Shown here: in pieces, positions 1 to 64,000 of the stretch
How positions within the stretch are numbered: the first letter of the stretch is position 1
How the letters are laid out: the number at the start of each line of letters is the position of its first letter
Assembly (NCBI RefSeq): GCF_017921895.1
Contig: NZ_JAFIDN010000003.1
Location: 124,001 to 188,000, forward strand
Length of the DNA: 64,000 bases
Reading direction: 5' to 3'
Origin: Natronogracilivirga saccharolytica
Lineage (GTDB): Bacteria > Bacteroidota > Rhodothermia > Balneolales > Natronogracilivirgulaceae
The notes under the pieces: generated by a model
Told to the model about the DNA's origin: nothing
Database searches by the model: none
Seen by the model: the letters and a program-made list of their open reading frames with translations, nothing else
Translations under genes and position numbers: made by a program

Positions 1-1748
1 TTCAGACGATTCAACGGAACAATCGTCACCCGGCCCTTGTCCTGTTTCCGTATCAGTTCGAATGCCCGCTCCGCTTCATCTTCGTCAGCTGTCACCACAT
101 AATTGGCCGCCTCGCCGAGAACCGCTTCAACCGCTGCCGAAAGCGATTCGTCACTGGAAAAAATGTCACTCAGAATTTCCAGCGTGCCGAATTTACCACG
201 ATGCTCCTTGAGATGCCGGACTCCGGCAGGGTGCGCGTCCGACGATTCCGAAAGATTTTTCAGGAGCTGATATTCTGATTCATAGGCATCGCGCCTGCTC
301 TGGAGATTGCGGATTTCATCTTTCTGCCTGTTGATATCGGCGAGCAGTTTTTCCCGTTCATTGCGGGCTTTTTCAAGCTGTTTTTCGGCCTCTTCGTACT
401 CCTCCTGCAAGATCTCGTAACGACCCTCGAGCTTGTCCTGCTCCCCGGAAAAGGACCGGATTTTCTCCCGGCTTTCGGCAATCTCCTTTTTCAGGCGCTG
501 TTCCTGCTCGCCGGAATTTTCGATACGTGATTCCAGCCTGATCTGCAGGTTCTGAAGTTCATTGATACGCGTGTTGCCGCGGCTGTGCTGCTGCCCGATT
601 TCATCCAGCTTGTCCCGGAGTTCCTGCACGGCGTTTTTTTCATTTTCAAGACTTTCCCGGGCGGCTTCCCGCTCTTCCGCAGCCTTTTCAAGACGCGCTT
701 CGGCATGGGTAAGCTCTTCCTGGTTGGCCTTCAGGTTTTTCCTAAGATCCTTGATCTGGTTTTCTGCCTGATAGATGTCCTGCTCGTAACGGGAGATCAC
801 CCCTTCTTCATTGGTGATCTTTTCTTTGGTGATGCGGATGCTGGTCCGGATCTCCTGGACATCGCTGTTGATCTGAGCGGCTTTTTTCCTGATTTCGTTC
901 TGGGCTTTCTCCTTTTCTATCAGATTCTCATGGGCTTCGTTCTCGTTTTGTTCAAGGCCCTTGATTCTTCGCTCCAGTTCTTCCCTTGAGGAAGATGCGC
1001 TTGCTATTCGTTCAAGGAGCGGATCCAGTTCGCTTCTTACGTTCTCGTACTCCTTGCGGGAGACCGCCTTGTCGAGGAAATCAAGCTCTTCGCGGTACTT
1101 GTGTGCACGCTCGGCCCGGGAGGCCTGGGATTGCAGTGAGCGGGTTTTTTTGCGGACTTCAACCAGGATATCCTCCATGCGCTGAAGGTCGGCACGCGTA
1201 TCAGACAGTTTCTTGAGTGTCTGCTTTTTCCGCTCCTTGAATTTGGTTATTCCCGCGGCCTCTTCAAAAAGTCTCCGCCGGTCATTGTTTTTATCGTTGA
1301 GAATTTCTTCGACCATTTTGAGCTCAATCACCGAATAGGCGTTGGATCCCATTCCGGTATCCATGAACAGGTCGGTGATATCGCGAAGCCTGCAGGGCTT
1401 TTTGTTGAGCAGGTACTCGCTTTCGCCGGAGCGGTAGAGCCGGCGGGTCATGGTGATGTCCGAAAACTCGGTAGGCAGCACGCCACGGTTGTTGATGATC
1501 GTAACCGAAACCTCGGCCATCCCGAGCGCCTTCTTGGATGCGGTCCCGTTGAAAATGACATTGGTCATCGCTGCCGAGCGCAGGAGGGAGGGGCGCTGTT
1601 CTCCGAGCACCCAGCGAAGGGCGTCTACGATATTGGACTTTCCGCACCCGTTCGGACCGACAATTGCTGTGATGCCGCTGTCGAACTTGACTTTAGTTTT
1701 GTTGGCAAAACTTTTAAATCCTTGTAGCTCAAGTTCGGCAAGATACAT
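1..1748 (-). CDS. smc: Chromosome segregation protein SMC, N-terminal part (partial)
   Basis: ATPase that folds and segregates chromosomes as an SMC-ScpAB condensin dimer. The reading frame starts at ATG 1748 and stays open to the left edge, giving 582 residues without the second half. The start reads MYLAELELQGFKSF and is followed by the Walker A motif GPNGCGKSN at about residues 32-40. A segment reading EEAAGITKFKERKKQT follows near residue 165, as in SMC head domains. From about residue 175 to 490 the protein is a Glu/Lys/Arg/Gln-rich coiled coil. The last visible part (about 500-582) looks like the start of the hinge (GVRHLKEHRGKFGTLEILSD). The C-terminal coil and Walker B half lie outside the window. 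It follows frr by 23 bases on the same strand, so it may be co-transcribed. The family call is very secure. Confidence 0.95.
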   Translation of the reverse strand, partial: MYLAELELQGFKSFANKTKVKFDSGITAIVGPNGCGKSNIVDALRWVLGEQRPSLLRSAAMTNVIFNGTASKKALGMAEVSVTIINNRGVLPTEFSDITMTRRLYRSGESEYLLNKKPCRLRDITDLFMDTGMGSNAYSVIELKMVEEILNDKNNDRRRLFEEAAGITKFKERKKQTLKKLSDTRADLQRMEDILVEVRKKTRSLQSQASRAERAHKYREELDFLDKAVSRKEYENVRSELDPLLERIASASSSREELERRIKGLEQNENEAHENLIEKEKAQNEIRKKAAQINSDVQEIRTSIRITKEKITNEEGVISRYEQDIYQAENQIKDLRKNLKANQEELTHAEARLEKAAEEREAARESLENEKNAVQELRDKLDEIGQQHSRGNTRINELQNLQIRLESRIENSGEQEQRLKKEIAESREKIRSFSGEQDKLEGRYEILQEEYEEAEKQLEKARNEREKLLADINRQKDEIRNLQSRRDAYESEYQLLKNLSESSDAHPAGVRHLKEHRGKFGTLEILSDIFSSDESLSAAVEAVLGEAANYVVTADEDEAERAFELIRKQDKGRVTIVPLNRL

Positions 1749-1771
1749 GTAAAATCAGCTCCGGTCTGATA

Positions 1772-2338
1772 TTAAACAGTCATTATCTCATCTTCCTTAT
1801 CCTTGAGCATCTTGTCTACTTCGGATATATGGGAATCGGTGAGATTTTGCAGCTCTTCTTCAGCGGCATAACGGGAATCTTCGGGCAGCGACTGGTCTTT
1901 GACTTCTTTCTTGATTTCGTCCTTGATATCACGGCGGGTGTTCCGGATGCTGATCCGGGCTTCCTCGGCTTTTTCTTTTGCTACTTTTGCGAGTTCTTGT
2001 CGCCGCTCTTCCGAAAGCACCGGCAGCGGGATGCGGATCAGGGTGCCGTCGTTGTTGGGGTTAAGGCCGAGACCGGAGGCCATGATCGCTTTTTCAATGT
2101 TTTTCATGGAGGACTTGTCGAACGGTTCTACCGTAATCAGCCGCGGATCGGGTGCGGCAACATTGGCGAGCTGGTTGAGCGGAGTTTGCGTTCCGTAGTA
2201 ATCCACTTTGACACCGTCGAGCAGCTGGGGGGAAGCCTTGCCGGCCCTGATGTGTTTCAACTCTCTCTTCAAAAAGGACTTTGCGTCCTCCATCTGTTCT
2301 TTTGCCTGGTCGATAAAAGGTTGTAGTTCCGGTATCAT
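1772..2338 (-). CDS. frr: Ribosome recycling factor
   Basis: Releases ribosomes from mRNA after termination, together with EF-G. The 188 residues match the usual length of about 185. Family features are visible: an N-terminal helix, the segment LKHIRAGKASPQLLDGVKVD, YYGTQTPLNQLANV in the second domain, and the three-helix-bundle end with RRQELAKVAKEKAEEARI and RNTRRD. ATG 2338 gives the standard N terminus; no strong ribosome binding site is visible before it. It follows pyrH after a terminator-like hairpin at about 2398-2425. The order pyrH-frr is widely conserved in bacteria. Confidence 0.97.
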   Translation of the reverse strand: MIPELQPFIDQAKEQMEDAKSFLKRELKHIRAGKASPQLLDGVKVDYYGTQTPLNQLANVAAPDPRLITVEPFDKSSMKNIEKAIMASGLGLNPNNDGTLIRIPLPVLSEERRQELAKVAKEKAEEARISIRNTRRDIKDEIKKEVKDQSLPEDSRYAAEEELQNLTDSHISEVDKMLKDKEDEIMTV

Positions 2339-2397
2339 AACATCTGGAAAATAGTGGTGAGGTGATTCGGTTCAGATGCGAAATATATAACAAATTG

Positions 2398-2425
2398 GCA
2401 AAAAAAAAAGCCGGATATGGCCGGC
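2398..2425 (-). terminator. Intrinsic terminator after pyrH
   Basis: Read on the minus strand, a GC stem (GCCGG / CCGGC) with a six-base loop is followed by nine T residues. It sits just after the pyrH stop and before frr, so it probably attenuates transcription into frr-smc rather than ending it fully. Confidence 0.75.
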
Positions 2426-2434
2426 GGAACGCGC

Positions 2435-3148
2435 TTAGTCCCAATGAACTCGCGACCCGACCGGCTCCCCGCTGATAACTCGTGCCAGGTTTTTTCTTTC
2501 ATTCATGTCAAAGACCAGAAACGGTATTTTGTTGTCACGGCACAGGGTAAATGCGGTCAGGTCCATGACCGACAGCCTGAGCTTGAGCACTTCATCGCCG
2601 CTGATACTCTCGAACTTTTTCGCATCCGGATTTATTTCCGGGTCGGAATCATAAATTCCGTCGACACGGGTGCCTTTCAGAATGGCATCAGCCTCGATTT
2701 CAATGGCACGCAGCGATGCGGCTGTGTCGGTTGTGAAATAGGGATTTCCCGTACCGGCGCCGAATATCACAACCCGTCCTTTTTCAAGGTGGCGGATGGC
2801 CCGGCGGCGGATGTAGGGCTCGGCGATCTGCTCCATGCGGATGGCCGACATCAGCCGGGTGTGGACGCCCTTGCGTTCCAGTGCGTCCTGCAGCGCAAGG
2901 CTGTTGATCATGGTGGCCATCATTCCCATGTAATCGCCCTGAACACGGTCCATGCCCTGGGTTGCTCCCCTTACACCGCGGAATATGTTGCCGCCTCCGA
3001 TGACGATGGCTATCTCTGTCCCTGTTTCTTTGGCTTCCCGGATCTCATCAGCATATCGGCTGAGCACCTCCCCGTCAATGCCGTGGCCCTGGGCACCAAG
3101 CAATGATTCACCACTCAATTTCAGTAAAACGCGGTTTAGTTTCTGCAC
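2435..3148 (-). CDS. pyrH: Uridylate kinase (UMP kinase)
   Basis: Phosphorylates UMP to UDP in pyrimidine nucleotide synthesis and belongs to the amino-acid-kinase fold. Visible motifs are [12 protein letters not shown] at the start, the nucleotide-binding loop [11 protein letters not shown], and [13 protein letters not shown]. The start is placed at GTG 3148 because AGGAG lies five bases upstream on the minus strand and the resulting 237 residues match the family. An in-frame ATG at 3187 would add 13 residues not typical of the family and would lie right beside the tsf terminator. It is part of the tsf-pyrH-frr gene order. Confidence 0.95.
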
Positions 3149-3185
3149 AGTTGCTCCTGTTTCTCTGGAAGTTAAAATAAATGGC

Positions 3186-3215
3186 AAAAAAAAGGCCGCC
3201 CCGAAAGGCAGCCTT
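3186..3215 (-). terminator. Intrinsic terminator after tsf
   Basis: On the minus strand a 9-bp stem (AAGGCTGCC / GGCGGCCTT, one G-T pair) with a six-base loop runs into a tract of T residues. It lies between the tsf stop and the pyrH start and supports a transcription boundary or attenuation point inside the run. Confidence 0.85.
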
Positions 3216-3230
3216 GAAATTCACTGAGGA

Positions 3231-4067
3231 TTAATTTCCTCCCAGCTGTATGCGGACAAACGATTTGACAAGCGGAGTCCCGGAGTGTTTCAGATACTCC
3301 TGAACCGACTGGGTGCCGTCCTTGACAAACTTTTGTTCCAGCAGTACGTTTTCTTCAAAGAAGCGCCTGAGTTTACCCATGGCCGCTTTCTCAGCGATTT
3401 CTTCGGGTTTGCCTTCATTGAGCAGCTGCTGTTTGGCAATTTCCTTCTCTTTGTCCAGAGTAGAGGCATCCACCTCGTCGCGGTTGACAGAAATCGGGTT
3501 CATGGCCGCAACCTGCATGGCCACATCTTTGGCTACTTCACTGTTTTGAACAGGGCCTTCAAATGCTACAAGCACACAAAGCTGGTTGCCGGGGTGGATA
3601 TAGTCAAAAATTTCACCGTCACCATCAGCTTTCATGATTTCAAACCGGCTGATGTCAATTTTCTCACCGATTTTTCCGACCAGGTCTTTCAACATGTCGG
3701 AAACGGTCAGGTCCTTGATCTTGCCCTGGAGGAGCGAGTCGAGGTCTGCCGGTTCTTCATCGAAGGCTACCTGTGCAAAGCCGTTTGCGTACTCGACAAA
3801 CTCTTCGTTCTTGGCGACAAAGTCGGTTTCGCAATTCAATTCAAGCGCAACGGCTTTTTTTCTGTCATCGGAAATTTTTGTGACGATGACGCCCTGGTTG
3901 GCTTCGCGGTCAGCTCTTTTTTCGGATACTTTTTGTCCCTTCTTTCTGAGAAGTTCAATGGCTGCATCCATGTCACCGTTGGAATCGGCGAGCGCCTTTT
4001 TGCAGTCCATCATCCCGGCACCGGTCTGATCCCGGAGTTTTTTTACATCTGCAGCGGAAATACTCAT
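3231..4067 (-). CDS. tsf: Translation elongation factor Ts
   Basis: Guanine nucleotide exchange factor for EF-Tu. The 278 residues are within the family range. The N-terminal UBA-like segment reads SAADVKKLRDQTGAGMMDCKKAL, where the TGAGMMDCK signature is diagnostic. ALELNCETDFVAKNEEF starts the core, followed by dimerization-type repeats, and the end reads LVKSFVRIQLGGN. It lies 62 bases downstream of rpsB on the same strand, the normal rpsB-tsf arrangement, and is followed by an intrinsic terminator. Confidence 0.97.
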   Translation of the reverse strand: MSISAADVKKLRDQTGAGMMDCKKALADSNGDMDAAIELLRKKGQKVSEKRADREANQGVIVTKISDDRKKAVALELNCETDFVAKNEEFVEYANGFAQVAFDEEPADLDSLLQGKIKDLTVSDMLKDLVGKIGEKIDISRFEIMKADGDGEIFDYIHPGNQLCVLVAFEGPVQNSEVAKDVAMQVAAMNPISVNRDEVDASTLDKEKEIAKQQLLNEGKPEEIAEKAAMGKLRRFFEENVLLEQKFVKDGTQSVQEYLKHSGTPLVKSFVRIQLGGN

Positions 4068-4129
4068 GGTTTTATCTGATATACGTTGTGGTTGAAAACG
4101 TTCGTGCGACCGTGGCAGGTCCGGTCCTG

Positions 4130-5311
4130 TTATTTTTCCTCTTCTTTGGAAGACGTTTCAGCAGAGGAACCGGAAGCTTCATTTTCCTTGCCTTTGTTTT
4201 CCTTCTTTTCAGAAGAATCTGAAGAACCTGCGGATTTTGAAGCCTTGCTTTCGGCCTCAGCGGCTTCCTTCTTGTCTGCTTTCGGCTTTTTTGCAGTCTT
4301 CTTTTCTTCCTTTTCAGATTCCTTGGAATCTTTTTCGGAGGCTTTGGTTTTCTTTTCTTCTGCTCCGGAATCCTTGACAGCTGCCTTGGCGTCCTTTTCG
4401 GATGCCTTTGCTTCTTTTTCAGCCTCCTTTGAAGTTCCGGCTGCCTCTTCTTTTTTGCCCCCGGACTCCTGACCTTTAGCGCCTACTGCTTCGGTGGATT
4501 TTTTCGCCTTTCGCGAACGCTTGCGGCGTGTCGGCTTGACATCCGCTTCGGTCATTTCTTCCGGCTGATCACTTCCTTCCTGATCCATGCTTCCTGCGGC
4601 AAGCTGTTCTTCCTGATGGGCTTCCCGCTCTGCCATACCTTCAATGATGGCATCGGCAACGTTGGATGCAACGAGCTGAATCGCTTTTGCAGCATCGTCG
4701 TTGCAGGGAATGATATAGTCGGGAACATCCGGATCGCAGTTGGTGTCAACAAGCGCAAAAATCGGGATATTCAGCTTGAGCGCCTCGTTTACGGCAATGT
4801 TTTCCTTGACAATATCGACGACAAACAGAGCGCCGGGAAGGCGGCCCATTTTGGAGATACCACCCATTACGTTTTCGAGCTTCTCCTTTTCGCGGTCAAG
4901 CATCAGGCGCTCTTTCTTGGTAATATTTTCGTACGTGCCGTCGGTCTGCATGGCATTGATCTCTTCCATGCGGGAGATGCTCTTTTTAATGGTAACAAAG
5001 TTGGTGAGCATTCCGCCGAGCCAGCGATGCGTGACATAAGGCATATCACAGCGCTGCGCTTCGTTACGGATAATTTCCTGTGCCTGTTTTTTGGTGCCGA
5101 CAAAAAGCACGTTTTTTCCTGAACGGGCTACTTTTGCGATCTCGTCAAGCGACTCCTGGAGGAGCGCCTGGGTCTTGTTCAGGTCAATAATGTGGATCCC
5201 GTTGCGCTGCATGAAAATAAATTCACGCATTTTCGGATTCCAGCGTCTCGTGAGGTGGCCGAAGTGTGCACCAGATTTGAGCAGTTCTTCGACGGAAGCA
5301 GCTTGTGCCAT
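4130..5311 (-). CDS. rpsB: 30S ribosomal protein S2 with long charged C-terminal extension
   Basis: Small-subunit ribosomal protein. Residues 1 to about 230 are a normal S2: [37 protein letters not shown], then [20 protein letters not shown]. From about residue 235 to 393 follows an extension of about 155 residues. It is rich in Lys, Glu, Ala and Ser, begins with a basic patch ([13 protein letters not shown]) and continues with imperfect repeats of the form SEKDxK and EKKxxK. Typical S2 is about 230-260 residues, so the tail nearly doubles it. The tail is in frame with no sign of a frameshift and is probably disordered on the ribosome surface. It is first in the rpsB-tsf pair, with a 133-base leader after rpsI. 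Confidence 0.96.
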
Positions 5312-5444
5312 GTCAGATAGGTATTTATGTTAAGGTTAGTCCACTATGCAGGTCATTCTCTGTGACAAATCCCCGGAGCCTCTCGGCTGCCGGAAACACC
5401 CGGTCACGAGTCACTGCATATGTGTGATTTTTTGGTAAAAAAGA
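5312..5444 (-). promoter_or_regulatory. Leader between rpsI and rpsB
   Basis: These 133 bases precede rpsB on the minus strand and contain a GC-rich inverted repeat around 5368-5392. A leader of this size before rpsB is where S2 autoregulation occurs in other bacteria, but no known leader structure could be matched by eye. The regulatory role is an inference. Confidence 0.3.
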
Positions 5445-5831
5445 TTAACGCTTGGAAAACTGGAACTTCTTCCTGGCTTTCGGCTGACCGTACTTCTTGC
5501 GTTCAACCATCCGGTCATCACGGGTAAGCAGGTCGTTGCTCTTCAGGACACCGTGTGTTTCCGGCTCGAGGGTATTCAGGGCACGTGCAATGCCAAGCTG
5601 TGCGGCATCGGCCTGACCTGTGCTTCCTCCGCCTCTCACCGTAATTTTTATGTCGTATTTTCCGGTGGTTTCGGTGACTTCCATGGGCAGATTGATTGTG
5701 TTCTGCTGGGAAGGAAGCACAAAGTAGGTCTCAAACGGCTTGTTGTTGACCGTTATCTCACCTTTGCCGGGTTGTACGTAAACACGTGCTGTAGATGTTT
5801 TCCTGCGGCCTATAAAGGATTGATTATCCAT
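5445..5831 (-). CDS. rpsI: 30S ribosomal protein S9
   Basis: Small-subunit protein whose C-terminal tail reaches the P-site tRNA. It has 128 residues, the normal length. IGRRKTSTARVYVQPGKGEITVN at the start, VRGGGSTGQADAAQLGIARAL in the middle and the strictly conserved basic end (YGQPKARKKFQFSKR) are all visible. The gene follows rplM with two bases between stop and start, the conserved rplM-rpsI pair. Confidence 0.97.
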   Translation of the reverse strand: MDNQSFIGRRKTSTARVYVQPGKGEITVNNKPFETYFVLPSQQNTINLPMEVTETTGKYDIKITVRGGGSTGQADAAQLGIARALNTLEPETHGVLKSNDLLTRDDRMVERKKYGQPKARKKFQFSKR

Positions 5832-5833
5832 CT

Positions 5834-6277
5834 TTACAATTCAATTTTTTCAGGTTTCTGGGCTTTCAGGGTGTGATCCGGTCCGGCAAATACTCGAAGA
5901 TTCGTGAGCAGTTTGCGGCCAAGTCGGTTTTTCGGGATCATGCCCTGAACGGCATTCTTCACCAGGAAAGCAGGGTCTTTTTTCAGAACCTCTTCCGGAT
6001 TGGTAAACTTGGTTCCGCCCGGGTAACCGGAGTGGCGGAAATATACCTTGTCCGTCATTTTTTTACCGGAAAGGCTGACCTTCTCGGCATTTACAACAAT
6101 TACATTGTCTCCGGTGTCAATATGGGGAGTAAATTCGGGCTTGTGCTTTCCCCTCAGAATGGTCGCGACCTTGCTGGCAAGCCGGCCCAGCGGCTGGCCT
6201 TCGGCATCCACAACCACCCATTTTTTCTGGACTTCACCAGGTTTGGCCGAATATGTCTTAAAGCTCTCGGTATTCAC
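5834..6277 (-). CDS. rplM: 50S ribosomal protein L13
   Basis: Early-assembling large-subunit protein. It has 147 residues, the usual length. Family signatures include WVVVDAEGQPLGRLAS, VATILRGKHKPEFTPHID, GDNVIVVNAEKV, YFRHSGYPGG and the end AVQGMIPKNRLGRKLL. It is the first gene of the minus-strand rplM-rpsI-rpsB-tsf-pyrH-frr-smc run. Its promoter must lie in 6278-6533, shared divergently with the serine hydrolase gene. Confidence 0.97.
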   Translation of the reverse strand: MNTESFKTYSAKPGEVQKKWVVVDAEGQPLGRLASKVATILRGKHKPEFTPHIDTGDNVIVVNAEKVSLSGKKMTDKVYFRHSGYPGGTKFTNPEEVLKKDPAFLVKNAVQGMIPKNRLGRKLLTNLRVFAGPDHTLKAQKPEKIEL

Positions 6278-6533
6278 GGTGTTATTGGTTTTTTAATCAC
6301 TAAATAAAATCAGGTTTTATGACAAGTCTGGAAAGATAAACTATTTCACCGTTTCTTGCAAATGCCGTAACGCATGAACTTTGCATCACACCGACACTCA
6401 GCATTTGCTGTTAAAAAAATTACTTTGCAACTTTCTTCAGGCTGATGCATCACCGTATAAGCAGATCCGGTCCATTGTATATTTTCTCATTTTTTTACCT
6501 GCTTTCCCCGCACCTTTTAATCCGATTGTTACC
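6278..6533. promoter_or_regulatory. Divergent intergenic region (rplM / serine hydrolase)
   Basis: These 256 bases separate the rplM start (minus) from the chosen start of the serine hydrolase (plus). The stretch is AT-rich and must hold promoters for both directions. No unambiguous -35/-10 pair was identified by eye. Confidence 0.3.
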
Positions 6534-7748
6534 ATGATATTCAGATACTCCTTTTTGCTGATGTTCCCGCTGCTCATGATCATGACCATTACCAACGGCA
6601 CGGCACAAACCGGCGGCCTGACCGAAGTGCCGCCGCAGCAGGCCGGCATCGATCCGGATCAGCTTGCCAGAGTCGACTCCCTGATATATCAGGCCATTGA
6701 CGACGGGGAGACTCCCGGAGCTGTGCTGGTCGTGGTGCGTGACAGTGTGGTTGTGCACCGCAAAGCCTACGGATACATGCAGAAAGAGCCCGAATCGCTC
6801 CCGCTTTCACCCGAAACCATTTATGACCTGGCTTCCCTTACAAAACCGCTGGCCACCGCCACCGCCGCCATGAAGCTCGTTCAGGACGGATACCTGCGCC
6901 TTTCGGATCCGGTTGCCGACTTTGTTCCTGAGTTTGAACATTTCGGAGGCGGTTCTGAGGGATCCGGAAACCGGCCCAGAGTTCTGAACCTGCTGACTCA
7001 TACCGCCGGAATTCCGTCTTATGCTCCGGTTGAGAAACTCAAAGAACTTTACGGCGACCAGGCTTCCGACTCACTAATGACCTGGCTCAGCTCCCTGCCC
7101 GACCGCCCCGAACCGGGTGAACAGATGACTTACAGCTGCCCGTCCTATATCACACTCCAGAAAGTCATTGAGGATGTGACGGGAATGAGTCTTGCCGACT
7201 ACACACGCAAAAAAATATTCGGACCGCTCGGTATGCACAATACCTTTTATACCCCCGATCCGGAATTTCATCACAAGATTGCTCCGACATCCTATAGCGA
7301 CGAAGATGGTGTCGTGACGGGAATTGTGCATGATCCCCTGGCCAATGAAATAATGAAGGGCGTTTCGGGTAATGCCGGACTGTTCTCAACCGCCGATGAT
7401 CTTGCCTTGTTTGCAGCAATGATGCTGAACGACGGTGCGATTAACGGGACCAGGATATTCGGTCCGGCAACGGTCCGTGCGATGACATCCACGCCCGACG
7501 GGATGGAATCTTTCGGAAGAGGCCCGGGATGGGATCTGGATTCTTCATTTGCATCCAATCAGGGCGATCTGTTTGGCAAACACACGTACGGACACACTGG
7601 CTATACAGGCACCTCCATGGTTATGGATGCAGATACCCGCACTGCCGTCATTTTGCTCACAAACCGCGTTTATCCGGATGACTCGGGCAGTGTGATTGAC
7701 CTCAGAGCGAAAGTTTCCAATGTCGTTGCGGCATCCGTACTGGATTAA
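6534..7748 (+). CDS. Secreted serine hydrolase, class C beta-lactamase/esterase family
   Basis: Penicillin-binding-protein-like serine hydrolase. The SxxK catalytic motif is SLTK in DLASLTKPLATA, the second motif is Y-S-C in MTYSCPSY (the usual Asn is Cys), and the third is HTGYTGT. The start is placed at ATG 6534 because it gives a clean signal peptide (IFRYSFLLMFPLLMIMTITN, cleavage near AQT). An in-frame ATG at 6381 would add 51 residues without family resemblance. The length is 404 residues. It is probably an exported carboxypeptidase, esterase or beta-lactamase-like enzyme; the substrate cannot be told from sequence. It stands alone and is transcribed away from the ribosomal-protein run. 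Confidence 0.88.
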   Translation: MIFRYSFLLMFPLLMIMTITNGTAQTGGLTEVPPQQAGIDPDQLARVDSLIYQAIDDGETPGAVLVVVRDSVVVHRKAYGYMQKEPESLPLSPETIYDLASLTKPLATATAAMKLVQDGYLRLSDPVADFVPEFEHFGGGSEGSGNRPRVLNLLTHTAGIPSYAPVEKLKELYGDQASDSLMTWLSSLPDRPEPGEQMTYSCPSYITLQKVIEDVTGMSLADYTRKKIFGPLGMHNTFYTPDPEFHHKIAPTSYSDEDGVVTGIVHDPLANEIMKGVSGNAGLFSTADDLALFAAMMLNDGAINGTRIFGPATVRAMTSTPDGMESFGRGPGWDLDSSFASNQGDLFGKHTYGHTGYTGTSMVMDADTRTAVILLTNRVYPDDSGSVIDLRAKVSNVVAASVLD

Positions 7749-8070
7749 CCCTGATTTGCTGCGTTTCTGACTTCTGAAGTTTCAGCCTGCGGAGTCCGGT
7801 TCCGGCTCAGGTGCAAATTGCATCAGGTGCAACATCGGCTCATGTGTAAATTGGCTCATATGCAACATCGGCTCATGCCATAAACGTATCCGTTCCCGCC
7901 GGATATCAGCGGCTCCGGCCGCTTCATTTGACCGTTCAACCTTTTTTGATGTTTTTTTGTTGCAGAGGTAGTGTACAGCATCACGCATGTTGTTTCTTTG
8001 TTTGAAAGCAGCGCTGAAATTCGCTGCATTACCGTTTTAAAAAAGCAATGTTGAACCAAAAAGGAGAACC
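7749..8070. other. Intergenic region with a short tandem repeat
   Basis: These 322 bases lie between the serine hydrolase and the superoxide dismutase gene. They hold the 33-bp repeat at 7804-7878 and otherwise show no convincing gene. The AAGGAG before 8071 is the ribosome binding site of the dismutase. Confidence 0.5.
7804..7878. repeat. 33-bp tandem repeat, about 2.3 copies
   Basis: Units start at 7804, 7837 and 7870 (partial) with the core GGCTCA..GT.AAATT...TCA...GCAACATC. The period is a multiple of three. On the minus strand an open frame reads an 11-residue repeat (HEPMLHMSQFT, then HEPMLHLMQFA), but the surrounding short frame does not look like a known gene. Confidence 0.8.
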
Positions 8071-8817
8071 ATGAATCGCAGAGAATATCTGAAAAACACA
8101 CTTGGAGGGTTTGCCTTGCTGGGAACCTACGGCATGGGACAGTCACTTGCTTCAGCTGCCGCCACCGGCGCCATAACCGGTCTTGATTCCACTTATGACT
8201 CAGGTGAGAACAAGTACACTTTGCCGCGTCTGGCTTATGCCTATGATGATCTGGAACCTCATATTGATGCCCAGACCATGGAGCTGCATCACAGCATTCA
8301 TCATCAAAGTTATGTGGACGGACTCAATAATGCTCTTGACAAACTTGCGGAAGCGCGCGAAGAAAATGATTTTTCCCTGGTGAAGCACTGGTCGAAAGAG
8401 GTCGGTTTCCACGGAGCCGGACACTTTCTGCATACCATCTTCTGGGAGGTGATGAGTCCGGATGGCGGCGGAGAACCTGAAGATCAGGAGCTGGCTGACG
8501 CCATCAACAGATCGTTCGGCAGTTTTGAAAAGTTCAAAGAACACTACATAGCAGCCTCAAGTGCCGTGGAAGCCAGCGGGTGGGGCATACTCGCCTGGGA
8601 GCCTCATGCCGATCAGCTCATGATGCTGCAGGCCGAAAAGCATCAGAATTTGTCTCCGATGGTCACCGTGCCGCTGCTGCCAATTGATGTCTGGGAGCAC
8701 GCCTATTACCTGCGCTATCAGAACCGCAGAGGAGATTACGTATCCGCATTCATGAATGTGGTCGATTGGGGTGCGGTAGCCGACCGTTACCATCAGGCCC
8801 GCAGAGTGCTGGGATGA
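8071..8817 (+). CDS. Fe/Mn superoxide dismutase with Tat-type signal
   Basis: Converts superoxide to hydrogen peroxide and oxygen. The mature part, from about residue 48, has all metal-ligand contexts: HHSIHHQSYV, GAGHFLHTIFW, and DVWEHAYYLRYQNRRGDYV with the Asp and His ligands. Residues 1 to about 32 read NRREYLKNTLGG followed by a hydrophobic stretch ending SLASAAA, which fits a twin-arginine signal. The enzyme is therefore probably exported folded, with its metal, to the periplasm. AAGGAG lies a few bases upstream of ATG 8071. Most Fe/Mn SODs are cytoplasmic and about 200 residues; the 248 residues here reflect the leader. Fe versus Mn cannot be decided. A terminator follows at 8997-9029. 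Confidence 0.93.
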   Translation: MNRREYLKNTLGGFALLGTYGMGQSLASAAATGAITGLDSTYDSGENKYTLPRLAYAYDDLEPHIDAQTMELHHSIHHQSYVDGLNNALDKLAEAREENDFSLVKHWSKEVGFHGAGHFLHTIFWEVMSPDGGGEPEDQELADAINRSFGSFEKFKEHYIAASSAVEASGWGILAWEPHADQLMMLQAEKHQNLSPMVTVPLLPIDVWEHAYYLRYQNRRGDYVSAFMNVVDWGAVADRYHQARRVLG

Positions 8818-8996
8818 AGCCTGAGGCGGTTTGGGTGAAGCCTGAAGCGTTTTAAATGTTGCCTTAGGCAATGTTTTCACGGAGGAATTTTGAGGATTTT
8901 TCCACGATTCCTCTTGACAAAGCTTCCATGTTTTTATTTATTTCAGGTAACCCTAAACAAAAACGTAAAGGTTAAAAGGCCTTACTACTTGCATAC

Positions 8997-9029
8997 GCCC
9001 GGCATCTGCGGATCGCCGGGCTTTTTTTT
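8997..9029 (+). terminator. Intrinsic terminator
   Basis: A 7-bp perfect stem (GCCCGGC / GCCGGGC) with an 11-base loop is followed by eight T residues on the plus strand. It lies 180 bases after the superoxide dismutase stop and ends plus-strand transcription before the convergent monooxygenase gene. Confidence 0.85.
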
Positions 9030-9062
9030 ATGTGCGCCCGGCAGGACGCAGCCGCCTCGATT

Positions 9063-10229
9063 CTACAACCCCTGCATCGTAAACCGTTCACGCAGCTTTT
9101 TGCGGACGGGACTGTTCAGCATCATGCGAACCACACCGTCGCGGAAGGAGGGAAAAAAGCTCCGGTTTCCCAGGAACATATTGAACTCGGCCCTGCGGAT
9201 GACCCGCAACGCCCGCCGGCGTCCGGTTTCGGTATATTTCTGCCTTGCTTCAGCCGGGTCAAGACGGCCATCCAGAACCGAACGTACAGTAGAGACCGCC
9301 TCGCGGACATCCAGCCAGCCCAGATTCATACCCTGACCGCCAATGGGACTGGTAACATGGGCGGCATCGCCGGCGAGAAGCAGTTTACCTTTCCAGAACG
9401 TATCAGCCAGATAGCGTTCAACGCCGAATTCCGAAAACATGTGCATATCATCAGGATCCGGGGCGGTCCCGCAGCGATCGCGTATCACGTTGACCATAGA
9501 TGGCATATCCACAATGGAGTTGCTGCCGTCCTGCTGGGCAACCCATCTCCGGATACCGCCGGGCAGCGGAAAACATTCGACAAGCCCCGTTTTCCCCAGA
9601 AAAATTACTGCGCTGCTGCCGTAATCGGTGCGGTCGGTGACATCGCCCATCGCATAACGGTAGGGATAGGGTTTGCCGCGGAACGGAATTCCGGCCTGAC
9701 GGCGCAGCAGGCTTTTCTTCCCGTCACAGGCCATAATAAAACGGGCAGAGACACGGTATTCTGCATTGTCTCCGCTTCTGATCATAAGATCACCATCCGG
9801 CTCCCATCCCGTAACCTCATACCCGCGCATCAGCGTGCCGGGAGCCTTTTGCTCAAGCGATTCTTCGAAGATTGCCTCGGTTTTCCATTGCTGTACGGTA
9901 AGAATGAAGTTGAAAGGCGGCGGCAAAGCATCGATGTCGAGCTTACCGAGCAGATGACCGTGCTGGCGGCAGGCTTGACCGCTTCGGATGACCACGCCGG
10001 AGGAGACAAACCGGTCCAGCAGACCGGCTTCCGAAAGCAGGGCCAGCGAAGGAGGATGGATGCCGATGGAACGCGAGTGCCGGATGGGTTCGGTATTTTT
10101 TTCCACCAGCAGGGTCCGGAGTCCTTGCTGAACAGCCAGGTTTCCTGCCAGCAGTCCGGAGGGACCTGCGCCAACGATCACAAGGTCATAATTTGACTCC
10201 GGTTTTATCGGGTTCGCATCACTCATCAA
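9063..10229 (-). CDS. FAD-dependent aromatic monooxygenase of the polyketide operon
   Basis: Class A flavoprotein hydroxylase (UbiH/PHBH-like), 388 residues. The N-terminal Rossmann motif DLVIVGAGPSGLLAG binds FAD, and GDAAHVTSPIGGQGMNLG near residue 280 is the second FAD motif of the family. It is the third gene of a tight operon, nine bases after the methyltransferase stop. Established knowledge: in the Streptomyces srs operon a type III PKS makes an alkylresorcinol, a methyltransferase O-methylates it and a flavoprotein hydroxylates it toward a phenolic-lipid quinone. The same three activities occur here in the same order, so a role in tailoring the PKS product is a good inference. The substrate is unproven. 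Confidence 0.85.
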   Translation of the reverse strand: MMSDANPIKPESNYDLVIVGAGPSGLLAGNLAVQQGLRTLLVEKNTEPIRHSRSIGIHPPSLALLSEAGLLDRFVSSGVVIRSGQACRQHGHLLGKLDIDALPPPFNFILTVQQWKTEAIFEESLEQKAPGTLMRGYEVTGWEPDGDLMIRSGDNAEYRVSARFIMACDGKKSLLRRQAGIPFRGKPYPYRYAMGDVTDRTDYGSSAVIFLGKTGLVECFPLPGGIRRWVAQQDGSNSIVDMPSMVNVIRDRCGTAPDPDDMHMFSEFGVERYLADTFWKGKLLLAGDAAHVTSPIGGQGMNLGWLDVREAVSTVRSVLDGRLDPAEARQKYTETGRRRALRVIRRAEFNMFLGNRSFFPSFRDGVVRMMLNSPVRKKLRERFTMQGL

Positions 10230-10238
10230 GGTTCACTT

Positions 10239-11078
10239 TTAATTATCGGATGGCGTGTCAGTCTTTTTGCAGTCAAACACCGCCAGCAGCCGGTAGGGAA
10301 ACATGCGGTTTACGGTCCAGCCGGCGGGTGCCAGCCTGCGCAGTTCATGCAGTGTAAAACTTTTTCGGATGGAAATCAGGCCGTCCGCACGGATGAAAGA
10401 TTTTGGAAACAGCGGCCATGTCGCAACAGAAAACATCGCATAGCCGGTCACGGAGCGCTCGATGTCGCTGCAGAGGACCCGGATCCGGGCAAGCTGTGTG
10501 AGTTCATTCATGAACTCCGGAATGGTTTTGTCCCCGAGATGATGCAGTACATGGTTGCATATCACAAAATCGAATGACTCCTGCCGGTCGATCAGGGACC
10601 GGGCAGATTCCCGCCGGAACTGCAGGCCATCCGTACCGGCGGGAATGCCGGGCTGACTTGACCGGGGGCTTTTTCCCGTTTTGCCGGCGTTCCTGCCGGA
10701 ACCGCTGGAATCATTATTGTTGCCATTGTACGTATTTACGGCAAAATCCCATGCTCTCGGATCCGGATCAATTCCGGTGACGCTGAGCCGGAATCCGTCA
10801 CGGACGGCAAGCTGCCGGATACGGTATGTGAGATCGCCGCCGCCCGAACCCACATCAAGCAGGCGGAAGGTACGGTGCGGATGGAGTTCGGGGCGGATCC
10901 ATCTGCGGTAGACAGCATCCCAGCGGGAGATCAGCCGGTTGACAATGGAGAAGTACCGGTAGGTATTGCGGAGCATGACCGGGTCGCAGTCCCGAAGATC
11001 CATCCACTCAGTGAGTTCGGTTTGCCGGCGGGACAGAAAAAAGCCGGAGGTTCTGTCCTTTTTTCGACGGGTGCTCAT
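10239..11078 (-). CDS. SAM-dependent methyltransferase of the polyketide operon
   Basis: Class I methyltransferase, 279 residues. Motif I is RLLDVGSGGGDLTYRIRQLA at about residue 75. The segment VICNHVLHHLGD near residue 175 is the post-II helix typical of small-molecule methyltransferases. A Ser/Gly/Asn-rich insertion lies between them (NGNNNDSSGSGRNAGKTGKS). The start ATG overlaps the stop of the type III PKS (TAATG), implying translational coupling, and the monooxygenase follows nine bases after its stop. The likely role is O- or C-methylation of the polyketide product; the acceptor is unknown. Confidence 0.83.
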   Translation of the reverse strand: MSTRRKKDRTSGFFLSRRQTELTEWMDLRDCDPVMLRNTYRYFSIVNRLISRWDAVYRRWIRPELHPHRTFRLLDVGSGGGDLTYRIRQLAVRDGFRLSVTGIDPDPRAWDFAVNTYNGNNNDSSGSGRNAGKTGKSPRSSQPGIPAGTDGLQFRRESARSLIDRQESFDFVICNHVLHHLGDKTIPEFMNELTQLARIRVLCSDIERSVTGYAMFSVATWPLFPKSFIRADGLISIRKSFTLHELRRLAPAGWTVNRMFPYRLLAVFDCKKTDTPSDN

Positions 11079-12217
11079 TACTCATTTCCTGCGGTCTGAA
11101 AGAGCCCGGTTTCCAGGGTCAGTCCCGGTCCGAAGGCCATGCTGAAGATGGTGTGGCTGCGCCCGTCGCCGGGTTCTTCAGCCAGTCTTTTTAATACAAA
11201 AAGGACGGTGGCGCTGCTCATGTTTCCATATTCACTGAGCACATGGCGGGAGGCGGCCATGGCTTCATCCGAAATTCCGAGCGCCTGCTGCACTTTATCG
11301 AGTATGGCGCGGCCTCCGGGGTGAACGGCCCATCTTGTGATGTCCTTTTGCTCCACTCCGGCCTGACTGAGGATGTTGTCCAGCGACGGCTTGATGTTTT
11401 TGCGGATAATTTCGGGCACGTAAGTGGACAGGCGCATCCGGAAGCCCTCATTGCCGATCGTCCAGGCCATGTCGCTTTCGCCTTCACTGGTCAGGTCGCT
11501 GTGAAAGGAACGAATCTGGAAAGGTTTCTGGGTTCCGGAGCCGTTCTGATCCGCGACGGCTGCAGGCTTGCGGGCACTGACCAGGGCTCCGGCCCCGCCG
11601 TCACCAAATACCGAGGCCGAAATGATGGAGTCGGTATCGTCGCTGAATTGCAGGTGAAGCGTACAAAGCTCCACGCACAGAACAAGAACAACGGCCTCAG
11701 GATCAGACCTGCAGAATGAGTCGGCCATTTTTAAACCCTGAAAAGCGGCGTAACAGCCCATAAAACCGATGTGGTAGCGCTGGGTGGAGCCGTGGAGGCC
11801 AAGTTCGCGCACCACGTAATAATCCGGGCCCGGAGCAAAAAAACCGGTGCACGAAACGGTGATGACGTGAGTGATATCTTCCCTGGTGAAATCAGGTGTC
11901 CGGGAGATCAGCTTGCCGGCCAGGTCGACAAACAGCTTGCGGGCTTCCCGGCTGTAGATATCGTTGCGCCTGTGGGTGTCCGGCGCAGTAACTTTCATGC
12001 CGTCAGGATCAAAAAAAAGTGCCGGATCAGCGCTGCCGTTGAAGTCGTTGATTACACTGTGCCTTTTCCGGATGCCGGTATTGTTGTATACGCCGCGGAT
12101 AACGCGCTTGACGGCGGCCCGGTCGCTCACGTTCTTCTGCATCAGTTCGGATGCAAATTCCTGTTCGTAATAGGTGGCCGGGACGGATGTCTCCAGACGA
12201 TGAATGTAGACGGTCAT
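11078..12217 (-). CDS. Type III polyketide synthase (chalcone/stilbene synthase-like)
   Basis: Homodimeric ketosynthase that extends an acyl-CoA starter with malonyl-CoA and cyclizes the chain. The 379 residues match the family. The Cys-His-Asn triad is complete: Cys155 in GFMGCYAAFQG, His299 in WAVHPGGRAIL and Asn332 in SEYGNMSSATV. The GFGPG-like loop reads AFGPGL near residue 361. It is the first gene of the PKS-methyltransferase-monooxygenase operon and shares one base with the methyltransferase. By analogy with such operons it probably makes alkylresorcinols or alkylpyrones from long acyl starters, but starter and product cannot be read from sequence. A MATE exporter lies just upstream on the same strand. 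Confidence 0.93.
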   Translation of the reverse strand: MTVYIHRLETSVPATYYEQEFASELMQKNVSDRAAVKRVIRGVYNNTGIRKRHSVINDFNGSADPALFFDPDGMKVTAPDTHRRNDIYSREARKLFVDLAGKLISRTPDFTREDITHVITVSCTGFFAPGPDYYVVRELGLHGSTQRYHIGFMGCYAAFQGLKMADSFCRSDPEAVVLVLCVELCTLHLQFSDDTDSIISASVFGDGGAGALVSARKPAAVADQNGSGTQKPFQIRSFHSDLTSEGESDMAWTIGNEGFRMRLSTYVPEIIRKNIKPSLDNILSQAGVEQKDITRWAVHPGGRAILDKVQQALGISDEAMAASRHVLSEYGNMSSATVLFVLKRLAEEPGDGRSHTIFSMAFGPGLTLETGLFQTAGNE

Positions 12218-12315
12218 GTGTATGACGGGTTTGTGGTATAAAAACCATAACCCATTTCAGACAATGATCGTTTGCGCTGTTTGTATATGAATTTCAGGTG
12301 CGCCCGGGCAGCGGG

Positions 12316-13713
12316 TCAGGCTGCTCCGCTTTCCGTTTCGGTGCCTGCCGCGACCGGCTTGCGGGGAGGGCCGGTGATGAAACTTTTTGTGATACGGAAA
12401 AACCGGATATTGTGCAGAATGGCAGCAACGGTGAGTCCGGCAATGAGTCCCGCCCAAAGTCCCGCAGGTCCCCATCCGAAGATAATTCCCATCGTATATC
12501 CGGTCGGAATCCCGATAATCCAGTAGGCAGTGAGGTTGACGAACATCGGAACCCTGGTATCCTTCAGTCCGCGCAGCGCCCCGGATCCTCCGACCTGGAG
12601 TCCGTCCGAAATTTGAAAAATGGCGGCCATGATGAGCAATGATGCAGCCATGGTTATCACGTCGGGGTCTGAAGTATAAATCCCGGCGATGTGGCCCGGG
12701 AACAGAATCATAATCAGTGCCGCAATGCACATGATGGCTGTGCAAATGCCGATTCCGGTGAACCCGGCAATTCGTGACTGCCAGAGCTGCTGTTTTCCGT
12801 AAAGCTGTCCGACCCGTACCGTAATGGCCATGGACAGCCCGAGCGGTATCATGAAGGTGATGGATGCCACGTTGATGGCAATCTGGTGAGCGGCCACGAT
12901 GGTCGTTCCCATGGCCCCCATCATCAATGCCACCACGGCGAACATGCTCGTTTCCATGCCCATGCTGATGCCGATGGGGGTCCCGATGCGCAGAATCTCT
13001 CCGATATGGCGCCGTTCGGGCAGCTGGATGTCATCCAGCAATCTGAACCGGCGGTAAGCCGGCTTCCAGAGCGTATATGCCAGCATGACCAGGAACATGA
13101 CCCAGAAGACAATTGCAGTTGCCCATCCGGTGCCCACGGCACCGAGCTCAGGAAACCCGAACCGGCCGTAAATCAGCGTATAGTTGCCCAGGATATTGAA
13201 AGCCAGGCCGATCAGCGTAACGTAGAGCGCCGGACGGGTGGCACCAAGGGCTTCGTTGAAAAAGCGAAGCACCATGAAGCAGAAGGCGGCAGGTACACCC
13301 CAGGAAATGGCAAACAGATAACCGGAAGTGATGGTGGTGACCTCCGGCGAGAAGCCCATCAGCCCCATGACCGGATCCAGATTGTTCAGCAGCACGATTC
13401 CCGGGACGGAGAGGATCAGGGCAAGCCAGAAGCCCTGCCGGACTTTTTTCCCGACGAGGTTCAGATTCCGGGCGCCGAACAGCTGGGCAATGATCGGACT
13501 CAGCGCCATCAGTATGCCGATAACGACCGTAAACAGTGGCATGAAGAAGCTGGAACCGATGGCAACCGAGGCCAGATCGTCCGGGTGGTAATTTCCGGCC
13601 ATCACGGTATCCACAAAATTCATGGATATCTGCGCCAGTTGTGCGCCGATCAGCGGAAGGCCAAGGGCAAGAATGCTTCGTGACTCGGGTACTATTTGCT
13701 GCCTTGCAACCAT
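12316..13713 (-). CDS. MATE family multidrug/small-molecule efflux protein
   Basis: Integral membrane antiporter, 465 residues with about twelve hydrophobic segments. The N-terminal half reads LGLPLIGAQLAQISMNFVDTVMAG, the classic MATE opening, with PIIAQLFGARN after TM2. The two homologous halves meet near RHIGEILRIGTPIGISMGME. MATE proteins export cationic or aromatic compounds using sodium or proton gradients. It lies 98 bases upstream of the type III PKS and nine bases downstream of the hydroxyacid dehydrogenase on the same strand, so it could export the polyketide product, though many MATE genes are unrelated to their neighbours. Confidence 0.9.
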   Translation of the reverse strand: MVARQQIVPESRSILALGLPLIGAQLAQISMNFVDTVMAGNYHPDDLASVAIGSSFFMPLFTVVIGILMALSPIIAQLFGARNLNLVGKKVRQGFWLALILSVPGIVLLNNLDPVMGLMGFSPEVTTITSGYLFAISWGVPAAFCFMVLRFFNEALGATRPALYVTLIGLAFNILGNYTLIYGRFGFPELGAVGTGWATAIVFWVMFLVMLAYTLWKPAYRRFRLLDDIQLPERRHIGEILRIGTPIGISMGMETSMFAVVALMMGAMGTTIVAAHQIAINVASITFMIPLGLSMAITVRVGQLYGKQQLWQSRIAGFTGIGICTAIMCIAALIMILFPGHIAGIYTSDPDVITMAASLLIMAAIFQISDGLQVGGSGALRGLKDTRVPMFVNLTAYWIIGIPTGYTMGIIFGWGPAGLWAGLIAGLTVAAILHNIRFFRITKSFITGPPRKPVAAGTETESGAA

Positions 13714-13721
13714 CCTTTCCG

Positions 13722-14693
13722 TCAGCGATGAAAAACCAGGGAGGGGATGGCATGGTCGGGTTTGCCCTCGAGATGGGAGATGATCGAGGATGCAGCCAGG
13801 GCACTCATCCGGGCTCTGGTCTGCCCGGTTGCGCTGCCGATATGGGGCAGAAGCACGCAGTTGGGGGCATCCGCAAGCGAGGGATGGACCCGGGGTTCCT
13901 CTTCAAAGACATCCAGCCCGGCTCCGCCGATTTGCTTTTGGTGAAGAGCATCGGCAAGTGCGGATTCGTCGATGACCGGCCCGCGGGAGGTGTTGATCAC
14001 AATGGCATCCGGTTTCATCCGGCCAAGCCGCTCGCTGTTGACGGCATGCCGGGTTTCGTCGTTCAGCGGGCAGTGCAGGGAGAGCACATCCGACTGCTCC
14101 GCAAGCTGGTCAATGCTTTCAACATACTGTGCCTGCAGGGAAGTCTCGGTTTTGGTGTCAAGACGGTTGCGGTTGTGGTACAAAACGGTCATGCCGAAAC
14201 CTCTGGCACGCCGGGCAAAAGCCCGCCCGATCCGGCCCATGCCGAGTATGCCGGCCTTTTTGCCGTGCAGCTCCGTTCCGAGAAATCCGAACGGGTGCCA
14301 CCCGTCAAATTTTCCGGCGCGCAAGTGGTCTTCTGCCTCGCGGAGACGCCGCGCCACACTCAGCAGCAGGGCAAAAGCGCAATCGGCAGTGGCTTCCGTG
14401 AGCACGTCCGGCGTATTTGCCACAAGAATGCCGAGCTCCCTGGCTGTTTCAATGTCGATGTTGTTGTAGCCGACCGCGTAGTTGGATACGATGCGGAGCT
14501 GGGGGGCGCTGCGGAGCACATCGGCGGTTACGGGGTTGGACAGGCAGCTGAGAAGTGCGTCATAGCTGCCGATTTCGTTTTTCAGATGCTCTTCGCCGTC
14601 GAATTCCCCGCGTTCACCAACAGTTGTATCGTACCGGGATGAGAGCAGGTCGATTCCCTTTCCGGGCAGCGGTTCGGTTACAAGTATACGCAT
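13722..14693 (-). CDS. D-isomer-specific 2-hydroxyacid dehydrogenase
   Basis: NAD(P)-dependent oxidoreductase of the glyoxylate/hydroxypyruvate reductase group. Visible are the dinucleotide loop GILGMGRIGRAFARRARGFG, INTSRGPVIDESALADAL, GLDVFEEEP with the catalytic Glu, and LLPHIGSAT with the catalytic His. Starting at ATG 14693 (MRILVTEPLPG) gives 323 residues, the family length. An upstream ATG at 14729 would add 12 residues and overlap the preceding gene by 26 bases; neither has a clear ribosome binding site. Substrate may be glyoxylate or another 2-oxoacid. It sits between a small secreted protein and the MATE gene. Confidence 0.9.
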   Translation of the reverse strand: MRILVTEPLPGKGIDLLSSRYDTTVGERGEFDGEEHLKNEIGSYDALLSCLSNPVTADVLRSAPQLRIVSNYAVGYNNIDIETARELGILVANTPDVLTEATADCAFALLLSVARRLREAEDHLRAGKFDGWHPFGFLGTELHGKKAGILGMGRIGRAFARRARGFGMTVLYHNRNRLDTKTETSLQAQYVESIDQLAEQSDVLSLHCPLNDETRHAVNSERLGRMKPDAIVINTSRGPVIDESALADALHQKQIGGAGLDVFEEEPRVHPSLADAPNCVLLPHIGSATGQTRARMSALAASSIISHLEGKPDHAIPSLVFHR

Positions 14694-14703
14694 GTGAGCT
14701 TGT

Positions 14704-15156
14704 TTATTTAAGTGAGACCGTGTGGTCATTCACCCTGATCACCTGTGGCTCAGGAGTGCCGGGTTCCGAAATTTCCATGTAATATACGAAGTGTTCAAGT
14801 ACCTGGGCACACATCTGACCGCTCTTCTGCCAGGAGTTTATGGATACGGAAAGGGTGTCCCGGTGAAGCTGTCTTTCCGGGATTCCGAGGTGGTGGCAGG
14901 GGGTCGGCAGGTGCCCCTCTATGCGCAGAAACAGGCGGCCGTCTCTGACGATCGGGCTGAGTTCATCAATATATATCTGCGATGTTTCGGTCCGGTCGGA
15001 TTCCGGCGGGGGTGCGGGCTCGTGTGTGCTTTGACCGGGCCGGTCAGCAAAGGCAGTCAGGGGCAGTGTGAACAACAGCAGACCTGCAAGCAATACAGCT
15101 GCTGCAGGTTTAAACCGGAAACTATCTCTCCTCGATGGAGGTAATGCCGGCATCAT
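14704..15156 (-). CDS. Small secreted protein of unknown function
   Basis: About 150 residues from the start chosen at ATG 15156. This gives a short basic segment and a signal peptide (FRFKPAAAVLLAGLLLFTLP, cleavage near AFA) and follows a GGAG. The frame is open farther upstream to 15276, but that part lies inside rsfS. The mature protein has a Pro-rich start (HEPAPPPESDR), then RLFLRIEGHLPTPCHHLG and a C-terminal beta-like segment with YYMEISEPGTPEPQVIRV. I do not recognise a family. It overlaps rsfS by 35 bases, so the two are probably translated from one message. Confidence 0.55.
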   Translation of the reverse strand: MMPALPPSRRDSFRFKPAAAVLLAGLLLFTLPLTAFADRPGQSTHEPAPPPESDRTETSQIYIDELSPIVRDGRLFLRIEGHLPTPCHHLGIPERQLHRDTLSVSINSWQKSGQMCAQVLEHFVYYMEISEPGTPEPQVIRVNDHTVSLK

Positions 15157-15526
15157 TCCACATGCTCTCCAGACCGTAAAATTCACGGGTTTCTTCATCA
15201 AAGATATGCACGACGACATCGACATAATCGAGAACAACCCATTTTCTGTTTTCAAGTCCCTCTTTTTTCCAGACATTTTCGCCGGACTGTTCTTTTATAC
15301 GGTCGATCACGTTGTGGGCGATCGCTTTGATCTGGGTATCAGAGCCTCCCTGGCATACAATGAAATAGTCGGTCAGGGTCGTCAGGTTCCGGACATCAAG
15401 CACCCGGATCATTTCTGCTTTTTTTTCGAGCAGTGCTTCGCCGATAAGCGGCACAAGCGGATTTTCAGTTGATATATTTTTGGTGTCTGATGTTGATTTT
15501 TTTTGAGAAACTTGGCTCATAGGCAC
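15122..15526 (-). CDS. rsfS: Ribosome silencing factor RsfS
   Basis: Binds L14 of the large subunit and blocks subunit joining under starvation. It has 134 residues. The family core is visible: KAEMIRVLDVRNLTTLTDYFIVCQG, then DTQIKAIAHNVIDRIKEQSG, then WVVLDYVDVVVHIFDEETREFYGLESMW. About 25 residues before the core are extra and Ser/Thr-rich. It begins three bases after the stop of the LytR_C gene, in the lytR_C-rsfS order common in this group of bacteria. Confidence 0.95.
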   Translation of the reverse strand: MPMSQVSQKKSTSDTKNISTENPLVPLIGEALLEKKAEMIRVLDVRNLTTLTDYFIVCQGGSDTQIKAIAHNVIDRIKEQSGENVWKKEGLENRKWVVLDYVDVVVHIFDEETREFYGLESMWNDAGITSIEER

Positions 15527-15529
15527 AGG

Positions 15530-15970
15530 TTATGGTTGCAGGTTTTCGTAATCAGACCCGATGACAATGGTCGCATCCAGGTAGAAGTCGGAGGAAATTT
15601 CACGCTGAATCCGTGTTTCCGGCACACCCAGTGCTCTTGCGACCCTTTTGGCATTTTCCGAATTGCCGCTTCGGTCGATTACAATGGTTTCTGTAATATC
15701 AAACGTTTCGAAGTTGCCGGATTGTACAACATCAAAGCCGTTTTGGCGCAATCGGGAGGTGAATTTAGTCGCGAGGCCGGGCACGCCGCATCCGTTCAGC
15801 ACTTCCACCTGAATAACATCGCTGACCAGGACACTGACTTCACTTCGCTCAGCGAGCACGCGCGGGTATATGATTCGAGTAAAAAGGGCGGCAAGTAATA
15901 CTAAAAGCAGAATGCTTAAAAAGCCCAGAGCACTGTGCAGCAAAAAATTAGAACTCTGTTTTTCGGTCAT
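15530..15970 (-). CDS. LytR C-terminal domain protein
   Basis: 146 residues. One N-terminal membrane segment (about residues 13-35, LGFLSILLLVLLAALFTRII) is followed by a single LytR_C domain (IQVEVLNGCGVPGLATKFTS, FDVVQSGNFETFDITETIVI, ARALGVPETRIQREI). The domain is anchored facing the periplasm. In Gram-positives it is fused to LytR-CpsA-Psr enzymes; here, as in many Bacteroidota, it stands alone next to rsfS. Its role is unproven. It is the first gene of a minus-strand run through rsfS to the polyketide operon. Confidence 0.85.
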   Translation of the reverse strand: MTEKQSSNFLLHSALGFLSILLLVLLAALFTRIIYPRVLAERSEVSVLVSDVIQVEVLNGCGVPGLATKFTSRLRQNGFDVVQSGNFETFDITETIVIDRSGNSENAKRVARALGVPETRIQREISSDFYLDATIVIGSDYENLQP

Positions 15971-16011
15971 TCGGTATAGGCTGTGAATGTTCTCATCCGG
16001 TCAACCGGTGG

Positions 16012-16515
16012 TTACCATCTGCGGAACGGGTCGTGAAAATGATTTCTGCGCTGATGGGATGGATGGTATCCGTAATAGCCTTGTCCGGCAGGGATCTGCT
16101 GGAACCGAAGCTGAATCCGGGTATTTTCACTGAACTTGTAGTTCAGTTCGGCGTTTCGCACGTAGAACTGGGCTTCGTTGTTCTGCCCCATGATATTGGA
16201 TCCGAACGGAGAGTGTGACATGGCCAGGTCGACGCGGCCGTGAAGATTGTCACTGAACATCATCTGCATTGTGTTGGTATAGGTGTTCCGGTTGAACATG
16301 TCACCGCCGAACGATCCCATGGTCATTTCATAGGAGTGGCTCATCTGAAAATCCTGCAATCCGAAGAGTGAGGACTCGCCTTCACTGTGCGTGGTACGGA
16401 TTTGTCCGGTACGCTCAAAATCGGAGGAGTTGTCCGATCTGAACTGTGCCAGGATGTCATCGGCCGGGAAAAGCAACAATCCGGCAAGAAGCGTTAAAAT
16501 TGCAGTGATTTTCAT
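16012..16515 (-). CDS. Predicted secreted or outer-membrane protein of unknown function
   Basis: 167 residues with a clear signal peptide (KITAILTLLAGLLLFPADD, cleavage near ILAQ). The mature part alternates polar and aromatic residues: FQMSHSYEMTMGSFGGDMF, TNTMQMMFSDNLHGRVDLAM, ELNYKFSENTRIQLRFQQIP. This looks like beta strands of a small barrel or fibre protein. The C terminus is His/Arg/Phe-rich (SHQRRNHFHDPFRRW). No family recognised. It is separated by 41 bases from the LytR_C gene downstream and may start that transcription unit. Confidence 0.6.
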   Translation of the reverse strand: MKITAILTLLAGLLLFPADDILAQFRSDNSSDFERTGQIRTTHSEGESSLFGLQDFQMSHSYEMTMGSFGGDMFNRNTYTNTMQMMFSDNLHGRVDLAMSHSPFGSNIMGQNNEAQFYVRNAELNYKFSENTRIQLRFQQIPAGQGYYGYHPSHQRRNHFHDPFRRW

Positions 16516-16740
16516 GGGTAACCGGTTGAATGTTTCTGAAATTTTCTGAATTCAGAGTGACAGTTCTTTCTAACAATAAACGTAACAAAAACATTTGAAT
16601 TATGTCAAGCAGATAATGCCGGGCGGGATAAATATTTTTTTGCCGTGCTCATCGGAATCCGTGTAAGCCGGGTATCGGGTGCGCCCGGTGCTCCGGCGGG
16701 ATCCGCATTGCGCCGCCACGCTGAAATGATGAAAGGCATG

Positions 16741-16827
16741 CGGAGGTGGAGGGATTCGAACCCCCGGAGCACATAAGTGCTCAACGGTTTTCGAGACCGC
16801 CCCATTCGACCGCTCTGGCACACCTCC
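16741..16827 (-). tRNA. tRNA-Ser (anticodon CGA)
   Basis: The minus strand folds as a class II tRNA of 87 bases: acceptor GGAGGTG/CACCTCC, anticodon stem GCGGT/ACCGT with loop CTCGAAA (anticodon CGA), a long variable arm (GAGCACTTATGTGCTC) and a T loop GGTTCGAATCC. CCA is not encoded. Confidence 0.95.
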
Positions 16828-16934
16828 GTATTGATAAAGGAGCTTGTAATATGCCCCAAAAAAACTTATATTACTGAACTTTTCGCAGTTCTACAACCAT
16901 TTTTTTCTAAAATATCAGCAAATCGTAACCCCCT

Positions 16935-17981
16935 ATGAAATTAACGGATTTCCGATACGAATTCGACAGCATTGATGTTCCCGCCCATCCCGTAGAACCA
17001 AGAGACGCTGCCAGACTGATGGTTCTGAACCGAGCCGACAAAACCATCACCCATGAAACCTTTGCCGACATCCACAAGTATTTCAACAAGGGTGATTGTC
17101 TTATATATAATAATACGAAAGTTTTTCCGGCCAGACTGAAAGGAAAAAAGGAGAAGACGGAGGCATCCATTGAGGTCTTCCTGCTGCGTGAACTCCAGCC
17201 GGAAAACAAGCTTTGGGATGTGCTTGTCGAGCCGGCACGCAAAATCAGGATCGGCAACAAGCTCTATTTTGGCGATGATCTGGTTGCCGAGGTGGTTGAT
17301 AATACGACATCGCGCGGGCGGACCATACGATTTCTGTTTGATGAGCCGAATGAGAAGCTCTATTCCATGCTGGACCAGCTGGGCGAAATGCCGCTTCCTC
17401 CCTACATCGACAGAAAGCCCGAGGAGAAGGACAAGGAGCGGTATCAGACCATATTTGCACGCGAACGGGGGGCTGTTGCAGCACCGACGGCAGGCATGCA
17501 TTTCACACCGGAACTGATTGACAAGCTCAAAGAGAAGGGCGTGCGCATGGCGCCGGTGACCCTGCATATCGGATGGGGTACGTTCCGGCAGGTTGAGGTC
17601 GAAGACCTGACCAAGCACCGGATGGATTCCGAGAATTACTACATCTCGGAAGAGACTTCGCGGACCATCAATGAGGTGCTGGACTCCAAAAAGAACAAAG
17701 TTGTGGCCTGCGGGATCTCATCGGTCCGGGTGGTGGAAACCAGCACCATGGCCAGCGGCCACGCCAAGCCTGCCATGGGCTGGACCGACAAGTTCATTTA
17801 TCCTCCCTATGACTTCAAGATAACAGAAGGTCTTATTACGAACTTTCACCGGCCCGAATCCACCATGCTGATGCTTGCGGCGGCGTTCGCTGATTTTGAC
17901 TTCCTGATGCAGGCCTACAAGGAGGCAGCCGAAAAGAACTACCGGTTCTACTCTTTCGGTGATGCCATGCTTATAATTTAA
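16935..17981 (+). CDS. queA: tRNA ribosyltransferase-isomerase QueA
   Basis: Transfers the ribosyl part of S-adenosylmethionine to 7-aminomethyl-7-deazaguanine in tRNA, making epoxyqueuosine. It has 348 residues, the usual length. Motifs include RDAARLMVLNRADKTITHE, the segment NNTKVFPARLKGKK, YQTIFARERGAVAAPTAGMHFTPEL and LHIGWGTFRQVEVEDL, and an end reading NFHRPESTMLMLAAAF. It implies that queuosine is made or salvaged here; no other queuosine genes are in the window. It starts the queA-ispD-ispF run. Confidence 0.97.
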   Translation: MKLTDFRYEFDSIDVPAHPVEPRDAARLMVLNRADKTITHETFADIHKYFNKGDCLIYNNTKVFPARLKGKKEKTEASIEVFLLRELQPENKLWDVLVEPARKIRIGNKLYFGDDLVAEVVDNTTSRGRTIRFLFDEPNEKLYSMLDQLGEMPLPPYIDRKPEEKDKERYQTIFARERGAVAAPTAGMHFTPELIDKLKEKGVRMAPVTLHIGWGTFRQVEVEDLTKHRMDSENYYISEETSRTINEVLDSKKNKVVACGISSVRVVETSTMASGHAKPAMGWTDKFIYPPYDFKITEGLITNFHRPESTMLMLAAAFADFDFLMQAYKEAAEKNYRFYSFGDAMLII

Positions 17982-18014
17982 CCGCCGGCTGCAGTCACTC
18001 CTGGATGTCGGTCC

Positions 18015-18758
18015 ATGGCAAAAATGAATCCGGAAAAGAGCAATAAAGATGCGGGTGTGATCATTCCCTCGGCCGGTACCGGAGTCCGGATGGGCGGCGG
18101 CACGCCCAAGCAGTTTCTGGAGATTAACGGAATGCCGCTGCTGGCACATACCATCCGCCGTATTCTGAAAATCAGCTGTCTCCGGAAAGTGGTCATCCCG
18201 TCGTCGCCCGATCTTTCCGAAAGAACCCGGGACATTGCGCACGAAGGCCTTGAAAGCAGTGGTCTGTCCGGTTCGGTTGACATCGCGGTTGTGGCGGGCG
18301 GAGACGAGAGGATGGATTCGGTGCGGAACGGTCTGCATGCGCTGAAGGATGACGATATCACCATGATTCTGGTTCACGATGCCGTAAGACCCTGTTTTCC
18401 GCTGGATGCTGTGGAGCAGGCTATTGACGAAGCGCGTACATCGGGAGCGGCCATCATAGCCGTGCCGGCGCGCGACACGGTGAAGATGGTGGACGGGAAT
18501 AATGTTATTACGTCAACACCTGACCGTGAGCGCGTTTGGCTGGCTCAAACGCCGCAGGTATTTCGCAAAGAGTTGTTTGTCCGCGCCTACGACAAACTGG
18601 GCGACAAGGCGTACCTGGCCACGGATGATGCTTCTGTGGTGGAGCAGGCCGGATACCCGGTCCGTGTGGTGCACGGAACTCACGATAATATCAAGGTAAC
18701 CTACCGGCCCGACCTGCAGTTTGCCGGGATCTGGCTGAAAGCGAACGGGGAGGCATGA
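18015..18758 (+). CDS. ispD: 2-C-methyl-D-erythritol 4-phosphate cytidylyltransferase
   Basis: Third step of the MEP isoprenoid pathway: MEP plus CTP gives CDP-ME. It has 247 residues. The nucleotide-binding loop reads [38 protein letters not shown] holds the HDAxRP motif, and [19 protein letters not shown] and [19 protein letters not shown] follow. It overlaps or abuts ispF (ATGA), the common ispDF pairing, and supplies isoprenoid precursors that could feed carotenoid synthesis by the crtI gene at 33995. Confidence 0.97.
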
Positions 18759-18784
18759 TGCCGAAAAACAATGAGGGCCCTGCA

Positions 18785-19273
18785 ATGGTAAAGATCGGAT
18801 ACGGCTATGATATCCACCGGCTCAAAACGGAGCGCAGGCTGGTGCTGGGGGGCGTTGACATTCCCTTCGAAAAAGGCCTTGACGGGCATTCGGATGCCGA
18901 TGTGCTTCTGCATGCGATAACAGACGCTATTCTCGGTGCGCTTGCGCTTGGTGATATCGGCAGCCATTTTCCCGATACGGATCCGGCCTTCAGGGATGCC
19001 GACAGCCGGGTGCTGCTGCGCGAAGTTATGGACACTATCCGTGAGAAGGGGTACGCCGTAGGCAACGTCGATGCGACGGTGGTTGCCGAGTATCCGAAGC
19101 TGCTGCCCTATACGGATCGCATGCGGCACAATATTGCCGAAGATCTTCAAGTTACAAAAGAGCAGGTATCGGTCAAGGCTACGACATCCGAGAAAATGGG
19201 GATGTTAGGCCGCGGTGAGGGTATCAGTGCGGCGGCGGTCTGCCTGCTTGTACCGGCAGGAAAAAGGGTTTAA
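18785..19273 (+). CDS. ispF: 2-C-methyl-D-erythritol 2,4-cyclodiphosphate synthase
   Basis: Fifth step of the MEP pathway, a trimeric zinc enzyme. [12 protein letters not shown] holds the metal-binding Asp and His, [17 protein letters not shown] the next His, and [17 protein letters not shown] and [17 protein letters not shown] are the remaining signatures. ATG 18785 gives 162 residues, matching the family, with GAGGG eight bases upstream. An in-frame ATG at 18755, coupled to the ispD stop, would add ten non-conserved residues and cannot be excluded. Confidence 0.96.
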
Positions 19274-19292
19274 AATATTTTTGTTTGTTTTG

Positions 19293-19319
19293 TTGACATG
19301 ATATGCAATTGTTTATAAT
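19293..19319 (+). promoter_or_regulatory. Putative promoter of the tRNA-tuf operon
   Basis: TTGACA at 19293-19298 and TATAAT at 19314-19319 lie 15 bases apart, about 115 bases upstream of the first tRNA. The elements are perfect sigma-70 consensus hexamers, but the spacing is short; TTGTTG at 19290 with 18 bases is an alternative -35. It lies in AT-rich DNA between ispF and the tRNA cluster. Confidence 0.5.
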
Positions 19320-19435
19320 TTAGAGGTCTTTCGATATGTGCGGACAATCGAGCAGTATTTCGAATTTAAAACGATTTTTATTTTTCGCCCGGGCCGGAAG
19401 ATTGCGGTTCGGGTCATTTTTTGTTCTCATTTATT

Positions 19436-19508
19436 GCCAGTGTAGCTCAGTTGGTAGAGCAACGGTTTTGTAAACCGTCGGTCATCGGTTCGAATCCGGT
19501 CACTGGCT
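19436..19508 (+). tRNA. tRNA-Thr (anticodon TGT)
   Basis: 73 bases. Acceptor GCCAGTG/CACTGGC, anticodon stem ACGGT/ACCGT with loop TTTGTAA (anticodon TGT), T arm with GGTTCGAATCC. First of four clustered tRNAs before tuf; CCA is not encoded. Confidence 0.95.
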
Positions 19509-19540
19509 CACTTGTTCTTTCTATTCCTGATGAATATCCC

Positions 19541-19623
19541 GGGGAGGTACCGAAGCGGTCAAACGGGGCAGACTGTAAATCTGTTGGCTTATGCCTTCAC
19601 AGGTTCGAATCCTGTCCTCCCCA
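19541..19623 (+). tRNA. tRNA-Tyr (anticodon GTA)
   Basis: 83 bases, class II. Acceptor GGGGAGG/CCTCCCC, anticodon loop CTGTAAA (anticodon GTA), long variable arm, and T arm ending CAGGTTCGAATCCTG. Second tRNA of the cluster. Confidence 0.95.
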
Positions 19624-19631
19624 CAACCCTT

Positions 19632-19707
<76 letters not shown>

Positions 19708-19714
19708 TCTGTAA

Positions 19715-19786
<72 letters not shown>

Positions 19787-19872
19787 CGGATTTGTTTCAG
19801 CAGCATGGATTACCAGGCACAAGCAGCTTAATTAACTAATTTCGTAACCATTTTACTAAAAGATCAGCAATC

Positions 19873-21060
19873 ATGGCAAAAGAAACATTTCAACGGACCA
19901 AGCCGCACGTAAACGTAGGAACGATCGGACACGTGGATCACGGCAAGACGACCCTGACCGCAGCGATCACCAAGACCATGGCCAAGCGCTACGGCGGAGT
20001 GGCCAAGGATTTTGCTGACATTGACAATGCCCCCGAGGAGCGCGAGCGCGGTATTACCATTGCCACGGCACACGTGGAGTACGAGACCGAGAGTCGTCAC
20101 TATGCCCACGTAGACTGCCCCGGTCACGCCGACTATGTCAAGAACATGGTTACCGGAGCGGCCCAGATGGACGGGGCGATTCTGGTGGTAGCGGCCACCG
20201 ACGGACCGATGCCGCAGACGCGTGAGCACATTCTTCTGGCGCGTCAGGTAGGCGTACCGGAGCTGGTGGTATTCATGAACAAGGTTGACCTTGTTGATGA
20301 CGAGGAGCTTCTGGAGCTTGTGGAGCTGGAGGTTCGCGAATTGCTGAGCAAGTATGAATTTGACGGCGACGATGCCGCTGTAGTGAAGGGATCGGCCCTG
20401 AACGCCCTGAACGGCGAGGAGAAGGCCGAAGACCAGATCATTGAGCTGATGGCGGCCGTGGATGAGAAGATACCTACGCCGGAGCGGGATGTGGACAAGC
20501 CGTTTTTGATGCCGGTTGAGGACGTATTCACCATTACCGGGCGTGGCACGGTAGCTACGGGCCGGATCGAGCGTGGCGTGGTCAAGCTCAACCAGGATGT
20601 TGACATTGTGGGTATCCGCGAGGAGAAGATGAAGTCGGTAATCACGGGTATCGAGATGTTCCGCCGGATGCTTGACGAAGGCCAGGCCGGAGACAATGCC
20701 GGATTGCTGCTCCGCGGCATAGGCAAAGACGACCTGGAGCGCGGGATGGTTATCTGTGCGCCGAACTCGATCACCCCTCACAAGAAGTTTTCCTGCGAGG
20801 TGTATGTACTGAGCAAGGATGAGGGCGGGCGTCACACGCCGTTTTTCAAGGGCTATCGCCCGCAGTTCTATTTCCGTACGACCGATGTGACGGGCGTATG
20901 TGAGCTTCCCGAAGGCGTGGAGATGGTCATGCCGGGCGACAATGTTGCCATGGAAGTCAACCTGATACAGCCGGTAGCCATGGAAGAAGGACTTCGTTTT
21001 GCCATCCGTGAAGGTGGCCGAACCGTAGGTGCCGGCGTAGTAAGTAAAATTCTGGACTAA
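19873..21060 (+). CDS. tuf: Translation elongation factor Tu
   Basis: GTPase that delivers aminoacyl-tRNA to the ribosome. It has 395 residues. The G1 motif is [10 protein letters not shown], switch I has [17 protein letters not shown]3 is [13 protein letters not shown]4 is NKVD and G5 is GSALNAL. Domain 2 and 3 signatures ([27 protein letters not shown]) are intact. It lies directly after four tRNA genes and before tRNA-Trp and secE. This matches the tufB locus of E. coli, so co-transcription with the tRNAs is likely. Confidence 0.98.
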
Positions 21061-21097
21061 CGTCCGGGAGCCACGTACAGGCCTTAATGAGATATGT

Positions 21098-21170
21098 ACG
21101 GGTGTAGCTCAATTGGCAGAGCAACGGTCTCCAAAACCGTAGGTTGGGGGTTCGAGTCCCTCCACCCGTG
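21098..21170 (+). tRNA. tRNA-Trp (anticodon CCA)
   Basis: 73 bases between tuf and secE. Acceptor ACGGGTG/CACCCGT, anticodon stem ACGGT/ACCGT with loop CTCCAAA (anticodon CCA), and T arm GGGGTTCGAGTCCC. The rpmG gene often found here is absent. Confidence 0.95.
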
Positions 21171-21196
21171 CTGTTCCGAAAGGCACATATAGCTTT

Positions 21197-21379
21197 ATGA
21201 ACAAGATTACAGAATATTTTCAAAGTGTAAAAAAGGAGATGGGAAAAGTCTCCTGGCCGACACAACAAGAACTCATCGACAGTACCGTAATTGTGGTCGT
21301 CTTCTCCATAATAGTATCGCTATTTATTTTTGGAGTTGACCGCGTTTACAGCACTGTGCTGGAACTGATCTTTGGTTAA
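21197..21379 (+). CDS. secE: Preprotein translocase subunit SecE
   Basis: Single-span essential subunit of the SecYEG channel. It has 60 residues, the short form of many bacteria. The amphipathic segment YFQSVKKEMGKVSWPTQQEL carries the conserved KVxWPT motif, followed by one membrane span (TVIVVVFSIIVSLFIFGV). It lies directly before nusG, as usual; the nusG start follows its stop by one base. Confidence 0.96.
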   Translation: MNKITEYFQSVKKEMGKVSWPTQQELIDSTVIVVVFSIIVSLFIFGVDRVYSTVLELIFG

Positions 21380-21380
21380 C

Positions 21381-21941
21381 ATGGAAAATCAGCAACGGAA
21401 CTGGTATGTCGTGCGCTGTTTCTCAGGCCATGAAAAAAAAGTAAAAGAGTACCTTCAGCGGGAAATTGAACTTCAGGGTTTTGAGGACAAGATTACACAG
21501 ATCCTGATTCCGAGCGAAACGGTTGTCGAAATCCGTTCAGGCAAAAAGCGGACCAGGGAAAAGAACTTCTTCCCCGGGTACATCATCATTGAATCCGTTT
21601 TTGATGATGCGGTCAACAATCTTGTTTCCAATGCGCCTTCGGTTATCGGATTCCTGAAAAATGACAAGGAAAGTCCGCGTCCGACACCGCTGAAAGAAGA
21701 AGAGGTGAACAGAATTCTGGGAAGAACTTCACGGGCCGAAGCTGGTGAAGGCTCCAGTCTCGTCGAAATTCCTTTCAAAAAAGGAGACCTGGTGAAAGTG
21801 ATCGACGGTCCCTTCAAGGATTTTGACGGCACGGTCGAAGAGATTTATCCGGACAAACTGAAGCTGCGTGTCATGGTCAGTATCTTTGGCCGGCGAACGC
21901 CGGTGGAGGTGGATGTCAACCAGGTAGATCCCGATGTTTGA
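21381..21941 (+). CDS. nusG: Transcription termination/antitermination factor NusG
   Basis: Binds RNA polymerase, and couples it to Rho or to the ribosome. It has 186 residues from ATG 21381; an in-frame TTG at 21372 lies within the secE end and is not preferred. The NGN domain opens NWYVVRCFSGHEKKVKEYL and contains NFFPGYIIIESVFDD. The C-terminal KOW domain reads FKKGDLVKVIDGPFKDFDGT, ending in FGRRTPVEVDVNQVDP. Standard secE-nusG-rplK context. Confidence 0.97.
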   Translation: MENQQRNWYVVRCFSGHEKKVKEYLQREIELQGFEDKITQILIPSETVVEIRSGKKRTREKNFFPGYIIIESVFDDAVNNLVSNAPSVIGFLKNDKESPRPTPLKEEEVNRILGRTSRAEAGEGSSLVEIPFKKGDLVKVIDGPFKDFDGTVEEIYPDKLKLRVMVSIFGRRTPVEVDVNQVDPDV

Positions 21942-22014
21942 TTTGCAAATTCGAAATATGATATAGTATCCGGCCGTTCAGAGGCGATGCTATTGAAGAA
22001 CAGAAAAAGAAATT

Positions 22015-22446
22015 ATGGCTAAGAAAGTAAGTAAGGTTATCAAATTGCAGATCATGGGAGGCCAGGCCAACCCGGCTCCTCCCGTCGGACCAGCGCTTGG
22101 TCAGGCCGGTGTGAACATCATGGAGTTCTGCAAGGCATTCAACGCACGCACTCAGGAAAATTCAGGTACGCTGATTCCTGTTGTGATTACGGTCTATCAG
22201 GACAAATCCTTCACATTTGTCACCAAGACACCGCCTGCAGCCATACTGCTGAAACAGGCCGCAAAGCTGAAAGGGGGTTCCGGAGAGCCGAACAAGATCA
22301 AGGTCGGAACCGTAAGCTGGAGCAAGTGCAAGGAGATTGCCGAAATCAAAATGAAAGACCTTAACGCCTTCGATGTAGATCAGGGTGCGGAGATGATTGC
22401 CGGCACCGCCAGAAGCATGGGGCTGAGAGTGGATCGAAAAAAGTAA
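22015..22446 (+). CDS. rplK: 50S ribosomal protein L11
   Basis: GTPase-center protein that binds 23S rRNA. It has 143 residues. [20 protein letters not shown] and [19 protein letters not shown] at the N terminus, [20 protein letters not shown] in the linker and [11 protein letters not shown] at the end are diagnostic. It follows nusG by 73 bases and precedes rplA by 18. Confidence 0.98.
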
Positions 22447-22464
22447 ATACTTCAGGAAAGTAAT

Positions 22465-23160
22465 ATGCCTAAAAGAGGAAAAAAATATATAGAAGCCCGG
22501 AAGCTTATTGAGGCTGACAAGGAGTACGGTCTTAAAGAAGCAACTGAGCTGGCAAAGAAAACTTCCGTTTCGAAGTTTGATGCTTCTATAGATCTGGACA
22601 TCCGTCTGGGTGTGGATCCGCGCCATGCAGATCAGATGGTGCGCGGGACAGTATCGCTTCCGCATGGAACCGGGAAAACCATCCGGGTTCTGGCACTGGT
22701 CAACCCTGCCAAGCAGGAAGAAGCCAAAGAAGCGGGCGCCGATCATGTCGGACTGGATGATTATATCGAAAAAATTCAGGAAGGCTGGACCGATATCGAC
22801 GTGATTGTTGCCACACCGGATGTGATGGGAAAAATTGGTCGTCTTGGAAAAGTTCTCGGACCCCGCGGACTGATGCCGAACCCCAAAAGCGGAACAGTTA
22901 CCATGGATGTGGCTGATGCGGTCAAAGATGTTAAAGCCGGGAAAATTGATTTTCGGGTTGACAAATACGGTATACTCCATTCAACCATCGGCAAAAGCAG
23001 TTTTGAACCCGACCAGCTGAGAGAAAATGCCGAGGCATTTCTGAAAACCGTGATGAAGCTTCGTCCGGCATCGGCAAAGGGTACCTATATCCGAAGTGTA
23101 TTTATCAGTTCAACGATGGGCCCGAGCATACCCATAGCCCGTTCAGCTGTACAATCTTAA
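22465..23160 (+). CDS. rplA: 50S ribosomal protein L1
   Basis: L1-stalk protein and, in other bacteria, a translational repressor of its own operon. It has 231 residues. [50 protein letters not shown] and [20 protein letters not shown] are all present. AGGAAAG precedes the start. Part of the rplKA-rplJL run. Confidence 0.98.
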
Positions 23161-23177
23161 AAAGACAAAAACGTTCC

Positions 23178-23699
23178 ATGGCTACTTTAGCGGAAAAAAA
23201 GGAAATCGTAAAGAACCTCGTTGAGGAACTCAAGGACGCGGATGCCCTGTATCTGACCAATTTCAAGGGCATGTCCGTAGCTGAGTTAAACGAGTTGAGA
23301 GGAGAGTTCCGGCAAAAGGGAATAGCATACAAAGTGTATAACAACACCCTGTTTCGCAGAGCTCTTGAAGAAACCGGAAAGTTCGAAGGTATCTCTGAAC
23401 ACACCGTAAATGAAACAGCCTATACCATTGTAAAAGGTGATGCGGCAGAACCTGCGAAGCTTCTCAAAAAGTTTTTGAAGGAAAGAAAAAAACCGGAGTT
23501 CAAGGCGGCCGTAATCGAGGATACCGTTTACACTTCAGACCAGCTGGATACCCTTGCGGCCATGAAGTCCAAAGAAGAGGTTATCGGAGATATCATCGGC
23601 CTGCTTATGAGCCCGATCAGCAATGTTGTCGGCGGTCTCCAGTCGCAGGGCTCCAATATCGCCGGTGCGGTAAAAACCATCGCCGAAAAAGAAGAATAA
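23178..23699 (+). CDS. rplJ: 50S ribosomal protein L10
   Basis: Anchors L7/L12 dimers to the ribosome. It has 173 residues. The N-terminal domain reads KKEIVKNLVEELKDADALYL and LRGEFRQKGIAYKVYNNTLF. The C-terminal helix (GDIIGLLMSPISNVVGGLQS) binds L7/L12. It lies 17 bases after rplA, so a long autoregulatory L10 leader as in E. coli is not present at this junction. Confidence 0.96.
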   Translation: MATLAEKKEIVKNLVEELKDADALYLTNFKGMSVAELNELRGEFRQKGIAYKVYNNTLFRRALEETGKFEGISEHTVNETAYTIVKGDAAEPAKLLKKFLKERKKPEFKAAVIEDTVYTSDQLDTLAAMKSKEEVIGDIIGLLMSPISNVVGGLQSQGSNIAGAVKTIAEKEE

Positions 23700-23741
23700 T
23701 CGATTTTAAACTGACAAAACAACCAACGGGAGTACATAGTA

Positions 23742-24116
23742 ATGGCAGACGTCAAAGAAATAGCAGAACAACTTGTAAACCTGACCGTAAAAGAAGCAAA
23801 TGAACTGGCTCAGGTACTCGAAGATGAATACGGTATCAAACCGGCAGCAACAGCAGTAGCCGCAGCTCCGGCTGCTGAAGGTGAAGCAGAAGCAGCTGAA
23901 GAGCAGACTGAGTTCACAGTTGTGCTCAAATCACCCGGCGGCAACAAGATTGCTGTTATCAAAGAAGTTCGCGGACTTACCGGACTCGGACTCAAAGAGG
24001 CGAAAGAGCTTGTTGACGGAGCGCCCAGCAACATCAAAGAGGATGTTGACAAGGCAGAAGCAGAGTCCATCAAGGAAAAGCTTACCGAAGCCGGAGCTGA
24101 AATAGAGCTTAAATAA
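23742..24116 (+). CDS. rplL: 50S ribosomal protein L7/L12
   Basis: Stalk protein that recruits translational GTPases. It has 124 residues. The N-terminal dimerization helix ([20 protein letters not shown]) is followed by an Ala/Glu hinge (about 36-54). The C-terminal domain reads [20 protein letters not shown], then [20 protein letters not shown], ending [12 protein letters not shown]. It precedes a 172-base spacer with two perfect hairpins before rpoB. Confidence 0.98.
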
Positions 24117-24143
24117 GTCTCCGTTTTGTTTTATGACAACCAG

Positions 24144-24209
24144 GCCAATATCGGATTTCCGGTATTGGCTATTGGTGTCTGTAGGTTTTGTATTCATAAA
24201 TACAAAACC
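24144..24209 (+). promoter_or_regulatory. Two perfect hairpins in the rplL-rpoB spacer
   Basis: Hairpin 1 has an 11-bp stem at 24144-24154/24159-24169 (GCCAATATCGG / CCGGTATTGGC, one G-T pair) and a four-base loop. Hairpin 2 has an 11-bp perfect stem at 24184-24194/24199-24209 (GGTTTTGTATT / AATACAAAACC) with loop CATA. Neither is followed by a T run. In E. coli this spacer holds an attenuator and an RNase III site, so a similar role is plausible but inferred. Confidence 0.6.
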
Positions 24210-24288
24210 CGTTTTCAATTGAATACCCAAATCACGGTTATTCACATCAATCGTGTGTGCACATCCACAACCTAAGGACGAGGTAGCC

Positions 24289-27200
24289 TTGAGTAAAAGC
24301 AACGCCATCCAATCTCATACAGGACGCATATCCTTCGCTCGCACCCAGAACGTATTAGACTACCCCGATTTTCTTGATGTTCAGCTCGAGTCCTTCCGGC
24401 GTTTTACGCAATGGGACGTAGATCCGGAAGATCGTGAAGAAATTGGACTTCAGAAAATTTTTTTAGAGCACTTTCCGATTCAGGATACCAGGGAACAGAG
24501 CATTCTGGAATTTATTTACTATGCTGTTGACACCCCCAAGTACTCTGTTACCGAGTGCCAGGACCGGGGCCTGACATATGCTCTTCCGCTGAAAGCAAAA
24601 CTGCGGCTTTCCGCTTCCGATCCGGGCGACGACGCCAGTGAAACCATCGAACAGGAAGTATTCCTCGGAGACCTGCCGTGGATGACCGAACGCGGAACGT
24701 TCATCATCAACGGATCCGAGCGGGTTATTGTCAGCCAGCTTCACCGCTCACCGGGAGTCTTTTTCGGACAGTCACTGCATCCCAACGGAAGTCAGCTCTA
24801 TTCTGCCAGGGTCATTCCATTCAAAGGCTCCTGGATTGAACTGACTACAGACATCCGGGACGTTCTGTGGGCTTATATTGACCGGAAAAAGAAGCTCCCG
24901 GCAACGACACTGCTCCGCGCTCTCGGTTTCTCCTCCGACTATGACATTCTCAGTATTTTTGATCTTTCCGATGAAATCAATGTCAAAACCGCGAAAGCAT
25001 TCAAAAATGCTGTCGGACGCAAACTGGCCACCGACCTGACCGAAGAGGTGGTTGAGGAAGTCGTTGACGATGAAACCGGTGAAGTGACCGAGGCAAAACG
25101 CAGAAATGTCATTTTCCCGAGGGACCACGAACTCACGGACGATGATTTCAGTGCGCTGAAAGCAGCCGGTATCACTTCCATCCATGTGCTCAAGAGCGGA
25201 GACGAAGAAGTTGAAGAATCCGTGATTCTGAACACGCTCCGCAAGGACACCAGCACGGATGAAGAGTCTGCACTTTCAGAGGTGTACAAGCAGATCCGTT
25301 CCGGGGAAATGCCGGATATGGAAACGGCGCGTACCGTTCTCGAACGTCTGTTTTTCAGTGACAAACGCTATGACCTGGGCGAAGTGGGACGATACCGCCT
25401 GAACAAGAGACTCCATCTTGATGAATCCCTGGATCTGCAGGTGCTGACAAGAAATGATATCGTTGCCATTATCAAGGAGCTCATCCGACTGAAAGACCTG
25501 AAATCCCAGGTTGATGACATTGATCACCTGAGCAACAGGCGTGTCAGGACAGTCGGAGAACAACTCGGACAGCAGTTCGGGCTCGGTCTTGCCCGGATGA
25601 CCCGGACCATCCGCGAGAGGATGAATTCCAGGGATGCCGAGCAGTTCACCCCGCAGGATCTTGTGAATGCGCGGACCATATCCAGTGTGATAAACACCTT
25701 TTTCGGTACCAACCAGCTGTCGCAGTTCATGGACCAGACCAATCCGCTGGCCGAACTTACGCACAAAAGGCGTATGTCGGCTCTGGGTCCCGGCGGTTTG
25801 ACACGTGAACGTGCCGGATTTGAGGTGCGTGATGTTCACTACACGCATTACGGACGTCTGTGTCCGATCGAGACACCGGAAGGTCCCAACATCGGACTGA
25901 TTTCTTCGCTTTGTGTCCATGCCAAGGTGAACGACTTCGGATTTATTGAAACACCTTACCGTCATGTTGACAGCGGCAAAGTCAGCAAACGCGTCGAATA
26001 CCTTGCTGCCGAACAGGAGGATGAAACGGTAATCGCGCAGGCCAACGCTCCGCTGACCGATGAGAGCAAATTCCAGAATGACCTGATCTTTTCCCGTTTC
26101 CGTGACAGCAACGTGGGACTGGCATCGCCCGATCAGGTCCGGTACATGGACATTGCTCCCAACCAGATCGTTTCCGTTGCAGCGGGGATGGTTCCGTTTA
26201 TTGAGCACGATGATGCCAACAGGGCGCTGATGGGATCAAACATGCAGCGTCAGGCTGTACCGTTGTTGCGTCCGGAACCACCATTTGTGGGAACCGGAAT
26301 TGAGTACCGCGCGGCCCGCGACTCACGGGCACTTATTGTAGCCGAAGGAAACGGCGAAGTTGTCTATGTCAGTGCCACCGAGATTCACATCCGCTATGAC
26401 CGTGATGAACTTGAATCCCTCGCACACTTTGATGACGGGGTGATCAAGTACACACTCAGAAAATTTGAGCGAACCAACCAGGATACGACATCCAATCAGC
26501 GGCCTCTGGTCAAAGTAGGCGACCGTGTGACCGAAGGTCAGCCTGTTGCTGACGGATGTGCCACCCAGGACGGCGAGCTTGCCCTCGGGCGGAACCTGCT
26601 CGTTGCATTCATGCCCTGGAGAGGATACAATTTCGAGGATGCCATCGTGGTCAGTGAGCGCGTGGTTTCCGAAGACATTTACACATCCATCCATATCCAG
26701 GAGTTTGAGCAGCAGGTCAGGGATACCAAGCGGGGCGAAGAGGAACTGACCCGGGAAATCCCGAATGTAAGTGAAGACGCCACCCGCAATCTCGATGAAA
26801 ACGGCATTGTCCGTGTCGGAGCAAAAATCAGCCCGGGCGATATCATTGTCGGAAAAATTACTCCGAAAGGGGAAACAGATCCGACACCCGAAGAAAAACT
26901 GCTTCGCGCCATTTTCGGTGACAAGGCCGGTGATGTGAAAGACGCCTCGCTGAAAACACCTCCGGGTGTGTCAGGGGTGGTTATCGACACCAAGCTCTTC
27001 AGCCGGAAAAAAGATGAGCAGCTCTCAAGAAAAGAAGAAAAAGAGCTTGTTGAGCGAGAAAATGAAAGATATCGCGAAGATCTGGCCAGGCTCAATACGC
27101 AATGGTCGGAGCGGATGTACAAGCTGCTGAAGGACAAGACATCCCCCGGCGTGGTTGACCATATGGGCAACGAGATCATCCCGAAAGGCGAAAAATATCG

Positions 27201-28113
27201 CAAACAAATATTCGAAGGACTGGATCCGTTGTACCTGAAAATGCGCCAGAACTGGTGCCAGGACGATACCGTCAACCAGCACATTTTCACGTTGTTCCAA
27301 AACTACCGTGACTTGCGAAGGCAGTATGAAACCGATCTGAAGAGAAGAAAGTACTCCATCCAGGTAGGTGACGAACTTCCTCCCGGCATCGTGCAGAAAG
27401 CCAAAGTCTACGTCGCCAAAAAACGCAAGCTTGGCGTGGGAGACAAGATGGCCGGCCGGCACGGAAACAAAGGTGTTGTTGCCAAGGTAGTTCCTGCCGA
27501 GGACATGCCGTTTCTCGAAGACGGCACCCCGGTTGATGTGGTGCTGAACCCGCTGGGTGTACCTTCAAGAATGAACCTGGGACAGATTTACGAAACCATC
27601 CTGGGCTGGGCCGGATCCAAACTTGGCGTCAAATTCGCCACGCCCACCTTTGACGGAGCATCCTATGACGATATCCAGGGCTGGCTTGAAAAAGCCGGTG
27701 TTCCCAAAGACGGGCGGACATACCTCTACGACGGGCAGACCGGTGACCGGTTCCAGCAGATGACGACAGTCGGGTATATCTACATGCTCAAGCTGAATCA
27801 CCTGATTGAAGACAAGCTTCACGCCAGGTCCATCGGACCCTATTCACTGATTACCCAGCAGCCGCTGGGCGGAAAGGCTCAGTTCGGTGGACAGCGTCTC
27901 GGTGAGATGGAGGTCTGGGCACTGTATGCCTATGGCGCCTCCAATGTACTTAAGGAGATGCTGACCGTTAAAAGTGATGATGTCAAGGGTCGCTCGAAAG
28001 TTTACGAGGCCATTGTAAAAGGTGAAAACCTGCCGGAAGGAACGACTCCGGAATCCTTCAATGTGCTTGTCCGTGAGCTTCAGGGACTCGGTCTCGAAGT
28101 CAGCGTCGAATAG
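24289..28113 (+). CDS. rpoB: DNA-directed RNA polymerase subunit beta
   Basis: Catalytic core subunit of RNA polymerase. TTG 24289 is chosen because GAGG lies five bases upstream and the product begins [17 protein letters not shown], giving 1274 residues. An in-frame GTG at 24253 would add 12 unlikely residues. The rifampicin-binding region is intact and looks drug-sensitive: [20 protein letters not shown] with [11 protein letters not shown]. Further landmarks are [56 protein letters not shown] and [20 protein letters not shown]. It is followed by rpoC after 67 bases. Confidence 0.97.
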
Positions 28114-28180
28114 GCAATCCGGACTGTGTTCACCGTCCGAGAACTGTATAACATATTTCAAAAATTAACGGAGGACATCC

Positions 28181-31100
28181 TTGCCGTTTACCAAAAGCGA
28201 ATCCGTCTCAAAAGATTTTAAGCGTTTGCGTGTTTCCCTTGCATCGGCAGAATCCATTCTGTCCCGGTCCAACGGGGAAGTGCTGAATCCCGAAACGATC
28301 AACTACCGCACGTTCAAACCTGAAAAAGACGGTTTGTTCTGTGAGAAAATTTTCGGTCCTGTAAAAGACTGGGAATGCCATTGCGGGAAATACAAGCGAA
28401 TCCGCTACAAAGGTATTATCTGTGACCGTTGCGGTGTCGAGGTAACCCGGAAAGCCGTTCGTCGCGAGCGCATGGGACATCTGAACCTGTGTGTGCCGGT
28501 GGTGCACATCTGGTACTTCAAGTCCATGCCGAACAAAATCGCCTATCTGCTCGGACTTTCCTCGAAGAACCTCGAGAAGATCGTTTACTACGAGAACTTT
28601 GTGATTGTCAAGCCCGGGCTTGCCCGGGATCTGGGTTACAAAATGGGTGACATGATATCCGAAGAGGAGTACTACGATATCATGAACCAGCTACCCGCCG
28701 ATCACAACGAAATTGAGGAGGAAGATCCCGACAAGTTCGTCGTGAAAATGGGAGCCGAAGCCATTGAAGCCCTGCTTGCCAATATCGAACTTGACAAGTC
28801 GGCCTACAAGTACCGTGAGTCTGTCAAGAATGAAACATCCGCCATGCGGAAGAAAAAGTTTCTCAAGCAGCTTCAGGTAATCGAGTCGTTCCGCGCGGCC
28901 AACAAAGAGCGCGAAAACCGTCCGGAATGGATGGTGATGCGGGTCATCCCGGTCATTCCGCCGGAACTCAGACCGCTGGTGCCGCTGGAAGGCGGGCGCT
29001 TTGCGACATCCGACCTGAACGATCTGTATCGCAGAGTCATTATCCGCAACAACCGTCTCAAGCGCCTGATTGATATCAAGGCTCCGGATGTTATCCTGCG
29101 AAATGAAAAACGCATGCTCCAGGAAGCTGTCGACTCGCTGTTTGACAACTCCCGGAAGATGAACGCCGTGCGCAGCAACAACCGTCCGCTCAAGTCACTC
29201 AGTGACATGCTCAAGGGCAAAAGCGGCCGTTTCCGCCAGAACCTTCTCGGAAAGCGTGTCGACTATTCCGGCCGGTCGGTAATTGCTGTGGGACCGGATC
29301 TCAAGCTTCACGAGTGCGGTCTTCCAAAGGAGATGGCCGTTGAGCTCTACAAGCCCTTCATTATCCGGCGGCTGATTGAGCGCGGATATGTCAAGACGGT
29401 CAAAAGCGCCAAGAAAGTGGTTGACCGGCGTGATGACGCTGTTTGGGATGTTCTTGAAAATGTAATTGACGGCCATCCGGTCCTTCTTAACCGTGCGCCA
29501 ACGCTGCACAGGCTCGGAATTCAGGCCTATCAGCCGGTTCTGATTGAAGACAAGGCCATCCGCCTGCATCCGCTTTCCTGTACGGCATTCAACGCCGACT
29601 TTGACGGTGACCAGATGGCGGTTCACCTTCCGCTGAGCCATGATGCCATTCTTGAATCATCGGTTCTGATGCTCGGGTCTCATAACATTATGAATCCGGC
29701 CAACGGAAGTCCGGTTACGGTTCCGTCACAGGACATGGTTCTCGGTATCTACTACCTCACCAAGATGGGTGACGGACAAAAAGGTGAAGGCAAGACCTTT
29801 TCCTCTCCCGAGGAGGTAAAAATTGCCTATGACCGCAGCCACATAGCACTGCACGCCAAGATCAATGTGCGCATTGAGAAGAAAAAAGGCGACAAAATGG
29901 TCAAAGAAGTGGTCAAGACCACAACGGGCCGGGTGCTGTTCAATGAAATTATCCCGAATGAACTGGGTTACATAAACCTTACATTCGGCAAAAAAGAGCT
30001 CCGGAACCTGATTGGTGCGGTGTTCTCCATTACGGGTACGATGAAAACAGCCCGTTTCCTTGATGAGATGAAGTATCTCGGCTTCGAAAATGCCACCACC
30101 GGCGGCCTTTCATTCAGCCTTGAAGACATCGTTATTCCCAAGGAAAAGGCGGAATTCATCAACCAGGCGCAGGATGAGGTCCAGCTGATCCAGGACCGCT
30201 ACGAAAACGGATTTATCACCGACAACGAGCGGTACAACCAGGTCATCGATAAGTGGACCAGCACAACCAACCGTGTTTCTGAAACGCTGTTCAAGGCACT
30301 GACCGAGGACAAAGGCGGATTCAACCCGGTATTCATGATGGCTGATTCCGGTGCCCGGGGTTCAAAAGAGCAGATCCGTCAGCTCGGCGGTATGCGCGGT
30401 CTTATGGCCAAGCCCCAGAAAAGTTCATTGCAGACCGGAAACGAAGTAATTGAGCAGCCCATTCTTTCCAGTTTCAAGGAAGGTCTGACCGTTCTCGAGT
30501 ACTTTATTTCGACGCACGGTGCCCGTAAGGGTCTGGCTGATACCGCTCTGAAAACAGCCGATGCTGGTTATCTTACCCGTCGTCTTGTGGATGTGTCCCA
30601 GGATGTCATTGTTACCGAAGATGACTGCGGCACTCTGAGAGGAATCAGCATATCGGCACTCAAGGATAATGAGGATATTGTCGAGAGTCTCGAAGACCGT
30701 GTGCTGGGCCGTGTATCCATGCATGATGTATACGATCCGCTGACCGATGAGCTCATTGTGGAATCCAATCAGATGATTGACGAGCGGATTGCAAAGAAAA
30801 TCTCCGAAACTTCCATTGAAGAAGTGGAGATCCGCTCCGTACTGACCTGTGAGTCGGCACGCGGTGTGTGCGCCAAGTGTTACGGACGCGATCTGTCGCG
30901 CGGCAAGCCGGTTCAGGTTGGTGAGGCTGTCGGCGTTATCGCTGCCCAGTCAATCGGTGAGCCCGGAACGCAGCTTACCCTGCGGACATTCCACGTAGGT
31001 GGTACGGCATCCCGGCTGGAAGCCGAATCACAGCACAAGTCCAAGTTTGCCGGAAAGGTAGTATTTGAGAACGTACGTGCCGTTGATTACGATGACGGCG

Positions 31101-32494
31101 AAGAGGTTACAACCGTCGTTCTGAGCCGTGCCGGCGAGATTAAAATTGTGGATGACACCGACAAAGTGCTCATCACATACAACGTGCCTTACGGTTCGGA
31201 ACTGATGGTTGAAGACGGGGACATGGTTCCCAAGGGAATACCGCTTTGCAAGTGGGACCCCTACAATGCCCTGATCTTCTCCGAACTTGACGGAAGCATC
31301 GAATACCGCGATATCATTCACGGCGTGACCTACAAGGATGAAACCGACTCCCAGACCGGACACAAGGAGAAAGTGATCACCGATTCCCGGGACCGCAGCC
31401 TTGTACCGACGGTTATTGTCAAAGGAAGCGGCGACCGCATCCGTGAAACCACACTTCCTGTCGGAGCCCACGTAGTTGTGGATGATCAGGAGCGGGTGTC
31501 TGCCGGACAGGTGCTTGCCAAAATTCCAAGGACATCAGCGTCCAAGTCCAAGGATATCACGGCCGGTCTTCCGAGAATCACCGAACTCTTTGAAGCACGA
31601 CCTCCGAAAGATCCTGCAACGGTATCTGAAATCGAAGGGGTCGTCAAAATGGGATCACGAAAGCGCGGCTCCCAGGAAGTGATCGTCACCAGCAAGGACG
31701 GAACCGACAGCAAGACGTATCTCGTTTCTCTCGCCAAGCATATCCTGGTGCAGGAAAACGATTACGTAAAAGCGGGTCAGCCACTTTCGGACGGTGTCAT
31801 CATGCCCCAGGACATCCTCAATATTCTCGGACCCTATGCCGTACAGTCCTATCTCGTGAATGAGATTCAGGAGGTGTACCGTCTCCAGGGTGTGAATATC
31901 AGTGACAAGCACATTGAGACGATTGTCCGGACGATGATGCAGAAAGTCGAGATCACCGATCCGGGAGATACCATGTACCTCGAAGGCGACAAGGTTGACC
32001 GTTTTGAAGTGAATCAGACAAACGATTCACTGATCGGCAAGTATGTTGTCACGGATGCCGGTGAAAGCGAAGTGCCTCTGGGCACGCTGCTCGACCGGCG
32101 CGAGATTCGGGAAATCAACTCCAAGCTGATTACTGATGAGAAGAAAGAGATAGAAACGCGCCAGGCGGAGCCTGCCATCTCCAAGCCGATACTTCTGGGT
32201 ATCACGCGTGCTGCCCTGTCGACAGACAGCTGGCTTTCAGCGTCATCCTTCCAGGAAACGACCAAGGTACTTACCCAGGCAGCTATCGAGGCGAAAGCCG
32301 ACAATCTGCTGGGACTCAAGGAGAATGTTGTAGTCGGACATCGTGTACCGGCCGGAACGGGACTCCGCAAGTATCAGGATATCATCGTCGGTTCCAAAGA
32401 GGATATGGAAGAAGTCGGAGCGGCAAGCCGCGTCTTCCAGCAGCTTGGTGCCGACAGTCCGTCTGTTCAGGATGTGAAGGAAGACGAAGACTGA
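28181..32494 (+). CDS. rpoC: DNA-directed RNA polymerase subunit beta'
   Basis: Catalytic core subunit of RNA polymerase, 1437 residues. The start is TTG 28181, with GGAGG eight bases upstream. The first zinc site has CHCGKY and CDRCGVEV near residues 67-90. The active-site loop [12 protein letters not shown] coordinates catalytic Mg2+. The bridge-helix and trigger-loop regions are present ([40 protein letters not shown]). The second zinc site has [16 protein letters not shown], followed by [19 protein letters not shown]. It closes the rplKAJL-rpoBC run and is followed by terminators. Confidence 0.98.
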
Positions 32495-32514
32495 ATGAGC
32501 AGAAAATCCTGAGG

Positions 32515-32587
32515 CCGGTGCCTGATGCACCGGTCTTTAGAGAAAATAAAAAAGCCTGGCCGGTAACCCCGGTTCAGGCTTTTTTTT
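32515..32587 (+). terminator. Intrinsic terminator(s) after rpoC
   Basis: A hairpin with stem CCGGTGC/GCACCGG (about 32515-32533) is followed by a stronger one at 32553-32587: AGCCTGGCCGG pairs imperfectly with CCGGTTCAGGCT, then eight T residues. Together they end the long ribosomal-protein/RNA-polymerase transcription unit. Confidence 0.85.
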
Positions 32588-32765
32588 AATAATGACCGGA
32601 AGGATATTGCCAGAACGTGCTGCTCGAAACAGCACAGCCACAGGGCAGAGGACGGTGGCCGCCGGATTGCCGGGCCTCAGGCAGTATCGGCTTATTTTGT
32701 CAGAAAAGTTTGGAACGTCAGAAAGGCGTGGAACAGCAGGACAGGTCTGCTCAGCTCATTCCGGC

Positions 32766-33101
32766 TTAGTTATTCCGGTTCCCGTCGCCCTTGGCATCGT
32801 CTCCTTTGGTGTCACCGATGTTTTCAAGCAGTTTTTCAGCCTCGGAAATGAGATCTTCAGCGCGCTTTTGTGCTTCTTCAACCACAAGATCCCCTTCCTT
32901 TTTGGCATCAGAAACAATGCCTTTTTCCTTTTGAAGCCGGTCAACGAGGCTGCTCAGCTCATCCACATAATTGTTCAGGCGATAACTGATACGGTCCCGA
33001 GTCGTCGCCCCCTTGTCCGGTGCATAAAGAAGAGCAATCAACGAACCGATTACCGAACCCGATATTATTCCGAATATGAACCCCTTGGGAAATTTACTCA
33101 T
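32766..33101 (-). CDS. YtxH-like membrane protein
   Basis: 111 residues from ATG 33101 (AGG eight bases upstream). An in-frame upstream ATG at 33203 would add 34 residues of no family character. The N terminus has a Gly-rich membrane segment, FPKGFIFGIISGSVIGSLIA, followed by LLYAPDKG, typical of the YtxH/gas-vesicle-like family. The rest is a charged amphipathic helix or coiled coil (about 40-110) ending in an Asp/Gly/Asn tail. Such proteins are often linked to envelope stress, but the function is not established. It converges with the rpoC terminator and is divergent from the aldolase gene. Confidence 0.75.
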   Translation of the reverse strand: MSKFPKGFIFGIISGSVIGSLIALLYAPDKGATTRDRISYRLNNYVDELSSLVDRLQKEKGIVSDAKKEGDLVVEEAQKRAEDLISEAEKLLENIGDTKGDDAKGDGNRNN

Positions 33102-33235
33102 GTCTTGCCTATTTGAAGTGGTCGGAAGTAATGTAATTGTAATAAAATAAGATTTTTTTTGAAAGAGATCGTATTCTCTTATAAATTCAACGAAATAAGA
33201 CAAATAAATTACATATACAAAACCGAGCAGCCATT

Positions 33236-33889
33236 ATGAAATTCTTTATCGACACTGCAAATCTTGATGAGATACGCGAAGCGCATGCCATGGGCGTACT
33301 TGACGGAGTGACAACCAATCCTTCGCTGTGCGCCAAAGAAGGCATTGCAGATTTTGACGGATTTATAGCAGAAATCTGCGGTATCGTCGAAGGAGATGTA
33401 TCCGCCGAAGTTGTTTCCACCGATTACAAAGGAATTCTGGAAGAAGGCAGAAAATTTGCAAGAATAGCCGACAACGTAGTGGTAAAGGTGCCCCTGATCA
33501 AAGAGGGTATCAAGGCCATCAAGACATTCTCCGAAGAAGGTATCAAAACCAACTGTACGCTCTGTTTTTCACCAACCCAGGCACTGATTGCCGCAAAAGC
33601 GGGCGCCACATACATCTCGCCGTTCGTCGGACGTGTAGACGACATTTCCACTAACGGCATGCAGCTGATCGCTGAAATTGTTGAAATCTATCAGAACTAC
33701 GGCTATGCAACGGAAGTGCTCGTGGCCAGTATCCGTCATCCCATGCACGTCGTTGAAGCGGCACGTCTGGGCGCTGACGTTTCCACCATGCCTTTCGGTG
33801 TGATCGAAAAACTGGTCAAGCATCCGCTGACTGACATCGGACTCGAAAAGTTTTTGTCCGACTGGGACAAGCTGCAGGCGTCGCAATAA
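33236..33889 (+). CDS. Transaldolase / fructose-6-phosphate aldolase-like enzyme
   Basis: Small transaldolase (TalC/FSA-type), 217 residues, class I aldolase barrel. [16 protein letters not shown] opens the family, [14 protein letters not shown] is the substrate-loop signature, and the Schiff-base lysine is Lys84 in [12 protein letters not shown]. Later signatures are [31 protein letters not shown] and [14 protein letters not shown]. It probably acts in the non-oxidative pentose phosphate pathway; whether transaldolase or F6P aldolase activity dominates cannot be decided from sequence. Single gene with its own AT-rich promoter region. Confidence 0.93.
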
Positions 33890-33898
33890 TTCGGATTA

Positions 33899-33937
33899 CC
33901 ATGCCGCAATACAGCACGGTATTGTATTTCAGCATGG
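33899..33937. repeat. Two-part inverted repeat after the aldolase gene
   Basis: CCATGC (33899) pairs with GCATGG (33932) and CAATAC (33907) with GTATTG (33919), forming a nested hairpin ten bases after the stop. No T run follows, so it is only a possible terminator or mRNA-end structure. Confidence 0.4.
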
Positions 33938-33994
33938 TTGCAGCATGGTGTTAAAAAACCGTGCCGTATCCCTTTCGGATCATACTGAATCGCA

Positions 33995-35497
33995 TCAGGC
34001 CGATCCGTTCAGCGGGATATCGTTGCGAATCAGGTTTTCAGCAATTACCGATGACGAGAGTACGCCCGGTAGTCCGGCTCCCGGATGCGTCCCGGCCCCG
34101 ACAAAATAGAGGTTCGGGAAATCCTCCGAACGGTTATGCGGACGGAACCAGGCCGACTGAGTCAGCAGTGGCTGTACGGAAAATGCCGATCCCTTGTGGC
34201 TGTTGAGCGTATCACGGAAATGCAGCGGATCGATGTGCAGCCGCGCCTTGAGGTGCTTGCGCAGATCGGGCAGGTAATTTTCCTCCAGAAACTCGAGGAT
34301 TCTGTCCCCGTACGGCTCTGCCATTTCATTCCAGTCCGTATCGCCGTCCAGATGGGGAACCGGGGACAGCACATAGAACGACTCTCCGCCTTCAGGTGCC
34401 AGAGAGGGATCGGTGTAGGTCGGCATGTGAAGATACAGCGAGAAATCGTCGGCAAGCTCTTTCTTGTTGAAAATATCGTTCAGCAAGCCTTTGTAGCGTT
34501 CGCTGAGGATGATATTGTGATGCTTCAGTTTGGTGTCGGTATACCGCCGGTCTGTGCCGAAATACATCACAAAAAGGGACATGCTGTACTTCATTTTGTC
34601 GATTTTGCGATTGGTGTAGGTCTTCCGGAGGGATTCGTCGATCATATTGCGGTAGGTAAAGGCAACATCACCGTTTGAGATCACCGCGTCGGCGGGCACG
34701 AACTCCCCGTCGGACAATTCCAGCCCTTCCACCTGCCGGCGGTCGTTGATTCTGATCCGCTTGACTTCGGTTTCCAGATGGATCTTGCCGCCAAGCTCTT
34801 CGATCAGCTTTGTAAGTCCGTTGACGATGGATCCGGTTCCGCCCATGGCATAATGAACGCCCCACTCACGCTCAAGGTAATGGATCATGGCATAGATGGA
34901 GGTGGTGTCGAACGGATTTCCTCCCACCAGAAGCGGATGAAAGGAAAAGCAGCGCCTGAGAAATTCATCTTTAACGTATCTCGAGACATACTTGTACACG
35001 TTCTCATGCGACTTCAGGCGGATCAGATCGGGAGCCACCCGGAGCATATCCATAAAAGAGAGGAAGGGCTGATCGGCCAGCTCCACAAAGCCTTTCTGAA
35101 AGATTGCCCTGGTCGTCTGCATAAATTTTCGGTAGCCCTCCTTGTCCTCCGGATTCCACCGGTCAATTTCAGAAAAAATGAAAGATTCGTCGCTGTTGTA
35201 GTCGAAATGACGACCCTCATGGTTGAAAATCCGGTAGAACGGCTGACAGGGGACCAGCTCAAAATAATCCTCCCGCTTTTTTCCGGCCTTGTTGAAAATA
35301 TCATCAAACATGAAAGGTGCGGTGATGACGGTCGGACCGGCATCGAACCGGAAGCCGTTCTCCTCGAACACATAGGCGCGTCCGCCCGGTTTGTCGCGTT
35401 TTTCAAATAATGTGACGTTGTAACCTTCGGCAAGCAGCCGTGCCGCGGCACCAAGTGCTCCGAATCCGGTACCTATGATGGCAATATGTTTTGACAT
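33995..35497 (-). CDS. crtI: Phytoene desaturase family protein (CrtI-like)
   Basis: FAD-dependent desaturase/isomerase of carotenoid synthesis, 500 residues. The dinucleotide motif is [16 protein letters not shown] at the N terminus, followed by [20 protein letters not shown], the signature of CrtI-type enzymes. The C-terminal signature reads [39 protein letters not shown] lies mid-protein. It may desaturate phytoene or a related carotenoid. No phytoene synthase or cyclase gene is adjacent. It is probably single-gene transcribed from the 306-base region upstream. Confidence 0.9.
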
Positions 35498-35803
35498 GGA
35501 TGAGTCTCAATAGTTGGTTGGAAGATGAATCAAAAATTTTAAACAGATGAAATGAACATGACCGGGTCGGCGCCCGGACACACAGGCGCATGATTACATA
35601 CGGTCATGACATTACATGTGACGACATAAATCCAAACATTTAAACACATGAAAAAAGCAAAACGCAGTTTTCACCGCTATCGTTCAGCAATCTCAGATAA
35701 TATAACCTGATGAATGACAATTGATAGTAAGAATCTGTCACTTCTGCAGCTGCCGGAAAAACTTTACTGATGTTCGTCGGCAAGTTGTCGTATTCTTTAT
35801 CTG
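35498..35803. other. Intergenic region between crtI and rlpA
   Basis: These 306 bases hold the crtI promoter region and a short duplication: TTCTGCAGCTGCCGGA occurs at about 35744 and again at 35808, where it forms the end of rlpA. This suggests a small local duplication of the rlpA tail. Otherwise AT-rich, with no gene seen. Confidence 0.45.
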
Positions 35804-36628
35804 TCAATTCTGCAGCTGCCGGACAAATCCGTCGTGCCCGCGCCGCTTGAGACGGTTGAGGTCGCGGTTGGCATCGCTGCTGCTCCGGTAGCGGCCGTAA
35901 TAGACGCGATAGACCGTGCTCCCGTCCACCTCCCCTGAGACCACGCGGCTGCTGCGAATCTGCCGGGCATAAGCCTCGGCATCTTCCTTGCGGTTGTAAG
36001 AGCCGAGCTGGATGGTGAACTCCTCCCGCCTGATATTTCCGGGTCCTCTTGTGCGGATGGGTTTCTCGGAGTCAATAAGTATCAGCCGGACAGGAGCAAT
36101 TCCGGAGTCGAGCATATCGATCCGGTCGGCGGCTTCTTTGGACAGGTCGATGATGCGTCCCCGCGCATACGGCCCGCGGTCGTTGATGCGGACATCTACA
36201 TGCTCGCCGTTGGTCATGTTCACCACACGGACCCTGGTGTTAAACGGAAGCGTCCGGTGTGCCGCGGTGAGTTCGTTCTGGTCGTAGGTTTCCCCGTTTG
36301 CGGTCTGCTTGCCGTGAAAACCGGGACCGTACCAGCTGGCTTCGCCCTGTTCCAGCACACTGCCCGGTCGGGGACTGGTGGTTCCGCACGAAGCGAGCAG
36401 CACGGATAGCAGCATCAGAACCGGCAGATTGCAATCGCGAATCAGGCTGGAATTACGAATCAGTTTGAAATTGCCAATGCAGCTGAAATTGCGAATCGGG
36501 TTGCAATCAGGATGCAGACTTAAACTGCGAAACAAACTGAGCTTGCGTAACAGGCCGAAACTGCGCAACAGGCCGAAACTGCGCAACAGGTAGGAATTGA
36601 AAATAAGATTTGTTTGCTGTGATTTCAT
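35804..36628 (-). CDS. rlpA: RlpA-like lipoprotein with DPBB and SPOR domains and N-terminal hexapeptide repeats
   Basis: Septal-ring lytic transglycosylase-type lipoprotein, 274 residues from ATG 36628; TTG 36676, overlapping the previous stop, is an alternative. The lipobox is VLLASC, with the lipidated Cys at about 81. The double-psi beta-barrel reads GEASWYGPGFHGKQTANGET and RINDRGPYARGRIIDLS. The C-terminal SPOR domain (EFTIQLGSYNRKEDAEAYAR and later) binds glycan strands at the division site. Unusually, residues about 14-67, before the signal hydrophobic core, are nine hexapeptides (LLRSFG, LLRSFG, LLRKLS, LFRSLS and so on) from an 18-bp tandem repeat. A start closer to the signal peptide (TTG or similar) would make the repeat a leader instead. 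Confidence 0.85.
   Translation of the reverse strand: MKSQQTNLIFNSYLLRSFGLLRSFGLLRKLSLFRSLSLHPDCNPIRNFSCIGNFKLIRNSSLIRDCNLPVLMLLSVLLASCGTTSPRPGSVLEQGEASWYGPGFHGKQTANGETYDQNELTAAHRTLPFNTRVRVVNMTNGEHVDVRINDRGPYARGRIIDLSKEAADRIDMLDSGIAPVRLILIDSEKPIRTRGPGNIRREEFTIQLGSYNRKEDAEAYARQIRSSRVVSGEVDGSTVYRVYYGRYRSSSDANRDLNRLKRRGHDGFVRQLQN
36430..36591. repeat. 18-bp tandem repeat, nine units, in the rlpA 5' part
   Basis: Nine consecutive 18-base units start at 36430 and every 18 bases to 36574, with the consensus TGAAATTGCGAATCAGGC. The two units at 36556 and 36574 differ only at the last base; the others diverge progressively toward 36430. No indels occur, so the rlpA frame stays open through all of it. 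Confidence 0.92.
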
Positions 36629-36672
36629 ACGGACGGTTTTCAGGAGTCCGGATGCTATGGGCAGCGAGCTTT

Positions 36673-37866
36673 TCAAAAGTCAACTACCCTGAAAATAAGA
36701 AACTTCAGATATCCGGTCTCCGGCATTTCAGGAAGAACCGGGTGGTCAGGCGCCGCACCTCCCTCATGCAGGAGCTGGACGCGCTTGCCGGTGTCGCGGC
36801 AGGCTCTGCGGACCGAATCCAGGAAGGCATCCGCTGTTATGTGATGGGAACAGGAGGATGTTGCCAGGATTCCGCCGGGCTGCAGCATTTCAAGGGCATG
36901 ACGATGAATTTTGCGATAGGCGCGAAGTGCCGGTCCGACCGACTTTTTGCTGGTGGCAAAATTGGGCGGATCCAGGTTGATGGCATCAAACCGCGCACCT
37001 TTGGCGGACCATTCCGGAAGCTTTTTCATCAGGTCGGCTTTCTGAACCGAAATCACCTCATCAAGGCCATTCATCCGGACATGCTCCTGCGCCGCATCGC
37101 AAACCGATTGTACGCCGTCAACGGCAACGACTTCCTTTGCACCGGCTTGTGCCGCGTTCAGTGCAAAGCCTCCGTAGTGGCAAAATCCATCCAGAACACG
37201 ATCACCTTCGGAAATGTAGTGCCGGAACAGCACGCGGTTGTCACGCTGATCGAGATAAAATCCGGTTTTTTGTCCTTCAACCGGATCGACCCGGTACATG
37301 ACCGAATTTTCGGTTATGGATACCGATAAATCGTTGACTTCTCCGTGAATGACTTCCGTATGCTGCTCCAGGCCTTCGCGGTCGCGCATGGCATGGTCAT
37401 TTCTCAGGACGATGAAGTCGGGATCCAGAAGCTCCTTGAGCGCATCGACAATGATATTTCGTTGCTTTTCCATGCCGGCACTCAAAATTTGCAGGACCAG
37501 CCCGCCGGCGTATTTGTCCACAACAAGTCCCGGAAGGCCGTCACTTTCGGAATGGACCAGGCGCATGGCATTGGTGCTTTGCGCCAGGCTGTCCCGCGCT
37601 GATATGGCATTCCCGAGCCTCTGTTTCCAGAAACCGGCATCGACGGAAAGAAGCTGACCAGACAGCAGCCGTATGGCGATAAGCGAGTGGGGGTGATAGA
37701 ATCCGGTTCCGGCATGCTCTCCGTTGGCTTCGCAAACCTGCACGACGGTACCGGGCTCCGGCCGCTCTTCGGGGTGAACAATTTCATTGCTGAAAATCCA
37801 GAGATGGCCGGATTTCAGGCGTTTGTTTTTGCCTTTGGCAAGCAGGACACGGGGGTAATCTGACAT
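36673..37866 (-). CDS. RlmI-like 23S rRNA (cytosine) methyltransferase
   Basis: SAM-dependent RNA methyltransferase with an N-terminal PUA domain, 397 residues from ATG 37866 (MSDYPRVLLAKGKNKRL). An upstream ATG at 37953 adds 29 non-conserved residues. PUA-type residues 1-75 include LKSGHLWIFSNEI and GTGFYHPHSLIAIRLL. The Rossmann core has KTGFYLDQRDNRVLFRHYI, VLDGFCHYGGFALNAAQAGA and FDAINLDPPNFATSKKSVGP, where the D-P-P motif is catalytic. The C-terminal CSHHITADAFLDSVRRA is typical of the RlmI/YccW family. It probably methylates a cytosine of 23S rRNA. It is immediately upstream of rlpA. Confidence 0.9.
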   Translation of the reverse strand: MSDYPRVLLAKGKNKRLKSGHLWIFSNEIVHPEERPEPGTVVQVCEANGEHAGTGFYHPHSLIAIRLLSGQLLSVDAGFWKQRLGNAISARDSLAQSTNAMRLVHSESDGLPGLVVDKYAGGLVLQILSAGMEKQRNIIVDALKELLDPDFIVLRNDHAMRDREGLEQHTEVIHGEVNDLSVSITENSVMYRVDPVEGQKTGFYLDQRDNRVLFRHYISEGDRVLDGFCHYGGFALNAAQAGAKEVVAVDGVQSVCDAAQEHVRMNGLDEVISVQKADLMKKLPEWSAKGARFDAINLDPPNFATSKKSVGPALRAYRKIHRHALEMLQPGGILATSSCSHHITADAFLDSVRRACRDTGKRVQLLHEGGAAPDHPVLPEMPETGYLKFLIFRVVDF

Positions 37867-37988
37867 GTAATCAATACTTTTTGAGTGAAAATTCCTGTGA
37901 CAATATATAGCTAATGGCTGAGAATTTTTCACCTTTCGGAAGAGAGAATACAACCGGCGGTCATTCAGCAGGTCAACCCCAGAGCATT

Positions 37989-38111
37989 CCGCAGATCACC
38001 CAACTGATCACCCCATACATCATCCAGAAGATCACCCTGTTGATAATCCGGCAGATCATCCGGCAGATCACCCGGCAGATCACCCCTTAAATCATCCCTC
38101 AGATCACCTCG
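37989..38111. repeat. 12-bp degenerate tandem repeat after mgtE
   Basis: About ten units of 12 bases, consensus CGGCAGATCACC, occupy the DNA just after the mgtE stop. The best units are at 38049-38108. Read on the minus strand in one frame (37965-38119), they encode an open tetrapeptide repeat (G/D-D-L-P/R) that ends in a TGA. That frame is shifted relative to mgtE, so it is not translated as mgtE. Confidence 0.8.
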
Positions 38112-38115
38112 CTGA

Positions 38116-39483
38116 TTATCCCGTAATAAGGCTTGCCAGGAACAGGGTACTCAGCCCCAGATAGATGCTCACACCTGTAATATCTGTAATGGTAGTCAGG
38201 ACCGGACCGGTCATCAGTGCCGGGTCTCCGCCCAGGCGTTTGATGAAGAACGGGAGCGTACCACCTATGAGCCCCGCCAGCAACACATTGCATCCCAGTG
38301 CAAAACCGGCAACCATGCCAAGCACCGGATTGCCCTGCAGAAGGACCGCGATTACCGTGAACAGGGTGCCGAGAGCAAGTCCGTTAACAAGTCCGACAAT
38401 AATCTCCTTTCTTGCTGCTTTCAGGTACTGGCTCATCCTCACTTCACCAAGAGCAAGGCTCCGGATGGATACCGAGAGCGCCTGAATGCCCACGTTACCG
38501 CCCATGTCGGTGATCATCGGAAGGAAAATGGCCAGCGCTGCAACAGCCTCTATGGTGGCTTCATACGAAGCAATCACCGCAACGGCGCCGAGATTCAGAA
38601 ACACATTTGCCGCCATCCAGGGCAGGCGCTTTTTAACGGAATTGACCGGAGTGGTGAAAAAGGATTCATCCACCGAAGCCGCACCCAGTTTCACGAACTG
38701 ATCAGCCAGGTTTACTGACAAGATGTCGATGGCATCATCAAGCAGCAGGACTCCGGTAAGCACATTTGCGTCATTGACAACCGGCATCATCTGATACCGG
38801 CGGTTTCTGAGCAATTGCGCCGCATCAATGGCCTTGTCATTGACGTGCACGACCACAACATCTTCAGAAGCGACCCCGGAAATCGTCTTCACCGGATCGG
38901 CCCGCAGCAAATCTCTCAGGGACACCACACCGCGGGGGCAACCTTTGTCATCAACAACATAGATGTAGGCACGGTTCTGAACCCGGTTGGGGGCATCTTT
39001 CAGCGCTTTCAGTGTATCTCCGACGGTCGCTTTCTCCCGCACGGCAATAAAATGGGTATTCATCACCGATCCCACAGTACCCTCGTCATACTGCATCAGA
39101 TTTCGGATGTTCTTTTCCACCTCGGGATGAATACTGTCAAACAGCTCCCTGCCCTTGCTGTCATCCAGCAACGAAACAATGTCTGCCGCATCATCCACCG
39201 GTGCGCGGGCAATCAGTCTTGCAGAAACTTCGGGATCCAAGTGGTAAAATAGCTCAGCAGCTACTTTTTTCGGCATTTTAACGAGAATGTCTGCAGCGTG
39301 TTTCTCTTCAACTTTTTCCAGAAACGGAACGACGATATCGTTGCTGTAGCCGGTCAGAAGCCCGGCGATGCGTCCGCTGGAAATATTGGGTGCGATATTC
39401 GCGGCATCATCCACATTGCCCTGTTTCATGTTTTCAACGAACTGTTCGCGGTAAGCAAGAAGCACTTCGGGTTCAAGTATCAT
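38116..39483 (-). CDS. mgtE: Magnesium transporter MgtE
   Basis: Mg2+ channel, 455 residues. The N-terminal superhelical domain (about 1-125) has LVKMPKKVAAELFYHLDPEV. Paired CBS domains (about 130-255) have GTVGSVMNTHFIAVREKATV and NRRYQMMPVVNDANVLTGVL. Five membrane helices follow, with LPWMAANVFLNLGAVAVIAS, FLPMITDMGGNVGIQALSVS (the permeation helix), GGTLPFFIKRLGGDPALMTG and VLTTITDITGVSIYLGL. The cytoplasmic domains gate the pore by Mg2+ in characterised homologs. No Mg2+ riboswitch was recognised upstream. It is divergent from the macrodomain gene. Confidence 0.96.
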   Translation of the reverse strand: MILEPEVLLAYREQFVENMKQGNVDDAANIAPNISSGRIAGLLTGYSNDIVVPFLEKVEEKHAADILVKMPKKVAAELFYHLDPEVSARLIARAPVDDAADIVSLLDDSKGRELFDSIHPEVEKNIRNLMQYDEGTVGSVMNTHFIAVREKATVGDTLKALKDAPNRVQNRAYIYVVDDKGCPRGVVSLRDLLRADPVKTISGVASEDVVVVHVNDKAIDAAQLLRNRRYQMMPVVNDANVLTGVLLLDDAIDILSVNLADQFVKLGAASVDESFFTTPVNSVKKRLPWMAANVFLNLGAVAVIASYEATIEAVAALAIFLPMITDMGGNVGIQALSVSIRSLALGEVRMSQYLKAARKEIIVGLVNGLALGTLFTVIAVLLQGNPVLGMVAGFALGCNVLLAGLIGGTLPFFIKRLGGDPALMTGPVLTTITDITGVSIYLGLSTLFLASLITG

Positions 39484-39576
39484 AGATCGGAAGAAATGGA
39501 TTACAGGTCAGCTACGAGATCACATAAGCTACCATATTTCAGCAAATTAACCAGCTTTCCGTCAGTTTTTATGCCA

Positions 39577-39632
39577 ACTGACCACTGATCACTGATCACT
39601 GAATACTGAATACTGAATACTGACCACTGATC
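39577..39632. repeat. 7-bp tandem repeat, eight units
   Basis: Eight consecutive heptamers ACTGAYC or ACTGAAT run in the order ACC, ATC, ATC, AAT, AAT, AAT, ACC, ATC (last three bases). The period is not a multiple of three and it lies between the divergent mgtE and macrodomain genes. Such arrays change copy number by slippage and could alter promoter spacing. Confidence 0.88.
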
Positions 39633-39716
39633 CTGCTTGTTTTTCATCCTGCCAGATATCATATTACAATAAGGTATTGCTTTGTGTCATTAATCCATTG
39701 AAGAGGGAGTGAAATT

Positions 39717-40238
39717 ATGAGTGACCAAGTCAAGCTGGAGTGTGTGCAGGGCGATATTACCGATCAGCCCGATCTTGATGCCGTTGTGAATGCCGCCAAT
39801 GCCGAGCTGCGTACGGGCGGCGGCGTTGCAGGAGCCATACACCGGGCAGCCGGACCGGATCTGGAAGAGGCTTGCCGGCCGCTGGCCCCCATCAAACCGG
39901 GTCAGGCTGTTGTGACATCAGCATTTGGCCTGCCAAACAAAAAAATTATTCACTGCCTGGGACCGGTTTACAATATCGACAAACCATCCGATCAGCTGCT
40001 GGCGGATTGTTACCAGAATGCGCTCAGGCTTGCAGATTCGGAAAAGCTGGCATCGCTGGGGTTTCCCGCCATATCCACGGGTGCATTCGGATTTCCGGTT
40101 CATGAAGCGGCCGAAGTTGCGGCAGACGCCATCCACTCCGTACTGTCCGGACTCAGCCATCTCCGGCTGGTGCGAATGGTGCTGTTCAGTCCCGGAGACA
40201 AGGATGTTTTCCAAAAGGCGCTGGGAATCAGCCGGTGA
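39717..40238 (+). CDS. Macrodomain protein (ADP-ribose / O-acetyl-ADP-ribose processing)
   Basis: 173-residue single macrodomain, YmdB-like. Ligand-loop signatures are VVNAANAELRTGGGVAGAIHRAAG near residue 28 (quoted in parts: NAANAELRTGGG and VAGAIHRAAGPD) and SLGFPAISTGAFGFPVHEAA near residue 115. Members remove ADP-ribose from proteins or hydrolyse O-acetyl-ADP-ribose; which applies here is not visible. A clear GAGGGAG lies upstream of ATG 39717. It may be followed in the same transcript by the repeat-bearing membrane protein 67 bases downstream. Confidence 0.93.
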   Translation: MSDQVKLECVQGDITDQPDLDAVVNAANAELRTGGGVAGAIHRAAGPDLEEACRPLAPIKPGQAVVTSAFGLPNKKIIHCLGPVYNIDKPSDQLLADCYQNALRLADSEKLASLGFPAISTGAFGFPVHEAAEVAADAIHSVLSGLSHLRLVRMVLFSPGDKDVFQKALGISR

Positions 40239-40305
40239 ACTTTGCCGCTTGCGGATCGTATAACATACGGAAGCATCTTATTAACCAAATTATTTACGTG
40301 AAGCA

Positions 40306-41490
40306 ATGAATCAATATTCCCGGCCTTTTTCCATACGTGGCTTTGTATCATTATTAATGGCGTTTACCTTTCTCGGCCTGGCCGTATCCGGAGTGATCAT
40401 GTATATGGCGCCGCCATGCGGCATTGCCGGTCAGACGGGCTGGACCATGCTTTCACTCACCAAAGTTCAGTGGGTGTCGCTGCATCAGGTCACCGCCCTG
40501 ATCATCCTTGTGCTTGCGGTCATCCATCTGTTTGTATACAACTGGAAGACCTTTATGTGCTACTTCCGGAACATGAAGTCCAAAAGAAGAAGGCAAATCG
40601 AGAAACAGCAGGAAATGGAATTGAATGACTCAAAGATACGGATCATCCGCATACCGCGGGAAGTCTACCTGTCACTGCTGGCTGCTGTAGTGCTCTATGC
40701 CGGAGCACTGACGCTGATGCCGCCCTTCGGATGGCTCCATGAGGGAAGCGAAATTATTGAAGATCGCTACAGGAAAGAAGCTCCGGCCGGATCCGGGCGC
40801 GGTCAGGGGTATGGTGATCAGCAGGGCTACGGTCTCGGAGATCGTGACGGCCGGACTCAGCGGGAGATGGCGGTCAACTCCAGTGCCGTTATACTCCCTT
40901 CCGACCGAACGGATTCTGATGAAAGTGATGGCGAGCAGGCACGAACCGGTCGCGGCGACGTCACGGGCGAAGGGCAGCATGACGGCTCCGGTTTGCGCGA
41001 TGGCTCAGGTGAAGGTCTGCAGGACGGTACTGGCGAAGGAGTGAGAGACGGATCAGGAGAGGGGCTTCGTGACGGATCGGGCCGGGGAGCCCGCGATGGA
41101 TCCGGTGGCGGACTGCGTGACGGCAGCGGACAGGGATTGCGGGATGGTTCCGGAGCTGGCCTGCGGAATGGTTCAGGCGAAGGAGCACGAATTGGTTCCG
41201 GGGAAGGTCTGCGCGACGGATCGGGTGTGGGTCAGCAGGACAGTATTGGAGAAGGCTTGCGAGATGGCTCGGGTGAAGGTCAGCAGGACAGTACCGGAGA
41301 AGGCTTGCGCGATGGATCGGGAGGAGGTCTTCAGGACGGCTCAGGTGAAGGTGTAAGAGACGGCTCGGGAGAGGAACGTCGTGACAGCAGCGGAATCGGC
41401 CGCGGAGAAGACGGTTCCGGTGAAGGACGCGGAGAAGGTCAGGGCCGCCGGGATGGATCCGGCAACCGTGACGGACAGAATGTATCCTGA
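40306..41490 (+). CDS. Membrane protein (DUF4405-like) with a C-terminal Gly/Asp/Arg octapeptide array
   Basis: 394 residues in two parts. Residues 1-145 hold three membrane segments (about 13-35, 58-78, 122-142) with a basic loop KSKRRRQIEK after the second, placing the C terminus outside. His60 and His74 in the second segment (SLHQVTALIILVLAVIH) resemble the paired His of DUF4405/cytochrome b561-like helices, so haem binding is possible. Residues about 221-376 are some nineteen octapeptides, consensus G-L-R-D-G-S-G-E, from a 24-bp DNA repeat, followed by a Gly/Arg/Asp tail. The repeats balance acidic and basic residues and lack aromatics. They may bind Ca2+ or form a glycine-rich sheet or coil; function is unknown. 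Probably the same transcript as the macrodomain gene. Confidence 0.8.
   Translation: MNQYSRPFSIRGFVSLLMAFTFLGLAVSGVIMYMAPPCGIAGQTGWTMLSLTKVQWVSLHQVTALIILVLAVIHLFVYNWKTFMCYFRNMKSKRRRQIEKQQEMELNDSKIRIIRIPREVYLSLLAAVVLYAGALTLMPPFGWLHEGSEIIEDRYRKEAPAGSGRGQGYGDQQGYGLGDRDGRTQREMAVNSSAVILPSDRTDSDESDGEQARTGRGDVTGEGQHDGSGLRDGSGEGLQDGTGEGVRDGSGEGLRDGSGRGARDGSGGGLRDGSGQGLRDGSGAGLRNGSGEGARIGSGEGLRDGSGVGQQDSIGEGLRDGSGEGQQDSTGEGLRDGSGGGLQDGSGEGVRDGSGEERRDSSGIGRGEDGSGEGRGEGQGRRDGSGNRDGQNVS
40966..41433 (+). repeat. 24-bp tandem repeat (about 19 units) coding the octapeptide array
   Basis: Units of 24 bases such as GGTCTGCGCGACGGATCGGG plus four bases recur without indels. Synonymous differences between units indicate age, while the longer near-identical pair around 41233-41318 (a 48-base higher-order unit with CAGCAGGACAGTA and TTGCGAGATGG) suggests recent duplication. 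Confidence 0.9.
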
Positions 41491-41506
41491 CAGACCGGCC
41501 GTCAGA

Positions 41507-42166
41507 TTACACTATGGCATACTCCACCTGACCGGACACCGTTTCCATCAGTTCCGCAAACTCCTTCATGATATCGGAAAGTGCCGGTTTGCCGTCCCAT
41601 CCGGCTGGATAATACACAGCGACGGCAATGTTGCGGGTGCCGTCATCCGTTTTGGTTTGCTGGCAGTCCTTGACCGGTGAGACTACGGGCGTTTCCTCTC
41701 CGCCGGCAACGGCATAGCCGGATACAAGGTCTTTCAGGCCTATGGTCTGTCCGGACGGGTTGAACACAAACTGCTCGCCATCGGCGCCGGTGCGGAAAAG
41801 CCAGGAATCGGACGCAATTTTGTCCGTATCCCACAGTGAAATCGGGACCAGGTACGCAAGCGAGATGTAATTATTGATATCGGCGGCGGTGTTGATGCGC
41901 GGGAAATTGCTTTCAGAAGCCGCTCGCAAGAGATATTCGGAAGCCGGCTTGCCGCGGCCGGTCGGTTTGTAGCTGCCGATCCGCATCATATCCCGGCAGG
42001 CTTTCCGGAAGGCATCCTCATCCGGATTCAGAGCATTGCTCCGCTGATCAAGAAGGCGGGACAGCCGCTCCTCAAGCAGCGGAGAGTCAGCGGTATTGTC
42101 CAGCCCCCTGGCCTCAAGCGCACCGATCAACACCTTGTCCTGCAATTGGTTTTTAAAAAGTAACAT
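41507..42166 (-). CDS. Stand-alone B3/B4-domain protein
   Basis: 219 residues. The core matches the B3/B4 domain of the phenylalanyl-tRNA synthetase beta chain and its free-standing relatives: KPASEYLLRAASESNFPRIN, then NNYISLAYLVPISLWDTDKI, then a strand-rich part ending KTDDGTRNIAVAVYYPAGWD. In synthetases this domain edits mischarged tRNA; free versions are thought to act on aminoacyl-tRNA or amino acids, but most are uncharacterised. It converges with the octapeptide-array gene, 16 bases apart. No operon partner. Confidence 0.75.
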   Translation of the reverse strand: MLLFKNQLQDKVLIGALEARGLDNTADSPLLEERLSRLLDQRSNALNPDEDAFRKACRDMMRIGSYKPTGRGKPASEYLLRAASESNFPRINTAADINNYISLAYLVPISLWDTDKIASDSWLFRTGADGEQFVFNPSGQTIGLKDLVSGYAVAGGEETPVVSPVKDCQQTKTDDGTRNIAVAVYYPAGWDGKPALSDIMKEFAELMETVSGQVEYAIV

Positions 42167-42319
42167 GATGTTTTATGTTTTAAAATCATTTTAAAAATTA
42201 ATATTTGAAAAAAGATAGAGAGGGGGGAGTGCGTTCGCAACTTACAATCGGGTCACCGAAGAATAAAAAAGAATTGTGATCCATAAAAAAACAGCATATA
42301 AACATACCGAGGTATTGAT

Positions 42320-42766
42320 ATGTTTCGCACATTGTTTGCATTTGTATTTTTGCTGTCGTTTTCGCTGACGGCATGCGAGGAAAGATTGCCGCCGCCGGAG
42401 GAAGAGCCTCCGCCGGGAGAAGAACAGCCTCCGCCGGATGATCAGCCGCCACCTGACGACCAGCCTCCTCCGGATGATCAGCCGCCTCCCGGACCTATGG
42501 GAGAGAGCAGCAATGCTCCTCAGCAGGAAGCTGACCCGGACATTGAGGTCACACAGGATGATCTGGAAGCCATCGCCGAAATTGAGGTAGAGGCTCAGAA
42601 TCTACAGATTGACCGCCATACTGATCCGGAAGGATTTGAATCGCTGGTCCGGGATGAAGGAATGGAAATGGAGGAGTATGAACAGCTGAACTTTGCCATT
42701 CATCGGGACCCAGAGCTTCAGCAGCGACTCTATGAAAAGATTGAAGAGTTGCTTGAAGACGCCTGA
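42320..42766 (+). CDS. Lipoprotein with Pro/Asp repeats, DUF4168-like C terminus
   Basis: 148 residues. Signal peptide with lipobox (FLLSFSLTAC) lipidated at Cys19. Residues about 24-57 are repeats of P-P-P-D-D-Q from an 18-bp unit, a stiff spacer holding the domain off the membrane. Residues about 72-148 are helical and acidic: ITQDD-like start VTQDDLEAIAEIEVEAQNLQ, then MEMEEYEQLNFAIHRDPELQ. This pattern resembles DUF4168. The function is unknown. A strong intrinsic terminator follows at 42819. Confidence 0.75.
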   Translation: MFRTLFAFVFLLSFSLTACEERLPPPEEEPPPGEEQPPPDDQPPPDDQPPPDDQPPPGPMGESSNAPQQEADPDIEVTQDDLEAIAEIEVEAQNLQIDRHTDPEGFESLVRDEGMEMEEYEQLNFAIHRDPELQQRLYEKIEELLEDA

Positions 42767-42818
42767 TGACGACCAGCGGTAAGAATCAGAAGTATAGAAT
42801 GAGAAGAAAAGAATCAGA

Positions 42819-42847
42819 AAGCCGGGCGGAAGCGTCCGGCTTTTTTT
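42819..42847 (+). terminator. Intrinsic terminator after the lipoprotein gene
   Basis: Stem GCCGGGCG/CGTCCGGC (one G-T pair) with loop GAAG and a run of seven T residues, 53 bases after the stop. Confidence 0.88.
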
Positions 42848-42856
42848 ATGGGCAGG

Positions 42857-42928
42857 CATCCCGCTTTTACTTCAAGCCGCCATTCCGCTTTTATTTCAAG
42901 CTGTCATCCTGCTTTTATTTCAGTACAC
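42857..42928. repeat. 24-bp degenerate tandem repeat, three to five units
   Basis: Units CATCCCGCTTTTACTTCAAG plus four bases start at 42857, 42881 and 42905; two more decayed copies follow to about 42975. It lies between a terminator and the next gene, and appears non-coding. Confidence 0.75.
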
Positions 42929-43071
42929 TATCCCGATTTTTTGCCCCCCCATCCCGCCTTTTCTCGAAACGAGACCCCGGTTTTGTTTTGTTTATTGGGT
43001 AGAAATATGCGTCGCGACGGCTTTGCAATGTGCCGTTTTGTTTAATCAAAGTGAATCAGAGAGGTGATTGT

Positions 43072-44151
43072 ATGCTGAAGCACATTATTCACAACCATAA
43101 GAAACTCCTCAATAAAGAAAAGGCCGAACAATTTGAAGGTCTTATACAAAAGCAGACACAAAAACTGCAGCGCTATTTCAAGCGGTACCGCAAGCCGGTT
43201 GTCCTTGATATCATTCTCTCGGAAGATGACCGGCAATACCATATGACATTGAACCTCAACATGCGTTCGGGTCCGGTTATTGTGAAGCGCAAGAACAGTG
43301 ACCTGCGGGCACTGACTCATGATGCTTTTGATTCGCTGAAAAACAGAATTACCGAAACACTCGAAAAAGAGAGGAAAGAGCATCTGTATACCAAAAGAAA
43401 GCAGCGTTCTGAGCATTTCGATGAGCTGATGGGATATCTCCGCGAAACCCGCGAGACGGCGGACCGCAATACGTTTGAAGCGTTGCTGAAACGCGGTGTG
43501 CCGGGCCTGCGCAACTATCTGGATCGCAGAGTGAAACAGACAAACACGGCTGCCGGGGAAGACACCGGGCTTCGGGTTGACGATTTGGCCGGTGAACTGT
43601 ACACCAGAATTTATGATCGCTTCGGCGATCATCCCGAAGAGGCGGGAAGCCGGCTCTCCTGGATGTATGGCCAGGCCGACTCATTCATGGAAGAAAAGCT
43701 GACAGAGAACGATCTGCTTGAGACTTCCGGAACCCCGGATGATGCCCGCACCGGCATCCCGCAGGAACCCGAGTTTACCTACTCGGTGGATGCCGAAGGG
43801 GAGCTGGTCCCTGTGGATGAACTTGACGACCCGGTCTTCATCCACAATATGTACAACATCGAGGATATTTTTACCGAAAATCCGGATGAAGCGGAAGAAA
43901 TGCGGCTGAAGGTGGATGAACGGATGACGCGGGATGGATTCCACCACCTCGTATCATCCGAGCTTGCCACACAGCCGTTCTTCAAGCGCAGCGTCTTCGA
44001 TCTGTACATTATCGACCGGTTTGAGGCGGATGAGATAGCGGATATCAAGGACTGCAGCAGCAAGGAAGTGGAACAGGCGCTGCTTGAAGTCCGCACCTAT
44101 CTCAAGGAGCGCATCCGCAGCAGGATCAAAAGCGAGGAAGTTGCACCATGA
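43072..44151 (+). CDS. HPF/RaiA-like domain fused to sigma-70-like regions
   Basis: 359 residues from ATG 43072, with GAGAGGTGA upstream; an ATG at 43030 would add 14 unlikely residues. Residues about 1-105 follow the ribosome hibernation factor pattern (KLQRYFKRYRKPVVLDIILS, then HMTLNLNMRSGPVIVKRKNS, DLRALTHDAFDSLKNRI). Residues about 140-212 (RGVPGLRNYLDRRVKQ, DLAGELYTRIYDRFGDHPEE, AGSRLSWMYGQADSFMEEKL) resemble sigma region 2. About 300-350 (PFFKRSVFDLYIIDRFEADE, IADIKDCSSKEVEQALLEVR) resembles the region 4 helix-turn-helix. An acidic linker lies between. This would link ribosome status with transcription, but both assignments are by eye. Single gene, terminator at 44188. Confidence 0.7.
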   Translation: MLKHIIHNHKKLLNKEKAEQFEGLIQKQTQKLQRYFKRYRKPVVLDIILSEDDRQYHMTLNLNMRSGPVIVKRKNSDLRALTHDAFDSLKNRITETLEKERKEHLYTKRKQRSEHFDELMGYLRETRETADRNTFEALLKRGVPGLRNYLDRRVKQTNTAAGEDTGLRVDDLAGELYTRIYDRFGDHPEEAGSRLSWMYGQADSFMEEKLTENDLLETSGTPDDARTGIPQEPEFTYSVDAEGELVPVDELDDPVFIHNMYNIEDIFTENPDEAEEMRLKVDERMTRDGFHHLVSSELATQPFFKRSVFDLYIIDRFEADEIADIKDCSSKEVEQALLEVRTYLKERIRSRIKSEEVAP

Positions 44152-44187
44152 TGGCTGTTCTGTTTTTGTCAGCCATGGCCCTCCGAT

Positions 44188-44229
44188 AAAAAAAAGGGGG
44201 ACAAGCCGTTGCCGGCCGTCCCCCTTTTT
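44188..44229. terminator. Bidirectional intrinsic terminator
   Basis: A 7-bp perfect stem GGGGGAC/GTCCCCC is flanked by eight A residues on one side and five T residues on the other. It lies between the convergent HPF/sigma-like gene and katG and can serve both. Confidence 0.88.
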
Positions 44230-44254
44230 ACGTTACAGTGCGATGCACACGGCA

Positions 44255-47137
<2,883 letters not shown>

Positions 47138-47164
47138 TCTCAATCGTACCTATGTGGAATTAAG
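47138..47164 (+). CRISPR. Solitary CRISPR-type repeat copy (C)
   Basis: CTCAATCGTACCTATGTGG followed by AATTAAGA is identical to copies at 48456 and 48520 over 25 bases; with copy B it shares 30 bases beginning CCTCTC. The sequence resembles known CRISPR repeats of the type I-B/III kind ending in GTGGAATTNAGAC or GTGGAATTGAAAC. There is no spacer next to it; an SRPBCC gene fragment begins at once. Confidence 0.65.
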
Positions 47165-47512
47165 ATCATTTCAATTCGTCCAGTTTTTTTCGAAGTTACA
47201 AATGGCCGTTGCTTTGAACGTGGACCTCATGGGTTTGAATGTGACTGGGGGCGAGTTTTAGCTTTTGATCCGCCAAGTAGAATAGTATTCACCTGGCAAA
47301 TAGCTCCTGACCGTGTTCCTGAACCAAATCCGCAAAAAGCCAGTGAAATTGAAGTGTTATTCGTGGAAAAAGGCAGAACTGAGACCCAGATGAAAATTGA
47401 ACATAGAAATTTTGACAAACACGGAGAATATGCTGAGTCCTATAAACAAGCATTACGTTCTCCACAAGGATGGCACTATATCCTTAAAAACTATTTAGAA
47501 TCAATTTCTTAA
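47165..47512 (+). pseudogene. 5'-truncated SRPBCC (AHSA1-like) domain gene
   Basis: The frame reads IRPVFFEVTNGRCFERGP, then CDWGRVLAFDPPSRIVFTWQ, VLFVEKGRTETQMKIEHRNF and GWHYILKNYLESIS before a TAA at 47510. This is the C-terminal two thirds of an activator-of-Hsp90-like START domain, a family that binds hydrophobic ligands. The first 50 or so residues are missing; the break coincides with the CRISPR-type repeat at 47138-47164. There is no plausible start codon or ribosome binding site, so it is probably not expressed. Confidence 0.75.
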
Positions 47513-47606
47513 CAATCTATTTCCGGGCAGACTAACCGTTGGGCCGTTTGTTTGCCAATTACTTCTATTTTGGCTAATACGATTCTTACAACCGCACACT
47601 TGGCCA

Positions 47607-47843
47607 TTATAAGCGGTCATAATCCTCGGGTTCCACATCCGGGACCTGAGACAAGATATCTTCAAAGTCTTTGCGGTTTCCTTTTTTTGCTCTTTCCTTC
47701 AAATAATCAACCGTCAGTAAGACTGATAACTTTTCCGATACCGCCAAACTGATAAATTGATTCATCGAAACTCCTTCTTTTTTGGCCAGTTCCTTTAGTT
47801 TTTTGTGGACCGACTCCGGAAGTCTTACACTTAGTGTACTCAT
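47607..47843 (-). CDS. Ribbon-helix-helix antitoxin
   Basis: 78 residues. The N-terminal ribbon-helix-helix reads TLSVRLPESVHKKLKELAKK followed by EGVSMNQFISLAVSEKLSVL, typical of CopG/Arc antitoxins that bind their own operator. The C-terminal part (LKERAKKGNRKDFEDILSQV and after) would wrap the toxin. Its start overlaps the end of the PIN gene by four bases, so the two are translationally coupled. Confidence 0.85.
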   Translation of the reverse strand: MSTLSVRLPESVHKKLKELAKKEGVSMNQFISLAVSEKLSVLLTVDYLKERAKKGNRKDFEDILSQVPDVEPEDYDRL

Positions 47844-48262
47844 GGCAGTTCCTCGATTATTTTTAAATGCTCCCTGGCTGTAACGGGCTGAATTCCAAAT
47901 TCATTAACGCCTGCAAAATCAGCCTTGTTATAGGTCACGATGTATTTACAACCAGCTCGTACGGCTAATTCCAAAATCAAATCGTCTCCTGGATCTCGCA
48001 AAATAGGTCGCCACAAGTAGTAAACGTCATGGCAGTTACCAACCTTACACAAGTAGTCCATAAATTTATCTATTTGCTCATTCGAAATGGACAATGTCGG
48101 CTGTTTTCTCTTTAGTACATCCTCATACTCCAGGACCAATGGAACAGAAAGGTTAATTTCAAATTTTCCAGAATGAAGCAAAGAGAACAAGCGAAAAGAA
48201 GCTCCTTTTCGGGATCTTAGTGCAGAATAGAGGACATTTGTATCAATGATAATTTGATTCAT
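47840..48262 (-). CDS. PIN-domain toxin
   Basis: 140 residues of the PIN-family toxin type (COG1569-like). The acidic metal-binding residues are visible in MNQIIIDTNVLYSALRSRKG, VPLVLEYEDVLKRK, and ILRDPGDDLILELAVRAGCK, with YIVTYNKADFAGV at the end. PIN toxins are Mg2+-dependent RNases that often cut tRNA or rRNA. Here the toxin gene comes first and the antitoxin second, the reverse of the common order. AT content is higher than in flanking housekeeping genes, which fits transfer. Confidence 0.88.
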   Translation of the reverse strand: MNQIIIDTNVLYSALRSRKGASFRLFSLLHSGKFEINLSVPLVLEYEDVLKRKQPTLSISNEQIDKFMDYLCKVGNCHDVYYLWRPILRDPGDDLILELAVRAGCKYIVTYNKADFAGVNEFGIQPVTAREHLKIIEELP

Positions 48263-48455
48263 ACTGGTATTATATATAATACCATAATTAAAATCAAGCC
48301 AATAGCCTTTCGGCAGGCCAACATACGCATCAACCGGGCGTGTGGGGCGTTAGAGAGCCTCTCACAGCCATAGCCATTATATCCTCCAAATGAATTGTTT
48401 TCTTGATCTTTATTACAGAAATTGTTGTTTAATGAACCTTACTATTGCAATTATG
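48263..48455. other. Spacer before the CRISPR-type repeats
   Basis: These 193 bases hold the PIN-RHH promoter region on the minus side and a stretch (CTCTCACAGCC and following) with no gene. No further repeat copy could be found here at 60-70-base spacing. Confidence 0.4.
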
Positions 48456-48547
48456 GTCAATCGTACCTATGTGGAATTAAGACTATACACAATTACAGGT
48501 GTTTGGGCAAGTTTATCCTCTCAATCGTACCTATGTGGAATTAAGAC
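48456..48547 (+). CRISPR. Mini CRISPR-type array: two repeats, one spacer, no cas genes
   Basis: Repeat A at 48456-48483 and repeat B at 48520-48547 are identical over 27 bases (TCAATCGTACCTATGTGG plus AATTAAGAC) and differ only at their 5' base. The period is 64 and the unique spacer is 33-36 bases (TATACACAATTACAGGTGTT and on). These dimensions and the sequence type fit a CRISPR array reduced to one spacer. No cas gene is in the window. Confidence 0.65.
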
Positions 48548-49364
48548 CGCCGGAAGCACATCGGTATGTTAACTTCCCCTATGATGCGTTGGAAGAAGCT
48601 CTGGCCAATGCGGTTTATCACAAAAGCTACGAAGAACCCAAACCGATCGAGGTTCAGATCTGGCCGCATCAAATTGAAATCCTGAGCTTTCCCGGTCCGG
48701 TGCCGCCGGTAGATGCGCAAATTCTGGCTGAAAACCGGCGAATTGTGGCACGTGACTACCGCAACCGCCGGGTGGGAGATTTTCTGAAATAGCTCCACCT
48801 GACCGAAGGACGGGGCACGGGCATCCCCACCATGCGAAAAGCCATGCTGAACAACGGCTCGCCCGAACCGGTGCTGGAAACCGATGAGCAGTGTACGTAT
48901 TTCCTTACTATTCTCCCTGTTCATCCTGAATGGTTGGATGAAGCATCAGGGAGTGACCAAGCACCGACCAAGTACCGACCAAGTGGTGAACATGTAGTGA
49001 ACAAGCACCGACCAGGTAGCGACCAGGATTCTGAGGGTAAGCGGACAAGTACCGGGCAAGTGGTGAACAAGTACCGACTAAGTACCGACTAAGTGCCGAC
49101 CAGGTACCGACTAAGTATAGGTCATATGTCAAAGAAATAGAGACGCTTATATCAGTTATTAAAGGAGAAATGCAGTTTAGTGAAATAATGGAAACATTAC
49201 AGCTCAGACATAAACCTCACTTTAGGGACAATTACTTGCAGCCTACACTTAAATCAGGCTTCATAGAAATGACCATCCCCGATAAGCCTAAAAGCAGTAA
49301 GCAAAAGTACCGGCTCACGGAAAAAGGACGGGAACTGCGGGAACAGCTAAAAAAAGAATTATGA
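48548..49364 (+). pseudogene. Broken ATP-binding (AlbA_2/HATPase_c_4-type) regulator gene upstream of hsdR
   Basis: Starts directly at the end of CRISPR-type repeat B. The frame reads PPEAHRYVNFPYDALEEALA and NAVYHKSYEEPKPIEVQIWP, the ATPase-like C-terminal domain of AlbA_2-family proteins often found inside type I restriction operons. The N-terminal DNA-binding half is absent. An amber TAG at 48790, where a sense codon is expected (FLK-stop-LHLTEGRGTG), interrupts the domain. A linker of short repeats (KYRPS/KYRLS, about 48954-49118) contains a TAA and a frame change. A C-terminal winged-helix-like segment (RHKPHFRDNYLQPTLKSGFI, 49120-49364) follows. Its last codons overlap the hsdR start by four bases, a trace of former coupling. 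Confidence 0.75.
48954..49118. repeat. Tandem repeats in the linker of the broken ATPase gene
   Basis: Units of 12-15 bases built on AAGTACCGACCAAGT or AAGCACCGACCAGG recur about ten times. They encode K-Y/H-R-P-S/G type repeats. Copy-number or length change within this array explains the frame change seen near 49090. Confidence 0.7.
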
Positions 49365-52300
49365 CTACCGTCGGCCAAAAGGAAAAAATAACGCAGCAAA
49401 AAGTTACCGGCTTTTTTCAACAGGCTCTGGGTTATCGGTATCTTGGGCATTGGAAGGAACGATCTGGCAATGCCAATGTAGAAGAAGCTGTGCTCCGGCA
49501 ATGGCTGCATGCTCAGGGACATGATGAAAAGATCATCACAAAAGTTCTGCGGGAGATAGATCAGGCCAAAACCATTTCAGGAACGAAGACTCTGTATGAC
49601 GCAAACCGACGCTTTTACAGCCTCCTGCGCTACGGAGTAAAGGTAAAGCCGGATATCAGCGAACAAACGGTAACCGTCTGGTTGATCGACTGGCAAACAC
49701 CCGGCAATAACGACTTTGCCATTGCTGAAGAGGTAACCGTTGAAGGGCAACATGCCAAACGCCCGGATGTGGTGCTGTATGTAAACGGTATTGCTTTGGG
49801 AATACTTGAGCTCAAACGTTCAAAGGTATCGGTAACCGAGGGCATCCAGCAAAATCTCGGAAGCCAGAAAAAGGAATTTATTGAATCATTCTACAGTACC
49901 GTCCAGTATGTCATGGCCGGCAACGAAACCGAAGGACTGCGATATGGGGTTATCGAAACGCCGCAAAAATACTGGCTTCGGTGGAAAGAATCAGAAGCCC
50001 TGCCGGAAGCAGGTGATAATCCGCTGCTTCGTGAGTTACGTCAAATCTGCTCCAAAGACCGGTTTTTGGAACTGATCCATGATTTCATCGTCTTCGACTC
50101 CGGGGTTAAAAAAGCTTGCCGGCATAATCAGTACTTTGGGGTAAAAGCTGCCCAGGAACATGTCAGAAGCAGAGAAAACGGCATTATCTGGCATACACAG
50201 GGCAGCGGCAAGTCCCTCACCATGGTATGGCTGGCCAAATGGATTCGTGAATATGTGAAAGATGCCCGCGTCTTGATGATTACCGACCGCAAGGAGTTGG
50301 ATGAGCAGATTGAAAGCGTGTTCAAAGGCGTGGATGAAGACATCTACCGAACCCAAAGCGGTATGGATTTGGTCAATGCACTGAATGAGCATCAGGAATG
50401 GCTGATGTGCTCGCTCATACACAAGTTTGGATCCGGTGAAGATCTCTCCGAAAAGGATATAGATGCCTTTATTGAGGAAATTCAGAAGAATCTGCGGCAC
50501 GATTTCAAACCCAAGGGAAATATTTTCGTGTTTGTGGATGAATGCCATCGCACGCAATCGGGTAAGCTTCACCGGGCCATGAAGAAACTGCTTCCGGACG
50601 CGGTGTTCTTTGGCTTCACGGGTACACCCCTCCTGAAAAAGGATAAACAGACCAGTATTGAGGTATTCGGACCTTATATCCACACCTATAAATTCGATGA
50701 AGGAGTTAGTGATGGCGTAATTCTCGACCTCCGGTATGAAGCGCGGGATATCGATCAGAACCTGACTTCACAGGATAAAATCGACCAATGGTTTGATGCC
50801 AAAACCCGGGGACTTTCGGATTTGGGCAGAGCGCAAATCAAGAAGCGCTGGGGAACGCTGCAGAAAGTGCTCAGTTCGCAGGATCGCCTGAATAAAATCG
50901 TTTCGGATCTCCTCATGGATATGGAAACCCGGGATCGGTTGCGAAGCGGGATGGGCAATGCTATGCTGGTCACGGAGGATATTTATGCGGCCTGCCGGGT
51001 ATATGAAATGTTTCAAAAAACCGATTTAGCCGGTAAATGTGCGATTATTACTTCCTACAGTCCGCATCACAGCGATATCAAGGGGGAAGAAACCGGTGAG
51101 GGACAAACCGAAAATATCCGCAAGTATGAAATCTACCGGAAGATGCTGGCCGAATTCTTCGATGAGCCGGAAGATACGGCCATTAATAAAACCGATCAGT
51201 TTGAGAAGGAGGTAAAGCGGCGTTTCACCGAAGAACCCGGCAGGATGAAACTGTTAATTGTCGTGGATAAGCTGCTCACCGGCTTTGATGCTCCGCCCGC
51301 CACCTATCTGTATATTGATAAAAAAATGCGGGATCACGGGCTGTTTCAGGCCATCTGCCGGGTGAACCGTCTGCACTCTCCTGATAAAGAGTACGGTTAC
51401 ATCATCGACTATAAAGATTTATTTAAATCGTTGAAACAGTCGATTGAAGACTATACCGGTGAGGCACTGGATGGCTACGACAAAGAGGATGTAGAGGGAC
51501 TGCTTAAAGATCGCCTTAAAGATGCCCAAGAAAAGCTGGAACAAGTGCGGGAGTCCATTAAGGCATTGTGTGAGCCGGTAGAGCCCCCGTATGATACGGC
51601 AGCGTATGTCGCGTATTTTGTAGGCCCGAGTGACCGGCCGGATATTCAAAAAGACAATGAGCCGAAGCGGTTGGAGCTGTATAAGCTCACTTCTTCTTAT
51701 CTGAGGGCGTATGCCGAATTGGCCAATGAAATGGCCGATGCCGGGTATTCCGGGGAAGAAGCTAAAACCATCAAAGAAGAAGTAACCCACTATGAAAGTG
51801 TCCGGGAAGAAGTGAAGCTGGCCAGCGGCGATTATGTGGATATGAAAATGTACGAACCTGCCATGCGCCACCTTCTGGATACCTATATTCGTGCGGATGA
51901 GAGCGAAGTTATTTCCAGCTTCGACGATTTATCTTTGGTTGAGCTTGTTGTGGAACAGGGCGAAAAAGGGCTGGACAATCTTCCGGAAAACATCAAAAAT
52001 AACCCGGAGGCGATGGCTGAGACCATTGAAAACAACGTCCGCAAACTCATTATCGATGAGATGCCGGTTAATCCTAAATACTACGAAAACATGTCGCAGC
52101 TGCTTGATGAGTTAATTGAGCAGCGCAGGCGGGAGGCCATTGAATACCGGGAATATCTGAAAAAAATTGTGGAATTAACCAAAAAGGTAAGCAAGCCGGA
52201 ATCCGGTGGAACGTACCCGCCAGAGCTAAAAACACCGGCGCTTCGGGCTTTGTATGATAACCTCGATGAGATCCAAAACGATGATGGAAGAAAAGCTGCT

Positions 52301-52510
52301 GAACCCCCTGTGGGTTATGGAGACAAGGAAGATTTAAAAGTCCGGACCGCCCTGCAATTAGATCAGGCAATTAAAAACGTTAAAAAAGCGGGATGGCGAG
52401 GCAATCACTTTAAAGAACGTGAAATCAAGATAGCCATTCGTTCGGTAGTAAAAGACAACGAGGCAGTTGAAAAGCTTTTTGATCTTGTAAAAAATCACCA
52501 TGAATACTGA
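49361..52510 (+). CDS. hsdR: Type I restriction endonuclease subunit R
   Basis: Motor and nuclease subunit that translocates and cuts unmodified DNA, 1049 residues, complete. The PD-(D/E)xK nuclease site has RPDVVLYVNGIALGILELKR near residues 130-150. Helicase motifs are Walker A GIIWHTQGSGKSLTM, Walker B VFVDECHRTQSGKL, motif III FGFTGTPLL and motif VI QAICRVNRLHSPD. The last 350 residues are helical, the subunit-contact region. Function needs HsdM and HsdS, and neither is encoded in this window. ATG 49361 overlaps the broken ATPase gene by four bases, and the M48-type gene overlaps its end by 11. Confidence 0.95.
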   Translation: MTTVGQKEKITQQKVTGFFQQALGYRYLGHWKERSGNANVEEAVLRQWLHAQGHDEKIITKVLREIDQAKTISGTKTLYDANRRFYSLLRYGVKVKPDISEQTVTVWLIDWQTPGNNDFAIAEEVTVEGQHAKRPDVVLYVNGIALGILELKRSKVSVTEGIQQNLGSQKKEFIESFYSTVQYVMAGNETEGLRYGVIETPQKYWLRWKESEALPEAGDNPLLRELRQICSKDRFLELIHDFIVFDSGVKKACRHNQYFGVKAAQEHVRSRENGIIWHTQGSGKSLTMVWLAKWIREYVKDARVLMITDRKELDEQIESVFKGVDEDIYRTQSGMDLVNALNEHQEWLMCSLIHKFGSGEDLSEKDIDAFIEEIQKNLRHDFKPKGNIFVFVDECHRTQSGKLHRAMKKLLPDAVFFGFTGTPLLKKDKQTSIEVFGPYIHTYKFDEGVSDGVILDLRYEARDIDQNLTSQDKIDQWFDAKTRGLSDLGRAQIKKRWGTLQKVLSSQDRLNKIVSDLLMDMETRDRLRSGMGNAMLVTEDIYAACRVYEMFQKTDLAGKCAIITSYSPHHSDIKGEETGEGQTENIRKYEIYRKMLAEFFDEPEDTAINKTDQFEKEVKRRFTEEPGRMKLLIVVDKLLTGFDAPPATYLYIDKKMRDHGLFQAICRVNRLHSPDKEYGYIIDYKDLFKSLKQSIEDYTGEALDGYDKEDVEGLLKDRLKDAQEKLEQVRESIKALCEPVEPPYDTAAYVAYFVGPSDRPDIQKDNEPKRLELYKLTSSYLRAYAELANEMADAGYSGEEAKTIKEEVTHYESVREEVKLASGDYVDMKMYEPAMRHLLDTYIRADESEVISSFDDLSLVELVVEQGEKGLDNLPENIKNNPEAMAETIENNVRKLIIDEMPVNPKYYENMSQLLDELIEQRRREAIEYREYLKKIVELTKKVSKPESGGTYPPELKTPALRALYDNLDEIQNDDGRKAAEPPVGYGDKEDLKVRTALQLDQAIKNVKKAGWRGNHFKEREIKIAIRSVVKDNEAVEKLFDLVKNHHEY

Positions 52511-53228
52511 GCAGCTTAGCATTAGGGTTCGTGATATTGATGTAGAAGTGATCAGAAAAGACATCAAAAACCTCCACATCGGAGTTTACCCCCCGGATGG
52601 CAAAGTGCGGGCTGCTTCCCCGAGACATCTGGATTATGAAGCCATTCGACTTGCGGTCGTTTCAAGGTTGCCCTGGATTCGCAAGCAGCAAAAAGCGTTT
52701 GCGCAACAGGAGCGCCAATCCCGCCGCGATATGGTAACCGGAGAAACGCACTTCTATCTGGGCAGCAAATTCAGATTGGATGTTGTTGAAGAAAACGGGA
52801 GAAATAAGATCAAGCTGATTAACAATGACAAACTTCAGATGAAGATCCGTCCGGGTACCGGTATTGAAAAGCGGAGAGCATTGCTTCAAAATTGGTATCG
52901 CAACCGCCTCAAAGAACAAATCCCCGATTTAAAGAAAAAGTGGGAAAAGCAGCTTGAAGTTGAGGCTTCTGAAGTCAGGATACGAGCTATGAAAACCAGG
53001 TGGGGTTCCTGCAACACCGAAGCCCGGCGGATTTGGCTGAATCTGGAGTTGATCAAAAAGCCGGTCGACTGTATTGAATATATACTGGTTCACGAAATGA
53101 TCCATTTCTTTGAACGCCACCACACTGATCGCTTTCGTAAGCTTATGGATCATTATATACCGGATTGGCGAACACGCAGGGATCGGTTAAATCAGGCACC
53201 TTTGGCTCATGAGGACTGGAAGTATTGA
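52500..53228 (+). CDS. M48/YgjP-type (DUF45) zinc metallopeptidase of the restriction operon
   Basis: 242 residues. The zinc motif is HEMIHFFERHHTDRF near residue 198, preceded by the family segment MKTRWGSCNTEARRIWLNLE with the WGSC signature, and followed by HYIPDWRTRRDRLN. This SprT/WLM-like family often follows hsdR in type I restriction operons, but its task there is not known; processing of a restriction subunit or a repair role has been suggested. The 11-base overlap with hsdR shows co-translation. Confidence 0.88.
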   Translation: MNTEQLSIRVRDIDVEVIRKDIKNLHIGVYPPDGKVRAASPRHLDYEAIRLAVVSRLPWIRKQQKAFAQQERQSRRDMVTGETHFYLGSKFRLDVVEENGRNKIKLINNDKLQMKIRPGTGIEKRRALLQNWYRNRLKEQIPDLKKKWEKQLEVEASEVRIRAMKTRWGSCNTEARRIWLNLELIKKPVDCIEYILVHEMIHFFERHHTDRFRKLMDHYIPDWRTRRDRLNQAPLAHEDWKY

Positions 53229-53598
53229 AGATTCTTTTTTTTATAAAAAGGGGTACGTCCTCTTTCAGACACTGTGCATTTTTTTCGGTATCTAAAAGTC
53301 AATACTTATAGCATAATAGACCTACAAGTTCAAATGGCATGATGGAACAACAAGAGAAACAGCAGTTTGCAGAGAAGTTTATTGAAGTATATCTTGTTCA
53401 CGGATTTGGCTTGCACAGAAGTTTACACGCTTGCGTCGTGAGGTGTTTAGTGTAGATAATATAATGGCGCTTATCGGTGCAGAGGCCGGAGCACTATAAC
53501 AATGCACTAGTGTGGATACAAACGAGCAACAGCAATATTTGCGCTGCAAATCACAATCGTTCAAAGCTCAATAAGCTATCCTGAAAACCACCCAGCAC
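53229..53598. other. Right end of the accessory island
   Basis: 370 bases between the metallopeptidase and the convergent M14 gene. AT-rich, with a short remnant frame at 53342-53455 and no other gene. Insertion boundaries could not be recognised by eye. Confidence 0.45.
53342..53455 (+). pseudogene. Short remnant of a conserved hypothetical gene
   Basis: ATG 53342 opens 37 codons (EQQEKQQFAEKFIEVYLVHG and on) ending in TAG. The reading frame changes character after HGFG, and the next stretch reads better in another frame (KFTRLRREVFSVDNIMALIG), so two unrelated fragments may be joined here. Function unknown; probably not expressed. Confidence 0.3.
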
Positions 53599-56208
53599 TC
53601 ACTCCGTACTCGCCGCGCTGATGGTGTTTCCGAAGAACAGCGCATTGGCGAAAAGCTTGTTGGTCCCCAGCCAGAATGCCCTGAAGTTCGGATTGTCGGG
53701 CATGAGTATCACGCGTCCGGATCCATGTGAACCGACCACCAAGCCGGCGATCCCTTCGAGCAGTTCATGATTTTTATCGGATACGTACCCGCTGAGCTGA
53801 GGCGCTGATGAAACATACCGTACCGGACTGGCATACGGGTTTTCGGTTGGCTCTATCATGATGCGGTTGTCCCGGAACACCGGCAGTTTTTCCCGGGTGT
53901 ATCCGTACAGCAGCGGATGCGTGAGATCGACCCTGGTCTCAAAAATGGTGCCGCCGATTACTTCGGATCCCCGGTCGGCCGTTTCGTCGGTATATTTCGG
54001 GAAGTCACCTTTTTCGGCACTGCGCCTGTGGGTTTCCCGGAATGAAACATCGACAAGCTCGTTTTCGACCGGCCACCGAACGCCGCTGCCAATCGCGGTG
54101 AGCGTCCCGCCGTCCCGCACCCATTCTTTGAGGTCCGCAACCTCATCGTCGCTCAGGTCGTCATAATTGCCGCTGACCATCACGATGTTGTTGTAGCGGT
54201 CCAGATCGGCGCCGGACAGGTTGTTTTTATCCACCAGGGTGTGGTTCATCCGGTAGCGCTGATCCAGCAGATGCCACACCTGACCGGATTCGTACATGCT
54301 GGTCCCGCGTCCCGCAATGATCATGGTCGACGGCTTTTCGACGGAATTGAAACTGCCGCTGCCCAGATCAATGCCTTCCGGAGTCAGTCCGGTCTCAACG
54401 GTATGCACCTCAATGCCATCCTCCCGGGCGATGGTTTCCATGATCTCGTGGATCTCTTCCGGACTTGCTTCGTCCTGGATGCCCGAATTGACCATCATCG
54501 TACCGTAATCGAAATCGACGCTGCCGCTTTCGGTTTCCGCGGTGAATGTCCGCGAGGCCGTTTTAATCCGCACACCTGCATCCAGCAGTCGAAAAGCGGC
54601 TCTGGGCGCATAAAATTCGTGCCATTCGAACAGATAGGCATACGGCTCTTTTTCCCCGTGCAGGCGGCCCTCGGGGAACGGCGGCTCACCGACCCTGTCC
54701 CCCAGAAAATCCTCGTCAAAGTCCCTGCTGAAACGTCCGCCTTCCCGGAGTTCGGCATAGTCCAGGTTGAAGGTGTGCGGCAGTGTCCAGGTGGACACAT
54801 CGTAGAACAGGCTGTCGGTAAATTCGTGATGCTCCATGAACAGTCCCTTCAGGTAGGTGTATTGCGGCTGTTCCGTGGGCACGATGTAGGCCCAGGACGG
54901 ATCATAGGTCACCCCGCCGCGCTCAATCTCTTCGGCAAGCTCATAGACATCGATGTTGTGATGATCGAGGATATCGAGCAGGTGATAGGTCCTGCCCTGA
55001 TCTTTTTCATTGCCGAAGACATACGCTTTGATGTCATCATCCCGCGCGTTCTCCATCGCATCGAGGTAAAAGTCGCGCATATGCTCCAGAAACTCCGTGC
55101 GCATCTCGTGGGTGCCTTCCATGGTGGACAATGACGTGGCAAACTGGTTGCGAATGGCGAACGGGAAGCTCACCTTGCCGTGCCGGCTGTCATGCAGGTG
55201 TCCCCGGGCGCTGGCCTGTTCGAACAAAATTCCGATGGTTCCCTGCAGGTCGGGATAGGTGGATCCCTTGCCGATGTAGTAATCATCGAAGCCTTCGCGG
55301 GTCCAGTAAAGCTGGTTGAACTCGTCCAGGAAGGCGGCATGATATTCGGCCAGGTCCGCGGTCAGTTCGATGGTGCGGTCGGGGATCAGCGGGTTGTCGC
55401 GCGATGGCACTCCGGGCTGGAAAAAGTAGGTGGCCTGCGTGCCCATTTCGTGATGATCGGTGAGCACGTTGGGTTTCCATTTCTGATACATGTCGATGCG
55501 GCCGCGGCTTTCGGGATGCACCACGGGCATCCAGTCCCGGTTGAGGTCGAACCAGTAGTGGTTGGTCCGCGAGCCGGGCCACACTTCGTTGTGCTCGCGA
55601 TGGTCGGAATTGCCGTCCATGACCGCGCTTCTGTGCGAATTCACCCAGCTTGAAAACCGGTTCAGGCCGTCCGGGTTGTAGACCGGATCGATCAGGATCA
55701 CGCTTTCATCCAGCAGCAGGTCGATTTTTTCCCCTTCGGCGGCCGCGAGGTAATAGACCAGGAGCATCGATACGCTGGCGCCGCTCGGCTCGTTCCCGTG
55801 GACGGAATAGCCCAGCCAGGTGACGACCGGCATGTCGTCGATATTCACGCCCTCCGATTGTCCGGGATCACTCAGCCTGAGGTGGTTTTCGCGGATTTCA
55901 TCGATATTGCCGAGATTTTCGGGCGATGTGGCCGTGAGCAGCAGCAGCGGCCGGTGCTGGTACGTCCTGGCGTACTCCTTGATTTCGAACCGGTCCGACG
56001 CCTCGGCAACCTTGTACATGTACTGCACGATGAGGGCGTGGTCGGGATGCTGTTCGCCGATTTCAAATCCGAGCACTTCGGAAGGTTTGGGGATGCCGGG
56101 GTTGTAGGAGACGTCATCCGGCAGGTAGTCCTCCAGTTCCTTGGCCCGTAGCGTAAACGAGCCGGCGAAGATGATCAGGGCCAGTACGGCAGCAGCTTTA
56201 TACTTCAT
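53599..56208 (-). CDS. Secreted M14 family zinc carboxypeptidase
   Basis: 869 residues with a signal peptide (YKAAAVLALIIFAGSFTLRA). The first zinc motif HxxE lies in YSVHGNEPSGASVSM, with DPVYNPDGLNRFSSWVNSHR, DLNRDWMPVVHPESRG and TDHHEMG following as in M14 peptidases. GILFEQASARG carries a candidate catalytic Glu. The C-terminal 450 residues hold beta-rich and Rossmann-like parts (MIIAGRGTSMYESGQVWHLL, VMVSGNYDDLSDDEVADLKE). The large form is typical of secreted peptidases of Bacteroidota-like heterotrophs that degrade proteins outside the cell. No NYPNPFNP tail, so probably periplasmic or Sec-exported. Single gene. Confidence 0.92.
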   Translation of the reverse strand: MKYKAAAVLALIIFAGSFTLRAKELEDYLPDDVSYNPGIPKPSEVLGFEIGEQHPDHALIVQYMYKVAEASDRFEIKEYARTYQHRPLLLLTATSPENLGNIDEIRENHLRLSDPGQSEGVNIDDMPVVTWLGYSVHGNEPSGASVSMLLVYYLAAAEGEKIDLLLDESVILIDPVYNPDGLNRFSSWVNSHRSAVMDGNSDHREHNEVWPGSRTNHYWFDLNRDWMPVVHPESRGRIDMYQKWKPNVLTDHHEMGTQATYFFQPGVPSRDNPLIPDRTIELTADLAEYHAAFLDEFNQLYWTREGFDDYYIGKGSTYPDLQGTIGILFEQASARGHLHDSRHGKVSFPFAIRNQFATSLSTMEGTHEMRTEFLEHMRDFYLDAMENARDDDIKAYVFGNEKDQGRTYHLLDILDHHNIDVYELAEEIERGGVTYDPSWAYIVPTEQPQYTYLKGLFMEHHEFTDSLFYDVSTWTLPHTFNLDYAELREGGRFSRDFDEDFLGDRVGEPPFPEGRLHGEKEPYAYLFEWHEFYAPRAAFRLLDAGVRIKTASRTFTAETESGSVDFDYGTMMVNSGIQDEASPEEIHEIMETIAREDGIEVHTVETGLTPEGIDLGSGSFNSVEKPSTMIIAGRGTSMYESGQVWHLLDQRYRMNHTLVDKNNLSGADLDRYNNIVMVSGNYDDLSDDEVADLKEWVRDGGTLTAIGSGVRWPVENELVDVSFRETHRRSAEKGDFPKYTDETADRGSEVIGGTIFETRVDLTHPLLYGYTREKLPVFRDNRIMIEPTENPYASPVRYVSSAPQLSGYVSDKNHELLEGIAGLVVGSHGSGRVILMPDNPNFRAFWLGTNKLFANALFFGNTISAASTE

Positions 56209-56628
56209 ACGAATTGCGGTTCAGATTTTTGGGATGGTTACACCAACAAGGGAAAGGGAGTAATATCACAGATTGAGATGTAAAAATCCTCATGGATTTG
56301 AACCGCGAATTCGGGTGTCCGGTCAGCCATGCCGTGATCGCAGGCCCTTCAACAGGTTACAAATATTAAAAAGTTTAAAATTCATGCCCGGTTTTATTAT
56401 ACTATAAAGACAGCTGTGAAGTGGGATACAGGGTACGGCTGAGTTAGCAGCACTGCTTGAAAGAACTCGTTATAGAGCAGATTAAAGAGTATGTCCGCAA
56501 CGGACAGAAAAAATGTGCGCATTACAAAATTTTTTGCGCAGTGTGACAAGACGCGGCAATGATTGTGCGACGGGTGATATCAAAGAGGCATTCAGATATA
56601 ATGATCAAAGTAAGAGGGGGGCGAGCTT
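56209..56628. promoter_or_regulatory. Divergent intergenic region (M14 peptidase / surface protein)
   Basis: 420 bases between divergent genes, with AT-rich stretches around 56360-56400. Promoters for both must lie here, but no convincing hexamer pair was found. AAGAGGGGGG at 56608-56617 is a strong ribosome binding site for the 56629 gene. Confidence 0.4.
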
Positions 56629-59600
56629 ATGAAAAAGCAATTATTCGGAATTACGATTTTTCTGCTGCTGCCGGTATTCGCAGCCGCACAGAATGACGAA
56701 TGGCAGTTTGAAAGCCGGGTGCCATCCGACGGCAGTATTTACAATACCCACGGACTGGTCTTTGACGGTGAGGATAAACTCTGGAATGCCGGTTATTATC
56801 CTGCCACCGACGAGGACGGCAATCCGGCCCGTGTCCTGCAATGCCTGGAGGTGGATATGGAGACCCCCTGTGCATTTTCGCCGGTCTACAAAATTGAGCA
56901 CGGGGACTCTACCTTCCGTTTCGGAAAGATGACCGGCGCGGCCAGGGATCAAAACGGTGACATACTGGTGTCCATGAACGGGTTCATCTACAATTCCGGC
57001 ACCGAAGAAAGTCCCGATTATACATTTAATACCTCCCGTTCTTTCATTGTCCGGGTAGACCATCAGACCGGCGAGGGGATGGATGTCAGGGACATAACGG
57101 TTCCGCGCTTCGGCGATAACTCCCACACGTACCAACTGGCGGTTGACGGGAATGGGTACGTCTACTATTCCGCAGTGTTCCCGGGAAAACCCATCCGGGT
57201 GCTGGATCCCGAACTGAACGAAATCGGCAAGGTGACGGATTCCCGGGATGGATTTGCCCGCGCCATCGCAGTCAATCACGACGGGACCAGGGTCTATCAG
57301 CCCACCGATAACGTGTATATTGAGATCTATGAAAGCAAGGACGGTCCGCATGGCTCGTATGAACTTGTTGATACCACCTCCATCGACGGTATGGATTCGG
57401 GCGCGATCACCATTCATCCGAAAACCGGTGTGATATATGCAACGGCATCGGGTAGCGGCTCGTCTGCGTTAACGGACATCACCCGATGGGATGCCATGGG
57501 GATCTACGGATTTGATCCGGATGCCGGTTACGATGTAGTGGATGAGCTCAAATGGCACTTCGAAGATGATGAATTTGTGCATCCGTATCGCGGCCTGGCA
57601 ATCAACTCGGATGGTTCGGCCCTGGTTGCCGGATCCTTTTCCGGATTTGGGCTGCAGCGGTTTGTCCGCGGGGAGCCCGACGTGCCGGCGCCCCCGCCTC
57701 CGTCCGGACCACCACCGGTAACAGATTCAAACTGGAACTTTAAGAAGAGCATCGGCTCCGACAAGCCTTTTAACCGTTCACATGGCGTTGCCTTTGATGC
57801 GGCAGGCAATGTTTGGTCCGGACTGTACTTCCACTTTTTTGAGGATGGAGAGAACATCAACCCGGTATATTGCCTTACGCCCGAAGGTGAATTTTGTGAC
57901 GGTATTGGTCCCGTATACAGTGTTGAAACCGGTGACTCCACATTCCGGTTTGGAGCAATAACAGGGGTGGAAAGGGATCACAACGGAGATATTCTTATCA
58001 GTGTCCACGGCTACCGCGAAAACGACAGCACCATCCGATGGAACAGATCCCGCGCCTTTCTGGTCCGCCTGGCTCACAGGACCGGCGAAGCAATCGGGGT
58101 TGCCGAAGTTACGCGCATGAGGGAGGATGACATAGCACACGCCACGCACCATGCGGTGGATGATGCCGGATACATATACTATTCGACGGTCTGGCCCGGC
58201 GAGCCGATTCGCGTGCTGGACAAGAATTTCAATCCGGTCGCGATAGTGAGGGACAACCGGCCGGGATTTGCGCGGGACATAGCGGTGAGCCCGGAAGGCG
58301 ATCGTGTCTATCAGCCATCCCGGTATGAAAGCAAAATTGCGGAAAACGGCGATACCGTTACTGTAACCGGGCGTCTTGCGGTTTACGAAGGAAGTGTATC
58401 CGACGGATTCGAGCCTCTGGATACCCTGTCATTCATCGGTATGGATCCGGGTGCGGTTGCCGTGGATCCGCAAACCGGTGTCATATATGCCGCGGCGTCG
58501 GGTACCGCCAATGACCCGAGGGGAGATCCGGACATGTGGGAGACCAGGACCATTTACGGTATAAAGGTTCACGGCCAGGCCGACTATGAGATTGTCGATC
58601 AGGTGGCCTGGAAGAGTCAGTCATCCGGGGATCTGTATCACCTTGTCTACCGCGGACTGGATATTTCTCCGGACGGGATGAATCTGGCGATCGGCAATTT
58701 TGGCGGTCCGGACCATGCTGTGCAGCTGTTTCGGCATCGCGATGCGCCGGAACCTGTTGCCGACCCCGAACTTGCGATCCGGGCCGAATATCCGGTCATC
58801 TACAAGGACAGTCTGTTTGCCATCACTATTGTTATTGGCTCGGATGCCGCGCCGGTCCGGGATCTGCATGGTATCGGATTCCAGGTGCATCAATCCGAAC
58901 CCAACCTTGAGATTGAGGATGTGATCTGGGGCGATTTTTTCCCGGGTGACGAAGAGGATCTGATTCTGTTCAAGAAGATTTCCGATGACAGCCTTTCGGT
59001 TGATTTGTCGCTTACGCGCAAAGCCAATGACGGCATCAGCGGGCATGGCGAGCTGGCCACGGTGATATATCGTGCCACCCGTGAATTCAAAGGGATCCTC
59101 ACCATCAGCCTGGAAGAGGTCCTGGCACTGGATTCCGGAGGGGATAAGCTGGTCCTTTCAAACGAGCCGCTTTCGGTTGCATACTCATCACTGCTGGTCT
59201 GGCCCGGTGACACCAACAACGACGGGATTGTGGATATGCACGACATCCTGCCGGTTGGTCAGTATTATGATATGAGCGGTCCGGCGCGGGATGGATTTGA
59301 TGTGAGCTGGGAGGCCAGGCCGGCGGCTTCCTGGGAAAATGTGGAGGCCACTTATGCCGATGCCATCGGCGACGGCAGTATCAACCAGAATGATATTCTG
59401 CCCGTTGGCCTGAACTTCGGAAAAACCCGTCCGGGCAAAACCGGCAAGAACGTGCTGGCCCGGGATGAGCCCGATTCCGACGGGCAAACACCTTATGTGG
59501 ATGTCGGAGAAATGGTGCCCGGCGAAGTTTTGCGGGTGGAGATCAGGGCTGATGCCGATGTGATGCCGGAGTCCGGAATACTGGGGATTTCGGGTCTGAT

Positions 59601-60183
59601 GCGGGCTTATTCCGGTGTCTTGCCGGAACCGGTCATCAAGCCCGTTTCCGGATTTGGTGAGAGCGATGAGCTGCTCATGTTCATGCATGAACTTGAAGAT
59701 CACGCCGGCGTGGCCATGGCCGTATCACGAACCAGCAAGCACGGGACCACCAGTCAGGCTGGCATTGCCGAGATAGATCTGGCTGCCACCGAACATACGG
59801 CGCCGTTCCGTCTGTACTTCGAGGACTTCAAAGCCAGCTCACTTGACAGCGTTTTTGCGGCTGATTTTCTGGAAATCAGCGCATCGGTAATTACATCCTC
59901 TGAGCCGGATCAGGTTGTCACCGAATACGCTCTGGAGCAAAACTATCCGAATCCGTTCAATCCGGCTACGCAGATCCGATTTGCCCTGCCGGAGCGGGGA
60001 CATGTGAACCTGATGGTTTACGACCTGCTTGGCCGGAGGGTTGCTACCCTGGTTAACGAAAACCTGTCACCCGGCTGGCACGAGGTGACCTTCGATGCCG
60101 CCCGGCTGTCCAGCGGAGTGTACATTTATCGTATTGAGGCTGATAATTATGTGGAGACCCGGCAGATGATGTTCGTGAAGTAG
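56629..60183 (+). CDS. Large cell-surface protein with duplicated propeller-like unit, cohesin-like region, dockerin and T9SS-type tail
   Basis: 1184 residues. Signal peptide (KKQLFGITIFLLLPVFAAAQ). Two homologous units of about 340 residues follow (about 22-355 and 370-715). Compare GDSTFRFGKMTGAARDQNGD with GDSTFRFGAITGVERDHNGD, and GMDSGAITIHPKTGVIYATA with GMDPGAVAVDPQTGVIYAAA. They resemble beta-propellers and are joined by a Pro-rich linker (PDVPAPPPPSGPPPV). Residues about 725-855 read like a cohesin. About 860-930 form a dockerin with two Ca2+ loops (GDTNNDGIVDMHDIL and AIGDGSINQNDIL). The C terminus has NYPNPFNP and the FlgD-like type IX tail (about 1100-1184). Likely secreted and anchored by the type IX system; ligand unknown. 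A very strong ribosome binding site precedes it. Confidence 0.85.
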   Translation: MKKQLFGITIFLLLPVFAAAQNDEWQFESRVPSDGSIYNTHGLVFDGEDKLWNAGYYPATDEDGNPARVLQCLEVDMETPCAFSPVYKIEHGDSTFRFGKMTGAARDQNGDILVSMNGFIYNSGTEESPDYTFNTSRSFIVRVDHQTGEGMDVRDITVPRFGDNSHTYQLAVDGNGYVYYSAVFPGKPIRVLDPELNEIGKVTDSRDGFARAIAVNHDGTRVYQPTDNVYIEIYESKDGPHGSYELVDTTSIDGMDSGAITIHPKTGVIYATASGSGSSALTDITRWDAMGIYGFDPDAGYDVVDELKWHFEDDEFVHPYRGLAINSDGSALVAGSFSGFGLQRFVRGEPDVPAPPPPSGPPPVTDSNWNFKKSIGSDKPFNRSHGVAFDAAGNVWSGLYFHFFEDGENINPVYCLTPEGEFCDGIGPVYSVETGDSTFRFGAITGVERDHNGDILISVHGYRENDSTIRWNRSRAFLVRLAHRTGEAIGVAEVTRMREDDIAHATHHAVDDAGYIYYSTVWPGEPIRVLDKNFNPVAIVRDNRPGFARDIAVSPEGDRVYQPSRYESKIAENGDTVTVTGRLAVYEGSVSDGFEPLDTLSFIGMDPGAVAVDPQTGVIYAAASGTANDPRGDPDMWETRTIYGIKVHGQADYEIVDQVAWKSQSSGDLYHLVYRGLDISPDGMNLAIGNFGGPDHAVQLFRHRDAPEPVADPELAIRAEYPVIYKDSLFAITIVIGSDAAPVRDLHGIGFQVHQSEPNLEIEDVIWGDFFPGDEEDLILFKKISDDSLSVDLSLTRKANDGISGHGELATVIYRATREFKGILTISLEEVLALDSGGDKLVLSNEPLSVAYSSLLVWPGDTNNDGIVDMHDILPVGQYYDMSGPARDGFDVSWEARPAASWENVEATYADAIGDGSINQNDILPVGLNFGKTRPGKTGKNVLARDEPDSDGQTPYVDVGEMVPGEVLRVEIRADADVMPESGILGISGLMRAYSGVLPEPVIKPVSGFGESDELLMFMHELEDHAGVAMAVSRTSKHGTTSQAGIAEIDLAATEHTAPFRLYFEDFKASSLDSVFAADFLEISASVITSSEPDQVVTEYALEQNYPNPFNPATQIRFALPERGHVNLMVYDLLGRRVATLVNENLSPGWHEVTFDAARLSSGVYIYRIEADNYVETRQMMFVK

Positions 60184-60189
60184 GGCGGA

Positions 60190-60891
60190 TCAGCTGCCGT
60201 GCAGATACCATTGCCGGAGATCCTCCGGGAATTTTTCGATTGCATATCGCAGCATGGTTCGCGGCATGCGGAGGCGGTGCTTTTTCAGGAACTCCTCCTC
60301 TGCAGGCCGGTCCCGCTTGCCCGTTTCCCGCAGCATCCATCCCACGGCTTTATGGATCAGAACTTCGGTATCGGCAACGAGCATTTCAGCGATCTTCAGC
60401 GTATCTCCGAATTCGTTTTTCTTTATGAAATGGAACGTGGCCATTATGGCAATGCGGCGATCCCACAGGCTGTCCGATGCTGCCAGTTCATACAGCGGCT
60501 GCCGCGGCCGGTTGTAAAGATGTGCGCCCACTATGTGTTCGGCCGAGGTGTCTACCAGATCCCAGTTGTTGATGTATCGGGTGTGGTTCAGGTACATCGC
60601 ATAAATCGATTCCCGGATGTGCTCCGGCGCGCCGTTGTACTTGTGAATGAGGATGATCAGTGCCAGCAGCCGCTCCTCGTGGACAGGAGAGGTGAGCAGC
60701 TCCTGTACATCGGAAAGGGAAGCGGATTTTTGATACTTCCGGGCAATCTTCCGGACAACCGGTACGCGCACCCCGATGAACCGGTCCCCCTCGCCATATT
60801 CTCCGGGACCGGTTTTGAAATAGCAGCTGAGCTGCCGGGTATCGGATTCACTGGCATGTTCCCGCAAGGCCAATTGAAGTGACTTCAGCAT
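60190..60891 (-). CDS. DNA alkylation repair glycosylase AlkD-like
   Basis: HEAT-repeat glycosylase that excises alkylated bases, 233 residues, the family length. Signatures: GEGDRFIGVRVPVVRKIARK, VHEERLLALIILIHKYNGAP, INNWDLVDTSAEHIVGAHLY, LWDRRIAIMATFHFIKKNEF and LIHKAVGWMLRETGKRD. The catalytic region of AlkD (WDLVD and DRRIA segments) is retained. It converges with the surface protein gene, six bases apart, with no room for a terminator between them. Confidence 0.94.
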   Translation of the reverse strand: MLKSLQLALREHASESDTRQLSCYFKTGPGEYGEGDRFIGVRVPVVRKIARKYQKSASLSDVQELLTSPVHEERLLALIILIHKYNGAPEHIRESIYAMYLNHTRYINNWDLVDTSAEHIVGAHLYNRPRQPLYELAASDSLWDRRIAIMATFHFIKKNEFGDTLKIAEMLVADTEVLIHKAVGWMLRETGKRDRPAEEEFLKKHRLRMPRTMLRYAIEKFPEDLRQWYLHGS

Positions 60892-61112
60892 GGTTACGCC
60901 GCATTTGTTTGCATTTGTTTCGCCAATAATACGGCTTTGAAAACTAAGGTACTTGTAAAACCTCTCTGTTAGAAACCTTAGCTAAAAGGAAAGATCGCAG
61001 CAAACGCATAACAGGCTTGTCTGTTAAATCAATAAAGGTAGAAGCATTTCACAATCCCGCTTGATGCGTAACACTAATTGGTGGAAAGAAATGTAGAAGA
61101 AGGGGTTAAAAA
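60892..61112. other. Intergenic region
   Basis: 221 bases upstream of the AlkD-like gene on its strand, AT-rich, presumably its promoter. Nothing else seen. Confidence 0.35.
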
Positions 61113-61289
61113 CTATGACTGAGACTGATATAGTTTTTCTACGCGCTTTTTCAAAGCTTTACGTTTTTCGTCAGAGAGCTGTGATTTCTGCTTTTTCATT
61201 AAACCACGGAACTCCTTAAGCTCTTTTTCAGACCAAGGCTCCGATTTGACGATGAAATCAATTCCTTTTGGTTCTTTAATCCTTCCCAT
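61113..61289 (-). CDS. Small 58-residue protein next to a truncated partner
   Basis: ATG 61289 opens 58 residues: GRIKEPKGIDFIVKSEPWSE, then KELKEFRGLMKKQKSQLSDE, then a basic helix ending LYQSQS. It begins six bases after the stop of the fragment at 61296, in the same direction. Small proteins of this type (a short beta-like start, then two charged helices) pair with toxin-like partners in Bacteroidota genomes, so an antitoxin role is possible. I do not recognise a named family. Confidence 0.5.
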   Translation of the reverse strand: MGRIKEPKGIDFIVKSEPWSEKELKEFRGLMKKQKSQLSDEKRKALKKRVEKLYQSQS

Positions 61290-61295
61290 GAAAAA

Positions 61296-61484
61296 TTATT
61301 GCTTAAAATATTTGGTGATCAGCATCACGGCATTAACGGTTTCGATAAACATTCGTTGTCCGCGGAAATGCGATGCACCCAGTTTTTCCTTGTAGTGTTC
61401 ACTTAATGCAGACTTGGAGTCAAAAGCAACATAACCCTCATATCCTTTTTCAAAAGAAAGCTTGCCGGATCGCAAAGAAGCGTG
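61296..61484 (-). pseudogene. C-terminal fragment of a GNAT-like toxin-type gene
   Basis: Immediately after the HicB-like stop, and in the same frame, the sequence reads LSFEKGYEGYVAFDSKSALS, then EHYKEKLGASHFRGQRMFIE and VNAVMLITKYFKQ, ending at 61298-61296. It resembles the C-terminal end of GNAT-like proteins that are paired with a small partner. The N-terminal two thirds are gone, as if the HicB-like gene replaced them. Without a start codon of its own it is probably not expressed, unless TTG 61472 is used. Confidence 0.5.
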
Positions 61485-61805
61485 TTAATTAGTCTGGGAT
61501 AGTTTTTCAGTTATGTACTCGTTCAGGCTTTTCCCCTCCCTTTTTGCCCGAACATAGACACTGCGATGAACCTCAGTTGGAAGACGAAGCATCAGGCGCC
61601 CCGTAAACGGTTTGTCCGGATCCTCACCCCGCTGCTGGCAGAAATCCAGATAGTCATCAACAGAATCGTGAAAAGCCTGTTGCAGTTCGTCAACACTTTT
61701 CCCTTGAAACGTAATCACATCGCGTAAATCCACGACTTCTCCATGAAAAAGACCAGCTTCTTCGTCAAACGCTACGTTTCCGTGATATCCTTTATACCTT
61801 AACAT
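61485..61805 (-). CDS. HicB-family antitoxin (no HicA partner)
   Basis: 106 residues. The N-terminal HicB fold reads YKGYHGNVAFDEEAGLFHGE, VDLRDVITFQGKSVDELQQA and FHDSVDDYLDFCQQRGE. The C-terminal ribbon-helix-helix reads GRLMLRLPTEVHRSVYVRAK, then REGKSLNEYITEKLS. HicB neutralises the RNase HicA and represses its operon; no hicA-like frame of about 60 residues was found next to it. It may be an orphan left from decay of a toxin-antitoxin locus, or a free-standing regulator. Confidence 0.88.
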   Translation of the reverse strand: MLRYKGYHGNVAFDEEAGLFHGEVVDLRDVITFQGKSVDELQQAFHDSVDDYLDFCQQRGEDPDKPFTGRLMLRLPTEVHRSVYVRAKREGKSLNEYITEKLSQTN

Positions 61806-61816
61806 TATGCCTGTTT

Positions 61817-63331
61817 TTAGGGTGGTATTACTCCGGCTTCTTTTAAAAATCGTCGAACTGATTTCAGTGCACCTTTATCTGTTTCCTTCTGTGGGCGCGG
61901 ACTATTTAAATTACGCAGATAAACCGAATAAAGTTGCTTTGTCTGTCCGGGTTGAAGTTTCGTCCAGCGGGCTTCTTCCGGCTGACCCGTCGGGTAGATC
62001 ACAAAATGGACAGTGCCTTCGTCTTCTATGTCAATAATATAGAAGCGATAACCGGACAGTATCGTCATTTGCCACGGCCAGAGCGGCCCGGACCGGTTAT
62101 GGCGGGTGTCAAAATCCCCCTCTCCCCCAACTAGCCTTAACGGCGCATTGCCTGCCGCTTCCGGAAGCTCCGGCATTTCTTCATTGTCAAAGATCTGAAT
62201 AGTAACGGAAACGTCAGGTACCGGCACATGCTGCTTGAAATGGAATGCTCCATCGACACTGTCAGCTGCAACCGTGACAGAGTGGCCGGGCATATCGAGC
62301 CGAACCGACTCAAGATCGTTGAACAGTCTGACTGCCCGTCTTGCACAAATACTGGCCCATCGCCAGTCATGGATAATATCCGGTACTATCAATGGATCAT
62401 GGCGGGTTTCCAGGGGGTTTTCCGGTTTGCCGGTCCACCGCAGAACCAGGGTTGTTCCGTCAAGTGCTGCCTCGAGGTTTTTCGGCCGTGAGATGGCATG
62501 AATCACGTCGGGCAGCAAATCCAGATCACCGGGTTCCGGGAGGCTGCTCAGGCCGGTGCCGCTGTAATTGATGCGGAGGCGGTCGGTGGGACGATCTGTT
62601 TCCGGATCGGGCGAGGACATAGCAGCCAGTTCCGCTGCATTGCGGCGAATTCGAAGTTTCAGACTGTCGGTATCATGGCGCCGCGTGAGGCGGGATGCCT
62701 GACCGGCAATCGCTCTGATGCGCTGCAGGCTGTGAATGTTTGGCTCTGTGAAGGAAGAATCAAAAATCACATCCAGGTGAAGGACGGATTTCTCATGCTT
62801 GAAATTGATCCGATGGTTTCCGTCCGGAAGCTGCCGTTCCACATGTACCAGGGCGTCTTCCAAAGGGACCCGGTCGATTCTGTCCCTGAGTATTTCACTG
62901 GCTGCCAGCCCAATGAGACCGGCTGCCACCGCTACAAGAAGGCGGATCAGGATGACGCTGCGTTTTCCGGGAATCCAGCTTTCACCTTCCGACCTGTATA
63001 GTATTGCGAAAAGAGCGGCGGGGATCCAGAAGAAAAAGGTTTTCAAAATCCTGATTGTAAGCCCCATCTCCATCCCATAACTGCCGGCCGTGATGCGAAA
63101 CCAGAATATCCCGGTCAGCACTACGCCCGCAATCCCGATAATCCAGCAGCTCAGGGCATGATGAGGATCTGTGGAGGTTTTGTCGGCGACAATCAGGTGC
63201 AGGGGAATCAGAATCAGCACAGCAATCAGAATTCCGTCAAGAACAGGCGTACGCATCGTCCCGGGATCCGGCAGCGTGAACAGGAGCAGGAGCGCAAGGA
63301 AAAGCAGGCCGGGGCGGAGGTATTTTTTCAT
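61817..63331 (-). CDS. Hypothetical membrane protein
   Basis: 504 residues. Four membrane segments lie in the first 150: LRPGLLFLALLLLFTLP, LIAVLILIPLHLIVA, SCWIIGIAGVVLTGIFWF, and a segment near ILKTFFFWIPAALFAILY. A fifth comes at LIRLLVAVAAGLIGLAAS. The remaining 350 residues are soluble and beta-rich with many Arg and Asp. The last part (TILSGYRFYIIDIEDEGTVH) may be a small beta domain. No family recognised. It is 11 bases upstream of the HicB-like gene on the same strand. Confidence 0.65.
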   Translation of the reverse strand: MKKYLRPGLLFLALLLLFTLPDPGTMRTPVLDGILIAVLILIPLHLIVADKTSTDPHHALSCWIIGIAGVVLTGIFWFRITAGSYGMEMGLTIRILKTFFFWIPAALFAILYRSEGESWIPGKRSVILIRLLVAVAAGLIGLAASEILRDRIDRVPLEDALVHVERQLPDGNHRINFKHEKSVLHLDVIFDSSFTEPNIHSLQRIRAIAGQASRLTRRHDTDSLKLRIRRNAAELAAMSSPDPETDRPTDRLRINYSGTGLSSLPEPGDLDLLPDVIHAISRPKNLEAALDGTTLVLRWTGKPENPLETRHDPLIVPDIIHDWRWASICARRAVRLFNDLESVRLDMPGHSVTVAADSVDGAFHFKQHVPVPDVSVTIQIFDNEEMPELPEAAGNAPLRLVGGEGDFDTRHNRSGPLWPWQMTILSGYRFYIIDIEDEGTVHFVIYPTGQPEEARWTKLQPGQTKQLYSVYLRNLNSPRPQKETDKGALKSVRRFLKEAGVIPP

Positions 63332-63365
63332 GAGAAGGCTTTACTCATATCCAAAAAAACAGATC

Positions 63366-63509
63366 TCACAGATTATGATTCCGGAAATAGCTATGATGAT
63401 TTGAAGCCAAAACTAATTTACGATCATTTTCGATCAGGTCAATCGCTTGTTGCTTAAGCTTTTGATAAACATCGTCGGGAATTCCTTTAATAGTGATATT
63501 CGTGGGCAT
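63366..63509 (-). CDS. Truncated FitA/Arc-type antitoxin
   Basis: ATG 63509 opens 47 residues. The N terminus PTNITIKGIPDDVYQKLKQQ is the usual start of FitA-type ribbon-helix-helix antitoxins (N-I-T-I-K-x-I-P-D). It stops being family-like after about residue 30, and ends in an unrelated stretch. No PIN toxin partner follows; a toxin would be expected right downstream. Confidence 0.45.
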   Translation of the reverse strand: MPTNITIKGIPDDVYQKLKQQAIDLIENDRKLVLASNHHSYFRNHNL

Positions 63510-63712
63510 AATGAACTGGTTAAACCGTGGTTCCATTATGAGACCAAAAAGGTTCCGGATTTACTGCAAAAAATCTGCACTATAACGGCCTTGCGCTTGA
63601 TTCCCGGTTTACCTTAATCGTACCGGCAAAATTCACAAGAATTGTGATGGCAGGGTGATTATTTTAGTAACATTACTTTGAAAACTTTTCCCCGGCATTT
63701 TAAAAATATCCC
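63510..63712. other. Divergent intergenic region
   Basis: 203 bases between the truncated antitoxin (minus) and the small membrane peptide (plus). AT-rich; probably promoters, none identified. Confidence 0.35.
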
Positions 63713-63862
63713 ATGGAGCTATTTGTCATCCTCTTGATAGTAGTGATTATTATTGGTGCTTTTTTAGGTGGAAGAAACTTAGGTGATACAGTCAGAAAAG
63801 GATGCGGGTGTCTGGTACTAATTTTAATTGTTATTGCTTTGTTATTGCTTTCAAACGCATAA
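63713..63862 (+). CDS. Small membrane protein of 49 residues
   Basis: ATG 63713 gives ELFVILLIVVIIIGAFLGGR, then NLGDTVRKGCGCLVLILIVI and a hydrophobic end ALLLLSNA. Two membrane helices are separated by a short loop with Gly-Cys-Gly-Cys. The gene has no recognisable family. It is followed by a bidirectional terminator-like hairpin, which supports expression as a separate unit. Confidence 0.5.
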   Translation: MELFVILLIVVIIIGAFLGGRNLGDTVRKGCGCLVLILIVIALLLLSNA

Positions 63863-63888
63863 ATATCATGCGGTGAATTCTTGCAAAA

Positions 63889-63925
63889 AAAAAGCCTTGC
63901 AAGTCAGTAGCTTACAAGGCTTTTT
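63889..63925. terminator. Intrinsic terminator, bidirectional
   Basis: AAGCCTTGCAAG pairs with CTTACAAGGCTT (one mismatch) around a short loop, with A residues on the left and a T run on the right. It follows the small membrane protein gene and the tRNA-Leu that faces it. Confidence 0.75.
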
Positions 63926-63926
63926 G

Positions 63927-64000
63927 TGCCGAAGGCGGGACTCGAACCCGCACGGGATTGCTCCCACACGCCCCTGAAACGTGCGCGTCTACCAATTCCG
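63927..64000 (-). tRNA. tRNA-Leu (anticodon CAG), partial
   Basis: The minus strand shows the end of a class II tRNA: anticodon stem CACGT/GCGTG with loop TTCAGGG (anticodon CAG), long variable arm (TGTGGGAGCAATCCCGT) and T arm GGGTTCGAGTCCC, acceptor 3' strand CCTTCGGC. The 5' acceptor strand lies past the window edge. Confidence 0.9.

Follow-up and report, generated by a model that had tools for sequence, protein, structure and literature searches.

Heme binding by DUF4405 cytochromes was reportedly shown only recently, and we know of no partner for most of these proteins. Heme b has been demonstrated in a purified DUF4405 protein and in purified FezC, a DUF4405-related protein of the ferrosome, and FezC has been modeled as a homodimer, which is described as giving it heme sites like those of DUF4405 (PMC11334425). 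Here we describe a DUF4405 protein from Natronogracilivirga saccharolytica whose C-terminal tail contains tandem octapeptides. The gene lies in a stretch of 64,000 nucleotides that we analyzed as a whole and that we refer to as the window.

A DUF4405 protein with three membrane spans

The original prediction for this locus, which was made from the sequence letters, was of a three-span membrane protein that carries about 19 octapeptides outside the membrane. The open reading frame, which encodes 394 amino acids, is a real gene and is present as described (Table 1). Its product matches PF14358 (DUF4405) over residues 13-80 (E = 5.6e-12, 46.4 bits versus a gathering score of 26.7), and all 66 positions of the model (1-66) are covered. 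Prokaryotic cytochrome b561 (Ni_hydr_CYTB) is matched as well, more weakly and below threshold, in keeping with this assignment. In its membrane part the protein is a cytochrome of the DUF4405 kind, which is already known, and the genome has no other DUF4405 match.

Table 1. Features of the cytochrome gene and its upstream neighbor. Positions are those of the window.
Feature	Position	Strand	Evidence or comment
Macrodomain (ADP-ribose-binding) gene, 67 bp upstream of the cytochrome gene	39717..40238	+	PF01661, E = 1.5e-39
Predicted b-type cytochrome of the DUF4405 family; C-terminal tail long and Gly-rich	40306..41490	+	Open reading frame; PF14358 match; orthologues
Transmembrane span 1, about aa 8-36	40327..40413	+	Hydropathy; helix 10-34 in low-confidence model
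Transmembrane span 2, about aa 54-82, with invariant His60 and His74	40465..40551	+	Hydropathy; 18 aligned sequences
His60	40483-40485	+	Presumed heme ligand, span 2
His74	40525-40527	+	Presumed heme ligand, span 2
Basic cytoplasmic loop, aa 80-117, 11 K/R versus 4 D/E	40543..40656	+	Residue charge count
Transmembrane span 3, about aa 119-142	40660..40731	+	Hydropathy; helix 118-136 in model
Juxtamembrane AGSGRGQGYGD motif, aa 161-171	40786..40818	+	Alignment, G166 conserved
16 in-phase octapeptides G-(LVAQ)-(RQ)-D-G-(ST)-G-x, aa 229-356	40990..41373	+	Period and unit analysis
Sole tract with significant 48-bp (two-unit) DNA duplication	41206..41349	+	TRF; units 10-15, p = 0.0025
Degenerate, partly out-of-phase copies at the tail end	41374..41469	+	Unit analysis

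Hydropathy bears out the three spans. An AlphaFold model of the membrane part is of low confidence (pTM 0.25, with only 4 sequences in the input), and when a profile was compared with solved structures, the best match had E = 0.085 only. Spans 2 and 3 are joined by a loop rich in lysine and arginine. By the positive-inside rule, this loop and the N-terminus are inside, and the tail at the C-terminus is outside, where the original prediction had put the array.

Eight residues are invariant across 18 aligned sequences (H60, H74, W46, K53, N79, W80, P140, and F141). Conserved in-membrane histidines that ligate heme are characteristic of DUF4405, and H60 and H74, which are 14 residues apart, correspond to these; both are expected to be ligands of heme b. 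Two histidines at this spacing in one helix would fit a bis-heme site that lies between two subunits. Given the family match and the heme b in family members (PMC11334425), the membrane part of this protein probably binds heme, as had been suspected. We recognized no redox partner near the gene and noticed no ferrosome genes at the locus.

The octapeptide array is old and is maintained by selection

The tail after span 3 is 238 residues long and has a period of 8 (z = 13.5 relative to shuffled versions of the tail); harmonics appear at 16, 24, and 32. Beyond the 16 strict units there is one degenerate unit (ERRDSSGI), with scattered DGSG pieces on both sides, so that a total of about 18-19 is reached and the predicted 19 or so was a fair count. 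Within the strict units, position 4 is aspartate in 14 of 16 and position 6 is serine or threonine in 15 of 16. Position 8 is glutamate in 10 of 16 and is otherwise G, R, Q, A, or V. As originally noted, the array is free of aromatic residues. However, the idea that arginine cancels the charge of aspartate and glutamate does not hold: the net charge is -11 over aa 229-364 and -18 over the whole tail. We infer from this composition that the tail is disordered; a single-sequence model of the array (pLDDT 50, pTM 0.11) predicts no structure. A phmmer match between the array and Rhoptry neck protein 2 was judged to reflect low complexity.

Differences among the units number 240/206/642 at codon positions 1, 2, and 3, which excludes a non-coding array as far as one genome allows. 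As a rough measure, taken across paralogous units in the one genome of the genus, pS is 0.81 and pN is 0.22 (pN/pS 0.26). The expected pS if synonymous codons were chosen at random is 0.753 (sd 0.034), and the observed value is at or above this: over the whole array, the units resemble each other in DNA no more than they would if their synonymous codons were random. The peptide thus accounts for the likeness of the units in DNA, except in units 10-15. In this tract the 48-base duplication that was originally reported is significant and looks recent, and TRF places a 48-bp repeat at 41198-41372 only. The original view that the array is still changing in length is not supported for the array overall, as its synonymous sites are saturated and this tract is the one local exception. 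Saturated synonymous sites together with conserved amino acid sites imply that the array is old and that its peptide pattern has been kept by selection. By contrast, two relatives have tails built of recently repeated DNA (a 36-bp unit with 96% matches in L036 and a 24-bp unit with 91% in L038). Tails in this family seem to grow through in-frame tandem duplication.

The tail varies among relatives

The membrane part has orthologues (44-61% identity) in 15 other Balneolales genomes: 13 belong to the same family and 2 to a single genus of another family in the order. Matches in two more members of the order were weak only. (Those relatives that bear a name are metagenome-assembled genomes of Balneolales.) In all 17 of 17 relatives, span 3 is followed by a hydrophilic, charge-rich tail of 34-131 residues. 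These tails are mostly glycine-rich (11-36% Gly), and most share the membrane-proximal GRG that forms the core of the juxtamembrane motif, with G166 at least 90% conserved in the alignment. An array like that of the window was found in 0 of the 17. Nevertheless, six relatives have one copy of (R/Q)DG(S/T)G (shuffle P of 0.003-0.02 each), which implies that the 16 units are an expansion of a motif that the family already had.

We also searched for the array elsewhere. Across 245 genomes of the class, the sole close match was the window's own copy (E = 3.4e-62). For four weaker matches (E from 7.8e-5 to 2.8e-8, in G006, G099, G160, and G222), the frames that we inspected had no comparable DGSG array. 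No such array was found in plasmids, and a literature search on octapeptide repeats gave mostly papers about prions and other unrelated subjects. As judged by these comparisons, the array is a lineage-specific expansion on a conserved cytochrome.

DUF4405 proteins from other families of the phylum (L058, L069, L072, and others) have the same membrane part (profile search, E down to 2e-32), but in place of the glycine-rich tail they have a C-terminal region that lacks repeats and contains a GxGxGRKTLxEIA-like motif. Two such cousin genes adjoin a Metal_resist (PF13801) protein (L087:4886-7338 and L092:6026-8450); an ECF sigma factor is also present, confirmed by Pfam in L087 and by sequence likeness only in L092. 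Three others are clustered with an apparent two-component system (L089:5812-10637, L090:2226-6458, and L091:2632-6805), and Pfam matches in the L089 cluster confirm the presence of cytochrome c, histidine kinase, and sigma-54 response regulator genes. These neighborhoods give a hint that the wider group has to do with envelope or metal stress, and there is no such signal at the window. Elsewhere, a His-rich membrane peptide of 76 residues (AHPGHGET..GHS) is encoded convergently to the cytochrome gene (L029:7242-7469, which has no Pfam family, and L031:3108-3335), and in G019 the gene of an Rrf2-family regulator (L037:9424-9876) lies divergently to that of a second DUF4405 paralogue.

The role of the tail

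We think it probable that this three-span DUF4405 protein, whose array is under selection, is an inner-membrane b-type cytochrome with a disordered, periplasmic, glycine-rich tail that serves as a brush or for docking. H60 and H74 of span 2 would hold two heme b groups via homodimerization, as proposed for FezC, and the cytochrome would relay electrons between the pool in the membrane and a partner in the periplasm. The C-terminus would be a disordered, net-negative, glycine-rich tail in the periplasm. In this lineage, the motif that is present once in six relatives would have given rise to an eight-residue module, whose tandem duplication lengthened the tail and which selection then kept. Near the electron-exit face, the tail would act as a flexible hydrophilic brush or as a multivalent docking arm for a partner protein or ions. 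A disordered brush or docking tail is the most likely reading of the tail, although no redox partner was recognized near the gene, no folded domain lies at the tail end to be tethered, and the strict eight-residue register exceeds what a mere brush needs. In a stronger version of this reading, the positionally constrained array, kept by selection, would serve the cytochrome as a multivalent arm in the periplasm, binding an ion, a mineral, or a partner protein and so steering its electrons. We hold this stronger version to be doubtful; if true, it would be a repeat-based docking device of a kind not described for the DUF4405 family.

The tail might instead have arisen neutrally, through DNA slippage at a hydrophilic terminus that tolerates change, as the recently amplified tails of L036 and L038, the several further tandem arrays within the window, and the range of tail lengths (34 to 238 residues) would allow. 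This is unlikely, as the units in the window are synonymously saturated yet their peptide has been kept, and the register of 8 is strict across 16 units. Another alternative is that the array is a metal device, in which Asp4, Ser6, and the glycine carbonyls bind Ca2+ or another cation near the cytochrome. The near-constancy of positions 4 and 6 is compatible with this, and two of the cousin loci outside of Balneolales adjoin Metal_resist. Yet the array has no match to RTX, EF-hand, or any other Pfam family even at E = 10, and position 12 of an EF-hand loop, which calls for glutamate or aspartate, would be glycine by inspection. Moreover, the glutamate position is variable, the bulky residue of RTX repeats is absent, and relatives have the motif once or not at all. 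The Ca2+ binding that had been suggested for the array thus finds no support, and we consider a metal device improbable.

The original prediction also drew attention to the macrodomain gene. It is indeed adjacent, and conserved in 8 other loci (7 relatives have the whole gene, with 72-80% identity, and in one more it is cut short by the end of the contig). If the two proteins formed one unit, an NAD or ADP-ribose signal might be tied to the redox state of the membrane, and the gene is directly upstream and co-directional in these relatives as in the window. Nonetheless, the functional link is weak: at least 7 loci have the cytochrome gene and no adjacent macrodomain gene (L028, L037, L038, L040, L041, L043, and L044), and the spacing in relatives is about 200-300 bp, which does not force co-transcription. 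Other neighbors are equally syntenic, among them rRNA-methyltransferase-like, RlpA-like, and phytoene-desaturase-like genes (named from sequence), so we read the pair as inherited gene order. The macrodomain gene is probably a bystander, and a joint unit seems very improbable.

The window also contains other tandem arrays (37991-38116, 39577-39630, and 48955-49117), which are of the 12/36-bp GATCACC type, a 7-bp ACTGAAC repeat, and an 11-bp GACCAAGTACC repeat. A putative lipoprotein with PPPDDQ tandem repeats is encoded at 42320-42766 and has a sub-threshold match to DUF4168. At 47607-48262 on the minus strand there is a PIN-domain gene, overlapped at its end by a ribbon-helix-helix gene on the same strand; these look like a type II toxin-antitoxin pair.

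Comparison with described systems

In this family of cytochromes, a constant membrane core is joined to a periplasmic part that is either non-repetitive or an expanding low-complexity tail, which amounts to a natural experiment on the role of that part. The array also exemplifies a short repeat that has gone from DNA duplication to retention as a peptide. Like the RTX nonapeptide repeats, it is a tandem peptide rich in glycine and aspartate and lies outside the cytoplasm. It differs from them, as originally stated, in its period of 8, and it has neither the GGxGxDxUx pattern nor a large hydrophobic residue.

With the flavinylation-associated DUF4405 protein from Oscillospiraceae (PMC11334425), the protein in the window shares a PF14358 match above the gathering score and in-membrane histidines. 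In contrast to the flavinylation-associated cytochromes, it has three spans, not six, and a long glycine-rich tail, and its gene has no apbE beside it as their clusters do (ApbE is matched just once in the genome, on a different contig, C19). The likeness to FezC, which we draw from its description, is in how heme sites could be built: with two histidines, the window protein would likewise need to dimerize, and its three spans and two histidines are compatible with a homodimer of the FezC type.
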